A stretch of DNA of 50,796 nucleotides from Deltaproteobacteria bacterium. GTDB lineage: Bacteria > Desulfobacterota > Syntrophia > Syntrophales > UBA8958. Position 1 is the first letter of the stretch. The number at the start of each line of letters is the position of its first letter. The position numbers were made by a program, and so were the translations under genes. Below the pieces are notes generated by a model. That model saw only the letters and a list, made by a program, of their open reading frames with translations, did no database searches and was not told the origin of the DNA. The stretch is from positions 1 through 50,796 of the forward strand of contig JAPLJZ010000159.1 of assembly GCA_026388335.1 (NCBI GenBank), read 5' to 3'. This document shows positions 1 through 50,796 of the stretch, in pieces.

Positions 1-1
1 G

Positions 2-67
2 TATGTGAAATGGCAGGAGAAGAAAGAGAAGGAAGTTGAACAGGTTCAGAAAGGCTTGTTCGATTAA
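2..67 (+). CDS. tnpA: IS200-type transposase TnpA, C-terminal end only (5' part outside window)
   Basis: An open frame enters from the left edge and reads YVKWQEKKEKEVEQVQKG before ending LFD and a TAA stop. This charged, helical tail beginning YVKWQE resembles the C-terminal helix of IS200/IS605-family Y1 transposases, whose catalytic tyrosine would lie upstream of the window. About 40 bases after the stop is a strong GC hairpin like those at the right end of IS200 elements, which supports the reading. Only about 21 residues are visible, so family assignment rests on the tail plus the hairpin. The matching start of an IS200 transposase at the right edge of the window makes the call more likely. 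Confidence 0.6.
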   Translation, partial: YVKWQEKKEKEVEQVQKGLFD

Positions 68-107
68 ATAAGTAGAAACCCATGGTACCTTCCAGGACTA
101 AATACAA

Positions 108-128
108 GCCACCGCCTCAGGCGGTGGT
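108..128 (+). repeat. IS200 right-end hairpin
   Basis: CCACCGCC, TCA, GGCGGTGG forms a perfect 8-bp stem with a three-base loop, followed by TCATTGACTT. It lies just downstream of the transposase stop, where single-strand IS200/IS605 transposases recognise a foot hairpin and cleave nearby. The left-end hairpin at the other edge of the window (50673-50693) has the same design: CCACTACC, TCT, GGTAGTGG. The exact cleavage point is not determined. Confidence 0.6.
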
Positions 129-251
129 CATTGACTTATCGTCGTATTGTCAAAACATTCTTAATTATAATGATAAATATCTTTTATAATCGTTAAGTTA
201 CTTAAAAAGAGCTTGCCTCCCCCTAAGTAGAGCAAAAGGAGCAAAAGAGCA

Positions 252-316
252 AAAGGGGACAGATTTATTTTTTCATATCAGGGACCTCTATTCTCAAAAA
301 TAAATCTATCCCCTTT
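252..316. repeat. RAYT/REP-type inverted repeat in a 315-bp gene-free stretch
   Basis: The gene-free stretch 68-382 holds the IS200 right end and this element. A 21-bp arm at 252-272 (GGGGACAGATTTATTTTT core) is repeated in inverted orientation at 296-316 with one mismatch, leaving a 23-base spacer. Inverted repeats with a GGGACAGATTTATTTTT core are commonly seen next to REP-associated tyrosine transposases in proteobacteria; no such transposase is in the window, so this copy is probably mobilised in trans or is a relic. Just upstream, the word GCAAAAG is repeated in short tandem. The rest of the stretch is AT-rich with nothing I recognise. Confidence 0.6.
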
Positions 317-382
317 CTTCGAAAAAATAGATCTCCTTGCCGCCGCAATGCCGCCTTGACATACAGGTACGTGGGGTTATGG

Positions 383-745
383 TCAATCTTTAGCAAACGC
401 CGTGAGCTTTTTACTGAAAAATACCTCGGTTTTCACGGTTGTGCCGTCTGCAAACCGTATCAGGTACGGTTCACCTGTTATAGAAGATTTTGAGCCGCAG
501 AACTTGATGAAGTCTTCCGCCGTCCTTACCCGATAACCCGCATTTTTGAGCTTAAGGCGCAAGTGGTTTGCAGCCGAGCGGGCATCATACTCTCTGCCGT
601 TTCTGATAAACTTCGCCCCGTCCAGAGTTTCGACGGATGCAATTAAATACCGGATTTTAGCCGCCTCGCGGGAATCCTGAGCATGAGCACATACCACCAC
701 CAACGAAATAAGTACGATGAATAATATCAAAATATTTTTCTTCAT
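383..745 (-). CDS. DUF5329-family periplasmic protein
   Basis: A small exported protein of about 120 residues. After a clear signal peptide (MKKNILILFIVLISLVVV, cleavage likely after AHA) it carries the pattern IRYLIASVE ... FIRNGREYDA ... AANHLRLKL ... VRTAEDFIKFCGSKSSITGEPYLIRF, which matches the DUF5329 family; no biochemical role is known to me. The start at MKK is chosen because GAGGA lies nine bases before it; an upstream in-frame Met five codons earlier has no ribosome site. It follows the MBL-fold gene on the same strand with a 52-base gap and may be co-transcribed with it. Confidence 0.75.
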   Translation of the reverse strand: MKKNILILFIVLISLVVVCAHAQDSREAAKIRYLIASVETLDGAKFIRNGREYDARSAANHLRLKLKNAGYRVRTAEDFIKFCGSKSSITGEPYLIRFADGTTVKTEVFFSKKLTAFAKD

Positions 746-797
746 GTAATAGTTCCTCAATCCATAGCTCAGGTTTCAAACCCGCCGAACGGCACGA

Positions 798-2021
798 TCA
801 TTGAAATGCTTTCTCTTCCAAATTCATGTTCACGGGCGGGCAGCCGTTGAAAAGCTTCGATCCGGCACAATGCTCTTTAAACACGAGCGACGGCAATACA
901 TCCGGCCTGGGGTGCATGATAATGGCTTGACCAAGCACAGGTGCGACGAAGGTGTCAGACTTCAGATTATTCTCTTTCAATGTCGATGCCAGTACAGTCA
1001 CGGCATCATCAAATCCCTCGATGCCAAGCCGAAATACCTGGAAGTGGGCGGCGATGGTGAATGGCTCGCCCAGGTCCAGATGCGCTTTGACGGCCTCAGC
1101 AGGTCCCATGTGGACAATGAGTCGATACCCGGGAGTCGGCTCTTTCGGCTTTAGCGGCCGGAAGGGCGCGATCGGAAGGAGCGCCACCCGGATCGGTGAA
1201 AAGCGGCGGGCGATTTCTCGAAAATGGGGACCGTAACCCGTATCCCCGGAATAAAAAACATTACCCGAGGGACCTGATATGACAAAACCTCCCCAAAGGG
1301 ATAGATTGCGGTCCCATGGGGTGCGCGCCGAAAAGTGCTGCGCAGGAACCAATGTTATCGTTACGTCGGGGGACACACGGACCGATTGCCACCAATCAAG
1401 CTCATCCACAGTGGGGATGCCGGCACCCCGGACGAGATCGAGATTCCCGAGGGGCACGATGGACCACGGTGTTCCCTTTTCGGCGAGACGCTCCAGGGTA
1501 GGAAGATCAAGGTGATCATAATGATTGTGGGACACCAGCACGACATCAATAGGGGGCAGATCTTCAAAACGGATGCCGGGCTGACGGTACCTTTTGGGAC
1601 CCGCCCATGGTACAGGGCTGCAGCGGTCCGACCAAATGGGATCGGTGAGAATGTTAAGATCATCCATTTGAATGAGGAAAGTGGCGTGACCGACCGGGGT
1701 CACGCTGATCACGCCTTTCGGGACACGGGTGACAGGACGCGGTCCAGGCGGAATATCCTTTACTTCCGGCCATTCCGGCCAATCATTGTTTAGAATCCAG
1801 TTCCAAACCCACCAGGTGCCGCCGCGCCTTGGTGCCGCCCCCGGGGGATATGGCGGAGGTTGAGGAACATCGGGATTGAAATACCGGAGGCCATCGAAGT
1901 GGTCCGAGACCTGCTGTAGTTTCTCTGCGGATATGCCTGTCTCCACTATGAAGGCAGGAATCAGCAGGAAAACGGTCAATGCCAAAGAAAAGAAGAATAG
2001 GTATAGTTTCCTAATTGTCAT
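798..2021 (-). CDS. Membrane-anchored or secreted MBL-fold hydrolase (NAPE-PLD/UlaG-like)
   Basis: About 407 residues. A hydrophobic N-terminal segment (KLYLFFFSLALTVFLLIPA) exports or anchors it. The metallo-beta-lactamase fold is shown by GHATFLIQ, DPIW, the metal motif SHNHYDHLD (HxHxDH, about residue 165), GDTGYG and a late AAHFQVF histidine. The DPIWSDRCSP and HMGPAEAVKAH segments resemble the NAPE-PLD/UlaG-like branch (Lactamase_B_2), whose members hydrolyse phosphodiesters or lactones; the true substrate is unknown. The start MTIRKLYL is preferred over an ORF start 16 codons earlier because the signal segment follows it directly. It lies 87 bases downstream of the phospholipase D-type gene, so both may act on phospholipids in the envelope. 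Confidence 0.75.
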   Translation of the reverse strand: MTIRKLYLFFFSLALTVFLLIPAFIVETGISAEKLQQVSDHFDGLRYFNPDVPQPPPYPPGAAPRRGGTWWVWNWILNNDWPEWPEVKDIPPGPRPVTRVPKGVISVTPVGHATFLIQMDDLNILTDPIWSDRCSPVPWAGPKRYRQPGIRFEDLPPIDVVLVSHNHYDHLDLPTLERLAEKGTPWSIVPLGNLDLVRGAGIPTVDELDWWQSVRVSPDVTITLVPAQHFSARTPWDRNLSLWGGFVISGPSGNVFYSGDTGYGPHFREIARRFSPIRVALLPIAPFRPLKPKEPTPGYRLIVHMGPAEAVKAHLDLGEPFTIAAHFQVFRLGIEGFDDAVTVLASTLKENNLKSDTFVAPVLGQAIIMHPRPDVLPSLVFKEHCAGSKLFNGCPPVNMNLEEKAFQ

Positions 2022-2108
2022 AGCGCTCTCTAATGGGAAAATCACCGCCGTGTACGGCCCGATTATCACTTCTCCGGAGCAAGGCAGGTAATCGGCTTAA
2101 TCATCGGT

Positions 2109-3500
2109 TTACAACCAGTGGACAAATAAATGTGCAAACCATTCTCTCATCTTCGAGAACAAGGGTCTTTCTTTCCACTCTTCCCATTTTATCTGATGGG
2201 ACTCCACAATATCCTTGGCAAATGTCTTCTTCATTTCAGCAGCAAATTCACGGCTCAGGACAACCGCATTCACCTCGTCATCGCTTAAAAGGCTCCAGTA
2301 GTCCATATTGGTGGAACCGACCGTCGACCAGACATCGTCAATGACCGCAGTTTTCGCATGCAGTAAGGCGTTGTGGCGTTCATATATCTTCACCCCCGAT
2401 TCCAACAGCCCGGAATAATTATACCGCGCTGCATATAAGGCCATCGCGGAATCGGTGGTCCCGGGTAGAATAATCTTGACGTCAACGCCTCTCCGGGCTG
2501 CATCCGTGAAGGCCTTGAGTATCTGGTCGTCTGGTATAAAATAGGCATTCGTCAGATGAATAGAATGCTCCGCAAACGTGATGGCGGCCACATACACGAT
2601 AAACGTGATCCTGTTGTCCGAGCCTGGTGTGCTGCCGATGACTCGCACCAGGGCATTCCCATTTTCTTTCATCCTTGGGTAGTAGTTCCGTCCGGATAGT
2701 TTAGGCCCATTCTGCTTGGACCACGTGTCAAGAAAAAGCTTTTGGAATTCAGCCACAGCGGGACCTTCAATTTGAACGTCCGTGTCACGCCAGGGCAGTG
2801 GTTTTCCTTTGCCTTCATGCCTTCCGGAAAGCTTGCTCGAGTAAACGCTACTGATGTTAATGCCGCCTGTGATGGCGATTTTGCCGTCGACAATCAAAAT
2901 CTTGCGGTGATCCGGATGCGTGAGGAGCCAGTTCCCGTGAGCCTTCAGCGGATTGATCGGATTAAATTCGACAACCTGAATTCCCCCGTTCGTCAAGCGC
3001 TGAAAAAAGGAAGCGGGATTATTGAAACTGCCCACGCTGTCATAAATGAGATTGACCTGAACACCCTCAGCCTGTTTTTTCAACATCAGGTCGGAAAATT
3101 TGCGGCCCACGTCATCATCATCGATGATATAGGTTTCAAGGTTGATGTGGTCTCTGGCACTCTGCATGGCTTTGAACATTGCGGCATAGGCAGCTTGGCC
3201 ATTGGCGAGGAGAGTGACTTTGTTCCCCTTCGTCAGTGGGCTTTCGGTGACCGATTCTACCACGGCAGTGTGGCGTTCCAGAATGTCCGTCGGGGCGACC
3301 GATTGCTTCAGCCTTTCCATGATGGCCTTGCTCTGTTTTGGAGATAACAGTCCTTTGGCCGAAACGATTTGGCTCGGTTCCTGGGTAGTCGGCGCCGCGT
3401 CAATCTTTTCAGTGACATTCGGCAAGGCCGCACATCCACTGCTGATACCCAAGATAGAAACCGACAGGAGGAACAAAAAAAGAGGTCTGATGAATGTCAT
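2109..3500 (-). CDS. Phospholipase D-family lipoprotein, cardiolipin synthase-like
   Basis: 463 residues with a lipoprotein signal ending GISSGC (Cys about 23). Two PLD catalytic motifs are intact: HRKILIVDGKIAITGG near residue 198 and HAKTAVIDDVWSTVGSTNMD near 385, each HxKxxxxD. NLETYIIDDDDVG and the second-half NAYFIPDD are typical of ClsC/cardiolipin-synthase-like enzymes, which transfer phosphatidyl groups between phospholipids through a phospho-histidine intermediate. The lipoprotein anchor puts it outside the cytoplasmic membrane, unlike ClsA with its membrane helices. It is first of three same-strand genes (this, MBL-fold, DUF5329). A phospholipase role rather than a synthase role is possible. 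Confidence 0.8.
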   Translation of the reverse strand: MTFIRPLFLFLLSVSILGISSGCAALPNVTEKIDAAPTTQEPSQIVSAKGLLSPKQSKAIMERLKQSVAPTDILERHTAVVESVTESPLTKGNKVTLLANGQAAYAAMFKAMQSARDHINLETYIIDDDDVGRKFSDLMLKKQAEGVQVNLIYDSVGSFNNPASFFQRLTNGGIQVVEFNPINPLKAHGNWLLTHPDHRKILIVDGKIAITGGINISSVYSSKLSGRHEGKGKPLPWRDTDVQIEGPAVAEFQKLFLDTWSKQNGPKLSGRNYYPRMKENGNALVRVIGSTPGSDNRITFIVYVAAITFAEHSIHLTNAYFIPDDQILKAFTDAARRGVDVKIILPGTTDSAMALYAARYNYSGLLESGVKIYERHNALLHAKTAVIDDVWSTVGSTNMDYWSLLSDDEVNAVVLSREFAAEMKKTFAKDIVESHQIKWEEWKERPLFSKMREWFAHLFVHWL

Positions 3501-3589
3501 GTTCTATCCGAATGTAAGCTCATTCATGTTGTCACAAGGATACGCACCGATATAGTGAGATCGGTCGTGAATAATGTACACCAAATAAT

Positions 3590-3688
3590 TCATGCTGCAA
3601 GTTGTTTTTCATAGAAAACAAGCTCATAGGCAGCGGGAGAGAGGAGTCCGAGTCTGACCTGACGTCTTTGCCGGTTCGTGAAATTATA
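3590..3688 (-). pseudogene. IS3-family transposase (orfB) C-terminal remnant
   Basis: The minus strand carries a short frame ending NRQRRQVRLGLLSPAAYE, then LVFYEKQLAA and a TGA stop. The N-R-Q-R-R ... L-G-x-L-S-P-x-x-Y-E pattern is the extreme C-terminus of IS3-family integrase-core transposases (usually YNxxRRHxxLGYxSPxxYE). The frame begins exactly where the terminator palindrome at 3686-3717 ends; nothing upstream continues it, so about 90 percent of the gene is lost. It marks an old insertion and deletion between the phospholipase gene and the BKACE operon. Confidence 0.8.
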
Positions 3689-3717
3689 AAGGCAGCGTCT
3701 GCAGACGCTGCCTTTAT
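3686..3717 (-). terminator. Perfect 32-base palindrome, likely terminator of the BKACE operon
   Basis: ATAAAGGCAGCGTCTG followed by its exact reverse complement. Folded, this gives a stem of at least 12 bp around TGCA; read on the minus strand it is followed by TTTATAATTT, as in an intrinsic terminator. It lies about 50 bases downstream of the KPR-BKACE stop codon. Being a perfect palindrome, it could act in both directions. Confidence 0.65.
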
Positions 3718-3769
3718 GGACTAATCTCATCTGAATGGATGGTCAGATTCTCTCTCCACCCTTATCGGT

Positions 3770-5770
3770 CTATTTTTTTAGCCCCAGGATTTCCCGTGCT
3801 TCGTCGGGCGTGGCCGGTTCAAAATCAAATTCTCCCATGATCCGCACCATCTTTTCCACCAGATCGCCGTTGCTCTTGGCCAGGACTCCCCGCTTCACAT
3901 AGAGGTTGTCTTCCATGCCCACGCGGACGTGGCTGCCCAGGAAGAGGCCCTGGGTGCAGACGGGGAACTCGCCCCGGCCGGCGCCGATAACGGACCACTC
4001 GTAGTTGCCCTTTCCGAAGATGCGTTCCGCCGTCGAGCTCAGGTTGACGAGATCGTAGGGGCTGGACTGTATCCCGCCGAGGATGCCCGTGACGAACTGA
4101 AGGTAAACCGGTAGTTTCACATAACCAGCCTGGACGAGATAGCCGCAGTTGTACAGATGGCCGACGTCGTAAACCTCCAACTCCGGCTTTGTGCCATTTT
4201 CTGCCATGATCGAGGTCATCTTGAACAGATCGGCAAAGGTGTTCTGAAAGACGAAGCCCTTGGCCATCTCCATCATGGCCCCTTCCCAGGGGTACTTGAA
4301 TTCCTTGTATTTCTCGGCGATGGCAAAGACACCCCAGTTCATGGACCCGAGGTTGCAGGAGGCCAGTTCGGGCTTGTAACGGGGAATGACGGAGGCCCGC
4401 TGTTCCACCGTCATACCGGCACCGCCGCCCGTAGTGATGCAGATGATCACGTCCTTGTTCTTTGCCCGGATCTTCTCGAAGATCTGATCGAAGATGTTCA
4501 GGTCTGCCGTGGGCATGCCGGTCTGGGGATCGCGGGCGTGGATATGAACCACCGCCGCGCCGGCGTTAGCGGCGTCGAGGGCGTTCTGGGCGATCTGATC
4601 GGGGGTGATGGGGAGGTACTCCGACATCGTGGGGATGTGGATCGAACCGGTAATGGCGCAGGTCACGATCCGTTTATGAGGCGGAATCTTGCTCTTCGCC
4701 GCATGTAGGGCCGGGGCGCTGGAAACAGCCGGTCTGGGGGTTTCCGCCGGTCCCTCGGGGACTTCGGGCAGGACGAAGAGATCCAGGTTGGACATCTCCG
4801 TTTTCAGCTTGCCTTTCTGGCAGGCCGTGACGATTTCCACTACCTTGTCGTTCATGGGAGTGGCCACGCCTGCTTTTATCCCCATTTCCGCGACCTTCCC
4901 GTTGATCGTGTTGATCTCGCAGGGAATACCTTTTTCCAGGTCCTGCAGCATGCTCGCCTTGAGGGCACGGTGGGGGCCGAAAGCCATCTGGTAGATCATG
5001 AAGGTCTTCTTCATCTGTTGTTGGTTGGCAAACCCCAGAATCCCGACATCTATCCCCTGGATGGGGTCCGGTTTGACGCCCAGGGCGGCAACCACATGGA
5101 GACATTCATTGGCGATGTGAGCGACGCAGGTGAGGGCCTTGGGATTGTCCAGGACATCCCCGTAGGTACATCCCAGTGCCGCCGACATCCCGCTGAAGGT
5201 GGAGTTGACCAGGAGCTTGGTCCAGCGGATGCCCGTCAGTTTATCGGTCAGAATGGGCACTCCGGCCGGCTCCAAAACCTCCTTAACCTTCGTGAGGCGG
5301 TCCGTCATCTTGCCGTCCAGTTCGCCGATGTCATAGGTCATCTTGTCCGCCGGGGATGTCAACTGGGATACCCCCGGGCCGATCCAGGTGGCCCCCCAGC
5401 CGACGGCAGCGCCGATGGTTCGGCTGGCTCCGACATATTCGGCCACTGCGTCTTCAGGGAGGCCGTTCTGTAGCGTCAGGACGATGCTCTCCTCATGCAG
5501 GTGGGGAACGATCTGGGGTAAGGCGACATGGTTGTAGGTCGTCTTGACCAGGTAAATGATGAGGTCATAGGTTCCTTCCATCTGCGCAGGCATGATTGCC
5601 TTGACCGGGACGGTCATTTCCAGAAATCCCACGATCTGAGCCCCTTTTTCATTCAGGGCTTTGACATGTTCCTCATTGGCGTCGACCAGGGTGACGTCGC
5701 GACCGCCTTTGGTCAGCAGCGCACCGAGGATCGTACCCAGTGATCCCGCTCCAACAATAGCTATCTTCAT
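3770..5770 (-). CDS. Fusion of ketopantoate reductase-family dehydrogenase with BKACE (DUF849) beta-keto acid cleavage enzyme
   Basis: 666 residues in two enzymes. Residues 1 to about 330 are a PanE/ApbA-type NAD(P)-dependent dehydrogenase: GAGSLG nucleotide motif at the N-terminus, RWTKLLVNS with the family lysine, and SMLQDLEKGIPCEIN like the family's SMLQDxxxGRxTEIDxINGxV. A Pro/Ala linker (about 335-365) joins it to a BKACE domain: CAITGSIHIPTMSEYLPITP, VHIHARDPQTGMPTADL with the two zinc histidines, and RVGMEDNLYVKRGVLAKSN with the third ligand Glu and following Asp. BKACE enzymes condense a beta-keto acid with acetyl-CoA to give acetoacetate and a new acyl-CoA. All visible catalytic residues are kept in both halves. 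It is the last gene after a GntP permease and a carnitine-dehydrogenase-like gene, which suggests a hydroxy-acid oxidation and cleavage route. Either half could be read alone as PanE or Kce; substrate is unknown. Confidence 0.9.
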   Translation of the reverse strand: MKIAIVGAGSLGTILGALLTKGGRDVTLVDANEEHVKALNEKGAQIVGFLEMTVPVKAIMPAQMEGTYDLIIYLVKTTYNHVALPQIVPHLHEESIVLTLQNGLPEDAVAEYVGASRTIGAAVGWGATWIGPGVSQLTSPADKMTYDIGELDGKMTDRLTKVKEVLEPAGVPILTDKLTGIRWTKLLVNSTFSGMSAALGCTYGDVLDNPKALTCVAHIANECLHVVAALGVKPDPIQGIDVGILGFANQQQMKKTFMIYQMAFGPHRALKASMLQDLEKGIPCEINTINGKVAEMGIKAGVATPMNDKVVEIVTACQKGKLKTEMSNLDLFVLPEVPEGPAETPRPAVSSAPALHAAKSKIPPHKRIVTCAITGSIHIPTMSEYLPITPDQIAQNALDAANAGAAVVHIHARDPQTGMPTADLNIFDQIFEKIRAKNKDVIICITTGGGAGMTVEQRASVIPRYKPELASCNLGSMNWGVFAIAEKYKEFKYPWEGAMMEMAKGFVFQNTFADLFKMTSIMAENGTKPELEVYDVGHLYNCGYLVQAGYVKLPVYLQFVTGILGGIQSSPYDLVNLSSTAERIFGKGNYEWSVIGAGRGEFPVCTQGLFLGSHVRVGMEDNLYVKRGVLAKSNGDLVEKMVRIMGEFDFEPATPDEAREILGLKK

Positions 5771-5842
5771 TTTTCTGTACCTCCGTATGTGGATTATTTG
5801 TTTTTAAAGCCTTCTGCAGACTTCGTTGTTTGTCGATTCGCC

Positions 5843-6811
5843 TCAAACCTTATTGAGAAACTTGAGCAGCGCCAGGAGCCCGTCGTCGCGCCAGCGGGCG
5901 ATTTCCTCGGGCGTTTTTCCCTGCTCCTCGGGTCGGTTGGCCATCTCCTTCAGCACCCCTTCCTGAGCCATGTCGGGCCAGGCCGGCGGCACCTTTTTCC
6001 AGTCGGCCATATCCGCCCACCACAGCTCCACGGAGGGACCAATGTGTTGCATGATGCCCTTGATCCCGAAGGGCCCGCCCCCCAACTGATAGATCAGATT
6101 CGGTCCCATCAGGGCGTAGCGCAGCCCCGGTCCGAAACAGACGGCCTTGTCGATATCCTCGACGGAGCAAACACCCTTGAGGACCAGATCGATGGCCTCC
6201 CGGTAGAGGGCCACGCTAAGCCGGTTGGCAATGAACCCCAGGGCTTCCTTCTGTAGGATGATCGGTTCCTTCCCGTGGGACCGATAGAAGTCATAGGCCA
6301 GTGTCACGGCCGCTGCGGACGTTTTTTCTCCCTTGCTGATTTCGATCAGGGGAATGAGATGGGGGGGGTTGTAGGGATGAGCCCCCAGGCAGCGCTCGGG
6401 GTGGGCGGAGTCTTTGGCGATTTCCGTAATGAGGAGTCCCGAGGTGCTGCTGGCAAAAACCGCCTCCGCCGGCGCATATCGATCAACCTCGGCAAGGAGC
6501 GCCTGCTTCACGTCGTATTTTTCCGGGGCGGCCTCCTGGATAAACGGGACGTCCTTGACGGCAGTTTCCATGCTGGTGGTGTATCGCGCCAGACCAAGGG
6601 CCACATTCATCTTTTCCTGGGTCAGGAGCCCTTTGTTTACCAGGTATTGCAGGTTTCCCCGGACCCGGTCCCGGGCGGTTTTGAGACATTCCTCGCTGAC
6701 GTCGTATACATGGACGGGCAGGCCCCTCCACAGGAAGTTTGTCGTCCAGCTCGAACCGATCATGCCGCTGCCCCCCAGGACGGCGACCTTTTTAATCTCT
6801 GATGCTTTCAC
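5843..6811 (-). CDS. 3-hydroxyacyl-CoA dehydrogenase family enzyme, L-carnitine dehydrogenase-like
   Basis: 322 residues, the usual length of L-carnitine dehydrogenase/lambda-crystallin enzymes and about the size of single-function HBD. The N-terminus has the NAD motif VAVLGGSGMIGSSW and an Asp (YDVS) ending the second strand; the middle has ASSTSGLLITEIA and the catalytic-type AHPYNPPHLIPLIEI, where His and Glu form the dyad; FIANRLSVALYREA follows. The HPYNPPHLIPLVE wording is closer to the carnitine dehydrogenase branch than to HBD. It would oxidise a beta-hydroxy acid to the beta-keto acid that a BKACE could then cleave. Gap to the next gene is 72 bases. Confidence 0.8.
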   Translation of the reverse strand: MKASEIKKVAVLGGSGMIGSSWTTNFLWRGLPVHVYDVSEECLKTARDRVRGNLQYLVNKGLLTQEKMNVALGLARYTTSMETAVKDVPFIQEAAPEKYDVKQALLAEVDRYAPAEAVFASSTSGLLITEIAKDSAHPERCLGAHPYNPPHLIPLIEISKGEKTSAAAVTLAYDFYRSHGKEPIILQKEALGFIANRLSVALYREAIDLVLKGVCSVEDIDKAVCFGPGLRYALMGPNLIYQLGGGPFGIKGIMQHIGPSVELWWADMADWKKVPPAWPDMAQEGVLKEMANRPEEQGKTPEEIARWRDDGLLALLKFLNKV

Positions 6812-6871
6812 TTTCTTTTCTCCTATAATAATCTTTTGATATCATATCAATTCCGGAACGTCGGGATCGCC

Positions 6872-8179
6872 CTAATAGATGAGGATGCCTAGGGGGATCA
6901 CGATACACAGGGCCAACAGGGCCGACACAATATGGGCAAAGAAAACGTGCTTGTAAGCGTTCATGTGCGTCAGGCCGGCCACGGCAAGGAAGGTAATCAC
7001 CACGCCGTTATGAGGCATGGCATCGAAACATCCGGAAGAAATGGTGGCGATCCGGTGGATCAGTTCGGGATTAAGCCCCATGGCCAAGTACTGTTTCGAT
7101 AACGTCTCCAGAACGATTCCCAAACCACCGGAAGCCGAACCGGTAATGGCGGCCATGACGTTTGTGGCGATAGACAGAGAAACAATGGGATTCATCGGCA
7201 GCGTTAACAGCCAGGCGGAAACTACTTTGAAACCGGCGGTTGCTGCAACGGCCATACCGTAGCCCACATCGGCACAGGTGTTGACAATCGGGATAACGGT
7301 ATTAACGGCGCCCTTATTGAGGGAGTCCAGGATGTTGCTAAAATTCTTCCAGAAAAACAGCAGACAGACGGCCGTCCCGCCAGACAGCGCCAAGACGGCA
7401 TCGAGCTTGAAAAAGTTTAACATGACGATGACCACCACCATGGGAATGAGGCTGAGCCACACATTGGGGAGTTTTTCCATCTTTGCCGATGTCGCATCCC
7501 CGCCGATGATGCCAACCCCCGTCGGTGCGACATATCCCTCGCCACGTTCCTTGCATTTCTTTATCGCGTACTTCGTATAAAAATAGGTGAAGATAAGGAC
7601 GACAATCGAGCCCACGATGCCGAGGACAGGGGCGGCCATCGGTGTAGAAGCCATGTATTTCGTTGGCATGATGTTCAGGATCTGGGGAGAACCCGGCATC
7701 ATCGTCATGGTGATAGACCCAATGCCCAAAGCGAAGGAAATCGCAAACAGGTGCCAGGGGATATCCAGTTCCTTCCACATGGGACGGGCAATGGGAATTA
7801 GCGCGAAAACAACCACGAACAGACTCACGCCCCCGTAGGTCAGAACGATGCCGATCAAACCGGCGGCCATGATGACACTCATGGGGCTATTGCGACCGGT
7901 AAGCTTCAGAATGCCTTCGCCCATGGCCCGGGCGGCGCCACTGTCCTCCATAAACTTGCCGAAGATTGAACCTGCCAGGAAGAGCAGATAAAACTTCCCC
8001 GCAAAACTGACGAACCCCTTCATATAGGGTCCCGTCAGCATGGGAAGAGGGGCCATGCTGGAAAACAGCGCGACCACAACAGCAGCCAGAGGTGCGATCA
8101 CAATGATGTGCCATCCCCGGAGGGCCATCACGATGATCATCGCCAAAGAAATAATAATTCCTACAATACTCCAATCCAT
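6872..8179 (-). CDS. GntP-family organic acid permease
   Basis: 435 residues, a polytopic membrane protein with about 11-13 hydrophobic segments. GSIFGKFMEDSGAARAMGEGILKLTG, LTYGGVSLFVVVFALIPIARPM and SSGCFDAMPHNGVVITFLAVAGLTH are hallmarks of the GntP gluconate/hydroxy-acid:H+ symporter family. The start is fixed by AAGGAGGATATGAAATG. Family members carry gluconate, fructuronate or beta-hydroxybutyrate, so a hydroxy acid is the likely cargo; the downstream dehydrogenase and BKACE suggest a beta-hydroxy acid. An 8-bp palindrome lies 29-52 bases upstream of the start. It directly follows the sensor-regulator pair on the same strand. Confidence 0.85.
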   Translation of the reverse strand: MDWSIVGIIISLAMIIVMALRGWHIIVIAPLAAVVVALFSSMAPLPMLTGPYMKGFVSFAGKFYLLFLAGSIFGKFMEDSGAARAMGEGILKLTGRNSPMSVIMAAGLIGIVLTYGGVSLFVVVFALIPIARPMWKELDIPWHLFAISFALGIGSITMTMMPGSPQILNIMPTKYMASTPMAAPVLGIVGSIVVLIFTYFYTKYAIKKCKERGEGYVAPTGVGIIGGDATSAKMEKLPNVWLSLIPMVVVIVMLNFFKLDAVLALSGGTAVCLLFFWKNFSNILDSLNKGAVNTVIPIVNTCADVGYGMAVAATAGFKVVSAWLLTLPMNPIVSLSIATNVMAAITGSASGGLGIVLETLSKQYLAMGLNPELIHRIATISSGCFDAMPHNGVVITFLAVAGLTHMNAYKHVFFAHIVSALLALCIVIPLGILIY

Positions 8180-8207
8180 TTCATATCCTCCTTCAATCTG
8201 TTGGATT

Positions 8208-8231
8208 TAGGCAGAATCTTTTCTCTGCCTA
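8208..8231 (-). promoter_or_regulatory. Candidate operator upstream of the GntP permease gene
   Basis: TAGGCAGA, eight bases, TCTGCCTA is a perfect 8-bp inverted repeat, 29-52 bases before the permease start. A dimeric LuxR/NarL-type regulator is encoded immediately upstream on the same strand, so this could be its binding site. A hairpin role in the leader RNA is the alternative. No convincing -35/-10 pair was identified. Confidence 0.35.
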
Positions 8232-8265
8232 GTGTGAACCTTAGGATATGTCACGAAAAGTAAGC

Positions 8266-8285
8266 AATGGGGGGCGGACCCCATT
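8266..8285 (-). terminator. Weak hairpin after the response regulator gene
   Basis: AATGGGG, six bases, CCCCATT forms a 7-bp stem 42 bases past the regulator stop. On the minus strand it is followed by GCTTACTTTT rather than a clean T-run. It may partly separate the regulator transcript from the permease operon. Confidence 0.25.
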
Positions 8286-8327
8286 CGTTAAGGTGGGAAC
8301 CCTACTTCTTTATTTATGGACAAGCTC

Positions 8328-8996
8328 TTAATCTTCCCAGAGGTCGGGATCGACGATGCCGATCTTAATGGCGTATTTCAGCAGATCCAGACGGTCATGG
8401 ACATCCAGTTTGTTCATCAGGCTGGTGCGGTGTTTTTCTACCGTCTTCGGGCTGACACAGAGGATATTGGCAATCTGGCTGGTGGAGTGTCCCTGGGCCA
8501 CCAGACGAAAAACCTGCTGCTCCCGCTCGCTGAGGAGATCGTAGCTGCGCACGGAGGGAACGCTTCGCTGCACCTGGAGATACTTTCCGATCACTTCCGC
8601 CTGTAGCCGGGAGCTGAGGAAATATTCGCCCCGGTAGGCAGCCCGGATCGCATCGAGGATATCCAGGCTGGGAGAGGCTTTGAGGACATAACCCAGCGCC
8701 CCCGCCGCCAGCGCCTGCTGCACATAGGTTTCCTTGGCGTGCATGGACAGGACCACGACCTGTGAGGTGGGCACAGCCTCCCTGATGAGACCGATAACTT
8801 CGATGCCGCTCAGCCGGGGCATGGCGATGTCCAGAAGGATGACGTCCGGACGTAGCGTTTTAGCCCGCTCCAGGGCCTGTTGGCCGTCCTCGGCTTCGCC
8901 TGCCGGTTCCATGTCAGGCTGGCTCTTGAGAAGCTGTTGTAAGCCATCCCGGACAATGGCATGGTCGTCGGCGATGAGGACTCTGATCTTTTTCAT
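8328..8996 (-). CDS. NarL/FixJ-type response regulator
   Basis: 222 residues. The receiver domain (1-120) has the acidic pocket LIADDHAI, phospho-acceptor Asp56 in DVILLDIAMP, a Ser in VVVLSMHA and the Lys of YVLKAS. The C-terminal LuxR-type HTH (about 150-210) reads LLSEREQQVFRLVAQGHSTSQI and SPKTVEKHRTSLMNKL. Its start lies nine bases after the kinase stop, so the pair is co-transcribed and surely cognate. Given the direct downstream position of the GntP-dehydrogenase-BKACE genes, it probably controls them in response to their substrate; this is inference from position. Confidence 0.9.
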   Translation of the reverse strand: MKKIRVLIADDHAIVRDGLQQLLKSQPDMEPAGEAEDGQQALERAKTLRPDVILLDIAMPRLSGIEVIGLIREAVPTSQVVVLSMHAKETYVQQALAAGALGYVLKASPSLDILDAIRAAYRGEYFLSSRLQAEVIGKYLQVQRSVPSVRSYDLLSEREQQVFRLVAQGHSTSQIANILCVSPKTVEKHRTSLMNKLDVHDRLDLLKYAIKIGIVDPDLWED

Positions 8997-9005
8997 GTGA
9001 CCCTC

Positions 9006-10457
9006 TTACAGGACCGGGATGCTGGCCCTGATCGTGGTTCCCTTCCCGGGAATGGAGGCGATATCAATCGTGCCCCCGCAGGAAGCAACCCGCTCTCTCA
9101 TGCTCGGGAGGCCGATACCGCGGACCGGGCCGACGGGCGATGATGGGTGAGGCGAAGTTTCATATCCGACGCCGTTATCCCTGATCGTGAAGATAACCCG
9201 GGGATGGCTGTAGGTCAGCATTATCTCGACCTGGGTCGCCTTGGCGTGCTTGGAGATGTTGGTCAGGCACTCCTGAAAGATCCGGTAGAGAACGATTTCT
9301 ATCTGCTGGCTCAGTCGCTTCTTCAGGCCAAGGGACTGAAATTCCAGCCGGATGTCCGGCCAGCGCACATTGAACTCATGGATAAACCACTCCAGGGTGG
9401 GAACCAGTCCCAGATGATCCAGGAGGTCAGGACGGAGGTAGGAGGTGGTTTTCCTGACGCTGTCCGCAAGCATTTCAACTCTCTGGAGAAGACCGCTGCA
9501 ACGCTGCTTCTGTTCTGTAAATCCGTCTGTAATGGACGATTGCAGGGCTTCCAGGTCGAAATGCAGGGAGGTCAGGGCTTGGCCGAACTCGTCGTGAAGA
9601 TCAGCGGCAAGCCCTTTTTTCTCTTCTTCACTTACCTCGATGAGACGCCGGGAGAGATGATGGATCTCCTCTTCGGATGCCTTGCTCTGGGTGATGTCGA
9701 TACAGTTTCCCACCACCGCCGACTGGCCGAGGTAGGTGGCATGTGTGGCCCGCAAATCCACCCAGATCGTGGATCCGTCTTTTTTTATGGCCCGCAGGGT
9801 ATATTGTAGCGGGAAGACCTGACTCTTCTCCCGGTTGAGGCCCCTTTCCTTCACGAGGGACCGGTCGTCGGGGTGAACGAATTCCCAGAAGTGCCTGCCG
9901 ATGACCTCCTCAGTTGTGTCATACCCAAGCATTTCGGCAAAACGGTGGTTGACGAAGCGGAAAACGCCCTGCTGATGGATGAAGATGGCCGAAAGGGAGT
10001 TTTCAACCACGATGCGGTATTTTTCCTCGGACTCCTGGAGTGCCTGCTCCGCTCTTTTCCTGTCCGTAACGTCGAGGACAAACCCCTCGTATCCTTCGAC
10101 GCGCCCCTTCCCGTTCCGTCGCGTCGTGGCGGTAATCCTCACATCGAGGATGGTTCCGTCGCAGCGGCGGAACCGGGTTTCAAAATCCTGGACGGACCCC
10201 GTCTGTTCGATGGTCTTCAGAAACCGCAGGCGGTCCCCTGGCTCGGCATAGAGGTGGTGTGCAGCCTCGAGACCCAGGACCTCTTCGGGAGAGCCGTAGC
10301 CCAGCATGGTGACGCCGGCTTCATTCATGTCCAGGATGAAGCCGGCGGTGTCGCTCAGATAGACCATGGCGGGGGAATGTTCAAAAATGTGTCGGAAGCG
10401 CTGTGCGGAGCCCGTCAAGGGCCTTTTTTTCGTCTTTGGACCCCTCTGTGTATTCAT
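9006..10457 (-). CDS. Cytoplasmic PAS-PAS sensor histidine kinase (NarX/HPK7-type)
   Basis: 483 residues without membrane segments. Two PAS domains (about 20-135 and 145-262; GYEGFVLDVTDRKRAEQAL ends the first) precede a HisKA_3 dimerisation helix with the phospho-acceptor His288 in AADLHDEFGQALTSL. The ATPase domain has the N-box FQECLTNISKHAKA, DNGVGY and GIGLPSMRERVASCGG. This domain order signals to NarL-type regulators, and one is encoded next. With no periplasmic sensor, it must read an intracellular signal such as a metabolite or redox state. The start is preceded by AAGGGGACGGC. Confidence 0.9.
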   Translation of the reverse strand: MNTQRGPKTKKRPLTGSAQRFRHIFEHSPAMVYLSDTAGFILDMNEAGVTMLGYGSPEEVLGLEAAHHLYAEPGDRLRFLKTIEQTGSVQDFETRFRRCDGTILDVRITATTRRNGKGRVEGYEGFVLDVTDRKRAEQALQESEEKYRIVVENSLSAIFIHQQGVFRFVNHRFAEMLGYDTTEEVIGRHFWEFVHPDDRSLVKERGLNREKSQVFPLQYTLRAIKKDGSTIWVDLRATHATYLGQSAVVGNCIDITQSKASEEEIHHLSRRLIEVSEEEKKGLAADLHDEFGQALTSLHFDLEALQSSITDGFTEQKQRCSGLLQRVEMLADSVRKTTSYLRPDLLDHLGLVPTLEWFIHEFNVRWPDIRLEFQSLGLKKRLSQQIEIVLYRIFQECLTNISKHAKATQVEIMLTYSHPRVIFTIRDNGVGYETSPHPSSPVGPVRGIGLPSMRERVASCGGTIDIASIPGKGTTIRASIPVL

Positions 10458-10512
10458 GCCGTCCCCTTACACGAAATCCACAGGGTTATCCACAGGAATG
10501 TTGACGGGTTTG

Positions 10513-11415
10513 TTACCGGGACAGCTCTTTTGTCAGGCGGGCATTGAATCCCTGGGCCTTTCCCTTGGGGATGCGTAACTTGAAATGTCCTGAAGGAAGG
10601 GCGTTCTGGCGTATTTCCGGATTCATTTCCTTGATGATCTTGTAGGTTGTATCGCAGGCGTGGGCGATGGCTGTTATGGGCATCTCATGGCTCACAGAGA
10701 GGTCGATCTCGTCATATTCCAGGGGTGGATACCTTTTGGCGGCCGGGATGGAATAGCCGTAAGCGGCGGGATTTGACAGGATTGATTTTGCCGCCAGGAT
10801 GCTGAAGATATATGCCTCCGTCTCCAGAGGCAGGTCGGCGTCATAAAAATTGCTGACCCCTTGGGCCTTCAAATCCCTGGCCATCCTGTTTTCTCCGCAG
10901 TTATAGGCGGCGATGGCCAGACCCCAGCTTTTGAATTCCTTGTTAAGGTCGGTCAGGTAGTTCAGGGCCGCCTCCGTTGCCCGCTCGAAATTGTACCGCT
11001 CATCGATCCAGCGGTCGCTGCGGAGACCGTACCTCTTCCCCGTCCCATCAATGAACTGCCAGGGGCCGACGGCCTTGGCGCTCGATGTGGCATAGGTCTT
11101 CAGGGCGCTTTCCACGACGACAACATATTTGAGGTCGTCCGGCAGTTTTCGTTCCCGGAGACGTTTCTCAAGATAGGGGAAATAGCGGTGGGCTCGTTTG
11201 ATCCAGAGAATCACCCGCGGCTGATTATACACCGACGAAACAAAGGCCTGGTCCATCATCTCCCAGACGTCCTGACGCTCGAGGGGGACCCGCTCTCCGC
11301 AAAGGGTCAGCCTGTCCGGCCATTGATGCACAGGGATCTGCTGTCCATGGACGAGGGGAGGGGTCCATACCAGCACAAGCAGGCAGAACAGGGAAGTCAG
11401 GAGACGATAAGCCAT
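10513..11415 (-). CDS. Lytic murein transglycosylase (SLT domain) with C-terminal LysM-like region
   Basis: 300 residues with a signal peptide (LLTSLFCLLVLVWTPPLVHG). The SLT domain shows the catalytic Glu102 in VVVESALKTYATSSAKAVGPW, then QFIDGTGKRYGL and LNYLTDLNKEFKSWGLAIAAYNCGE, as in MltD-type enzymes that cleave the MurNAc-GlcNAc bond of peptidoglycan and leave an anhydro end. The tail (SHEMPITAIAHACDTTYKIIKEMNP ... FKLRIPKG) fits one LysM cell-wall-binding unit, fewer than in E. coli MltD. It acts in the periplasm. It follows the DUF3568 lipoprotein by 12 bases on the same strand. Confidence 0.88.
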   Translation of the reverse strand: MAYRLLTSLFCLLVLVWTPPLVHGQQIPVHQWPDRLTLCGERVPLERQDVWEMMDQAFVSSVYNQPRVILWIKRAHRYFPYLEKRLRERKLPDDLKYVVVVESALKTYATSSAKAVGPWQFIDGTGKRYGLRSDRWIDERYNFERATEAALNYLTDLNKEFKSWGLAIAAYNCGENRMARDLKAQGVSNFYDADLPLETEAYIFSILAAKSILSNPAAYGYSIPAAKRYPPLEYDEIDLSVSHEMPITAIAHACDTTYKIIKEMNPEIRQNALPSGHFKLRIPKGKAQGFNARLTKELSR

Positions 11416-11427
11416 TTCCCGGCCTTG

Positions 11428-11832
11428 CTATTTCTTGGCCAGATTATCGGCGATATTGGCATGAATCATCCGGGATGCCGTTTCATCGCCAACCATCCCC
11501 ACCCTGACGGCGACCGTGGTAATGTCTTTTTCTTTGAAGGCAACGGAAATACGGACCTTTTCGCCGTTGATCACCACATCGATATGACCAGTGCCGATGC
11601 CTTTTGCTGGAGCGACCTCCGTTCCCCGCATAGAGGCCACGGTTTTTTCTACGGCCGACCAGACCTTGTCAAAATTGTAATTATAATCGGTCTTCAATTC
11701 CCCGTTGATGAACATGTACGTTCCCGTGCCGGCTCCCACAACGGCCCCGCCGACAAGCACGGCGGCGCAACCGGTCAGGATAAAGAGGCCAACCACGAGT
11801 AGTAATACTGAGCGGCGAATCCTTTTTTGCAT
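11428..11832 (-). CDS. DUF3568-family lipoprotein
   Basis: About 134 residues. The N-terminus MQKRIRRSVLLLVVGLFILTGC is a lipoprotein signal with lipobox LTGC, then a Gly/Ala-rich stretch and the family pattern GTYMFINGELKTDYNYNFDKVWSAVEKT. The remainder alternates strands (HIDVVINGEKVRISVAFKEKDITTVAVRVG). DUF3568 proteins are small lipoproteins common in deltaproteobacteria with no assigned role. The start MQKR is fixed by GGGAGGAATGGTAC just before it; six extra codons upstream lack such a site. Confidence 0.8.
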   Translation of the reverse strand: MQKRIRRSVLLLVVGLFILTGCAAVLVGGAVVGAGTGTYMFINGELKTDYNYNFDKVWSAVEKTVASMRGTEVAPAKGIGTGHIDVVINGEKVRISVAFKEKDITTVAVRVGMVGDETASRMIHANIADNLAKK

Positions 11833-11919
11833 GTACCATTCCTCCCTCATAAAGATAGTGATGATGACAACCCCCCCTTACCTTATTCGCGCCTGTCTGT
11901 AAAGGGACAGTTGGTGGAA

Positions 11920-12975
11920 TTATCCGCCGCTGAGGCGGGAGAATTCCTTGAGGAGTTCTTCCTGTCGCCGGTTGAGATTGGTCGGAATAGTCACGACGGT
12001 TTCGATGACCTGATCGCCCCGGCCGAATCCGCGCAGATGGGCAATGCCCTTTCCCTTCAGACGGAAGATCTTGCCGTTCTGGGTGCCCCGGGGAATTTTC
12101 AGTTTTTCCGTTCCTACCAGGGTCGGCACCTCGATATTGTCTCCCAGGGTCGCCTGGACAAATGAAATTGGAATCCGGCAGATAATGTCGTCATCGGAGC
12201 GCTGGAAGAATTCATGTTCTTCAACGTGGATGAAGACGTAAAGATCCCCGCTGGGACCGCCATGTTCCCCTTGTTCCCCTTCCCCACGCAACCGGAGGCG
12301 GGAGCCCGTCTCGACGCCGGCAGGAATCTTGATCTGGACGATTTTGGCAACCTTTTCTCGGCCGGCGCCCCGGCAGCTTTTGCAGGGGTGGGAGATGGTC
12401 TGGCCCACTCCGCGACAACTGGGGCAGGTGGTGCTGATGCTGAAGAAGCCGCTGGACTGGGTGACCTGACCACGACCGCCACACCGCGAACATACCTCCG
12501 GTGCGGTTCCCGGCGCCGATCCGGTCCCGCCGCATTCATGACATCTTTGATATTTGTCGATATCAATATCCCTGGAGAGGCCAAAGGCGGCTTCCATGAA
12601 AGAGATTTGCATGTCATAGCGCAAATCAGCCCCCGCCCGGGCAGAACTTCGCGACCGGGAGCGCCCGTTGCTGAATCCGAAGATATCGCCGAAGATATCG
12701 CCAAAACTCGCAAAAATATCGCCACCGGAAAAGCCCTGGAAACCAGAACTGCTCAATCCCTCGTGGCCATATTGATTGTAGATTTCCCTTTTTTGCTGGT
12801 CGCTGAGGACTTCATAGGCCTCGGCGGCTTCCTTGAACTTGTCCTCCGCTTCCCGGTCCCCCGGATTTCGGTCCGGATGGTGCTGCATCGCCATGCGGCG
12901 GTAACTTTTCTTGATATCCTCTTCGGTGGCCGTGCGGGATACTTCTAAAATTTCATAATAATCGCGTTTCGTCAT
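11920..12975 (-). CDS. dnaJ: DnaJ, type I Hsp40 co-chaperone
   Basis: 351 residues. J domain with HPD at 33-35 ([11 protein letters not shown]), a Gly/Phe-rich segment ([24 protein letters not shown]), four complete zinc motifs ([32 protein letters not shown]) and the C-terminal substrate-binding region with [21 protein letters not shown]. It stimulates ATP hydrolysis by DnaK and holds unfolded clients. It is somewhat shorter than E. coli DnaJ (376) and has no dnaK or grpE beside it, so it may be a second, stand-alone DnaJ. Arg/Ser-rich [14 protein letters not shown] follows the Gly/Phe segment. Confidence 0.92.
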
Positions 12976-13092
12976 GGACTTGTTTCAATCTCTTTTCTGG
13001 TCTTTGTCTTAGCTTCCGGGTGTTCCGGTTGCGGTAAAAACGGCGCTAATTTAATAACGATGGGCGGTTATGTCAAGGTTCATGAGTACATC

Positions 13093-13974
13093 TCAAGCGG
13101 TTAACCTTCGTAGTGCTTCCTCATATTTTTCCGCGGTTTTAGTGATTATATCATCAGGAAGGTTGGGGGCCGGGGGGCGCTGATCCCACGCGAGGGAGAG
13201 GAGATAGTCCCGGAGGAATTGCTTGTCAAAACTGCTCTGTCCTCTTCCCTCCTCGTAGGCGTCCTGGGGCCAGAACCGGGATGAGTCCGGGGTGAGCAGT
13301 TCATCGATGATGATCAGGTCTCCGTCAAAAATGCCGAATTCCATTTTAGTGTCGGCGATAATGATGCCCCGGGTCAGGGCCAGAGCGGTGGCCCGGTTAT
13401 AAACGGCAATACTGGTTGTGATGATCTTTGCCGTTAATTCCCTGCCGATCAGGTTTTCCGTCTCTGCCTTGGTGATGGCCATATCGTGTTCCCCCTCCGG
13501 GGCCTTTGTCGAGGGGGTGAAGATGGGCTCAGGCAGGCGGGAAGATTCCTTCAATCCTGTGGGCAGGCGAATTCCTGACACAGCGCCATCATTCAGGTAA
13601 TCCTTCCAGCCCGAACCGCTCAGGTATCCCCGGACGATACATTCCACGGGCAGGGGTTGCGCCTTTTTCACCAGCATACTGCGCCCGGTCAGGATATCCC
13701 GATAGGGCCGGCACGCCTCGGGGTAATCATCGGGATTGATGGATATTATATGGTTGCCGATTATATCCTCCATCTTCCGGAACCAGAAGGCGGACATCCG
13801 GGTGAGAATCCGGCCTTTGCCCGGGATAGGGTTGGGCATGATCACGTCAAATGCGGAAATCCTGTCGGTTGCCACAATCAGCAACTGGGAATCCAGGGCA
13901 TAGATATCCCGGACCTTTCCCCGGCCAATCAAGGAAAGGCTGGGCATGGATGTGGAGATAAGCGGAGCGTTCAT
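13093..13974 (-). CDS. purC: Phosphoribosylaminoimidazole-succinocarboxamide synthase
   Basis: 293 residues. It joins aspartate to CAIR with ATP in purine synthesis. [67 protein letters not shown] and [13 protein letters not shown] cover the SAICAR synthetase motifs from end to end. The length and the [22 protein letters not shown] segment fit the longer PurC branch rather than the 237-residue E. coli type. It stands alone among unrelated genes, about 120 bases upstream of dnaJ on the same strand. Confidence 0.93.
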
Positions 13975-14052
13975 ATTATAAACTCCTTACTGTCTTCAAT
14001 CTTATTGGTGTTGCAGCAAGTATGCAAAACAAAACATCAAAATTTGACGAAC

Positions 14053-14172
14053 TCGCAAAAGTGGTCACCCCGGCGAAAGCCGGGGTCCAGTGCTTTTGTA
14101 ACCATTTGATATTTTTGGATACCGGCTTTTACCGGTATGACGTTTCTGGTGTATTTTCGACTTTTTGCGAAC
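14053..14172. repeat. REP/BIME-like element with two hairpins
   Basis: Between purC and the MBL gene lies a compact element. Hairpin one (14067-14086) is ACCCCGGC, GAAA, GCCGGGGT, an 8-bp stem with a GNRA tetraloop, followed by CCAG. Hairpin two (14119-14138) is ATACCGG, six bases, CCGGTAT. Outer ends are roughly inverted: CTCGCAAAAGT at the left and ACTTTTTGCGA at the right. The same GAAA-loop palindrome recurs at 18965-18984, so it is a dispersed genomic repeat. The end of the MBL gene lies just beyond it. Confidence 0.7.
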
Positions 14173-14175
14173 ATA

Positions 14176-14808
14176 TCAAAATTTGAGATACGGGTTATGC
14201 AGCTTCTCATATCCGATCGTTGAGGTAGGGGCGGCGCCGTAATTGTGTCCCGGCAAAACCTTCGTTTCATCGGGAAGGACGGCCAGTTTTTCCTTGAGGG
14301 ACCTGGCCATGACGTCCCATGATCCTCCAGGTAGATCGGTCCTGCCCACGGCCCCCACAAAAAGGGTGTCGCCGGTGAAAATCAGACCGTCACCGTACAG
14401 GCACATGCTGCCCGGGGAATGTCCGGGGGTGTCCAGGACCTGCAGCGAGATCTTTCCCAGGGTAAGCGCATCTCCTTCCTTGACGGTGATGTCGGCAGGA
14501 GGGGACGGCTTGGCGCCGAACATGCGGAGATACATGGCGGGGGTGGAGACGAGCATTTCGGCGTCCGCCTCATGAATAATGATTTTGGCCCCCGTGCGCT
14601 CCTTCATGTCCTGGTTGCCGGATATGTGATCCACATGCCCGTGGGTATTGACAATATATTTGATTTTCAAATTGTTTTTTTCCGCCAGGGAAACGAGCAT
14701 GGATGTTTCAGCCGCCGGATCAATCACAAAGGCCTCTCCGGTTTCCTCATCTCCGATCAGATAGGCGAAAACAGCCATCTGACCGACCTGTATCTGTTTT
14801 AAAAACAT
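14176..14808 (-). CDS. MBL-fold hydrolase, glyoxalase II-like
   Basis: About 210 residues. The metal-binding motif NTHGHVDHISGN (HxHxDH) near residue 57, GHSPGSMCLYG, FTGDTLFVGAVGRTDLPGG and the late GHNYG plus C-terminal HNPYL are the classic signature of small hydroxyacylglutathione hydrolase-like enzymes. It would hydrolyse a thioester or similar bond with two metal ions in the cytoplasm; the natural substrate cannot be told from sequence. Start MFLKQ is chosen because GGAGGTTACC precedes it; four extra codons upstream would bury that site. It lies 74 bases after the GSP synthase-like gene and may end that operon. Confidence 0.85.
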   Translation of the reverse strand: MFLKQIQVGQMAVFAYLIGDEETGEAFVIDPAAETSMLVSLAEKNNLKIKYIVNTHGHVDHISGNQDMKERTGAKIIIHEADAEMLVSTPAMYLRMFGAKPSPPADITVKEGDALTLGKISLQVLDTPGHSPGSMCLYGDGLIFTGDTLFVGAVGRTDLPGGSWDVMARSLKEKLAVLPDETKVLPGHNYGAAPTSTIGYEKLHNPYLKF

Positions 14809-14882
14809 GGTAACCTCCAAATTCCCGCCGGGATGTCTTCCTTTTTTCAGGGGGTTGCCCTATCATGATTGCCGCGAAAATG

Positions 14883-16055
14883 TCAACCGACGAAATGTCC
14901 GATAAACTGTGAAAAATTCTGAATAATGCCACTTTCCCGGCGAAAGCCGAGGCCACATGGTTCATAGGAGAAAAAGACGCCTGCCTGGTAGCTTTTCCCG
15001 GCGCTGTCCCGGGGGAGCTCCGTGAATTCCTGATAAATAGCCTGAAAATTCTGGTATTCCCCCGGCGTGCTTGCCAGCAACTCTCCGATCGGACCGAGAA
15101 TCCGGATGTTGGCCCCTTCTCTGCCAAAGGTTTTCTTTTCCACCCACGATTTTCCCGGCAGCGGTTCCCTGGTTGTCTCCAGAAGCAGGGGATGGCGGGG
15201 GAAGAGATCCCAGAGGATCTTCAGCAGGCCTTTCGACTGGAACAGCAGGGTGTAGGGTGGATTGAGGAGGACTGTTTTTCGATTCCCGACAATGGCGGTC
15301 AGCATTTTGACAAGTTCCGGTTCTTCCGAAACCATGAGTTCGTAGGGAACCAGTTTGAACCAGTAGTCGCAGACTTCGCCCTCGCTGTTGCCGATGCCTT
15401 TTTCGCCGGAGAAAGTTACATCCTCGATATACTCGAAAGAGGTGATAAACCCCGACTCGTAAGCAATCTCCTCCAGGAGCCGGGTGGTGTTTTCGTCCTC
15501 CCTGCCCAGGTTGAAGCAGGAAAACAGGGCGCAGGGAATGGGGCTGTCGTCCTCCCCGGCAGGGGTATGGTACTTCCTGATCCTGGTGAATGATTCTTTC
15601 AGGGTTTCGTAGAGGCGGTTATATTGCCGCTCCTCATCAAGATTATTGTGTCTGAGGAGGAGCCACTGAATAAGGGCGACCTCAAAGATCAGCGATGGCG
15701 TGTCGGCGTTGAATTCGATAAGTTTGATCGGTTGTCCGTCGAGGCCGCCGGCCAGATCAAAACGTCCGATCAGATGAAAATGGGCATCGTCATTCCAGGT
15801 CTCCTCAATCAACGGGATCAGGGTCGGCGGAATATCGAGCTCCTCATAGAGGCGATGATCGATGACGTGTTGTCCCGCCGCGATGAAAAGGTCGTATAGT
15901 TCGCCGGCGGCGCGGTAATAGGCGTCGCCCTCCTCCGGGCTGATGACGATGAGTTCATCGGCGATATAGGGCGGCGATTCGGGAGTCTCGTACCAGTAGA
16001 AGCCTACTTTTTTGTAAACGCTCTCCGGGATGGGCTGAACGGGGACCAATTTCAT
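14883..16055 (-). CDS. Glutathionylspermidine synthase-family ATP-grasp protein (YgiC/YjfC-like)
   Basis: About 390 residues. GFYWYETPESPPYIADELIV, FHLIGRFDLAGG, KLIEFNADTPSLIFEVALIQW and the C-terminal GVFFSYEPCGLGFRRESG match the C-terminal synthetase domain of glutathionylspermidine synthase as found alone in YgiC/YjfC. The fold forms amide bonds with ATP; stand-alone members do not have a proven product. Start MKLVPVQ is preferred because an earlier in-frame Met would overlap the lipoprotein gene by about 60 bases. The order DUF350, YgiB-like lipoprotein, GSP synthase is the same as yjfL-yjfM-yjfC of enterobacteria, so the trio works together, probably at the envelope. Confidence 0.85.
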   Translation of the reverse strand: MKLVPVQPIPESVYKKVGFYWYETPESPPYIADELIVISPEEGDAYYRAAGELYDLFIAAGQHVIDHRLYEELDIPPTLIPLIEETWNDDAHFHLIGRFDLAGGLDGQPIKLIEFNADTPSLIFEVALIQWLLLRHNNLDEERQYNRLYETLKESFTRIRKYHTPAGEDDSPIPCALFSCFNLGREDENTTRLLEEIAYESGFITSFEYIEDVTFSGEKGIGNSEGEVCDYWFKLVPYELMVSEEPELVKMLTAIVGNRKTVLLNPPYTLLFQSKGLLKILWDLFPRHPLLLETTREPLPGKSWVEKKTFGREGANIRILGPIGELLASTPGEYQNFQAIYQEFTELPRDSAGKSYQAGVFFSYEPCGLGFRRESGIIQNFSQFIGHFVG

Positions 16056-16068
16056 AAATGTTTCATCT

Positions 16069-16725
16069 TCAGCCGGAGAAGTTGCGCGTACCGCTTGTGA
16101 AATGGGAGAAGAATCCGGAGCGAGCACTGGCCGTCTTCACCGAACCGTCAGGGCTGCGGAGGGTATGATCCCGTCCGTCATAACGCCGGCCATAGCCGTA
16201 ATAATAGCTTCGTCCGCTCCATCCGGGGCGTTTTTGCTCTTCTTCCCTGATGCGCCGCTCAACGAGCTCCCGGTTGGCCAGGCTTTGGGCATAGAGATCG
16301 GAATTCCTGTAAACGGCGGGGTTCAGCGAGGTGTTCCGCCCCATCATGTAACCCGCGAGCCCGGAGGCTAAAACGGGTCCCAGACCGAAGCCTCCCGGTT
16401 GCTGTCCCGGCGGGCCCATGACCGTTTCGAGAGTATCCGCCGGGATTGTCTCCCGCAGACCGTTCATCCGGTTGACGACGACGCCCGTGGTCCGGCTGGG
16501 ATATTCGTTGACGATCCGGAAACTGTTGGGGGCGACTTCCTCCACTTCCGTCATGACCCCGGCCGGTTTATCGGCCATATCGTTTTCAATTTCCCATTCC
16601 GCATGGGCGCCGGGATTCTTGAGGGCCTTGGGTTCCGGTCCCGAATCGCAACCGGCCAGGAGTGTCTGGGCGAGGAAGAAAACGCCGCCGACCAGGATTT
16701 TTTTGCTGACCTTTGGTTTTTCCAT
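16069..16725 (-). CDS. YgiB/YjfM-like (DUF1190-type) lipoprotein
   Basis: 218 residues. The N-terminus KKILVGGVFFLAQTLLAGCDSG is a lipoprotein signal (LAGC). The middle has a Pro/Gly stretch and LASGLAGYMMGRN, matching the MAGYMMGR core of E. coli YgiB; the C-terminus is Ser/Gly-rich with SARSGFF, like the RGGFG tail of the family. Overall similarity is low, so the family call leans on these motifs and on its place between DUF350 and GSP synthase genes. A basic, Tyr/Arg-rich segment (GWSGRSYYYGYGRRYDGRD) precedes the tail. Role unknown. It starts 10 bases after the DUF350 stop. Confidence 0.65.
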   Translation of the reverse strand: MEKPKVSKKILVGGVFFLAQTLLAGCDSGPEPKALKNPGAHAEWEIENDMADKPAGVMTEVEEVAPNSFRIVNEYPSRTTGVVVNRMNGLRETIPADTLETVMGPPGQQPGGFGLGPVLASGLAGYMMGRNTSLNPAVYRNSDLYAQSLANRELVERRIREEEQKRPGWSGRSYYYGYGRRYDGRDHTLRSPDGSVKTASARSGFFSHFTSGTRNFSG

Positions 16726-16735
16726 GGCTGACCTC

Positions 16736-17557
16736 TCAGATCAGACGGCTGATGATCAGGGCGAGGGTGATGGTGATCCCCTGAACGAGAATGGCGGCGG
16801 CTGTGTTCGACCGGGTGATTTCATCGGTGATCCGGATCTTGCCGAGAAAGACGAAACCGGCCAGCCGCTCGAAGATAAAAAGCCCGACAATACCGGTCAG
16901 GGCGCTGGCAAAAAAATATCCCAAGCTCTCCGCCCAGCCGGTGAAGCTGCCGGCAATCGTTGCCCTGAGGATGAAGCTGTAGGAGACAAGGAGCCCGGCG
17001 ACGGTAACTCCGGCGCTCACGTTCCGCTCCTTTAGGCACGTGGCGACATTGAAGCGGTAAACTCTTTGATGGATTTTCACGGCGATGACCAGAAAGGATT
17101 GACCCAGCAGGAAAAAGATCACCGCTGACAGGAGCGGACCTTCTTCGCCGGCGAAGGCGCCGTTGAGGAGAATCCCCGTGGCCAGGAAACTTCCCGCCTC
17201 TACCAGACCGGTGGGGACATTGCCCTCCTTGATCAGATCATTATTGCTGATGCCCGGGACGAGAAGATACTCGTTGACGTAATGGGCACAGAAAAAGAGC
17301 ACGATGGCGATACCTCCATCGATGATGAAGGTCATCATGTCGAGCCTGGACAGCCCTCCGCCCATGACCCCCGTCATCGCCACGCCCAGGCCCAGAAACA
17401 GACCGAAACGCCGCAGGGCGACGGCGATATTGCCTTCCTGTTGAATGGCCAGATCGTCGTCAAAACGGGTGAGTCTGTCGGCGATTTTCTTGGCGATGAA
17501 CAGAAAAATCAGGGTAAGAAAAACATAGACAAATACAAGCAGATAAACGTTGTTCAT
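16736..17557 (-). CDS. DUF350 membrane protein (YjfL-like), two repeats
   Basis: 273 residues with about eight hydrophobic segments arranged as two similar halves: each begins with a helix, then AIQQEGNIAVALRRFGLFLG in the first, and ITRSNTAAAILVQGITITLALI near the end; NNDLIKEGNVPTGLVEAGSFLATG sits between. The E-G-N-x-x-x-A motif is typical of DUF350, and E. coli YjfL is a member. Function unknown; the link with GSP synthase-like enzymes is conserved. Its ATG overlaps the yggS stop by four bases (ATGA), which indicates translational coupling. Confidence 0.85.
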   Translation of the reverse strand: MNNVYLLVFVYVFLTLIFLFIAKKIADRLTRFDDDLAIQQEGNIAVALRRFGLFLGLGVAMTGVMGGGLSRLDMMTFIIDGGIAIVLFFCAHYVNEYLLVPGISNNDLIKEGNVPTGLVEAGSFLATGILLNGAFAGEEGPLLSAVIFFLLGQSFLVIAVKIHQRVYRFNVATCLKERNVSAGVTVAGLLVSYSFILRATIAGSFTGWAESLGYFFASALTGIVGLFIFERLAGFVFLGKIRITDEITRSNTAAAILVQGITITLALIISRLI

Positions 17558-18270
17558 GTTGGCGTTCCCTCCTTGACCGGTCGTTCTCCGAAAAGGGACC
17601 GGCCGATCCTGATGATGGTCGCTCCCTCCTCAACGGCAATTTCGAAATCCCCCGACATGCCCATGGAAAGTTCCCCCATGGTCACCCCGGGAATGCCTGC
17701 TTCCGCAATCCGATCCCGCAGCGATCTCAGGGCGGCGAAACAGGGACGCGCCTCTTCGGGATCGTCAAACCATGGCGCCATGGTCATGAGTCCCTGAATG
17801 GAGAGGTGTTCGAGATGGGAGACCTCCTTTACCAGTCCTGACGCCTCCTCCCCGTCGATACCTCGCTTTGTCGCTTCCCCGCTGATATTCACCTCGACGA
17901 GGATCTTGATCAGCCGACCTTCTTTGGCCGCCCGCCCGTTCAGTTCCAGGGCTACGTCCATCCGGTCCACCGAATGGATCATGTCGAAAAGCTTGACGGC
18001 GTATTTGGCCTTGTTGGTCTGTAGATGACCGATGAGATGCCATTCCTGGGGCCGTCCCATGAGTTCGATCTTCCGTTTCGCCTCCTGGACGTAATTCTCC
18101 CCGATGATATCCACGCCGGCGGCGATGGCGGCAAGTATCCGCTGGTCGTCCACGGTCTTGGTTACCGCCATGAGGCGGACATCGGCGGCCCGGCGTCCCG
18201 ATCTGGCGGCGGCCGCCGCGATCCGCTGCCGGATGTTCTCCACGTTCTGTCTAATAGCATGTTCCATCAT
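17554..18270 (-). CDS. yggS: PLP homeostasis protein, YggS family
   Basis: 238 residues. VRLMAVTKTV with the PLP-binding lysine, GENYVQEAKRK, WHLIGHLQTNKAKYAV, IHSVDR, LVEVNISGEATKRGI, GLMTMAPW and LSMGMSGDFEIAVEEGATIIRIGRSLFG cover the YggS/PROSC family fully. These proteins bind pyridoxal phosphate and buffer its pool without a known enzymatic reaction. The ATG overlaps the maf stop by four bases and its own stop overlaps the DUF350 start by four bases, so it is in the middle of a coupled operon. Confidence 0.93.
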   Translation of the reverse strand: MMEHAIRQNVENIRQRIAAAAARSGRRAADVRLMAVTKTVDDQRILAAIAAGVDIIGENYVQEAKRKIELMGRPQEWHLIGHLQTNKAKYAVKLFDMIHSVDRMDVALELNGRAAKEGRLIKILVEVNISGEATKRGIDGEEASGLVKEVSHLEHLSIQGLMTMAPWFDDPEEARPCFAALRSLRDRIAEAGIPGVTMGELSMGMSGDFEIAVEEGATIIRIGRSLFGERPVKEGTPT

Positions 18271-18863
18271 ATATCGAACCTCAGCGCTCCGGCCTTTTTC
18301 AACGTATCCACGACCTCACAGAGGGGCAATCCCATGACATTGGTGTAGGAGCCTTGAATCTTCTTGATGAAAAAGGCCCCCAGGCCCTGAACGGCATAGG
18401 CCCCGGCCTTGTCATAGGGCTCCGGGGACTGTATATACCACAATTTTTCATCCTCGGAAATATTACGAAAGGTGACGGCGGCCCGGACCTCTTCCTTGAT
18501 GGCGACATGCCCGGACAGGCGCAAAAGGGCAAATCCTGTAAATACCTCGTGGGTCCGGCCGCTTAGTTTTTCAAGCATCCGCCCTGCTGCGGAGGAATCG
18601 TCCGGCTTGCCCAAGACCTCGCCGTCTATGACGACAATGGTGTCAGCCCCCAGGACCCAGGCCTGAGGATGGGCTTGCGCGATGGTGTAGGCCTTGTTTT
18701 CCGCAAGCCTCAGGACGTGTTCGGCAGGTTTTTCGTTGATGAAAAATGTCTCGTCCGCCCGACTGGGGATAACCTGGAAATCCAGCCCCAACAGGCGCAG
18801 TAGTTCCTCCCGGCGGGGAGAGGCGGAGGCAAGGATCAGGGGATGGCTAAGAATCAAACCCAT
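18267..18863 (-). CDS. maf: Maf-family nucleotide pyrophosphatase
   Basis: About 198 residues. LILASASPRREELLRLLG at the start, ADETF, VLGADTIVVIDGEVLGKP with the catalytic Asp, LSGRTHEVFTGF and YDKAGAYAVQGLGAFFIKKIQGSYTNVMGLPL match Maf/YhdE dTTP/UTP pyrophosphatases, which remove non-canonical or excess nucleotides. Start MGLILSHP is chosen because AAAGGAAACACT precedes it; five codons upstream there is another Met without such a site. It heads the maf-yggS-DUF350-lipoprotein-GSP synthase operon. Confidence 0.92.
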   Translation of the reverse strand: MGLILSHPLILASASPRREELLRLLGLDFQVIPSRADETFFINEKPAEHVLRLAENKAYTIAQAHPQAWVLGADTIVVIDGEVLGKPDDSSAAGRMLEKLSGRTHEVFTGFALLRLSGHVAIKEEVRAAVTFRNISEDEKLWYIQSPEPYDKAGAYAVQGLGAFFIKKIQGSYTNVMGLPLCEVVDTLKKAGALRFDI

Positions 18864-18964
18864 AGTGTTTCCTTTCATGAAACCGCAACTATGTAACAGC
18901 TTCTTTGCCTCTTGACAAATTGAAAATATGGGGCGAAGTAGGACAGAAAAATTCGTCTACCGTC

Positions 18965-18984
18965 GCCCCGGCGAAAGCCGGGGT
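18965..18984. repeat. REP-like palindrome with GAAA loop
   Basis: GCCCCGGC, GAAA, GCCGGGGT followed by CCAG, nearly identical to the first hairpin of the element at 14053-14172. It lies in the 225-bp gap between maf and the divergently placed selenoprotein gene. The rest of that gap shows nothing I recognise. Confidence 0.7.
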
Positions 18985-19088
18985 CCAGACGTCGTCCGGG
19001 CCCCTGTCGTAACACCGAAGGAAGACAAATCTCAACTTTTTGTGGGGGTCAGGAAGCATTTCTAAAAAAGGGAGTCTGAGGAATCATT

Positions 19089-19490
19089 ATGAAGAATTTT
19101 ATTCTCGCCCTGTGTCTGGTTATCCTGATAGGGAGCGGACAGCTTGCCTGGGCCGATACCAAGGCGGTTCAATTAAACGTTCCCGGCTGCAACTCCTGAG
19201 GGGATCGGGCCAGGATGGGGTCCATCCTGAGAAGTACGGAAGGTGTCAGCAAATTCGAGATGCCTAAGGAAGGGGTTGTCGTCATCATCTTTGACGACAG
19301 AAAAACCACGGCGGCAAAAATCGTCAAGGCCCTCGAAAGCGGGCGTTTTACCGTCAAGGGGAAACCGGTTTATGTCAACCCGGGTGCGCCTTCTCAGCAG
19401 GGCGCTTCCTCGGGGAAAAGTGCTCAGCAGCCGCAGGGGTTGCCCCTTTACATTACTTCCCCCGATTCCAGCGGTACCATGTCACGTTAG
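19089..19490 (+). CDS. Probable selenoprotein: secreted MerP-like heavy-metal-associated protein with in-frame TGA (Sec37)
   Basis: Read through one TGA, this is a 133-residue protein. A signal peptide (MKNFILALCLVILIGSGQ, then LAWA) leads to an HMA fold: KAVQLNVPGCNS, then TGA at codon 37 (19197-19199), then GDRARMGSILRSTEGVSKFE, a strand VVVIIFDDRKTT, and AAKIVKALESGRFTVKG. In MerP/HMA proteins the metal site is GMxCxxC; here the second Cys position is the TGA, giving C-N-S-U. The frame is open and homologous in composition on both sides, and a GAGGA site precedes the ATG. A hairpin with a G-rich loop starts 11 bases after the TGA, as in bacterial SECIS elements. The Gln/Ser-rich tail is unlike MerP. 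Gene finders would call only the part after the TGA. Sec machinery is not in this window. Confidence 0.75.
19200..19229 (+). promoter_or_regulatory. Candidate bacterial SECIS element
   Basis: Eleven bases after the TGA begins a perfect hairpin: CAGGATGG, GGT, CCATCCTG (19211-19229), an 8-bp stem whose apical loop is GGU. In the E. coli fdhF SECIS the upper stem-loop also begins 11 bases after UGA and its loop carries G and U read by SelB. The geometry therefore fits. A bulged U has not been placed. Confidence 0.65.
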
Positions 19491-19987
19491 CCCTTTGCCA
19501 AGAACCCTTCATGAAACACAACAATGCCTTTTGGAACCTTTTCGGTAAACGGCAAGGCAAAGAAAACTTCTTGAGGAACTCCCTCGTAAACCAGTTCCGG
19601 GAAATTCTGGAACCCAAACCGCTTATAGTAGTTTGGGTGACCCACAAGAACACAACCTTGGCCTCCCAACTTTTTAAGTAAGGACAACCCTTCACCGATA
19701 AGGGATTTTCCAATTCCTTTTTTTTGATACTCCGGCAATACAGAAACCGGGCCGAGGCCGTACCAGCCTATTGCACCGTCAGATATTGCTACTGGCGAAA
19801 AAGCAATGTGGCCTACCACCTGTCCCTCAATCTCCGCAACCAGCGAAATAGTCAGCGCATTGGCATTCCGTAATGCATTTATTATGAATTGCTCTGTGTG
19901 ATTGCTAACTTGAAGATTCTGAAAGGCAGCTATGGTAACTTTGGATATCGCTTCAATATCTGAAATTGTTTCATTCCTTATGATCAT
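19487..19987 (-). CDS. GNAT N-acetyltransferase
   Basis: 166 residues of one GNAT domain: MIIRNETISDIEAISKVTIAAF at the start, VGHIAFSPVAI, LGPVSVLPEYQKKGIGKSLIGEGL (the acetyl-CoA-binding Q-x-x-G-x-G/A loop) and GCVLVGHPNYYKRFGFQ. This wording matches the YhbS-like group. The acceptor is unknown. Its start lies one base after the stop of the DUF1847 gene, so the two are translated from one message. Its stop overlaps, tail to tail, the end of the selenoprotein gene. The stop TAA sits in a GGCTAAC that resembles an attC R'' box, but no matching second half was found. Confidence 0.88.
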   Translation of the reverse strand: MIIRNETISDIEAISKVTIAAFQNLQVSNHTEQFIINALRNANALTISLVAEIEGQVVGHIAFSPVAISDGAIGWYGLGPVSVLPEYQKKGIGKSLIGEGLSLLKKLGGQGCVLVGHPNYYKRFGFQNFPELVYEGVPQEVFFALPFTEKVPKGIVVFHEGFLAKG

Positions 19988-19988
19988 T

Positions 19989-20651
19989 TTAAACTCCTTT
20001 TCTGATGAATCTGTCCTTATATAAAGGGTTCTGGCTGAGGTACAACGCTGCTACAGGATTATGCCCAAGAGCACGATCTTTGACCACGAGAGGAGTTGTC
20101 TCTGCTTTACAATAGCGCAGGAACAGTATGTCATGTCCAAGGCAAAGCCCTACCATCATGTTCAACTCTGTTTTCTCGCGGTTGAGTACTTCTGCCTGCA
20201 TTATCGGGTTGCAGATCTTATTCCCCGGCATGCCCACATCCTGCGGATTTGTTTCACCACAGAGGCATATTACAGAGACAACATCGAACCCATTACTCTC
20301 AAGAATGTCAGATAAAAGTTTCGATTCAGGCATCAATTCCCCACACGTTGCGATGCCCAGCCTTGTCATTCCGCGTACCTTAGCGTACTCCATGATTTCA
20401 TCAACCCTTGTCCAGGACAGCTTTTCTCTCGGTTTTTCCGGATCCATGACTTTATCCATATAACCAATCCAGCCCTTATTTATAGCCTGGTTTTCGGGCA
20501 GCATAAACTTTTCTACTGTTTCCTTGACTAAGCCAGGATACTTTTCGGTAGGACAGAAGACTGGCACTTTTTTGCCCTTTTCTTTAGAACGACATCGAAG
20601 AATGGTACATTTTACGCATTGTGGACTATCCTTTTCCATTTGTAGACTCAT
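19989..20651 (-). CDS. DUF1847 cysteine-rich metal-binding protein
   Basis: 220 residues. The N-terminus has CVKCTILRCRSKEKGKKVPVFCP, a Cys cluster that could hold a metal or cluster; later come WTRVDEIMEYAKVRGMTRLGIATCGELMPE, ICLCGETNPQDVG, CNPIMQAEVLN and LNMMVGLCLGHDILFLRYCKA, and KDRALGHNPVAALY. These are the conserved blocks of DUF1847, frequent in strict anaerobes; no reaction is known. It starts 32 bases beyond the attC at 20683-20769, so it is placed like the gene of a cassette. Start ATG has no strong ribosome site (AGGGAAA nearby). Confidence 0.85.
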   Translation of the reverse strand: MSLQMEKDSPQCVKCTILRCRSKEKGKKVPVFCPTEKYPGLVKETVEKFMLPENQAINKGWIGYMDKVMDPEKPREKLSWTRVDEIMEYAKVRGMTRLGIATCGELMPESKLLSDILESNGFDVVSVICLCGETNPQDVGMPGNKICNPIMQAEVLNREKTELNMMVGLCLGHDILFLRYCKAETTPLVVKDRALGHNPVAALYLSQNPLYKDRFIRKGV

Positions 20652-20682
20652 TTTCCCTTGCTCGAATTTGTCATATGCTTCT

Positions 20683-20769
20683 GCCTAACGTAGAGCTAAA
20701 CGGCGCTACGCGGGTTTATCGCGCAGCGTCTAGCGACTGAAAGGAGCGAGGTTGAGCGCCGGGTTAGGT
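20683..20769 (-). other. attC site 1 (87 bp)
   Basis: On the minus strand it begins ACCTAAC (R'', consensus RYYYAAC) and ends GTTAGGC (R', consensus GTTRRRY); CCTAAC and GTTAGG are complementary. Inside, CGGCGCT and AGCGCCG pair as a further stem. The TAA of the upstream acetyltransferase lies in the R'' box, as is typical for cassettes. Confidence 0.75.
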
Positions 20770-21249
20770 TGCATTTCGCGAAAAACGCATATGAATAAGC
20801 GCAACTCGATTTCCTTTCTTGTCTTGCCGTTCCTCGATGGCGTATGGCTGAAAGCCCAGCTTTGGGTAAAGCAGAAGCCCGGCAACGTTTTGACTGAAAC
20901 ACGATATTGTTACCTCTGTGGCCTGATGATTCGAGAAGGCAAGGCCAATCATCTGTTCGATGAGATAGTGCCCAACGCCGCGCCCCCGAGCCTCCGGGGA
21001 AACGATGATGTTCCCGATGGAACAACACCCACCAGCTTCCCAGCGATAAAAGTTCGCGAAGGCGACAACTTTACCGCTAAGCTCCACTACCGTTGAGTTT
21101 GAACGTTGCGCGATTGCATCCTGCAACTGCGACGGAGGCAACGGGAATGTTGCCTTCGGAAACAAAAAGAACAACTCGTCTTCGCTTTGCGGAAAACTGC
21201 AAATGACTTGAATGTCTTTTTCGTCAACGGGGCGGTGAGTTAGTAGCAT
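20764..21249 (-). CDS. GNAT N-acetyltransferase in an integron cassette
   Basis: 161 residues. LTHRPVDEKDIQVICSFPQ opens a GNAT fold; GNIIVSPEARGRGVGHYLIEQM is the acetyl-CoA pyrophosphate loop (R-G-x-G-x), and NVAGLLLYPKLGFQPYAIEER the C-terminal strand and helix. No substrate can be assigned; cassette-borne GNATs often modify small molecules or proteins. It is flanked on both sides by attC sites (20683-20769 and 21260-21321), leaving only a few bases of leader, which makes it a textbook one-gene cassette. Confidence 0.88.
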   Translation of the reverse strand: MLLTHRPVDEKDIQVICSFPQSEDELFFLFPKATFPLPPSQLQDAIAQRSNSTVVELSGKVVAFANFYRWEAGGCCSIGNIIVSPEARGRGVGHYLIEQMIGLAFSNHQATEVTISCFSQNVAGLLLYPKLGFQPYAIEERQDKKGNRVALIHMRFSRNAT

Positions 21250-21259
21250 GTTTCAAACG

Positions 21260-21321
21260 ACCTAACGCCAGCATAACCGGGAGACCAGCTTTATGGCCGA
21301 TCCGGTTCATGCATGTTGAGT
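21260..21321 (-). other. attC site 2 (62 bp)
   Basis: On the minus strand R'' is ACTCAAC and R' is GTTAGGT. The inner arms GCATGAACCGG and CCGGTTATGC pair with one unpaired G, like the extrahelical base that integron integrases use to choose the bottom strand. Length is close to the shortest attC sites. Confidence 0.8.
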
Positions 21322-21328
21322 AAACGAC

Positions 21329-22267
21329 TCACTCCATCGGATGTTTCAGAAAAAAGTCCCACATCAGGTCATTGGCCGAAATATTATCGGTGGATTTGCC
21401 TAAAGCCTTGATAGGTGGCTTCTGTCCCGGCCACGTATGTCCGCCACCCTCTATCTCAACCAACACGACTTCGGCCCCGTCCTTGCAGCCGCCGTACGTT
21501 TTGCGAATGATCGTCGTCCCGTCCTTCGCCGTATCGGGGAACTTCTCGACGAGGGGATCTTCTTTGCAGCCGTTTGCCTTCACCCAGGCATGAACCGAGT
21601 GTTCGACGGAATAGAAGTCGGTGTCAGAAAGTCCCTTGCCGCGGCCACCTTTGAACGGGAGACTTTCATCGGCGGTTCCGTGAAAGTGGATCACCGAAAC
21701 GGCTCGCTTTGAGACAATGGATTCGGTTCCCATCGTTCCTGCGACCGGGGCGATAGCGGCGATGCGATCGGACAGTTCCGAGCCAAGGCGGTGCGCCATG
21801 ATCGCGCCGTTCGACATGCCTGTGGCGAACACCCTCTTGGGTTTAATATTCACCAACTTGGCTAGGTCATCCAGAATCTTGCGTGTGAATTCCACATCGT
21901 CGATCTTATTGCGCATGGCATAGCCACAACAGTTCATGCCGTTGAAGGTCAGGATTTTGCTGAGCCGTCCGGTTCCGTAGGGATAGACAACAATGAAACC
22001 GGCAGTGTCCGACTTCTTGTCGAGGCCGCTGAACTTCACCATGTGGTCGGCATTCGCACCGCCTCCGTGAAAAGCAATGACCACTGGTGTCGCCTGTTTT
22101 GGATCGTACTTGGCCGGGATGTGGACAAGATAGTGCCGCTTCAGGCCATCGACAATGAGCGTACGTATATGATCTCCAGAACCGAGGGGAATCGCATCGT
22201 CCTGAGCGTACGCAGTAGCGCCGAGTGTCATCAGGCACACCGTGAGGATAAACAAGACAAACCGCAT
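21329..22267 (-). CDS. Secreted esterase, PHB depolymerase/feruloyl esterase (LpqC) family
   Basis: 312 residues with signal peptide MRFVLFILTVCLMTLGATAYA. The alpha/beta hydrolase active site is complete: oxyanion motif VIAFHGGGANADHM, nucleophile Ser in ATGMSNGAIMAH, acid in FHGTADESLPF and His in EGGGHTWPG. FNGMNCCGYA and DDVEFTRKILDDL are typical of the PHB depolymerase-like esterases. It would cleave polyester or aryl esters outside the cell; which one is unknown. Start MRFV is fixed by GGAGGGATTACCC; the open frame upstream crosses an attC and is not coding. The gene sits between attC 3 and attC 2 as a cassette, unusually large for one. Confidence 0.87.
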   Translation of the reverse strand: MRFVLFILTVCLMTLGATAYAQDDAIPLGSGDHIRTLIVDGLKRHYLVHIPAKYDPKQATPVVIAFHGGGANADHMVKFSGLDKKSDTAGFIVVYPYGTGRLSKILTFNGMNCCGYAMRNKIDDVEFTRKILDDLAKLVNIKPKRVFATGMSNGAIMAHRLGSELSDRIAAIAPVAGTMGTESIVSKRAVSVIHFHGTADESLPFKGGRGKGLSDTDFYSVEHSVHAWVKANGCKEDPLVEKFPDTAKDGTTIIRKTYGGCKDGAEVVLVEIEGGGHTWPGQKPPIKALGKSTDNISANDLMWDFFLKHPME

Positions 22268-22284
22268 GGGTAATCCCTCCACCA

Positions 22285-22347
22285 CCCAATGTTCAGCATA
22301 AGCCGCGCCGGCGGCAATCCGTGTCCGCCTGCAAGCTGTGGTTAGAC
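22285..22347 (-). other. attC site 3, degenerate
   Basis: On the minus strand R'' is a good GTCTAAC containing the stop of the SnoaL-like gene, but the R' position reads ATTGGGT, so the conserved GTT is lost. The inside still has CAGC paired to GCTG and GGCGG paired to CCGCC. It is probably no longer recombinogenic. Confidence 0.55.
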
Positions 22348-22794
22348 GCCTTTTTGAGGTGGGAAATTGAGAGCCCCTGTTTGGTAATAAAATTTCCATT
22401 CACCCGCCGATAGCTTTGTGTATATCTTACAGACGCGGCCCTTCCAATGAGAATCCTCCTTGGTGGCTTTATGCCGCCAAAGGGTATCGATATCAACCAC
22501 GGCGAATGCTGCATCTTGTTCATTAGAGATTTCGATCTTCACGGTATCGCGACGATTATGGACTAGATCATGAGTATCAAAGAGGTCCTGCCAGTTCTTA
22601 CGCCATCGCTCCCTATCAAATCTCCCCATCACAAAAACCCAGCCAATGGGATCGTGAGCGTCGGATGTTGGAGGCCACGGCCAAACCATATCTGGGTGGA
22701 TCATAGATAGGAAGAGGTCTGGATTCTTCGTATCCCAACCTTTGGTTTCTAGATCAACCATCTCTTGAATTTTTTTTGTGATCACCGTGCTCAT
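22342..22794 (-). CDS. SnoaL/NTF2-like protein in an integron cassette
   Basis: 150 residues: MSTVITKKIQEMVDLETKGW, FLSMIHPDMVWPWPPTSDAHDPIGWVF, then alternating strands RRDTVKIEISNEQDAAFAVVDIDTLW and VCKIYTKLSAGEWKFYYQTGALNFP. The layout of an N-terminal helix pair, a short loop with His and Asp, and a curved sheet fits the NTF2/SnoaL-like fold, used by small ketosteroid-isomerase-type enzymes and binding proteins. No specific function can be named. Start MSTV is set by AAAAGGAAAATTTAT; the frame further upstream is attC 4. The stop falls in the R'' box of attC 3. Confidence 0.65.
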   Translation of the reverse strand: MSTVITKKIQEMVDLETKGWDTKNPDLFLSMIHPDMVWPWPPTSDAHDPIGWVFVMGRFDRERWRKNWQDLFDTHDLVHNRRDTVKIEISNEQDAAFAVVDIDTLWRHKATKEDSHWKGRVCKIYTKLSAGEWKFYYQTGALNFPPQKGV

Positions 22795-22814
22795 ATAAAT
22801 TTTCCTTTTATATC

Positions 22815-22876
22815 GCCTAACACCCAGCATCACTGGGGCGAGTTTATGAGCGTCCTTGTGAATGCTGATGTTAGGA
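22815..22876 (-). other. attC site 4 (62 bp)
   Basis: On the minus strand R'' is TCCTAAC and R' is GTTAGGC, with CCTAAC/GTTAGG complementary. Inner arms CAGCATTCAC and GTGATGCTG pair with one extra T. This is the cleanest attC fold of the array. Confidence 0.8.
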
Positions 22877-23303
22877 TTTTCTTCCTGCATTTAATTCGGA
22901 CGATAGAAACTTGTGCTGTACTGCAATTGCCTGTTAATATTAATTGAACGTTAAACTCTAACAACGGAAATCCTTTTGAAAAGGGTTGATAATGCAAAAC
23001 ATAATTCCCAGAAGCAGTTATTACAGGTTGTCTTGGAGGATTATCTTCCTCGCTATGGAGCCTCAGCAATGAATTGTTTACCTGGTCTAAAGCAAAAAGG
23101 TCAAAGTTGCACTCATCTCTTGGTAAAATAGTGGCTGAATATGCTGTTTTTTTACCAGCCCATTTAAGAAAATTTCTATCCCTCGATTGCATCAAATTGC
23201 CGTTGGGATCAACAATTTCATTCAAGCGTATAACAGTATCGAAAGCTGCGGTGTCATAACGAAGATTTTTGATTAGAAGATGCCAAATGTGATCAGAATA
23301 CAC
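22830..23303 (-). CDS. Hypothetical protein, possibly 5'-truncated cassette gene
   Basis: The frame encodes about 157 residues from a GTG at 23303, but it stays open upstream to about 23350 (adding SEIVHPAPQIFGKL), with no ATG and no ribosome site, so the true start may have been lost to the repeat and intron insertion on that side. Residues such as LIKNLRYDTAAFDTVIRLNE and GNYVLHYQPFSKGFPLLEF show no family I recognise; there is no signal peptide. The last 15 or so codons run through attC 4 before a TGA, longer than usual for a cassette gene. AT content is higher than in neighbours, which fits acquired DNA. Confidence 0.5.
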   Translation of the reverse strand: MYSDHIWHLLIKNLRYDTAAFDTVIRLNEIVDPNGNLMQSRDRNFLKWAGKKTAYSATILPRDECNFDLFALDQVNNSLLRLHSEEDNPPRQPVITASGNYVLHYQPFSKGFPLLEFNVQLILTGNCSTAQVSIVRIKCRKKILTSAFTRTLINSPQ

Positions 23304-23343
23304 GAGCTTGCCGAATATCTGCGGGGCTGGATGAACTATTTCG

Positions 23344-23419
23344 GAAAGCGTAGCTTAGTGTTCATAATATCGGAATATTACAAACCGATTCCCGAAAGCG
23401 AAGCTTAATGTTCATAAAT
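23344..23419. repeat. 50-base-period direct repeat beside the intron remnant
   Basis: GAAAGCGTAGCTTAGTGTTCATAA at 23344 recurs as GAAAGCGAAGCTTAATGTTCATAA 50 bases later (23394). Two mismatches separate the copies by eye. The second copy ends exactly where the group II intron protein frame begins, so the repeat may mark the junction of the deletion that removed the 5' part of the intron. Confidence 0.5.
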
Positions 23420-23681
23420 AGACCACTGGCTGAGAAGGCGTCTGCGCATGTGCTACTTCAAACAGTGGCGCTGGGCAAGAACCAAAGTGCGGGAGCTTCG
23501 CAAATTGGGAACGTCGCTTCATGCAGTCATCTCAGTGGCCATCAGCCGTAAAGGGCCATGGCACTTATCCCGGACGTTGGCAACGCAAACGGGCATGACC
23601 AACAAATGGCTCAAGGATCAAGGGCTTCTATCTGTCAAAGAACTGTGGGTTCACATTCACTACCCGGCTAAGGCCCGGTAA
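23418..23681 (+). pseudogene. Group II intron-encoded protein, C-terminal fragment (maturase domain)
   Basis: The frame starts abruptly after a stop with IDHWLRRRLRMCYFKQWRWA, followed by RTKVRELRKLGTS, SRKGPWHLSRTLATQTGMTN, KWLKDQGLLSVKELWVHIHY and a stop. W-x-R-R-R-L-R-x-x-x-x-K-Q-W with a final LW-x-x-x-HY is the domain X (maturase) end of bacterial group II intron reverse transcriptases. The reverse-transcriptase domains that should precede it (about 300 residues) are missing. The catalytic RNA domains V and VI follow within 10 bases. Orientation is opposite to the cassette genes, as in introns that target attC sites. Confidence 0.85.
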
Positions 23682-23688
23682 TCTCAGT

Positions 23689-23760
23689 GAACCACCCGGT
23701 GCGGACCCGCATGCCGGGTGGTGTGGGGGCTGGGGGTTAACTACCCCCGGCTACCCGATT
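23689..23760 (+). ncRNA. Group II intron domains V and VI (3' end of intron)
   Basis: Domain V: ACCACCCGG (23691-23699) pairs with CCGGGTGGT (23714-23722) around a short GTGCGG/CCGCAT helix. Domain VI: GGG-GCTGGGGG pairs with CCCCCGGCT-CCC, leaving one unpaired A at 23753, seven bases before the presumed 3' splice site at the end of CCCGAT(T). A bulged A at this distance is the lariat branch point of group II introns. The 5' part of the intron is absent, so it cannot splice. Confidence 0.8.
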
Positions 23761-23827
23761 CGACGGCTTCTTCCGCCGCGGGGGGGCAACAAACCGCGTG
23801 TTGCCATGCCACATTCAACGTGCCCGA

Positions 23828-24901
23828 TCATTGCGCCCCAAGCCACTTGAACGGCTCAGATGGCCTGAACGCGGCAGAAAGGTCACCCGCAAGGGTTTGG
23901 CCTCGCTCAATGCGGATGACCTTTGGTGCGGCACCTTCAGCAAGATCAACCTTGTTCATATCGACCCACGAAACTGCGGGGAAGATAACCGATTCGAAGT
24001 AGTAGACCTTCGCCTTTTGGTCGGCCACGGTCCGCCAGAGCGTCATCGCGATGTTTGGGCGGTTCGGATCCGCCATGCCGAGCGGAACGCTAATTGCGCG
24101 CATCTGCGAAAATACCGAGGCGAGCGCCAGATCGGAATCTTTGTACTTCGGCGAAGCCTTGAGATTGTAGGTCACGCGAACAAAACGATCTGCGGCACTG
24201 ATCGTACCGGGAAGAAAATTGTTTCCCCCTAACTGTTCCCAGTAGGCATTCAGTGCGAGTTGCTGTTCGAAAGTGGGTGAGTTGGTCATCACCTTGAACT
24301 GCGAACTGTGATGAATGACAAGTTTACCTTTGATGTATTCAAGGATCGCGGAGTCACCTGTCGCATCAGAGAGTGAAAGATGCAGGCCTGCTGCTTTCCC
24401 ATTGGGCAGTGGGGGGGCAATGATGGCAAATGCGGGATTGGCCATGGCGACAACCGCTTCCCGCACTGTTGCGTAGTTGTCGAGGAAATACTGTGCCCAG
24501 GCACCGGCAGACAGAGTTGCTTTGCCTGACTTGGCCGCCTCACCGAAATCGGCCTCGTTGAGATAAAGCAGGTTGGCGACAAGCCCTTTTTCATTCATTC
24601 CATCGGCCGTTCCAGCGTCATAGAAGGATGTGACGACTGAACCGTGCTTGGATGTCCACTTGATTGGGTTGGAACCGACCCCTCCATCGCGCTTCATCCC
24701 TCTGGGAAAGACCCAGAGCGCCGTCTTGGCCGAAGCGTCCGCCCAGTCCATGGTACGTCCAGTGATATAGGTCTCATTGCCAGTTTCGTAGAGAACGCGC
24801 GAACAAGCCTGTACGTATTGCGAAGGGGCGAATACCATGGTCGAGATGACCAATGCGCCGATCGCAGTTTTCATCGTTGTGTATGACGTAATTTGTTTCA
24901 T
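23828..24901 (-). CDS. Secreted Ntn hydrolase, choloylglycine hydrolase/linear amide C-N hydrolase family
   Basis: 357 residues. A signal region (TAIGALVISTMVFAPSQYVQA) ends right before CSRVLYE; the new N-terminal Cys would be the nucleophile of this family, which also includes bile salt hydrolase and penicillin V acylase. YITGRTMDWADASAKTALWVFPRGM, the D-G-M-N-E-K-G-L loop, and WRTVADQKAKVYYFES near the end follow the family pattern. It hydrolyses an amide bond outside the cytoplasm; quorum-sensing lactones or acyl-amino acids are possible targets, but this is not decided by sequence. Start MKQITS is set by AAAGGAAAGGCGAAA; the frame upstream crosses the hairpin at 24966 and is not coding. 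As the proximal cassette its attC seems replaced by the intron. Confidence 0.85.
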   Translation of the reverse strand: MKQITSYTTMKTAIGALVISTMVFAPSQYVQACSRVLYETGNETYITGRTMDWADASAKTALWVFPRGMKRDGGVGSNPIKWTSKHGSVVTSFYDAGTADGMNEKGLVANLLYLNEADFGEAAKSGKATLSAGAWAQYFLDNYATVREAVVAMANPAFAIIAPPLPNGKAAGLHLSLSDATGDSAILEYIKGKLVIHHSSQFKVMTNSPTFEQQLALNAYWEQLGGNNFLPGTISAADRFVRVTYNLKASPKYKDSDLALASVFSQMRAISVPLGMADPNRPNIAMTLWRTVADQKAKVYYFESVIFPAVSWVDMNKVDLAEGAAPKVIRIERGQTLAGDLSAAFRPSEPFKWLGAQ

Positions 24902-24965
24902 TTTCGCCTTTCCTTTGGTGTTGTTGATATGGTGTCGTCGAACGGGCGGCGAAGCATCCGCCGCC

Positions 24966-25003
24966 GATAAGCTGAGCGGGAGCTTGCTCCCGCTCAGCTT
25001 ATC
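24966..25003. repeat. 18-bp perfect hairpin at the cassette/integrase junction
   Basis: GATAAGCTGAGCGGGAGC is followed by TT and then its exact reverse complement. It lies between the first cassette gene and the integrase remnant, near where attI and the cassette promoter would be. No T-run follows on either strand. It may be a scar, a transcription barrier or a remnant palindrome; function unknown. Confidence 0.7.
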
Positions 25004-25102
25004 AGTTACACGTATCGCACGGAGCAGACCTATTGTCAATGGATGCTTCGTTATATCCACTACTTCGGCGGCAAGACCCAATTTGATAGTCGCCGGGGGT
25101 AA
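24998..25102 (+). pseudogene. intI: Integron integrase (tyrosine recombinase) N-terminal fragment
   Basis: The plus strand reads LISYTYRTEQTYCQWMLRYI followed by HYFGGKTQFDSRRG and a stop. HYSYRTEQxYxxWIxRYIxFHG is the start of the SAM-like N-terminal domain of integron integrases, so the match is good over about 25 residues. Roughly 30 residues of the gene survive; the catalytic Arg, His and Tyr are gone, and the residues before it are replaced by the hairpin. It is divergent from the cassettes, as intI should be. A XerC/D-like recombinase is the alternative, less likely given the attC sites. Confidence 0.7.
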
Positions 25103-25148
25103 TCATTAACAAATGAACTTTCGCTATGTGCTGGGGAAAGAAACGGTA

Positions 25149-26225
25149 TTACAGATATTCCTCCCTCTTTTTTTCTTCCAGTATCTCCACGACTTTTTTC
25201 ACCTCTTGGGAGGCCCCCCGTTTACAGATCAGCAGGGCGTCGTCCGTTTCCACGACGATCAGGTCCGCGACATCCACCAGGGCGACCAGCTTCTTCGGGG
25301 AATAAACCAATGAGTTACGGGAGTTTACGCTGACCAGGCCTTCCCGGTTCCGGGCGGCGATCCCCTGGACGTCCTTTTCCGAAACCTCCCACAGGGCGTC
25401 CCAGCTCCCCACGTCGGACCAGCCGAAGTCCGCGGGAATGACGAGGGTATTTTTCGCCTTTTCCATGACGCCATAGTCGATGGATATGGAGCGAAAGCTG
25501 CCATAGACATCGACTATGACCTTTGCCTCCGCCGGTGTGTCCAGGGCCTTGTCGATATCAAGGAGGCCCGCATAAATATCCGGCAGGGAGGACTCCATTT
25601 CCTTGAGAATGGTCGCGGCCTGCCAGATGAACATGCCGCTGTTCCAGAAAAAGCCCCCCTTGGCAAGGAAGGTTTTAGCCAGTTGAACATCCGGTTTTTC
25701 CCGAATGGACTTGACGGTAAAGATGTCTTCCCCCCTCTCGTTGGCGGCAAGTTCCCCCTCCTCGATGTAGCCATAGCCCGTTTCCGGTCCCGTAGGCCGG
25801 ATGCCGATCGTCACCAGGTGGTCTCCCCGGGCGGCCATGTCGGCGGCGGCCGACAGAACGTGGCGAAAGTTCTCCTCATCGGCAATCAGATGATCCGAGG
25901 GCAGGACGGCCATCACGTCATTTCCCGCCCGTTTGCGGACCACGAGGGCTGCCAGGCCGATGCAGGGGGCGGTGTTGCGGCCCACCGGTTCGATCAGGAT
26001 ATTCTCCGGCGGGATCTGGGGGAGTTGCCCGATCAGTTCCCGAGCGTGACTGGCTCCGGTGACAATGAGGATCTTTTCCGGCGGCGTCAGGGGGATGATC
26101 CTCTCCACCGTTTCCTGAATGATGGTTTTTTCGCTGCAAATATCGAGCAGGTGTTTGGGGAGGCGGTTTCTGCTCCGCGGCCAGAACCGGGTGCCCTTGC
26201 CTCCCGCCATGATGACGGCATACAT
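25149..26225 (-). CDS. manC: Mannose-1-phosphate guanylyltransferase
   Basis: 358 residues. The nucleotidyltransferase signature VIMAGGKGTRFWPRSRNRLPKH is at the N-terminus, followed by LPSDHLI, FFWNSGMFIWQA, FRSISIDYGVMEKA and DFGWSDVGSWDALWEV, all typical of GTP:mannose-1-phosphate guanylyltransferases. It makes GDP-mannose for polysaccharide. The length and the end (LEEKKREEYL) show the single-domain type lacking the isomerase half of long ManC proteins. It stands alone on this strand beside the integron. The ribosome site is weak (AAAGGAC). Confidence 0.92.
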   Translation of the reverse strand: MYAVIMAGGKGTRFWPRSRNRLPKHLLDICSEKTIIQETVERIIPLTPPEKILIVTGASHARELIGQLPQIPPENILIEPVGRNTAPCIGLAALVVRKRAGNDVMAVLPSDHLIADEENFRHVLSAAADMAARGDHLVTIGIRPTGPETGYGYIEEGELAANERGEDIFTVKSIREKPDVQLAKTFLAKGGFFWNSGMFIWQAATILKEMESSLPDIYAGLLDIDKALDTPAEAKVIVDVYGSFRSISIDYGVMEKAKNTLVIPADFGWSDVGSWDALWEVSEKDVQGIAARNREGLVSVNSRNSLVYSPKKLVALVDVADLIVVETDDALLICKRGASQEVKKVVEILEEKKREEYL

Positions 26226-26418
26226 GATTTATGTTTGTCCTTTCTTTGTTGTTTTTCTCCCCATTTAATTATATCTTTTTGGAGTCGTATTAGCACTAAT
26301 TGAAATATTTTGCATAGCTGAAAAGGGCATATTTGTCGTGATCAGATCCACCAACGGGGGAATAGAATCTTTTTTCCTGTTGGATGATAATTAATGGTTG
26401 TCGGATCGAAAAGTGTGG

Positions 26419-26424
26419 TATACA
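26419..26424 (+). promoter_or_regulatory. Possible -10 box upstream of the zinc-ribbon gene
   Basis: GTGGTATACAT contains TATACA, close to TATAAT, 30 bases before the start codon. A TTGTCG at 26398-26403 is only 15 bases away, shorter than ideal for a -35. The rest of the 228-bp gap between manC and this gene is AT-rich without other signals. Confidence 0.3.
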
Positions 26425-26453
26425 TAAAACCAAGATTCGGGAAGGAAAAATAT

Positions 26454-26918
26454 ATGTCATCCGTTGGAAAGAATGTCGACGCCCTTTGCACCAAGTGCGG
26501 GATGGTTCTCGCCCACATCGTTCTTTATGAAGTCAGAGGTGTGATTGCAAATGTCAAATGCAAGACTTGTGGGGCTGAGCACAAGTATCGGGGATCGAAA
26601 CCCCGGACGAAAAGCAGTGAAATCGCAAAAGAGCGAACCCGTCGAGTCGGAACAAAGGCAGACGAAGAGAGCAGACAGGCGGAAGCAGCGGAGACGCAAC
26701 GCTGGCTGCAGAGGCAGCAGGATTTAAGGGAGAATGCCGCCATTGTGGATTATCGCATGACCAGCCGGTATCAAAGAGGGGATGTGATCAAACATCCGTC
26801 CTTCGGGATCGGTTTCGTGGAAAAGATTCTGGAAGAGCAGCGGATGGACGTCCTCTTCAAGGGCAACCTGAAACGCATGGTCATGAATTATCACGCCCCG
26901 GAAATGGCCAAGGCTTAA
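26454..26918 (+). CDS. Small zinc-ribbon protein with C-terminal KOW/SH3-like domain
   Basis: 154 residues. Two CxxC pairs (DALCTKCGMVLAH and VKCKTCGAEHKY) form a zinc ribbon at the N-terminus. A charged, probably helical middle (RRVGTKADEESRQAEAAETQ) leads to YQRGDVIKHPSFGIGFVEKILEEQRMDVLFKGNLKRMVMNY, a small beta barrel of the kind that binds nucleic acid or protein. The layout suggests a DNA- or RNA-associated protein; no specific function is known to me. Start MSSVGKN is chosen because GGGAAGGAAAAATAT precedes it. It converges on sbcC, eight bases apart. Confidence 0.7.
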   Translation: MSSVGKNVDALCTKCGMVLAHIVLYEVRGVIANVKCKTCGAEHKYRGSKPRTKSSEIAKERTRRVGTKADEESRQAEAAETQRWLQRQQDLRENAAIVDYRMTSRYQRGDVIKHPSFGIGFVEKILEEQRMDVLFKGNLKRMVMNYHAPEMAKA

Positions 26919-26926
26919 CCGTTCAC

Positions 26927-29900
26927 CTAAGAAATCCTCCGACAGCCTGGACCGGCGATGCGGCTGCGGCCCCCCGTCTCCGGGATGACCTGTATCTGGG
27001 CGCTGATCCGATCCTTAAGGGCGGCGACATGAGAGATGACGCCGATGAGCTTTCCGTCCCGGCGGAGGCTGGCCAGTGTTTCCAGAGCCGTTTCGAGGGC
27101 GTCTTCGTCAAGGGTTCCAAATCCTTCATCGAGAAAAAGGGAATCAACACGCACATTCCGGCTGGCCATCTGTGAAAGGCCCAGGGCCAGGGCAAGGCTG
27201 ACGAGGAAGCTCTCGCCGCCGGAGAGGTTTTTCGTGGAGCGGATCTCCCCTGCCTGATAGTTGTCGATCACATTCAGTTCCAGCGGCTGCACGACATCCC
27301 TGAGGAGCAGATAACGGTCCGTCATCTTCCGGAGCTGGCGATTGGCATGGGAGATCATCATCTCGAAAGTCAGCCCCTGGGCGAAATTCCGGAATTTCTT
27401 GCCGTCCGCCGAGCCGATCAATTGATGCAGCGTATCCCAACGGAGGCATTCCGTTTTCTGAGCGTCGAGCTGCCGGAGGCGTTCCTGCTGTTTTTTCTTC
27501 AAGGACTCGTTGTCCTGTAAAGTTTTGATTATGCCGCCGATTTCCAGTCTGATCTGCTTTAGGTTCCCATCACAGGAGCTGATATTTTCCCGAAGCGTTT
27601 CGAGGGGTTGATCTGTCAGGCATTTTTCCCGCGCGGCGGCGAGGGCCGCTGCCTTGTCCCTTTGGCGGGCCTCCAGTTCGGTTTTCTCTCTGATGAGGGA
27701 CTTTTCTCTTTCTGCGAGCTTTTCCCGCGCCTCTTCAGGTAGGCAGGATAAGACGTAGTCCTGCTCATCTGCAAAGCCCGCCCTGCTTATCCTCTCGGCG
27801 AGCCTTTCCCCCGCCCCCGTCAGTTCCACGTCCCGCTTTTCCGTTCTTTCTTTCAATCCCCCGATTTTCTCTTTGAGGACAATGATTTCCTTCTCTATTC
27901 TTACGTTTTTCTCACTTGCCTGCTCCATGTATCTACCCGCATGGTCAACGGTAGCGGCCAGTTTCTGCTCCTCAACATCGGGGTTCCGGTCTCCGAAAAT
28001 CTCCCGGCGGGAGGAAAGGAGTGCTGCATATGCCGCCGCTCCTTCGTCGCGGTCTTTGCGTCTGGTCGCCAATTCCCCCTCCAGACTTTCCAGCAGGGCG
28101 ATTTCCCTGTCTATTTCCCCTTTGATTTCCTGGATTCTTTTTTCCCCGACGGTTTGTCGGACCTCCATATCCTGCCATGTTTTCTGGCGCCGGGTAAGAC
28201 CGTCGAGGATTGCTTCGAGACTGGAGATGGGAAGCTCTTTGATTCCAAATGGTTCAACATCCCGCTGCGCCACGGCTTGGACCTGATCTAACTGCTCTTT
28301 CTGGGCGGCGCCCTCCAGAAGCAGCCGTTCCTGCTCCCGGTCCGCCGTTTCAAGCTTATGCTGGGCCTCCTGCCGGGCCTTACCGGCGGCGTCAAGTTTT
28401 GCCTGGATCTTTTCCATGTCTTTTTGCGCCGCCTGCCCTTTTTTGCTTTTTTCCTCGGCAGCGCTGATAAGCGCGGCTATTCTGCCCATGTTTTCTTTCA
28501 GGCCCGCGAGCTGATCGTTCAATACCTCGACGCGCTGTTCCGCAGCCACCGGCAGATGCAAATCACTCAGGGATTCGGCGCACCGTTTTTCATCCCCTGC
28601 CAGCGCCGCCAGCTTTTCCGCTTGGTCTTTTTCCCCATGTTCAATAGCTGCTGCCGTCTTGATTTGTTCAGCTTCCTCCTCGCTCAGCCTCTTGGTCAAC
28701 ATGCCGAGCTCGGCCTTCGCTTTTTTTAGCTCCGTCTCCGTAGCGTTCAATTCGGGGATGTTGCCCTGGGCGTATGGATGCTCGGTAGCGCCGCATAGAG
28801 GACAGGGCCGGCCATCGATCAGTCGTTTCCGGTCTTCTTCCAGGCTGCGGATGCGGTTCTGGAGTGCGGCCCGGGCTTCCAGATCCACGATGCGTTCTTC
28901 CATCAGGGACTTTTTATCCATAGCGGCCTTAATCTCTATGGCCAGCATCCCCTGTCGGACCTTTTTCTCTGCCAGTTCCTTCGCGACGCCGCTGATAGAT
29001 TCATGGATCGTCTCCATCCGCGTAACGATCTCGACGGTTTTAACGAGGGCAAGTTCCCGTTCTTTCAGATTGTTTCGTTCGTTATGCCACTGGTTGAGTT
29101 CACGCCCCTGCAGGATCTCGTCAAGTTGTGCGGTGAGAAGATTGACAGTGCTTTGCCTTTCCTCAAATTCCCGGCATGTTTTTTCATAAGCGCCCTCGCT
29201 CTTCCGGCGCTCCGCATGGATAGCCTCTCTGTTTGTCGCTTTAAGGGCGATCTCTTTGCAGGTACTTTCATGGCGAGCCGCGATCTCCCGGAGCGACACA
29301 AAACCCCGGCGAATGGCTGTCAGGTTGGCTATCAGGCCGGCGTCAGAGGCATGGGCCTGCCGATATTCATGCACTGCCTCCAGGTCCTGCTGTGCTTTTT
29401 TCAGTTCCTCCCCGCCCTTCTCCAGTCGGCGGCCATGTTCCAGCTCTCGTTTTTCCCCTTCCTGAAGAGCCTTTTCCTTTTCCTCTCCCTGCTTCTTCAT
29501 TTCCCTGAGCCTGGTGTCGATCTCGCGGGTCTTTCTGATGATCTCCGCTGCTGCGGACTGCTCATTCCGCGCCTCTGCCAACCGGGTCTCGGCGGTATTT
29601 TTAATGACCCGGGCGTTGGTCCCGGCCTGCTCACTTTCCGAAAATCTGACCACGGCGGCGTCCAGCTCCTTTTTCTCATCATCCTGCTGCGTGCGCAGAT
29701 TCAAGACCGACCGATAATCCCCTTCCAGGGCGAGGGCTTGGCGGGATTTCGCGAGCCTCCTTGCCTCCGGCGCAAAGGCTGCCTGGCGCTGCTCCCAATC
29801 CAGCCCCTGCCGATTCAGATCAGCAAGTTCCTTCTCCAGGGCGGTCAGGCCCTCGATCCAGTTTGCCGCCTGGCGGAGGCTTTCCCCCTCCCGTCCCAGT

Positions 29901-30598
29901 TCGGCTTCCTTGCGCTGCATTGCCGCCAGATTGTTTTGCAGCTCCTGCTCCGCATCACCGCCAAGAATCTGTATGACCGATAATTCGCTTTTGAGGATGT
30001 CCAGGCGGGTGCGTTCTTCCGTTCTTCGTTCATGAACCTTCATGGAGATCAGGCTGTAGATTTCCGTGCCCGTGATCTGTTCCAGGATCGGTGCCCGGGC
30101 GTCGGACCCGGCCTGAAGAAACACCGCGAATCCCCCCTGGGCGAGGAGCATCGAGCGGGTGAACCGTTCGAAGTCCATACCCGTGACCTTCTCGATGAAT
30201 TCACCCACCTGGGTGATCCCTGACTCTAAAACGACTCCGGAATCGGCGGCTATTTCATGCCTGGCCGGCTGCAATTCTCCGTCGTGGCGTTTCCGGGCGC
30301 GATGCTGGCTCCAGTGGCATCGGAAACGCCCCTTCTGCGTCTCGAAGTCAACCTCGGCAAAACATTCCCCTGCCTGCCGCGACATGATCTCATTGCTGCT
30401 TTTCGTGACCTTGTCGAGGCGGGGCGTCCGTCCGTAAAGGCCAAGACAGACGGCGTCGAGGATGGTGGTCTTTCCCGATCCGGTGGGGCCGGTAATGGCG
30501 AAAATGCCGTCGGATGCATAATCGGGATGGGTGAAATCCACCTGCCATTCCCCGGTGAGGGAATTCAGATTCTTGAACCGGACGCCGAGAATTTTCAT
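26927..30598 (-). CDS. sbcC: SbcC, ATPase subunit of the SbcCD nuclease
   Basis: 1223 residues. Walker A GPTGSGKTTILDAVCLGLYG at about 38, long antiparallel coiled coils (heavy in Glu, Lys, Arg and Gln) on either side of a zinc hook CPLC near residue 598, then the ABC signature NLSGGESFLVSLALALGLSQ and Walker B SLFLDEGFGTLD with D-loop and the SHVAAL switch His. It is the SMC-like partner that opens DNA ends and hairpins for SbcD. Its start lies 13 bases after the sbcD stop, so the pair is co-transcribed and sbcD is first. Confidence 0.95.
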   Translation of the reverse strand: MKILGVRFKNLNSLTGEWQVDFTHPDYASDGIFAITGPTGSGKTTILDAVCLGLYGRTPRLDKVTKSSNEIMSRQAGECFAEVDFETQKGRFRCHWSQHRARKRHDGELQPARHEIAADSGVVLESGITQVGEFIEKVTGMDFERFTRSMLLAQGGFAVFLQAGSDARAPILEQITGTEIYSLISMKVHERRTEERTRLDILKSELSVIQILGGDAEQELQNNLAAMQRKEAELGREGESLRQAANWIEGLTALEKELADLNRQGLDWEQRQAAFAPEARRLAKSRQALALEGDYRSVLNLRTQQDDEKKELDAAVVRFSESEQAGTNARVIKNTAETRLAEARNEQSAAAEIIRKTREIDTRLREMKKQGEEKEKALQEGEKRELEHGRRLEKGGEELKKAQQDLEAVHEYRQAHASDAGLIANLTAIRRGFVSLREIAARHESTCKEIALKATNREAIHAERRKSEGAYEKTCREFEERQSTVNLLTAQLDEILQGRELNQWHNERNNLKERELALVKTVEIVTRMETIHESISGVAKELAEKKVRQGMLAIEIKAAMDKKSLMEERIVDLEARAALQNRIRSLEEDRKRLIDGRPCPLCGATEHPYAQGNIPELNATETELKKAKAELGMLTKRLSEEEAEQIKTAAAIEHGEKDQAEKLAALAGDEKRCAESLSDLHLPVAAEQRVEVLNDQLAGLKENMGRIAALISAAEEKSKKGQAAQKDMEKIQAKLDAAGKARQEAQHKLETADREQERLLLEGAAQKEQLDQVQAVAQRDVEPFGIKELPISSLEAILDGLTRRQKTWQDMEVRQTVGEKRIQEIKGEIDREIALLESLEGELATRRKDRDEGAAAYAALLSSRREIFGDRNPDVEEQKLAATVDHAGRYMEQASEKNVRIEKEIIVLKEKIGGLKERTEKRDVELTGAGERLAERISRAGFADEQDYVLSCLPEEAREKLAEREKSLIREKTELEARQRDKAAALAAAREKCLTDQPLETLRENISSCDGNLKQIRLEIGGIIKTLQDNESLKKKQQERLRQLDAQKTECLRWDTLHQLIGSADGKKFRNFAQGLTFEMMISHANRQLRKMTDRYLLLRDVVQPLELNVIDNYQAGEIRSTKNLSGGESFLVSLALALGLSQMASRNVRVDSLFLDEGFGTLDEDALETALETLASLRRDGKLIGVISHVAALKDRISAQIQVIPETGGRSRIAGPGCRRIS

Positions 30599-30611
30599 TT
30601 CTTCTTACCTC

Positions 30612-31841
30612 CTACTCCGCCCGGGGATCTGCTTCCTGCAGGGAGACGACAACCTCCCGATAGGCTTCCAGGAGGGCCGGCTGCTGATCTTCCGGAACTT
30701 CATGGGCGGCAAGGCAGCGCCGGAACACCTCGGTCGCATCCAGGTCATCAAGTGTCTCCCCCTCGTCCATCCTGTTCAGGGCCCGTTCCAGGATACGGTT
30801 GTTCCTGATCCGGAGGATCTCGATGCCCGTCCCGGCGACAGCCTCATCCAAGTGCCCCCGCAGACTCCCCGCGATTTCCTCCCCTTCATAGATGATTTCC
30901 ACCCAGGCGCGGCTCTGGCGGGACTTCATTTCTTCAATTTTCCCGGAAATTGCCGACCAGTCTCCCGTCAGGGTCTGCAGCTCCTGGAACCGCGGCGTCG
31001 GGATATTCGTGATCAGGGGTTTATTCTCTGCAAACTCGACCAGGATGACCATTTTTCCCTGGTCCGCTTCCCCGAAGCCTATGGGGAGGGGCGAGCCGGA
31101 ATAACGGATAAATTCAGAACCGGCCACCGCCTGGGGTACGTGGAGGTGTCCGAGGGCCAGATAATCGATGCTCCCGGGGAAAATATCCGCCCCGACCTGG
31201 GCCAGGGCGCCGATATACAGTTCCCGTACCCCGTCGCCGTCCATGGTCTGACCGCCCGCCGTGAACAGGTGCCCCATGGCGACAATCGGCACCGGATTCT
31301 TCATGAGGGCGCGCTGCTCCTCGGCGGCTTCACAGACGCGGCGGTAATGGGTCCTGATGCCTTCGATGATCTTTCTTTCCTTGTCCGCGACGCTTTCCCC
31401 CGTCTCGGTGGTGCGGATATCGCGGTCCCGGAGATAGGGGATGGCACAGACGATGAGCCGCGGTTCCCGATCCGCTCCGTTCAGGGCGATGACTTCTCCG
31501 GCGGGAGGGCCGGAGGCGTCACCCACGACATGGACATTGAGGAATTTCAGGAGTTCCCGGGGGGCGTTCAGGAAGGACGGCGAATCGTGATTGCCCGCGA
31601 TTATCACCACTTGGCGGTGGGTAGCGGCGGCCGTCCGACAGAGAAACTGGTAATACAATTCCTGGGCCCGGTTGCTGGGGGTGCTGTTGTCGAATACATC
31701 GCCGGCGATGAGGAGGACATCGATATTTTCCTCTTCAATCAGACCGGCCAGCCAGTTCAGGAACGCCTCGCCTTCTTCGTATCTTTTCCGGCCATACAGG
31801 GCGCGGCCAAGATGCCAGTCGGAGGTGTGGAGTATTTTCAT
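30612..31841 (-). CDS. sbcD: SbcD, nuclease subunit of the SbcCD complex
   Basis: About 409 residues. The metallophosphoesterase motifs are all present: ILHTSDWHLGR, LLIAGDVFDNSTPS, VVIIAGNHDSPSF, VAMGHLF and YLALGHLHVPQ. It is the manganese-dependent exonuclease and hairpin endonuclease that works with SbcC in repair of palindromes and protein-blocked ends. Start MKILHTSD is fixed by ATAGGAATGTC; the frame upstream is not supported. The C-terminal capping domain includes SRQSRAWVEIIYEGEE. Confidence 0.94.
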   Translation of the reverse strand: MKILHTSDWHLGRALYGRKRYEEGEAFLNWLAGLIEEENIDVLLIAGDVFDNSTPSNRAQELYYQFLCRTAAATHRQVVIIAGNHDSPSFLNAPRELLKFLNVHVVGDASGPPAGEVIALNGADREPRLIVCAIPYLRDRDIRTTETGESVADKERKIIEGIRTHYRRVCEAAEEQRALMKNPVPIVAMGHLFTAGGQTMDGDGVRELYIGALAQVGADIFPGSIDYLALGHLHVPQAVAGSEFIRYSGSPLPIGFGEADQGKMVILVEFAENKPLITNIPTPRFQELQTLTGDWSAISGKIEEMKSRQSRAWVEIIYEGEEIAGSLRGHLDEAVAGTGIEILRIRNNRILERALNRMDEGETLDDLDATEVFRRCLAAHEVPEDQQPALLEAYREVVVSLQEADPRAE

Positions 31842-31940
31842 GACATTCCTATTGTTTGTGGATTGCGATATTTTTCTGGCATGAAAGCCGTAATTATTCA
31901 ATCAAGAAGATTCACATCTAACCACCTGCCCACCGAGATC

Positions 31941-32021
31941 TCATTCGATGACAAAGCGGTTGAGGCGGCGGATATACCGTCCCGGAATTATCTCGTGGAA
32001 GAGGGGCGGACGGAAAAGATT
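31941..32021 (-). pseudogene. SfsA-like N-terminal fragment, copy 1
   Basis: The minus strand encodes LFHEIIPGRYIRRLNRFVIE then a stop. PGRxIRRxNRF is the start of SfsA-family proteins (L-x-x-G-R-L-I-x-R-x-N-R-F). Nothing further downstream matches SfsA. The surrounding 88 bases (31944-32031) recur at 34269-34356 with about 74 identical positions by hand alignment. The gap 31842-32387 contains this, the HicB remnant and a degenerate REP pair. Confidence 0.55.
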
Positions 32022-32208
32022 CGCGGGAGCGTCATTAAGGATATGACGCATACTGGTGAAGAGGTACCTCAACCGATTGCCTGTAGAAGTATAGAGTGGT
32101 AAATTTATGGCGCATGTCCCTCCTGAAGTTCACAGAAATCTTGCCATTCAGGCATCGGAGTCAGGTGTCAGCCTAAACCTGATTGCGGGTACGAAGTTAA
32201 GCCGATAG
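32022..32208 (+). pseudogene. HicB-family antitoxin remnant, frameshifted
   Basis: One frame reads VIKDMTHTGEEVPQPIACRS and ends at a stop after IEW; the next frame continues SGKFMAHVPPEVHRNLAIQ and ASESGVSLNLIAGTKLSR. Together these are the C-terminal half of a HicB antitoxin: a G-x-x-x-P-x-P linker, Y/W-SGKF, then the Arc-like helix VPPExHRxLAxxAxxxGVSLN. A small indel near 32091-32099 (AGAG) breaks the frame. The N-terminal RNase-like half and any HicA toxin are missing. Confidence 0.7.
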
Positions 32209-32240
32209 CAAGGGAAAGGGCTATTTTGTATTGTGATGCT

Positions 32241-32302
32241 TCCGAAGCCGGAATCCAGTATTTTCAAGATGTTCTGGACCATGGCTTTCGTCGGGGTGAC
32301 GG
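32241..32302. repeat. Degenerate REP-like pair
   Basis: GAAGCCGGAATCCAG and, 25 bases on, TTCTGGACCATGGCTTTCGTCGGGGTGACG keep the recognisable ends of the genome's REP palindrome (CGAAAGCCGGGGTCCAG and its complement) facing each other. Stems are imperfect, so this is an old copy. Confidence 0.4.
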
Positions 32303-32387
32303 TGTGTGAGACTATTTGCACGCGCGTCAAAAATCTCATCTGATAAATACAAATTGGTGATAAAAAGTGTTTGCCTGAAAACAGCAA

Positions 32388-33188
32388 TTATTCAATGGTC
32401 TCAGCACGTACCGGTAGAGCCCTCCAGCAACCGGAGTCGAAGCTGGTCGGGGGTGTCCAAAACCTGGCGCTAGCGGAAATGGCAGTTTGTGATAAGGAAA
32501 TATCTTTGCGTCCGTAGTCAGAGGGCCAGGGGCAACATTTGGTAATTTTTATTAAAGCAGTAACAATATTTTTGTTTGAGTCAAACAACCTTGCCAGTTC
32601 AGCCTGCGTCGGCATCCGCCAGTCCGTGTACCCGCCTCCCCGATAATTCTTGCAATATTTCCCGGCGCCATAGTCTTCAACATCTTTCCCGTTGTCCTTC
32701 GCCGCCCACATCAGTCCACTTCCCGTGTCCAGGACCGTCTCGTTGTCATAGGCGATGAAACGACCGTCCCTGGCGACCTCCCTCAAGGATGTGGAGAGAG
32801 AGAGGGGCTTCACCATGGCAAGCTGCTTCTTGTTATCCGCCAACTTACCGCGCTCCGCTTCCAGCTTTTTCCGTTCGGTTTGCAGGGCCTCTATCCCCTC
32901 TAATTCCTGACGTTCGCCCTCCAGCTCCTGCTTCTCTCGTTCCAGAGCATCCTTCTGCCGCATCAACTCTTCAGAGTTCGGTTTCGGCCCCGATTTCTTC
33001 GCATCGGAAGGGGCATTAGCAGTGAGTGGCTTCGCCATGGCAAGCCGCTTTTTTCTATCCGCCAACTTACCGCGCTCCGCTTCCAGCTTTTTCCGTTCGG
33101 TTTGCAGGGCCTCTATCCCCTCTAATTCCTGACGTTCGCCCTCCAGCTCCTGCTTCTCTCGTTCCAGAGCATCCTTCTGCCGCATCAA
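32388..33188 (-). pseudogene. Coiled-coil and DUF1566 (Lcl C-terminal) part of the caspase-like gene, separated by frameshift
   Basis: This frame continues the caspase gene upstream of it. It holds two copies of a charged module (ALEREKQELEGERQELEGIE, then ALQTERKKLEAERGKLAD) that should form a coiled coil, followed by VLDTGSGLMWAAKDNGKDVE, YCKNYRGGGYTDWRMPTQAE and a terminal CWRALPVR, which is a DUF1566 domain, an Lcl-type C-terminal module found in secreted proteins. There is no credible start of its own (the first Met lies within the repeat) and no ribosome site. Removing one copy of the 32-bp duplication would join both frames into one 581-residue protein: signal/anchor, caspase, coiled coil, DUF1566. 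Confidence 0.75.
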
Positions 33189-33280
33189 CTCTTCAGCAGA
33201 GCATCCTTCTGCCGCATCAACTCTTCAGAGTTCGGTTTCGGCCTCGATTTCTTCGCATCGGAAGAGGTATTGGCAGTGGA
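32807..33280 (-). repeat. 222-bp in-frame tandem repeat inside the caspase-like gene
   Basis: Two full units with a 222-base (74-codon) period and a partial third unit at the caspase side; for example CCATGGCAAGC occurs at 32813 and 33035. Each unit encodes a Glu/Lys/Arg/Gln-rich helix and a Pro/Lys linker (SDAKKSGPKPNSEEL). Near-identity of the copies points to recent expansion or ongoing conversion. Confidence 0.85.
33165..33228 (-). repeat. Perfect 32-bp tandem duplication causing a frameshift
   Basis: 33165-33196 and 33197-33228 are identical (unit begins CAGAGCATCC and ends CTCTTCAG). As 32 is not a multiple of three, it shifts the frame: the caspase frame ends LMRQKDALLKS and stop, while the next frame resumes at MRQKDALEREKQ. 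Loss of one copy would restore a single gene of exactly 582 codons. Confidence 0.9.
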
Positions 33281-34165
33281 AGAAGGGGTAATCGCGGCCA
33301 CGAAGACAAACCCACCCCCCTGGTCCCCCGCGTCCCTAACGGGGCGGCACAGCGGCTGCTGCTCCGAATTGTTGGCAATGATCGGCGCGATTCGGGAGTA
33401 GATCTCCTGGGTAGTGACATAGGGATTCTCGTTTTTTTTCAGAGCCTTAATCAACTGGTAGGCGAAGATACTGTGGCCCTCTGATCCGCTGTCGGACACC
33501 GGCGTCTTGTTACCCGAGGTCATCCCCCAACGGCTCTTTTCGTTATACAGATTCAAGTAATACCGGTCCTCGATGAGGGACGGCATTGACCGGGCTTCGC
33601 CGAACAGGGTACCGGAATAACAAGAGTCAGATATCAGCAGGATATGCCTGGCCTTCATGCTCCGCATGACTTTCTGAATAACCGTATTGTCAAGATAGGT
33701 CGAGGAGTCCCCACCTGTCGCGTCTACCGGGACCCACCATCCGTCGTTCAGGACCTGGTCAATCTCACCATGGCCGGCGTAGTAGATCAAGACGCTTTCA
33801 TCGGGCGTAGTGTTCACCGTCAAATCTCGCAACGTCTGAATAATCGCCCTCCTTGTCGCCTGCCGATCCAGCAAGAGGGTAACTTTGAAGCCGTACATGC
33901 TTTTAAGGAGATTCGCCAATTCTTTGGCGTCATTGACGGCGGTTTTAAGGGCGGGGATTTTCGTATCCTGGTAGTCGTCGATGCCGATCACCAGGGCTCT
34001 GTATTGCCCAAGCTTCCCACTTTTGTGATTCAGATCCTCTTTTTTCATAATCTCCACGCCGCGTGCAGCCTGGATCTCATATGGGAGCAAAAGGAAACCG
34101 ATAAAGGCGAGGCAGGTTATCGTGAATTTGAACCATAAAATCTTTGATAAGCAGCTCATTCTCAT
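33185..34165 (-). CDS. Membrane-anchored caspase-like (peptidase C14) protein, truncated by frameshift
   Basis: 326 residues as it stands. An N-terminal hydrophobic segment (FTITCLAFIGFLLLPYEIQA) anchors or exports it. The caspase fold is clear: YRALVIGIDDYQDTKIPALK, VNDAKELANLL, catalytic His in VLIYYAGHGEID and catalytic Cys in HILLISDSCYSGTLF; GHSIFAYQLIKALKKNE and VTTQEIYSRI follow. Such caspase homologues are cysteine endopeptidases with Arg/Lys or Asp preference; the target is unknown. The last residues leave the natural frame at the 32-bp duplication, so the coiled-coil and DUF1566 parts are not made, though the catalytic domain is complete. Start is supported by AAAGGTGGA. SfsA-like fragments flank the gene on both sides. 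Confidence 0.85.
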   Translation of the reverse strand: MRMSCLSKILWFKFTITCLAFIGFLLLPYEIQAARGVEIMKKEDLNHKSGKLGQYRALVIGIDDYQDTKIPALKTAVNDAKELANLLKSMYGFKVTLLLDRQATRRAIIQTLRDLTVNTTPDESVLIYYAGHGEIDQVLNDGWWVPVDATGGDSSTYLDNTVIQKVMRSMKARHILLISDSCYSGTLFGEARSMPSLIEDRYYLNLYNEKSRWGMTSGNKTPVSDSGSEGHSIFAYQLIKALKKNENPYVTTQEIYSRIAPIIANNSEQQPLCRPVRDAGDQGGGFVFVAAITPSSTANTSSDAKKSRPKPNSEELMRQKDALLKS

Positions 34166-34187
34166 TCCACCTTTATGATGTTCCGAA

Positions 34188-34421
34188 TCATGGCACCGCC
34201 CTCTTTATTTTTAAAGGATTCACACTTATCATAAAAGCAGGGTTAACGCCAAAATAATTGTGCAATAGTTCGATGACAAAGCGGTTGAGACGGCGGATAA
34301 GCCGGCCTGGAATTAATTCGGGGAAGAGGGGCTGAAGGAAAAGATTTGTGGGGACGGAAGTGTTCATAGTTTCAATAAGAGGTAGATCTATGATATGGAT
34401 GTCCGATAAAGCTTCGATCAT
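34188..34421 (-). pseudogene. SfsA-like N-terminal fragment, copy 2
   Basis: A short minus-strand frame contains NLFLQPLFPELIPGRLIRRL and continues NRFVIELLHN. PGRLIRRLNRF is a good match to the start of SfsA; after that the frame runs into unrelated residues and stops, so no full SfsA exists here. The core (34269-34356) is the second copy of the repeat at 31944-32031. It fills most of the 314-bp gap between the caspase gene and rlmI; I see nothing else there. Confidence 0.5.
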
Positions 34422-34479
34422 TCTTGACGCTATACGAGAATCTTTGCAACACCACTTTTTATAAAAACAGGAGATCTCT

Positions 34480-35667
34480 GTGACTGACTATCCGCAATTA
34501 GTGCTGAAGGAGGGCCGTGAAAGGTCTCTCGTCGGGGGCCACCCCTGGCTTTTTTCCGGGGCCGTGGCGAAAATAAAGGGCCGTCCTGAGCCGGGAGAGA
34601 TAGTGCTGGCGACAACGACGGAGGGGCAACCTCTGGCCCTTGGCTTCTACAATACCCAATCCGACATTGCCTTCCGGATGCTGACCAGGGACGTCGCCGT
34701 GACGGTCGATCAGGAATTCTGGCAACGTCAGTTCCGTAATGCGGCCGCCCTGAGAAATAGAATCCTGGCGTCAGATACGACGGCCTTGCGACTGGTCAAC
34801 GCCGAAGGAGACGGGATGCCCGGCCTAGTGGTGGACCGCTATGGAGATTATCTCGTCATGGTCATAAGCACCATGGGTATGGAAAGGCGCCGGGATACAG
34901 TGATCGAAGCCCTGGTGGGGGAGTACCGGTCCCTTGGCATTTTGGAACGGAGCGATGGTCCGGCGCGGCGAATGGAGGGACTTACGGATCGCACCGGCTG
35001 GGTTTGGGGGGAGGAGGCCCCGGAACGCATTTCTATCCGGGAAAATGGCCTCGCTTTTGAGGTGGACATCCGTACCGGCCAGAAAACGGGCTTCTTTCTC
35101 GATCAACGGGACAATCGCAGGCAGATCGGATCGCTCAGCAATGGGTTGTCGGTCCTGAACTGTTTTTCCTACACCGGGGCCTTTTCAGTTTACGCCGCCC
35201 GGGGCGGGGCGAAACGGGTGGTTTCGGTCGATTCTTCGGAACCGGCTAACGAAGCTGCGCGGCATCATTTGGAGATGAACGGTTTTCCCGCGGAGGCCCA
35301 TCCGGTCCTGCGGGGGGATGTCTTCCAGTATCTGCGGAAAACGGAAGAGTCCTTCGATCTGATTATCCTGGACCCCCCCGCCTTTGCGAAAAGCCGCCGG
35401 GAGGTTCAGCACGCCGCCCGGGGATACAAGGACATCAACCTTCAGGCCTTCCGGCGCCTGGCGACCGGAGGAATGTTAGCGACCTTCTCCTGTTCCAACG
35501 CCATCGATGAAGCCCTTTTTGAAAAGATCGTCCTCGGCGCCGCCCGGGATGCGGGCAAGACCTTACGGCTGCTGAAGAAACTTGCGGCTGCCCCGGATCA
35601 TCCGACAAGCCTTGCCCACAGCGAGGGGCGCTACCTGAAGGGCCTGCTGGTGAGCGCATTGCCATGA
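34480..35667 (+). CDS. rlmI: Class I SAM-dependent rRNA methyltransferase, RlmI-like (PUA plus methyltransferase)
   Basis: 395 residues from a GTG preceded by ACAGGAGATCTCT. The N-terminal PUA domain (LVLKEGRERSLVGGHPWLFSGA) is followed by an RlmI-type domain (LVNAEGDGMPGLVVDRYGDY) and the methyltransferase: KTGFFLDQRDNR, VLNCFSYTGAFSVYAARGGA (SAM site), VDSSEPA, LIILDPPAFAKS and LATFSCSNAID with the catalytic Cys. This order matches RlmI, which makes m5C1962 in 23S rRNA; the exact target base is inferred from the family. The next gene overlaps its stop by four bases. Confidence 0.9.
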   Translation: MTDYPQLVLKEGRERSLVGGHPWLFSGAVAKIKGRPEPGEIVLATTTEGQPLALGFYNTQSDIAFRMLTRDVAVTVDQEFWQRQFRNAAALRNRILASDTTALRLVNAEGDGMPGLVVDRYGDYLVMVISTMGMERRRDTVIEALVGEYRSLGILERSDGPARRMEGLTDRTGWVWGEEAPERISIRENGLAFEVDIRTGQKTGFFLDQRDNRRQIGSLSNGLSVLNCFSYTGAFSVYAARGGAKRVVSVDSSEPANEAARHHLEMNGFPAEAHPVLRGDVFQYLRKTEESFDLIILDPPAFAKSRREVQHAARGYKDINLQAFRRLATGGMLATFSCSNAIDEALFEKIVLGAARDAGKTLRLLKKLAAAPDHPTSLAHSEGRYLKGLLVSALP

Positions 35668-36464
35668 GGGGGCGAAGAACCTTTCAACTCATTGTCCTGG
35701 GTCTCCTCTGTCTCTTCCTGGGAGTGGGATGCTCGAGCCGGAAGGCCTACACCCCCCCGTACAAGGCCAAGCCGGCGCAGGTTAAGAAAGCGCGGCCGGC
35801 AAAAGTTAAAAAAGCCCTGCCCCGGATGGGCTATACCATTCAGGCGGGCGCCTTTTCCCAGCCGGAAAACGCCGCCCGCTTAACCGAAGTCCTGAAAGAC
35901 AAAGGTCTGGATGCCACCTATTTTGCTGCCAAAACAGGACTATACAAGGTTCGGATCGGAAATTTTGCCGCCCGGGAAAGCGCCCTCAATCAGGCGGAAG
36001 CCCTGAAAATATTAGAGATTATTGACGAATATTATATAGTTGCCCCGGAGGAGTATGCGGTCTCCAAAGTCGAGACGCTGGGGGATGATTACCTCCGCAA
36101 TGAGATTGTCAAAGCGGCGCGGAGCTTCCTTGGAGTTCCCTATCTGTGGGGGGGGACCTCCCCGGATGCGGGCTTCGATTGCAGCGGGCTGACCATGACG
36201 GTCTATCAGCTAAGCGGCATCGATCTGCCCCGGACATCGGGGGAGCAATTCGGAACGGGAGAGGATGTGGATAAAGATGATCTGCTCAAGGGTGACCTTG
36301 TCTTTTTTGCCACGGGGAAGGGAAGCAAGGTTTCCCATGTCGGGGTCTATATCGGCGACGGCCGTTTTATCCACGCTCCGGGAAAAGGCAAAAAGATCCG
36401 TATAGATTCTCTGTCTAATGCCTATTATCAGAAACACTACCTGGGAGGGCATACTTATATTTGA
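35664..36464 (+). CDS. SPOR and NlpC/P60 domain lipoprotein (cell-wall endopeptidase)
   Basis: 266 residues. Lipoprotein signal FQLIVLGLLCLFLGVGCSS, a basic Lys/Pro/Ala spacer, then a SPOR domain (YTIQAGAFSQPENAARLTEV ... YKVRIGNFAARE) that binds denuded septal peptidoglycan. The C-terminal NlpC/P60 domain has the triad Cys in GFDCSGLTMTVYQ, His in KVSHVGVYIGDGRF and His in FIHAPGKGK. It should cut stem peptides (D-Glu to diaminopimelate) at division sites. Its ATG overlaps the rlmI stop (ATGA), so the two are coupled. Confidence 0.88.
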   Translation: MRGRRTFQLIVLGLLCLFLGVGCSSRKAYTPPYKAKPAQVKKARPAKVKKALPRMGYTIQAGAFSQPENAARLTEVLKDKGLDATYFAAKTGLYKVRIGNFAARESALNQAEALKILEIIDEYYIVAPEEYAVSKVETLGDDYLRNEIVKAARSFLGVPYLWGGTSPDAGFDCSGLTMTVYQLSGIDLPRTSGEQFGTGEDVDKDDLLKGDLVFFATGKGSKVSHVGVYIGDGRFIHAPGKGKKIRIDSLSNAYYQKHYLGGHTYI

Positions 36465-36507
36465 TAAGCTCGCAAAGAGTTGATCGGTAACAGCCGCCAC
36501 AAAAGAT

Positions 36508-36537
36508 TTGACATAAAAAGCAATTTCCATCATACGG
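36508..36537 (+). promoter_or_regulatory. Possible sigma-70 promoter of the sufC-sufB pair
   Basis: A perfect -35 TTGACA (36508-36513) lies 17-18 bases before CATACGG, a weak -10. It sits about 55 bases upstream of the sufC start, after the preceding gene ended. The strong ribosome site GAGGAGGTGTGATTA follows. Confidence 0.4.
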
Positions 36538-36591
36538 ATACCGATTTGAAATCTATTTCCATCTCACATGCATCACGAGGAGGTGTGATTA

Positions 36592-37323
36592 ATGCTTGAA
36601 CTTAAGGATCTCTATTTTTCCGTGTCCGGCCGGGATATCATCGACGGGATGAGTTATACCTTTGAAAAGGGTAAATTCTACAGTATCACCGGCCCTAACG
36701 GAAGCGGCAAGACGACCCTGGCCAAACTCATCATGGGTATCAACCCGGTAAGTTCAGGGTCGATCAGTTTTCAGGGGAAAGAGATTTCCTCCTTATCCAT
36801 CACGGAGCGGGCCCGGGAAGGAATTGCATATAGTTTTCAACAGCCTGCCCGTTTCAAGGGCATCACCTTCCGGGACCTCCTGGCCATAGCGGCGGGAACG
36901 GACGACGAGGCGATGCTTCTGGCTCTACTGCGGCGGGTAGGTATCTGTTCCCTTTCCTTTCTCGATAACCCCGTGGATGCAAAACTTTCCGGGGGAGAAA
37001 TCAAGAAGATCGAATTAGCAACAACTATTGCCCGGAATCCCAAGCTCGCCATCTATGACGAACCCGATACGGGCATCGACCTGTGGACGATTCAGCCGAT
37101 GGTCAGGCTCCTCAAGCGGGAACAACATGAACACGGGACGACGACAGTGGTCGTCAGTCATAACCGGGCCTTTCTGGAGGCGGCGGACATCGTCCTCATG
37201 ATCAGTGAGGGGAAACTGGTTTATAAAGGGGATCTTACAGACGCCCTGCCCATGCTTAATGACCTGAGCGTCTGTAACTATCGGAAATGTGTGGGTGATA
37301 AAGATGTTGGATGCTATCGATAA
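36592..37323 (+). CDS. SufC-like ABC ATPase of a minimal Fe-S assembly system
   Basis: 243 residues. Walker A ITGPNGSGKTTLAKLIMGIN, Q-loop FQQPARFKGITF, signature KLSGGEIKKIELATTIARNP, Walker B KLAIYDEPDTGIDLWTI and the switch VVSHNRAFL are all present. The Q-Q-P-x-x-F-x-G and S-G-G-E-I-K-K wording is typical of SufC and of its two-gene SmsC relatives in anaerobes. It powers cluster assembly on the SufB-type scaffold encoded next; the two genes overlap by 20 bases. The C-terminus ends with CNYRKCVGDKDVGC, three Cys that are not usual in SufC. Confidence 0.87.
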   Translation: MLELKDLYFSVSGRDIIDGMSYTFEKGKFYSITGPNGSGKTTLAKLIMGINPVSSGSISFQGKEISSLSITERAREGIAYSFQQPARFKGITFRDLLAIAAGTDDEAMLLALLRRVGICSLSFLDNPVDAKLSGGEIKKIELATTIARNPKLAIYDEPDTGIDLWTIQPMVRLLKREQHEHGTTTVVVSHNRAFLEAADIVLMISEGKLVYKGDLTDALPMLNDLSVCNYRKCVGDKDVGCYR

Positions 37324-38224
37324 GGATCTGCTGAAGAAGGTTGCGGATCTCGAGGGGCTGCCCAAAGGGGCCTTCAATATTCGAAAGAACGGCAAGCTCC
37401 TGAAACGGGAAGTTTCGGCCAATATCAACATCGAGTCGAACGCCGACGGTTCTGGGATCATTGTTACCATCAAGCCGGGGACCATCAACGAATCCGTCCA
37501 TATCCCCGTTATCCTCAGCCTGGCGGGCCTCTACGACGTCGTTTATAACAATTTTATCATCGGGGAAGGGGCCGACGTGACCATCATCGCCGGTTGCGGC
37601 ATCCACTGCGGCAGCCTGGAACCGGAGGGACACGCGGGGATTCATGAGTTTCGGGTCGGCAAAGGGGCGAAGGTGAAGTATGTGGAAAAACACTATGCAA
37701 CCGGTCCCGGTCGGGGACGGCGCACCCTGAATCCGACGACGAAGGTCTTTCTGGAAGCGGGGGCGGCGGCGGAGATGGAGCTGACCCAGATCGGCGGGGT
37801 GGACGAGGCGAACCGGGCCAATGAGGCGACCCTGGGGCCGGACAGCCTGCTTCTCATTACAGAACGGGTCCTGACGGAAGGAAACCAGAAGGCAGTCTCT
37901 GCCAATACCATCATCCTGGCGGGGGCCGGCAGCCGGGCCAACATGATCTCCCGTTCCGTGATCAAGGGGGACTCGGAGCAGGATTTCTATGCCACGATGG
38001 AGGCCCTGGCCCCCTGCTTCGGTCACATCGAGTGTGACGCCATCATCATGGACAACGGCCGGAATGAGACGGTGCCGTCTCTGAAGGCTCGCCATCCCGA
38101 CGCGGCCCTTACCCATGAAGCTTCCATCGGCAAGATCGCCAGCGACCAGCTCATGAAACTGATGAGTTTGGGGCTGACCTACGACGAGGCCGTCAACCGG
38201 ATTATTCAGGGATTCTTAAAGTAA
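37304..38224 (+). CDS. SufB/SufD-type scaffold of a minimal Fe-S assembly system (SmsB-like)
   Basis: 306 residues, shorter than E. coli SufB (495) and SufD (423) because the long N-terminal region is missing. The beta-helix core is visible: VYNNFIIGEGADVTIIAGCG, IHEFRVGKGAKVKYVEKHYA, TTKVFLEAGAAAEMELTQIG, and the C-terminal SIGKIASDQLMKLMSLGLTYDEAVNRIIQGFL that contacts SufC. With only one scaffold and one ATPase gene this is the ancestral SufBC layout known from archaea and strict anaerobes. Start MLDAID is preferred over GTG/ATG choices a few codons upstream. Conserved Cys in AGCGIHCGS could be cluster ligands. Confidence 0.85.
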   Translation: MLDAIDKDLLKKVADLEGLPKGAFNIRKNGKLLKREVSANINIESNADGSGIIVTIKPGTINESVHIPVILSLAGLYDVVYNNFIIGEGADVTIIAGCGIHCGSLEPEGHAGIHEFRVGKGAKVKYVEKHYATGPGRGRRTLNPTTKVFLEAGAAAEMELTQIGGVDEANRANEATLGPDSLLLITERVLTEGNQKAVSANTIILAGAGSRANMISRSVIKGDSEQDFYATMEALAPCFGHIECDAIIMDNGRNETVPSLKARHPDAALTHEASIGKIASDQLMKLMSLGLTYDEAVNRIIQGFLK

Positions 38225-38259
38225 GACTAATCCTATCGTTATAATTAAAGGAAAATCAT

Positions 38260-39324
38260 ATGAGCATGAAAATTGAAAACCTTATGGTAACCGGTGGCTG
38301 CGGATTCATCGGCAGTAACTTCATCCGTTATCTTCTGGGGCAGAGCGATTTTCAGGGGCGAATCACCAATGTCGATACCCTCACTTATGCCGGGAATCCG
38401 GAAAACCTCAAGGGTGTGGGCAAAACCTGGCCCGGCCGATATATCTTTGTCCGGGCCGACATCTGCGACCTCGCGGTCATGAAAAATATCTTCGCGGAAT
38501 ACGGGATCGACGGGATCTGTCATTTTGCCGCCGAGTCCCACGTGGACCGTTCCATCAAACGGCCCGACAGCTTCATCTTCAGCAACATTATCGGCACTTT
38601 CAATCTTCTTGAAATCGCCCGCGGCCTGGGGGACGCCTTTCAGATATTTCATCATATCAGCACCGATGAAGTCTATGGCAGCCTCGGACCGGAAGGACTG
38701 TTTACCGAAGAGACGCCGTACCGGCCCAACAGTCCCTATTCGGCCTCAAAAGCGGCCTCCGACCACCTGGTTCGGGCCTACCATGAAACCTTCGGCCTGC
38801 CGACGACCCTGTCAAATTGTTCCAATAACTACGGGGCGTATCAGTTTCCGGAAAAACTCATTCCCCTTATGGTCTTGAACGCCCTGGAAGAAAAACCCCT
38901 CCCCATTTACGGCGATGGCAAGAACGTCCGGGACTGGCTCTATGTGACGGATCACTGCGAGGCTATCTGGACGATCATGAAAAAAGGCAAAAGAGGAGAG
39001 ACCTACAACGTCGGCGGCGCCTCGGAGATCGAGAATATCGTTATCGTCAACATGATCCTGGCAATCCTGGACGAAATCCGGCCCCGCGAGAACGGGAAAT
39101 CCCGCCGGGACCTGATCACTTATGTCAAAGACCGCCCCGGGCACGACCGCCGCTACGCCATTGATTTTTCCAAGCTTCAGAAGGCATTAGGATGGCAGCC
39201 CCGGGAGTCTTTTGCCACGGGACTCAGGAAAACGATTGAATGGTATGCAACCAACCGTGACTGGTCCGACCGGGTCCGCTCCGGAGAATACCAGCACTGG
39301 ATCGATGAACAGTACGGAATATAG
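38260..39324 (+). CDS. rfbB: dTDP-glucose 4,6-dehydratase
   Basis: 354 residues. NAD-binding MVTGGCGFIGSNFIRYLL, DTLTYAGNPENL, CHFAAESHVDRSI, STDEVYGSLG with the Thr-Asp-Glu catalytic set, YSASKAASDHLVRAYHETFG with the YxxxK pair, SNNYGAYQFPEKLIP and VKDRPGHDRRYAID are the signature of RfbB/RmlB. It makes dTDP-4-keto-6-deoxyglucose for rhamnose or other deoxysugars. No rmlA, C or D genes are nearby. Start follows TAAAGGAAAATCAT. Confidence 0.94.
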   Translation: MSMKIENLMVTGGCGFIGSNFIRYLLGQSDFQGRITNVDTLTYAGNPENLKGVGKTWPGRYIFVRADICDLAVMKNIFAEYGIDGICHFAAESHVDRSIKRPDSFIFSNIIGTFNLLEIARGLGDAFQIFHHISTDEVYGSLGPEGLFTEETPYRPNSPYSASKAASDHLVRAYHETFGLPTTLSNCSNNYGAYQFPEKLIPLMVLNALEEKPLPIYGDGKNVRDWLYVTDHCEAIWTIMKKGKRGETYNVGGASEIENIVIVNMILAILDEIRPRENGKSRRDLITYVKDRPGHDRRYAIDFSKLQKALGWQPRESFATGLRKTIEWYATNRDWSDRVRSGEYQHWIDEQYGI

Positions 39325-39348
39325 TTTATTACTAATGGAGGTATTTTT

Positions 39349-41343
39349 ATGAGCAAGGTATTCCAATTGAAAGTGGAAGACGGCATCGGCGTGGCGACAT
39401 TCGACGTTGCCGGTGACGCCATGAACACCTGGACGGAGGCGGCCTTTACGAGTTTTGCCGAACTTATGGGGGAACTGGAGAAAGAGAAAGCCCTGAAGGG
39501 GATTATCTTCATTTCCGGGAAGCCCGATAATTTTTTTGCCGGGGCGAATCTCAAGATGATCGCTGACCTCGTGAAACCGGATGAGGTGCGGGAGGTCCTT
39601 GAACTTTTCCATGGAGCGTTCCGGAAACTAAACGATCTGAAGCTGCCTATTTTGGCGGCCATTCATGGCCACTGCCTCGGCGGCGGTCTCGAATTCGCCC
39701 TGGCCTGTACAGCCCGCATCGCCAAAGAGGGGAAGACGACCCTCATCGGTCTTCCCGAATGTAATGTGGGCCTCTTTCCCGGCGGCGGCGGTACGCAGCG
39801 TCTGCCCCGGCTGATCGGGTATCCAGCCATCGAACTGATCCTGAAGGGGACCATGCTACCGGCGGCGAAGGCCTTCGATCTGGGGATTATCGACCGTCTC
39901 ATTCCTGCGGATACCGATCTCCTGGGGGTCGCCAAGGCTTTTATCCGGGAGATGATTGCCGGAACGGCCAATCTGAAAAGACCAGAGCATGATTTTTCCC
40001 AACTGGACGAGATCATCGAGATGGCCCGTCAGGCAGTTTTTAAGGTGACCCGGGGACGCGCCCTGCCTGCCCCCCTGCTGGCCCTGAAATCCATTCAGGA
40101 CGGCCTCAAGGTTCCCTTGGCGGAAGGACTGGAGATCGAAAAGGCGAACTTCGTCGATGTCGTTATGTCTAATGAGGCCAAGGGGAGTATCAATACCTTC
40201 TTCATCAAGACCCTGACGGACAAGCCCAAGGCGATGATGACCAGGGGATTTACGCCCAAGCCTCTGAAGAAGGCCGCCGTCCTGGGCTTTGGGACAATGG
40301 GCAGAGGGATAGTCATCGATATTATTAGGAATATGCAGGTGCCCGTGGTCGTGAAAGACATTCCCGAGGCCTTGGGGCCGGGGAAGGCCTTCGTCCGGAA
40401 GATCCTTGACGGGATGGCGGAGAAAAAACGTCTCAAAGGCGCCGTGGACGATTACATGAAACTCATCATTACCACCACCGAATACGGGGCGGAGTTTAAG
40501 GATGTGGATATTGTCGTCGAGGCGGTCTTCGAGGATCTGAAAATCAAACAGCAGGTCTATCAGGAACTCTGTCAGGTGATTCCGGAGGATTGTGTCGTGG
40601 CGAGTAACACCTCTTCCCTCGCCATCAAGTCCATGGCCGGTCTGGTAACGAAACCGGAACGCTTCGGCGGCCTCCATTTCTTCTCTCCCGTCTGGCTGAT
40701 GCAGCTTGTGGAGGTTATCCGGGGGGATCAGACGAGCCAGGAGACAGTGGATAACCTCCTGAACTTTGCCGCGGCCATCAAGAAACGCCCCATCGTCTGC
40801 CGGGACAATGCGGGTTTCGTCGTGAACGCCCTCCTGTTCCCCATGCTACTCGAGACGTTCAAGTATATCGAGGAGGGCAATGCCATTGAAAAGGTCGATC
40901 GTGCCATGACGGCCTTCGGTATGCCCGTCGGCCCCATCCGTCTGACCGACGAGGTCGGCATCGATGTGCCTTACAAGATATTTAAGGGAATGGGGATCCG
41001 CCAGGAGACCCTGGCCAATGTTGTCGAAGCGGGGCGCATGGGATTGAAGAAATCCGGGAAAGGATTCTTCCTGAAAGACGGTAGCGTCGATCCGGAGATT
41101 CTGCCCCTTATCGCCAGGAAAGAAACCCGGGAATTGACCCCAGAACAAATTCAGGAAGGCCTTCTCGAAGCAATGGTCAAGACGGGAAAAGACCTTTTGG
41201 ACAGAAAGGTCGTCGATAACGTGCGGATGATCGACGTCGGCATGATCTGGGGCGTTGGCTTCCCGGCGGACAAGGGTGGCCCGATGAAGTGGGCGGACCT
41301 GACCGGCATGAGCCGGCGCTTGTTTGGTAAAAACTTCTATTAA
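39349..41343 (+). CDS. fadJ: Bifunctional enoyl-CoA hydratase/3-hydroxyacyl-CoA dehydrogenase (FadJ/FadB-like)
   Basis: 664 residues. The crotonase half (1 to about 190) has GKPDNFFAGANLKMI (oxyanion), HCLGGGLEFALAC with the first catalytic Glu and GLPECNVGLFPGGGGTQRLP with the second. The dehydrogenase half starts KKAAVLGFGTMGRGI near 310 and has the catalytic pair His and Glu in GGLHFFSPVWLMQLVEVIRG, then RDNAGFVVNALLFPML. It hydrates and oxidises acyl-CoA in beta-oxidation, or runs in reverse for reduction. It is shorter than E. coli FadB/FadJ (714-729). No thiolase or acyl-CoA dehydrogenase is beside it. A terminator follows. Confidence 0.92.
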   Translation: MSKVFQLKVEDGIGVATFDVAGDAMNTWTEAAFTSFAELMGELEKEKALKGIIFISGKPDNFFAGANLKMIADLVKPDEVREVLELFHGAFRKLNDLKLPILAAIHGHCLGGGLEFALACTARIAKEGKTTLIGLPECNVGLFPGGGGTQRLPRLIGYPAIELILKGTMLPAAKAFDLGIIDRLIPADTDLLGVAKAFIREMIAGTANLKRPEHDFSQLDEIIEMARQAVFKVTRGRALPAPLLALKSIQDGLKVPLAEGLEIEKANFVDVVMSNEAKGSINTFFIKTLTDKPKAMMTRGFTPKPLKKAAVLGFGTMGRGIVIDIIRNMQVPVVVKDIPEALGPGKAFVRKILDGMAEKKRLKGAVDDYMKLIITTTEYGAEFKDVDIVVEAVFEDLKIKQQVYQELCQVIPEDCVVASNTSSLAIKSMAGLVTKPERFGGLHFFSPVWLMQLVEVIRGDQTSQETVDNLLNFAAAIKKRPIVCRDNAGFVVNALLFPMLLETFKYIEEGNAIEKVDRAMTAFGMPVGPIRLTDEVGIDVPYKIFKGMGIRQETLANVVEAGRMGLKKSGKGFFLKDGSVDPEILPLIARKETRELTPEQIQEGLLEAMVKTGKDLLDRKVVDNVRMIDVGMIWGVGFPADKGGPMKWADLTGMSRRLFGKNFY

Positions 41344-41351
41344 AAAACTTG

Positions 41352-41384
41352 GCGCCTTTCCACCGTTGGGCGGTGGAAGGGCGC
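41352..41384 (+). terminator. Intrinsic terminator of the FadJ-like gene
   Basis: GCGCCTTTCCACC pairs with GGTGGAAGGGCGC (one G-T pair) around a short loop, 8 bases after the stop, followed by TTCTTGTGTT. Its presence argues against the next gene starting further upstream than about 41400. Confidence 0.8.
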
Positions 41385-41434
41385 TTCTTGTGTTACCTAA
41401 CCTGTTCCCTTTGCTAAAAAATATACAACCTTTT

Positions 41435-44400
41435 ATGCAAGACAAGCACAAGACAAAGCAGCAATTGATCGAGGAACTGGTATCCCTGCGGGCCCAGTTT
41501 GAACTGAGGGAAAACGGTCGCGAGGACACGATCCGTTCCGAGGCTAATCCGATCATCGCTACGAAACTCTATGCCATGATCTTCGATCAATTCCCTCTCG
41601 GTATCTCTGTGATCCGGAAAGACGGATTCTTCATCTATGTCAATCCCGCTTTCGTCAGCTTGACCGGTTATACGCTCCCGGATATTGATAAGGAGAAAAA
41701 ATGGTTTCAAACGGCCTATCCGGATAAGGAATACCGGCGCAAGGCCCTGTATGCCTGGGTCAAGTATCAGACTCAGCAGATAATTACCGAAAAAATATTT
41801 CAAGTCACCTGTAAAAATGGAAAGAAGAAATCCATAGAATTCAATATGATTACCGTTACAGGCGGAACAGTGATTTCCATACTGACGGACGTCACAGGTT
41901 GCGGCGAAGCTGAGGAATTACTCAGGGAGAAAGAAGAGCAGTGGCGGCTGCTGTTGGATACCATGAACGAAGGATTCATCACCGTGAATGAATCGGGTAT
42001 TCCCGTCTTTGTCAATCAGCGCTTCTGTGAAATGACGGGCTATACGCAGGAGGAACTCATTGGTCGTCCCGTATCTGCTTACCTGGATGCTGAAAATCTC
42101 CGCACCTTTCAATCGGAATTTTCTCAGCGATCAAATGGGCGTTTAAGCCCCTATGAGATTGTCTTAAAGCGTAAGGACGGCAGCCCCATGTATTTTCTCA
42201 TGTCTCCCCGACCGCTTTACGACAGCAGCGGGCGGTTTGCGGGCAGCTTCGGGACCTGCATGGATATCACGGAACGAAAAGCGATGGAGAAGGCGCTTAA
42301 GGAAAGCGAGGAGAAATTTGCCGTAGCTTTCTATGAAAGCGCCATCCCGATGGCCATGACAACCATCAAGGACGGTCGATATGTTGATGTAAATGAGGCC
42401 TTCGCGAAAACCATGGGCCTTACCCGAGGAGAAATTATTGGAAACACTTCTATCGGCATTGGATATATAACAGCGGAACAAAGATCGGTTTTTCTAAGCG
42501 AACTCAACGAAAAAGGATACGTGGAAAACCTTGAGTTACAGGTGAGAACTAAGGACGGAGAGGTAAGATATGGACTGTTTAACTCAACACGAATAAGTAT
42601 CGCCAATGAAGATTATTTTCTGACAATGGTTACAGATATCACCGATAAGAAACACTTGGAGGAGTCGTTGCGGGAAAGCGAGAATAAGTACCGAACGATC
42701 GTGGAAAATACCAACGATGCGATCTACATCAACGATTTCGAGGGGAATATTCTTGATGTGAACGACAACGCATGCCGGATGGTCGGCTACGAGCGGGATG
42801 AACTTGTCGGCGCCAATCTCGTAAAGATCGACGAGGATTGGCGTAGCCCGGTAAATGTGGATCTCGATGTGCTTCTTGCGGATGACAGAAATGTTTTCGA
42901 GCGGGAAAATATTCGCAAGGATGGATCGGTGATACCCGTGGAAGTCAGCGTGAAAGTCGTTAGTCGTGAGGGGAAAGGCATCGTAAATGCATTTGTGAGG
43001 AACATCTCCAAACGAAAGCGGGTGGAGGAGGCGCTGCGGGAACGGAAAGAGCGACTGAAAAAACTGGCCGATAACCTGCCCGGCGTCGTTTATCAGTTCT
43101 ATATTCGCAAGAATGGCGATATGGGACTTTACTATGTGTCGGAACGATCACAGGAAATCCTGGGAGTTGACAATAATCCGGATGATTTCTTTGCACATGC
43201 GTCAGCATGTGTTCCTGTAGAGGACAAGTCAAGGTTACTGGAATCTATCCAGCAAGCCGCACTCACCGTCAGCAAGTGGGAATATGAGGGCAGATTCATT
43301 ACGCCAATCGGGGAAGAGAGGTATATCCACGGTGTTTCCATTCCCGAGCAGCGCCCGGACGAGGTTGTTTTCAATGGGATGCTGCTGGATATTACCGAGC
43401 AAAAGCGTGCGGAGGATGCCCTCGAGGAAAGCAGGAAACGTTACCAGGACCTCATAGAAAGCATCAACGAAAGCGTTTGGGAGATCGACGCCACAGGCCG
43501 CTTTACCTACATAAGCCCAAGTATCGAGAAACTGATCGGATACGAACAGCGGGAAATAGTTGGGAGATTGCCGTATGAATTCGCATGGGCTAAGGATATG
43601 GAAAAGCTCAAAGAAGGCTTTTACGATTCCTTCGACACTCATTATTCCTTCGATTCTGTCGCGGGAATAATTGTTCATAAACGGGGCGTTCATGTTGCCG
43701 TGGAAGTCAGCGGTAATCCTTTCTACGTCAAAGAAGGCCTCTTTGGCGGCTACCGGGGAATTATGCGGGATATTTCAGAGATAAAGAGGCTCCAGGAAGA
43801 AATGATCAAGTCCCAGAAGCTCGAATCCATAGGGACCCTGGCGGGAGGTGTTGCCCACGATTTCAATAATCTTTTGATGGGCATCCTCGGTTATATCGGA
43901 CTGGCCAAATTAAACGCCCAGCAAGAGATGGTTGTCGAAAGAAGTCTAAGTAAGGCGGAAGAATCGTGTATGCGTGCCAAGGAGCTTGCCCAGCGCCTAC
44001 TTACCTTTTCCCGGGGCGGAGATCCCCTGATGAAACCCATAGATATTAGAGATGCGGTTCGCGAATCCGTGAAATTGGTCCTCAGCGGATCCAATATCCA
44101 ATGCCGGTATTATCTGGCAAAACATCTCCATCCCGTCCGGGCGGATGAAGCGCAGATCAGACAGGCTATCGGCAACATTATCATCAATGCCGTGGAAGCT
44201 TCTCCGGCAGGGGGGTCAATTTCTGTCAAGGGGGAAAACGTCCATTACCGAAGAAAGGCAGAGAAACCTTTTATAAAACTCACGATTTCCGATCGCGGTA
44301 AAGGTATCTCTAAGGAATCTTTAAGAAGTATATTCGATCCCTATTTTACGACCAAAGACATGGGATCTTTGAAAGGAACAGGGTTGGGGCTCTCGATCAG

Positions 44401-44935
44401 CTATTCTATCATTAAGAAGCACGGTGGTGATATTACTGTACAATCAGAGGTTGGCAAAGGAACATCCGTTAGCATTTATCTGCCGGCATACGGGGATATT
44501 ACGCAAGTTAAGGGCACTGTAAAGGAGGAGTCCCCGATTTCAGGACGGCCCGAAGCATCTGTCAAACGCATCCTCGTGATGGACGATGAGGCATTGATCC
44601 GGTCCTTCATGGAGGATACTATGTCCTTTCTCGGATATGACGTTACTACCTGCGATGAGGGGTCCAAAGCGGTGGAGATGTATCGAGAGGCCATGGCATC
44701 ACGGCCATATGACCTTGTTGTCCTCGATTTGACCGTCCGGGGCGGTATGGGGGGCCAGGACACTATCCAACGGTTGCTTGATGTTGATCCGGCGGTCACG
44801 GCAATTATTTGCAGTGGTTACACCGATGACCCGGTTATATCTCACTGCGGCGCCTATGGTTTTAAAGAGGCGTGGGTTAAACCAGTCTCCATAGACCAGA
44901 TAAAAACGACGCTGAAAACCATCCTCAATAAATAG
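41435..44935 (+). CDS. Six-PAS hybrid sensor histidine kinase with receiver domain
   Basis: 1166 residues, no membrane segments. Six PAS-type domains in a row (about FDQFPLGISVI, LLDTMNEGFITV, FYESAIPMAMTT, IVENTNDAIYIN, LADNLPGVVYQF, LIESINESVWEI), then HisKA with the phospho-His in LAGGVAHDFNNLLMGILGYI, an ATPase domain (INAVEASPAGGSISV, DRGKGIS, GTGLGLSISYSI), and a C-terminal receiver with ILVMDDEALIRS, acceptor Asp in LVVLDLTVRGGMGG, and AWVKPVS. It senses cytoplasmic signals. No partner regulator gene is adjacent, so output probably goes through a phosphotransfer to an unlinked protein. Start Met is uncertain: no clear ribosome site, and the frame is open upstream through the terminator. 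Confidence 0.88.
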   Translation: MQDKHKTKQQLIEELVSLRAQFELRENGREDTIRSEANPIIATKLYAMIFDQFPLGISVIRKDGFFIYVNPAFVSLTGYTLPDIDKEKKWFQTAYPDKEYRRKALYAWVKYQTQQIITEKIFQVTCKNGKKKSIEFNMITVTGGTVISILTDVTGCGEAEELLREKEEQWRLLLDTMNEGFITVNESGIPVFVNQRFCEMTGYTQEELIGRPVSAYLDAENLRTFQSEFSQRSNGRLSPYEIVLKRKDGSPMYFLMSPRPLYDSSGRFAGSFGTCMDITERKAMEKALKESEEKFAVAFYESAIPMAMTTIKDGRYVDVNEAFAKTMGLTRGEIIGNTSIGIGYITAEQRSVFLSELNEKGYVENLELQVRTKDGEVRYGLFNSTRISIANEDYFLTMVTDITDKKHLEESLRESENKYRTIVENTNDAIYINDFEGNILDVNDNACRMVGYERDELVGANLVKIDEDWRSPVNVDLDVLLADDRNVFERENIRKDGSVIPVEVSVKVVSREGKGIVNAFVRNISKRKRVEEALRERKERLKKLADNLPGVVYQFYIRKNGDMGLYYVSERSQEILGVDNNPDDFFAHASACVPVEDKSRLLESIQQAALTVSKWEYEGRFITPIGEERYIHGVSIPEQRPDEVVFNGMLLDITEQKRAEDALEESRKRYQDLIESINESVWEIDATGRFTYISPSIEKLIGYEQREIVGRLPYEFAWAKDMEKLKEGFYDSFDTHYSFDSVAGIIVHKRGVHVAVEVSGNPFYVKEGLFGGYRGIMRDISEIKRLQEEMIKSQKLESIGTLAGGVAHDFNNLLMGILGYIGLAKLNAQQEMVVERSLSKAEESCMRAKELAQRLLTFSRGGDPLMKPIDIRDAVRESVKLVLSGSNIQCRYYLAKHLHPVRADEAQIRQAIGNIIINAVEASPAGGSISVKGENVHYRRKAEKPFIKLTISDRGKGISKESLRSIFDPYFTTKDMGSLKGTGLGLSISYSIIKKHGGDITVQSEVGKGTSVSIYLPAYGDITQVKGTVKEESPISGRPEASVKRILVMDDEALIRSFMEDTMSFLGYDVTTCDEGSKAVEMYREAMASRPYDLVVLDLTVRGGMGGQDTIQRLLDVDPAVTAIICSGYTDDPVISHCGAYGFKEAWVKPVSIDQIKTTLKTILNK

Positions 44936-44936
44936 T

Positions 44937-45242
44937 CTATTTCTGATACCGGCGCATAATCCCCCATACCTCGGAGCAGGCCCGTTGGTAGACAGGTTCA
45001 TCGACCGAATCCTTGAAGTTCGTATAATCCATTTCTTCTGTATACTTTTTTAGCACATCCACCACTTCCTGGCGGGGAAGCAGCGTCCGGTATAAGTAAT
45101 CGCGGTTGGTTGTCTTCGTAACCTTGGCGCCGGGAAAGAGATTCCGGATATGATCGGGAAACCGGGAGCGGACGATCAGTGTATCCGGGTCGCGGAAGTC
45201 CTGAATGATAGACAGAAATCCTTTATTAGTGAAAACCCACAT
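44937..45242 (-). CDS. Conserved hypothetical protein, ParA-linked
   Basis: 101 residues beginning MWVFTNKGFLSIIQDFRDPDTLIVRSRFPDHIRNLF and ending with RACSEVWGIMRRYQ. MWxFTxxGFxSxxQxxxDPDxLxVRSR is a pattern I have seen in small unannotated bacterial proteins, but I know no function. It starts nine bases after the ParA-like gene stop, so it is co-transcribed. No signal or membrane segment. It converges tail to tail with the hybrid kinase gene, one base apart. Confidence 0.7.
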   Translation of the reverse strand: MWVFTNKGFLSIIQDFRDPDTLIVRSRFPDHIRNLFPGAKVTKTTNRDYLYRTLLPRQEVVDVLKKYTEEMDYTNFKDSVDEPVYQRACSEVWGIMRRYQK

Positions 45243-45251
45243 ATATTGTCC

Positions 45252-46052
45252 TTATTTATATGCCTTCCGGCGCTTTCTTCCGGAAGCAGGAGGTGGTGGC
45301 TGTTCCCGTGCCACGATTTCCTCGGCCAGGGCGAGGTAATCCTCGGCGCCGTAGCTTTTCGGGGCGTAAGCGAAGATCGTCTGGCCGTAGCCGGGGGCCT
45401 CGGCGAGACTGATATTTTCCCGAATGATCGTCTGGAAAAGCTTGTTGCCGAAGCGTTCGCTGATGATTTCGATGATGCCCTTGTTGAGTTTTTTCCGGGC
45501 GTCGTAACGGGTGCCGATGATCCCGGTAATCTCCAGATCTTTGTTGAGGCGCTTCTTGACCGTGTCGATCGTCTCGATGAGCTTGCTCATTCCCTTGAGG
45601 GCTAAAAATTCGGTCTGTAAGGGGATATAAATCTCCTGGGCGGCGGTGAGGGCGTTGAGGGTCAGGATGCCGAGGGACGGCGGGCAATCCACAAGGATAA
45701 AGTCATAGTTGTCCGTCTGGCCCAGGGCCTCCCGCAGGAGAAATTCCCGGCCTGGAACCCCGGCCAGCTCCATTTCCAGCCCCGCAAGATCGAGGGAGGA
45801 AGGAATCACCGCGAGCCCGTCTAGCTGGAGAACGACATCAGCGATCCGGCGGTTGCCCTTGAAGACGTCGTAGATGGTCTGTGTGAGTTCATGTGCCTGT
45901 ATCCCCAGACAGTAAGTTAGATGCGCCTGGGGGTCGAGGTCGACGAGCAGGACCTTTTTCCCGATTTTTTCCATTCCTGCGGCGATATTCAGGGTGCAGG
46001 TTGTTTTCCCGACGCCGCCCTTCTGATTGCATAAGGCGATGATCTTGCTCAT
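45252..46052 (-). CDS. ParA/Soj-family ATPase
   Basis: 266 residues. Deviant Walker A KIIALCNQKGGVGKTTCTLNIAAG, Walker A' VLLVDLDPQAHLTYCLG and Walker B YDFILVDCPPSLGILTLNAL with IGTRYDARKKLNKGI and PGYGQTIFAYAPKSYGAEDY are fully ParA-type. It hydrolyses ATP and positions cargo on the nucleoid or membrane. No parB gene or parS site is nearby, and the partners are an SPFH and a zinc-ribbon protein, so the cargo is probably not the chromosome origin. The Lys-rich tail (GRKRRKAYK) may bind DNA or lipid. Start MSKII follows TGGAGGACTC. Confidence 0.88.
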   Translation of the reverse strand: MSKIIALCNQKGGVGKTTCTLNIAAGMEKIGKKVLLVDLDPQAHLTYCLGIQAHELTQTIYDVFKGNRRIADVVLQLDGLAVIPSSLDLAGLEMELAGVPGREFLLREALGQTDNYDFILVDCPPSLGILTLNALTAAQEIYIPLQTEFLALKGMSKLIETIDTVKKRLNKDLEITGIIGTRYDARKKLNKGIIEIISERFGNKLFQTIIRENISLAEAPGYGQTIFAYAPKSYGAEDYLALAEEIVAREQPPPPASGRKRRKAYK

Positions 46053-46071
46053 GAGTCCTCCATATGTTTTT

Positions 46072-47289
46072 TTACATGAAGGCGCCAAAGGTCAGCGCGT
46101 TCCTGTCCAAGACGACCTTCATTTTTTCATGAATCAATTCCCGGCCTTTTTCGACAAAAGGTTGATAAACCAGGCGAGACTCTTCAATGTTGATTTGCAT
46201 ACGACTGAGATTTGCGAAAAACATCCGTTTATCCGTCACGATGTTGCTCAGGGTAATGGCAACGCTTTCCACCGCTTCCTTCAGGGGCAGGGTTGCCGGG
46301 TAAACGGGTTGTGTCGGAATCGTTTCCAGGTAATCATCATCGGGCTGGCAAATGGTTATCTGGCGCGCCCATCTCAGAAAGAGGGCGGGGTTGATCTTGA
46401 ATGCCGGGGCCCAGAAGAAGACCTGCTTTTCTTCCATGGCGGGCGTGACGGGCTTGGGAAGGTTGGCGATACGGACCAGATCGGCAAGCGAGGCTAAGGG
46501 AATCCCGTCGAAACGGAGTTTCATGCGCCAGAAGGGCAAATAACGAAGCTGGGTTCCAGAACCTTCCATGACGGCAAAAGGGATACTCTGAAGAGATGTG
46601 CCTTCACAGGACCATATGGATTGGCAGTTCTTGCAGGTCATCAGCAGGGTGTCCTTTGCCCCTTGCAGATCCTGACCGCAGTGGGGACAAAGGGTGGCGA
46701 TAAACCGGGTGTGGTCCCGCTCCGATGGGTTAAGGACGGGGTACATCCTGCTGTCGTCGTCCGTCCATGGCACAACCGGTCTCTGATCGAAAGCATCATG
46801 TAAGGCATTGTTTTTCAAGATCATGGGGGTGTAGATGAGACTGACGGTGTCGCCGATGAAAATGTCGTGGGACTGGGCTCCTGTTGCCGGGATGCCTTGG
46901 GGAAGTACCTGTTCCGCCTTCAGGGTTGGCCGGAGGAACCTGCCCGGCGTATCCGGGGTGAGAAACCTCAGCTTCATGGCCTGAGGGCGTACCCCCAGAG
47001 AAGGAACCAGGCCTTTGAGGGGAAGTGCCTTGAGGCTCGTATCGAGATAGCGGTTTGTGGTCTCCAGGGGATTGATAGTGTAAGCGAGGCCGCGGATCCG
47101 CCAGTAGGGCATATAGATGAGGTTATCCGCGGCAGCAGCGGGAATATAGTAGTGAAAAGGACCGGTCGAAACAATGAACAAGCGGGTTCGGCAGAAGGTG
47201 CAGTCCAGCAGGCGGTCTGTTTCCTCCATGATTACGGGCCCCCCGCACTGGGGGCATTGATGCTGAATCTGCCAGTTAGATCCGTTCAC
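46072..47289 (-). CDS. Double zinc-ribbon protein of unknown function
   Basis: 405 residues from a GTG inside the end of the SPFH gene. Zinc ribbons are at HQCPQCGGPVI with LDCTFCRTRL (N-terminal) and TLCPHCGQDLQ with MTCKNCQSIW (middle). Each is followed by a stretch like IYMPYWRIRGLAYTIN and LRYLPFWRMKLRFDGI, so the protein is two repeats of ribbon plus a P-Y/F-W-R domain. No enzyme motif is visible. The 14-base overlap with the SPFH gene and the lack of its own ribosome site suggest coupling, and the 19-base gap to parA puts all in one operon. Confidence 0.75.
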   Translation of the reverse strand: MNGSNWQIQHQCPQCGGPVIMEETDRLLDCTFCRTRLFIVSTGPFHYYIPAAAADNLIYMPYWRIRGLAYTINPLETTNRYLDTSLKALPLKGLVPSLGVRPQAMKLRFLTPDTPGRFLRPTLKAEQVLPQGIPATGAQSHDIFIGDTVSLIYTPMILKNNALHDAFDQRPVVPWTDDDSRMYPVLNPSERDHTRFIATLCPHCGQDLQGAKDTLLMTCKNCQSIWSCEGTSLQSIPFAVMEGSGTQLRYLPFWRMKLRFDGIPLASLADLVRIANLPKPVTPAMEEKQVFFWAPAFKINPALFLRWARQITICQPDDDYLETIPTQPVYPATLPLKEAVESVAITLSNIVTDKRMFFANLSRMQINIEESRLVYQPFVEKGRELIHEKMKVVLDRNALTFGAFM

Positions 47290-48403
47290 CGCATTGGTTG
47301 CAGAACATGGAGTTAGAGATATTTTCCGTTCCGCACTTCAGGCATTTCTTTGGTTGAGGTTTTTGTTCCACCTGTTTGCCGCACTGGATGCAAAATATGG
47401 CCGTGGCGGGCAGGTTTTTCCCGCAATGAGGGCATTGCTGGAACACAAGGATCTGATGACCGCAACTGGGGCAGAATTTGGCTTCTTTGGTGATTGTCTG
47501 CTGGCAGTCCGGACAATGGAAGACCTCGACGGTGGGCGCTGCCGGCTGCGTCGGTGATGGCCGGAAGGCGTCAGCGAACATGGCGGGCATCATGAATCCC
47601 ATCCCCATGCCCATAGCGGCCCCCGTTTCTCCCTGATTCAGGGAGGCGTTTTCCAGAGCCATGGCGGCCTTCATTTTCAGCAGTTTATTCAGATCATCGA
47701 AGACGCCCAGCTTGCTTTTGTCGTCGATGGCCTTCTGTACCTCCGGAGGCGGGGTGATGGAGTTGATATACAACGACGTTAAACCAAGGCCAAACTGGTT
47801 GAAATCTTTTGTTAACATATCTTTAAGGCCGTCGGAGAGCTCATTGTAACGGGCAGGAAGATTGAAGATCGTATCAATTTTTTCCCCCATGAAGTCATTG
47901 AAACGGGAGACAATAACGCGATTCAGGTATTCGGAGATTGCTTCCGTGGTGTAGACGCCCTGGGTGCCGACGAGACTGTTGATAAACAGGATCGGTTGCA
48001 GAATCTGAATATTGAACACCCCGAAGGCCCGCAGACGGATCAGACCCAGCTCCGCATCACGAAAGGCAACGGGGTCCCTCGTTCCCCAAGTCAGGTTTGT
48101 GAACACCTTCAGATTGGCGAAATAGACCTCCGCCCGCAGGGGACTGGTCATGCCCCAGGGCAGGCTGAGGATCTTGGTAAGAACAGGAATGTTGGCCGTT
48201 TTCAGGGTGTGACGTCCCGGGCCGAAGGCGTCGTAGGCCTTGCCTTTATAAAAGAATACGGCCGCCTGGCTTTCCCGGACGGTCAGTTGTGCCCCCCACT
48301 TGATTTCTCCGGAGCCCTCCTGGGGAATTCTTTGCGCCATTTGTTTGCCCGATTCATCAAACCATTCGATTACTTCCAGAAAGACGACATTGTCTGTACC
48401 CAT
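47276..48403 (-). CDS. SPFH-domain protein with C-terminal zinc ribbons (YdjI-like)
   Basis: 375 residues. An SPFH/band-7 domain (about 1-260: LTVRESQAAVFFYKGKAYDA, TLKTANIPVLTKIL, RAEVYFANLKVFTNLTWGTR, VTT-like YTTEAISEYLNRVIVS, FGLGLTSLYINSITPPPEVQ) is followed by a Gly/Met/Ala hydrophobic stretch (TGAAMGMGMGFMMPAMFADA) and three zinc ribbons (HCPDCQQTITKEAKFCPSCG, CPHCGKNLPATAIFCIQCG, CLKCGTENISNSMFCNQCG). This matches the YdjI family, which sits in phage-shock-like membrane stress clusters. It may form a membrane scaffold. First gene of the operon with the ribbon protein and ParA. The start ATG is preceded by GGGGTGGAG. Confidence 0.85.
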   Translation of the reverse strand: MGTDNVVFLEVIEWFDESGKQMAQRIPQEGSGEIKWGAQLTVRESQAAVFFYKGKAYDAFGPGRHTLKTANIPVLTKILSLPWGMTSPLRAEVYFANLKVFTNLTWGTRDPVAFRDAELGLIRLRAFGVFNIQILQPILFINSLVGTQGVYTTEAISEYLNRVIVSRFNDFMGEKIDTIFNLPARYNELSDGLKDMLTKDFNQFGLGLTSLYINSITPPPEVQKAIDDKSKLGVFDDLNKLLKMKAAMALENASLNQGETGAAMGMGMGFMMPAMFADAFRPSPTQPAAPTVEVFHCPDCQQTITKEAKFCPSCGHQILVFQQCPHCGKNLPATAIFCIQCGKQVEQKPQPKKCLKCGTENISNSMFCNQCGERI

Positions 48404-48682
48404 GATCTCCACCCCTCACGTTTAAAGATTTCACGAATTTTATAGAGAAAGGACCGGGTCATGTCAAGGACAACCTATACTTGAGTGTGCGACAAAATCG
48501 GTGGTGGCATTGAAACCTTGATTTCTATCAACAATAATTGCAGGCATCTTTATTCTTAACTATGATATGAAACACCATATTCGTGGCTCGCGTTGATAAA
48601 TCGTGACGAATTGGCTAACATGGTGAAATCGTTCTTATTGTAAATGGATCAAGGCATTTTGGAAGAAGGGGGCTACTTTTTT

Positions 48683-48889
48683 ATGGGAGATGTGAAAGTG
48701 ATTCGCGAATTCAATGTCATTATCGAGAAAGATGAAGATGGATATTCTGTGGCTTCTGTTCCCGCCCTTCGTGGATGCCATACTCAGGCAAAGTCTCTGG
48801 ATGTTTTGATTAGGAGAGTCCGAGAGGCCATCGAGCTTTGTCTTGAGGTGGAAGAACCGGTATTGAATGAATTTGTAGGTGCGCGATGA
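48683..48889 (+). CDS. HicB-like antitoxin, orphan
   Basis: 68 residues: FNVIIEKDEDGYSVASVPAL, RGCHTQAKSLDVLIRRVREA and IELCLEVEE. This is the HicB-like partial RNase H-type fold (DxDGYxxxxPxLxGCxxQGxTxxEAxxxxxEAI). It lacks the DNA-binding C-terminal domain and no HicA toxin gene follows; the next 230 bases hold no convincing gene. Start MGDVKV is preferred (AAGAAGGGGG upstream); a further Met 13 codons earlier is possible. It may act on a toxin elsewhere or be a relic. The 279-bp gap before it shows nothing I recognise. Confidence 0.8.
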   Translation: MGDVKVIREFNVIIEKDEDGYSVASVPALRGCHTQAKSLDVLIRRVREAIELCLEVEEPVLNEFVGAR

Positions 48890-49119
48890 ACTACAAATGA
48901 TGCTTTGATGGCTGAATTGAAGGCCTATGAGCCATAGAAAAATATCAGGGTTCGGGATGCGTTTGTTTTAGCAGTGTCCTTCCTGAAAGGTAGCATGCCT
49001 GCTTTTCCCTTCCATACAACTGTTCAACCGGAAAGCCGCAACATAAAATTGTCATTTGATGGCTGATGAAGTATAAGAAATATCGAGTTGTTAAATAGAG
49101 GGGTATTTCTATACAAGCC

Positions 49120-50487
49120 ATGCCTTTAAGAATCGTCCTTATCTTGACTATACTTACCCTGCTCAATCCATCTTCATTGCTGGCAGCCATGGAACAGCGT
49201 ATCGCCCTAGTTATCGGCAATGGCTCATATAGCAGCGGTTCCCTGAAAAATCCTGTCAATGACGCCACAGACATGGCTTCAACGCTGAAACGTTTGGGTT
49301 TCAATGTCGTTCTCAAGACCAACGTACGACTCAGGGATATGGATTCATCCATTCGTGAGTTTGGTAGGAAGCTTTCCAAAAGTGATGTCGGACTTTTTTA
49401 TTTTGCTGGTCATGGCATTCAAGTTAGCGGCGTCAATTACCTCATCCCTGTAGGGGCCAATATTGAAAAAGAAGAAGATGTTCGCTTCGATGCTATTGAC
49501 GCCGGTCGGGTTCTTTCAGAAATGGCTCATGCAAACAATGGTTTGAACATCGTAATCCTTGATGCTTGTCGTAATAATCCCTTTGCAAGAAGTTTCCGCA
49601 GCGAGAGTAGAGGACTGGCCATTATTGGTCATGTGCCGAAAGGCGCTTTTATTTCTTACGCGACATCACCAGGGGATTTAGCACGGGATGGTGAAGGCCG
49701 GAACAGCCCATATACTAAGTCTCTTCTCCAATATATGAAACAGCCAGGCTTACCCATAGAAGGAGTTTTCAAGAAGGTACGCCAAACATTGGATGCGGAA
49801 ACTGGAGGGAAACAGATACCTTGGGAGTTATCTTCATTGTCCGGAGATTTTTATTTCAATCCCCCAAAAGTCGGGAAAGAATATCATGAATCATCGTATG
49901 CGGAAGGAGAGGTGAGAAAAACGGACAAAACGCCCGGTGGATTTGCACGTATCTTAACCAATTCCGTGACCAGCGATCCCGGTAATATTGCCCAAAACGC
50001 CGCCATGTCCGGGTTCCCATCACCACTGGAGTCTGATTCCGGATGGGGTGGTGGCAGTCGACAATGGCAAATCGCAGACGGCATTCGGACATACCACAGT
50101 GAATGGGCTCGTGGCCTTGCCTTTACAGGCGGGCAAAAGAGTTGGGCTGAGCAGGCCTGCGGATGGCGGCAGGCGACAATAGATTTCGGGGTGACAAAGA
50201 ATTTTAATCGGGTGGTACTCTGGCACCACGGACGGGAGCATGTGCCGAATACTTGCAAAGTTCAATACTGGAACGGCCAGATGTGGATGGATGCATTCTC
50301 CTCAGGCAACTGCAAAGACTATCTCAAGTATAAGACTGAGCAGCCCAAAGACTGGTGGGATTCCTGGTCAACCCCCATGGAAATAGTTTTTACCCGGGTC
50401 AATGCTGCGAAGGTGCGTTTTGCCTTCAACAACTGCGATATTGAGCATGGCTGGCTTTACGAGTTTGAGGTTTACAACGACCGCTAA
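49120..50487 (+). CDS. Secreted caspase-like protease with C-terminal discoidin (F5/8 type C-like) domain
   Basis: 455 residues. Signal peptide MPLRIVLILTILTLLNPSS, then LLAA. The caspase domain (25 to about 250) has IALVIGNGSYSSGSLKNPVN, catalytic His in VGLFYFAGHGIQV, NYLIPVGANI, catalytic Cys in NIVILDACRNNPFARSF and ISYATSPGDLARDGEGRNSPYT. The C-terminal half (about 310-455) reads WARGLAFTGGQKSWAEQACG, ATIDFGVTKNFNRVVLWHHG, VQYWNGQMWMDAF and VRFAFNNCDIEHGWLYEFEV, a galactose-binding-like fold of the discoidin type that should bind sugar or another surface ligand. The pair suggests a protease directed to a target. Both catalytic residues are intact, unlike the broken gene at 32388-34165. 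The ribosome site is weak (GAGGGG 16 bases upstream). Confidence 0.85.
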   Translation: MPLRIVLILTILTLLNPSSLLAAMEQRIALVIGNGSYSSGSLKNPVNDATDMASTLKRLGFNVVLKTNVRLRDMDSSIREFGRKLSKSDVGLFYFAGHGIQVSGVNYLIPVGANIEKEEDVRFDAIDAGRVLSEMAHANNGLNIVILDACRNNPFARSFRSESRGLAIIGHVPKGAFISYATSPGDLARDGEGRNSPYTKSLLQYMKQPGLPIEGVFKKVRQTLDAETGGKQIPWELSSLSGDFYFNPPKVGKEYHESSYAEGEVRKTDKTPGGFARILTNSVTSDPGNIAQNAAMSGFPSPLESDSGWGGGSRQWQIADGIRTYHSEWARGLAFTGGQKSWAEQACGWRQATIDFGVTKNFNRVVLWHHGREHVPNTCKVQYWNGQMWMDAFSSGNCKDYLKYKTEQPKDWWDSWSTPMEIVFTRVNAAKVRFAFNNCDIEHGWLYEFEVYNDR

Positions 50488-50672
50488 TAAATAAAGATAA
50501 TATCCATCATATTGTAACAAACTTTGGATTGGAAATCATCCTTCCTGCTATACGTAACAAGAGCTGAAAGAAATAAATTGATATGTCAATAAGATTCATG
50601 TAGCTTTTATGTTGAAATGAACAAGGAAATGGATGCAGAATTAATGCAGGGAATGTTAATTAATCTGCATAA

Positions 50673-50693
50673 ACCACTACCTCTGGTAGTGGT
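50673..50693 (+). repeat. IS200 left-end hairpin
   Basis: ACCACTACC, TCT, GGTAGTGGT is a 9-bp stem with a 3-base loop, the same design as the right-end hairpin at 108-128. It lies about 75 bases before the transposase start, as expected for the left foot of an IS200/IS605 element. The gap 50488-50672 holds no gene. Confidence 0.7.
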
Positions 50694-50730
50694 ACAATAA
50701 GCAGGTTAAACCGTTTAAGTTGTTATAATG

Positions 50731-50766
50731 TACCTCCCTCCTGAAAGGTACCATTGGAGGGAGGTA
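50731..50766 (+). promoter_or_regulatory. Hairpin sequestering the transposase ribosome binding site
   Basis: TACCTCCCTCC pairs perfectly with GGAGGGAGGTA across a 14-base loop. The right arm contains the only Shine-Dalgarno (GGAGG) and ends three bases before the ATG. Folding would hide it and block translation. IS200 is known to restrain its transposase this way. Confidence 0.8.
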
Positions 50767-50769
50767 CAA

Positions 50770-50796
50770 ATGAAGAGTCGATTTAGGAAGTTATCA
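50770..50796 (+). CDS. tnpA: IS200-type transposase TnpA, N-terminal start (continues beyond window)
   Basis: ATG followed by MKSRFRKLS up to the window edge. IS200 transposases typically begin M-x-x-x-Y/F-R-K-L-S-H, so even nine residues fit. The left-end hairpin and the hidden ribosome site upstream support the call. It has the same orientation as the transposase tail at the left edge of the window. Confidence 0.7.

Follow-up and report, generated by a model that had tools for sequence, protein, structure and literature searches.

An ApbA/PanE-like dehydrogenase fused to BKACE in Syntrophales, a candidate two-step enzyme of hydroxy acid degradation

One gene of a Deltaproteobacteria bacterium (Syntrophales) is a genuine fusion of two complete enzymes, an ApbA/PanE-like dehydrogenase followed by BKACE, with the catalytic residues of both present. 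It lies on a contig of 50,796 nucleotides (JAPLJZ010000159.1), all of which was analysed and is here called the window. The protein is fairly probably a bifunctional catabolic enzyme in which an NAD+-dependent dehydrogenase makes a beta-keto acid and the tethered BKACE cleaves it to acetoacetate and an acyl-CoA. The N-terminal ApbA-fold half would oxidize the hydroxyl of a free organic acid, probably a 3-hydroxy acid, with NAD+, and the flexibly tethered zinc BKACE half would condense the resulting beta-keto acid with acetyl-CoA to give acetoacetate and a shortened acyl-CoA. In the window, a neighbouring permease controlled by a two-component pair would import the acid, and a separate enzyme of the 3-hydroxyacyl-CoA-dehydrogenase family (3HCDH) would carry out a second oxidation, either of the other enantiomer or of another hydroxyl. 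Oxidation of a hydroxy acid ending in a beta-keto acid for BKACE is suggested because of the NAD-type motif of the first half, the catabolic operon, the exchange of ApbA for 3HCDH-family proteins in related operons, and the BKACE partner itself. We infer the order of the steps, the substrate class, the handing-over of the intermediate and any benefit of tethering. Genomes and loci of the comparison are given below by G and L numbers where they need to be told apart.

Table 1. Coordinates of the fusion gene, its parts and the neighbouring operon genes in the window
Feature	Position	Strand	Basis
Fusion gene, ApbA/PanE-like dehydrogenase + BKACE, 666 aa	3770..5770	(-)	ORF, Pfam, same frame in 5 further genomes
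ApbA/PanE-like dehydrogenase half, residues 1-340	4751..5770	(-)	Pfam, motifs; end set by unfused relatives
Pro/Ala-rich linker, residues about 341-364, predicted disordered	4679..4750	(-)	Unfused relatives, AlphaFold pLDDT
BKACE half, residues 365-666 and stop	3770..4678	(-)	Pfam, residue alignment
3HCDH-family dehydrogenase, carnitine-dehydrogenase / lambda-crystallin type, 322 aa	5843..6811	(-)	Pfam, NCBIfam, PDB match
Organic-acid permease, CitMHS/GntP-like, 435 aa	6872..8179	(-)	Pfam
NarL-type response regulator, Response_reg + GerE	8328..8996	(-)	Pfam
PAS histidine kinase, HisKA_3	9006..10457	(-)	Pfam

The open reading frame starts with an ATG preceded by GGAGG and has no internal stops in its 666 codons. 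Three Pfam models match the product: ApbA (PF02558) at residues 3-141 with 98.6 bits (cut-off 22.2), ApbA_C (PF08546) at residues 179-316 with 91.1 bits (cut-off 22.7), and BKACE (PF05853) at residues 367-664 with 342.3 bits (cut-off 24.8), the last covering positions 2-274 of the 274 in the model. A sequence-only reading had proposed a complete ApbA/PanE protein, a linker and a complete BKACE in a single frame; these scores, far above the cut-offs, together with the zinc histidine pair and the RVGMED motif, bear this out. The Pro/Ala linker that it described is present and predicted to be disordered, but shorter than it looks. Unfused ApbA relatives are 338-340 residues long, and the point where they stop (for example LPDVPEV followed by a stop) matches fusion residues 334-340, so that the true linker comprises only about 24 residues. 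An AlphaFold2 model was built from an alignment of 31 sequences (alignment A1) in which some row ends of single-domain proteins are misplaced. It has two ordered domains and a mean pLDDT of 86.2, with values below 50 at linker residues 343-359 and in a short loop of the BKACE half (505-509); since the pTM is low (0.54), the mutual orientation of the two domains is not to be read from it. The best PDB fold matches of the model are DUF849/BKACE structures (3lot, TM 0.91 by target length) and ketopantoate reductase / D-mandelate dehydrogenase.

The ApbA half has a GAGSLG nucleotide motif (GxGxxG) from residue 7 and keeps Asn102, Lys185, Asn189, Ser273 and Glu285; Asn102, Lys185 and Glu285 presumably act as they do in E. 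coli PanE. The region after beta-2 has no residue of the NADP type; Asp30 sits at the end of this strand instead. In the alignments an Asp is also found at this position in the D-mandelate dehydrogenase chain 3wfi/3wfj/5x20, which was solved with NADH; in ketopantoate reductase 5hws, a structure with NADP+, the position is occupied by Gly-Arg. The equivalent Asp occurs in all fused and operon ApbA rows of the residue alignment. A distant ApbA protein of the same genome (L007) has an Arg in this region. Use of NAD by the ApbA half is predicted from these residues. To our knowledge, characterized ApbA-family enzymes act on 2-oxo or 2-hydroxy acids, and the PDB names of the structural matches of this half agree with such substrates; activity of an ApbA-family enzyme on a 3-hydroxy acid would be new.

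In the BKACE half the zinc histidines are His409 and His411, in the motif VHIHARD from residue 408. The RVGMED motif starts at residue 616 and contains Glu620, which we take to complete the zinc ligand set with the two histidines. Glu171, Tyr173 and Arg254 of Paracoccus BKACE15 align with fusion residues Glu532, Tyr534 and Arg616. In BKACE15, the role of Glu171 as catalytic base is backed by mutation and Arg254 is the residue proposed earlier (PMC11961710); Tyr173 is reported to occur in all BKACE sequences, with Phe in its place in the divergent BsfD (PMC12871164). Acetyl-CoA-dependent cleavage of a beta-keto acid to acetoacetate is the activity predicted for this half. The fused BKACE scores 391.8 with the 3,5-dioxohexanoate BKACE model NF053538, below its cut-off of 430. 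Other BKACE proteins gave 402.1 (the fusion in a metagenome-assembled genome, or MAG, named Ch109), 422.4 (G626), 422.7 (G145) and 399.1 (G062), and the unfused operon BKACE of G020 just passes at 432.8, the only one of the six scored to do so.

The fusion was found in six genomes in all, and its copies form one clade, so the expectation that it should recur in related genomes is borne out. Within the order, 5 of 155 genomes have stop-free fusions: the window's own (G000), G148, G151, G154 and G004. Four of the eight genomes examined in the genus have it (G000, G148, G151 and G154) and the other four are without it. G004 is a MAG of another family; its contig, 4,239 bases long, ends at residue 654 of the copy and may be misbinned. 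A pattern scan of genome contigs gave five loci, all of them fusions, including one in the MAG titled Bacillota Ch109 (G534). The five other fusions are 97, 96, 96, 93 and 78% identical to the window protein, the 93% copy being the one that runs off its contig at residue 654 and the 78% copy that of Ch109. At the DNA level identity across the gene is 87-93% in four other assemblies and 75% in the fifth. In wider samples the fusion occurred in 1 of 395 genomes of the phylum (the window's own), 1 of 4 of the order of G534 and 1 of 398 of its phylum (G534). The pattern scan detects close relatives only. Each phylum sample covered part of the phylum, and few candidates were scored in each genome, so fusions that are rarer or more divergent may have escaped. 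The Ch109 locus also has a DDE transposase gene about 450 bp upstream of the fusion (L013 6116-7549), a possible trace of transfer.

Purifying selection acts on both halves. Among the pairs computed, dN/dS (YN00) ranged from 0.035 to 0.101 in the ApbA half (9 of 15 pairs) and from 0.009 to 0.021 in the BKACE half (10 of 15 pairs). Pairs with the Ch109 copy (L013) were left out for both halves, as was the pair of the window with L009 for the ApbA half.

The fusion is the last of five genes on the same strand, in the order PAS kinase, NarL-type regulator, permease, 3HCDH-type dehydrogenase and fusion. The PDB entry nearest to the 3HCDH neighbour is lambda-crystallin. An operon for L-carnitine degradation was considered and rejected, since this neighbour falls below the cut-offs of the carnitine dehydrogenase models (226 versus 414 for NF005471 and 211.9 versus 592 for NF005716). 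The presence of a second dehydrogenase in the operon makes a dihydroxy acid, or else two enantiomers of one acid, an attractive candidate substrate.

ApbA and BKACE genes are side by side but unfused in five genomes (G141, G117, G020, G021 and G626). The gene order of the window, with the two genes separate, occurs in G141, G020 and G021; G117 has the same order except that the kinase and regulator do not adjoin. The two genes are 75 bp apart in G141, 218 in G117, 50 in G020 and 49 in G021, with permease and 3HCDH genes adjoining, and the 3HCDH proteins beside these pairs are 71-74% identical to the one in the window. Permease identity is 72-75% in G117, G020 and G021 and only 38% in G141 and G626. 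G626, a genome of the phylum of G534 with the locus on a 3.26-Mb contig, has the order ApbA, BKACE, permease (38%) and 3HCDH (61%), and its ApbA-BKACE gap is 52 bp if BKACE starts at the ATG behind a GGAGG. Homologues of both the regulator and the kinase are found in the operons of G141, G020, G021, G145, G027 and G028. The last three operons have no ApbA gene (an ApbA relative is located elsewhere in G027), and a different 3HCDH-family dehydrogenase, 25-28% identical to the first, lies directly before BKACE. Because a protein of this family replaces ApbA before BKACE in three operons, oxidation of a hydroxy acid is indicated. The earlier suggestion of a dehydrogenase step followed by acetyl-CoA-dependent cleavage thus agrees with the operon as far as order goes, the unfused genes being neighbours; the handing-over between the two steps we infer.

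Other surroundings have also been observed. The 3HCDH and BKACE genes of G025 come after TRAP transporter genes and a gene of the SDR/epimerase family, and a gene downstream in G021 has the Pfam make-up of an NDP-forming acyl-CoA synthetase, which fits an acyl-CoA product. ApbA relatives away from BKACE are found beside an AlaDH/PNT-family gene (G094) or a mandelate-racemase-family gene (G105), and in other surroundings again in G308. A further example is a stretch of G879 (L106 1734-10175) in which an ApbA relative is accompanied by a 3HCDH-family gene and a permease (35%) but no BKACE was seen within 15 kb; it also holds CoA-ligase, acyl-CoA dehydrogenase and family III CoA-transferase genes and is perhaps a related pathway with another ending. 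Since ApbA relatives occur without BKACE (G094, G105, G879), the link between the ApbA reaction and cleavage is not universal.

Two genomes have the fusion without the rest of the operon. In G154 it is at the same chromosomal place as in the window, but none of the four other operon genes (kinase, regulator, permease, 3HCDH) is present there: the DNA of this genome aligns up to window position 10464 and resumes at 5836, in the gap before the fusion, with the ribosome-binding site kept, so that L010 7902-7934 stands against window 5837-10463. No match to the 3HCDH neighbour at E<=1e-40 was obtained in G154 or G534. The best permease match in G154 is 36% identical, and G534 has none at E<=1e-20; with no close permease in either genome, the import step is not general. 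Retention of the fused protein without its operon supports a self-contained two-step enzyme, and the keto acid may need no dehydrogenase besides the ApbA half.

Among other explanations, a sequencing or assembly artefact that joined two genes scarcely deserves credence. The assembly to which the window belongs is in 268 contigs, but the frame is unbroken in five other assemblies and both halves are under purifying selection; the sequencing error removing a stop that the sequence-only reading had named as its own refutation is very unlikely for the same unbroken frame. It is also very improbable that the ApbA half is the ketopantoate reductase that forms pantoate for the cell, tethered to BKACE by chance. 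This half passes the PanE model TIGR00745 (175.2 versus a cut-off of 141.35 bits), although it remains below the cut-offs of the narrower equivalog models of the PRK06522 type. However, panB is present in the same genome, and two further ApbA proteins there score higher with TIGR00745 (230.7 and 225.9); because of these a role of the fused half in pantoate synthesis is judged unlikely; Asp30 is not of the NADP type, and the make-up of the operon is catabolic. The idea that ketopantoate reductase specificity sets the substrate of the fusion is not supported, given the same evidence and the 3HCDH-family exchange in three operons. The branched or alpha-substituted beta-keto acid that the sequence-only reading suggested is one possible substrate.

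The dehydrogenase half could also act after cleavage, reducing acetoacetate or handling the released acid, and so remove an inhibitory product and regenerate NAD+ in a fermenting or syntrophic cell. Inhibition of BKACE15 by acetoacetate (IC50 1.45 mM; PMC11961710) is in keeping with this, as is the retention of the fusion in G154 and G534 without a separate 3HCDH enzyme or a close permease. Nevertheless such a role appears improbable: an NAD-type oxidation precedes BKACE in the described deoxyribonate route (PMC6365646), and none of the Pfam-checked neighbours of the fusion in these genomes (six in L013, one in L010) is a dehydrogenase able to make the keto acid. A somewhat less remote, though still unlikely, alternative is that the fusion secures only joint expression or assembly of two enzymes whose steps are not consecutive, with no handing-over; in a 3,5-dihydroxy acid, for example, C5 might be oxidized by ApbA and the 3-keto group made by the 3HCDH enzyme. 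The operon does have two dehydrogenases besides BKACE, the linker is floppy, and the G020 BKACE passes the 3,5-dioxohexanoate model. Yet that protein is the only one of the six to pass, the fused BKACE scoring below the cut-off, and the fusion persists in two genomes that have no 3HCDH gene. Oxidation by the ApbA half followed directly by cleavage is the reading that we prefer. Points against it are the 2-oxo and 2-hydroxy substrates of characterized ApbA-family enzymes, the ApbA relatives found away from BKACE, the tree position of the fused BKACE apart from those of the most similar operons, the lack of a close permease in G154 and G534, and the four genomes of the genus without the fusion.

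Several known systems resemble the fusion in part. BKACE15 of Paracoccus denitrificans (PDB 8RIO/8RIP/9HNF) aligns with the BKACE half over its length at 40-41% identity, with the catalytic Glu, Tyr and Arg kept, but it stands alone without a dehydrogenase half. The closest solved structure to this half is the DUF849 protein 3LOT of Archaeoglobus fulgidus (E 7.2e-107; 53-54% identity), likewise a stand-alone protein and titled in the PDB as a protein of unknown function. D-mandelate dehydrogenase (3WFI/3WFJ/5X20) has the fold of the ApbA half and the Asp at the end of beta-2, was solved with NADH, and is 25-27% identical, but it is not fused; it acts on 2-hydroxy acids. PanE (5HWS, 5AYV) has the same fold and the Lys/Glu/Asn pattern, and its model TIGR00745 is the one that the fused half passes. 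It differs in its role in pantoate making and, in 5HWS, in NADP+ and the Gly-Arg cofactor site. Kal-Kce (NF052389; 3-aminobutyryl-CoA ammonia lyase / 3-keto-5-aminohexanoate cleavage) is likewise a BKACE fused to a pathway partner, in this case an ammonia lyase that acts after cleavage; the fusion scores 167.7 with this model, below the cut-off of 725. In deoxyribonate catabolism of Pseudomonas simiae, a free 3-hydroxy acid is oxidized and then cleaved by BKACE, with transporter genes adjoining, but the genes are separate and the dehydrogenase is of the SDR family (PMC6365646). The sequence-only reading knew of no described fusion of this kind, and no description of an ApbA-BKACE fusion was found in the accessible text of the literature searched on BKACE, DUF849 and ketopantoate reductase.

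The fused halves form one group in both domain trees, the Ch109 copy included (support 99/99 for ApbA, 94/97 in the other tree; 100/99 for BKACE), so that one fusion event with later transfer, or with misbinned contigs, would be the simplest account. Two trees were made for each half; the long rows L007 and L078 (ApbA) and L004, L005, L077 and L090 (BKACE) are in the first pair only, and rows from L102-L106 were added in the second. Roots are midpoints, for drawing only. Simple joining of the operon's own two genes was rejected as the origin, since the fused BKACE clade does not group with the BKACE proteins of the four most similar operons, all from Syntrophales, and is split deeply from them (100/98; 97/95 versus 95/85 in the other tree). 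The BKACE of the unfused G626 pair falls on the fusion's side of this split. Either a G626-like pair fused, or the BKACE of the operon was replaced. The sister of the fused BKACE halves is the stand-alone group L019-L021, at weak support (95/69; 88/79). Around members of this group are thiolase-like, acyl-CoA dehydrogenase, CoA-ligase and ETF genes in G027 (Pfam, 8 proteins) and an adjoining acyl-CoA dehydrogenase in G025 (Pfam, 1 protein); G062 was judged by clustering only. Two further candidates for a fusion were set aside. A 545-residue frame with BKACE in G534 (L079 7748-9385, Pfam from residue 245) has no Pfam match ahead of BKACE; a thiolase-like open frame (8710-9933), read in a different frame, overlaps this segment, and the likely start is an inner Met. 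The long open frame in L002 is a stand-alone BKACE (310-aa ORF).

For many BKACE enzymes neither substrate nor pathway has been assigned. Here the fusion, the unfused operon and the swapped-in alternatives name the dehydrogenase partner of BKACE, point to a pair of consecutive steps in an acid-degradation route not yet described, and make a two-step assay on one protein possible. If the preferred reading is true, it would give a catabolic member to the ApbA family, whose proteins are usually annotated as pantoate enzymes, and would correct the automatic label '2-dehydropantoate 2-reductase' in such operons. A wider proposal is tentative: that the ApbA fold was recruited as an NAD+ oxidoreductase for free 3-hydroxy acids and welded to BKACE, the whole forming acetoacetate and a shortened acyl-CoA from a hydroxy acid with NAD+ and acetyl-CoA, and was passed as a single gene between Syntrophus-like bacteria and a distant lineage.

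Relatives of the operon proteins have also been noted in other settings. At L090 6062-10112 a distant BKACE (34%) adjoins a 71% homologue of the 3HCDH enzyme, and genes of the AbiEi/AbiEii type come next. G626 also carries another BKACE from the same clade (67%), placed immediately after a gene for a short-chain fatty acid transporter and near a sigma-54 activator (L102 11074-13419). In the window the promoter scan gave 3 sites versus 3.4 expected and the terminator scan 12 sites versus 7.8 expected (sd 3.2), and no conclusion is based on either. Just 3' of the fusion gene there is a 28-nt perfect palindrome with a T-rich stretch behind it (3688-3715, minus strand), absent from the terminator-scan list and a possible terminator.
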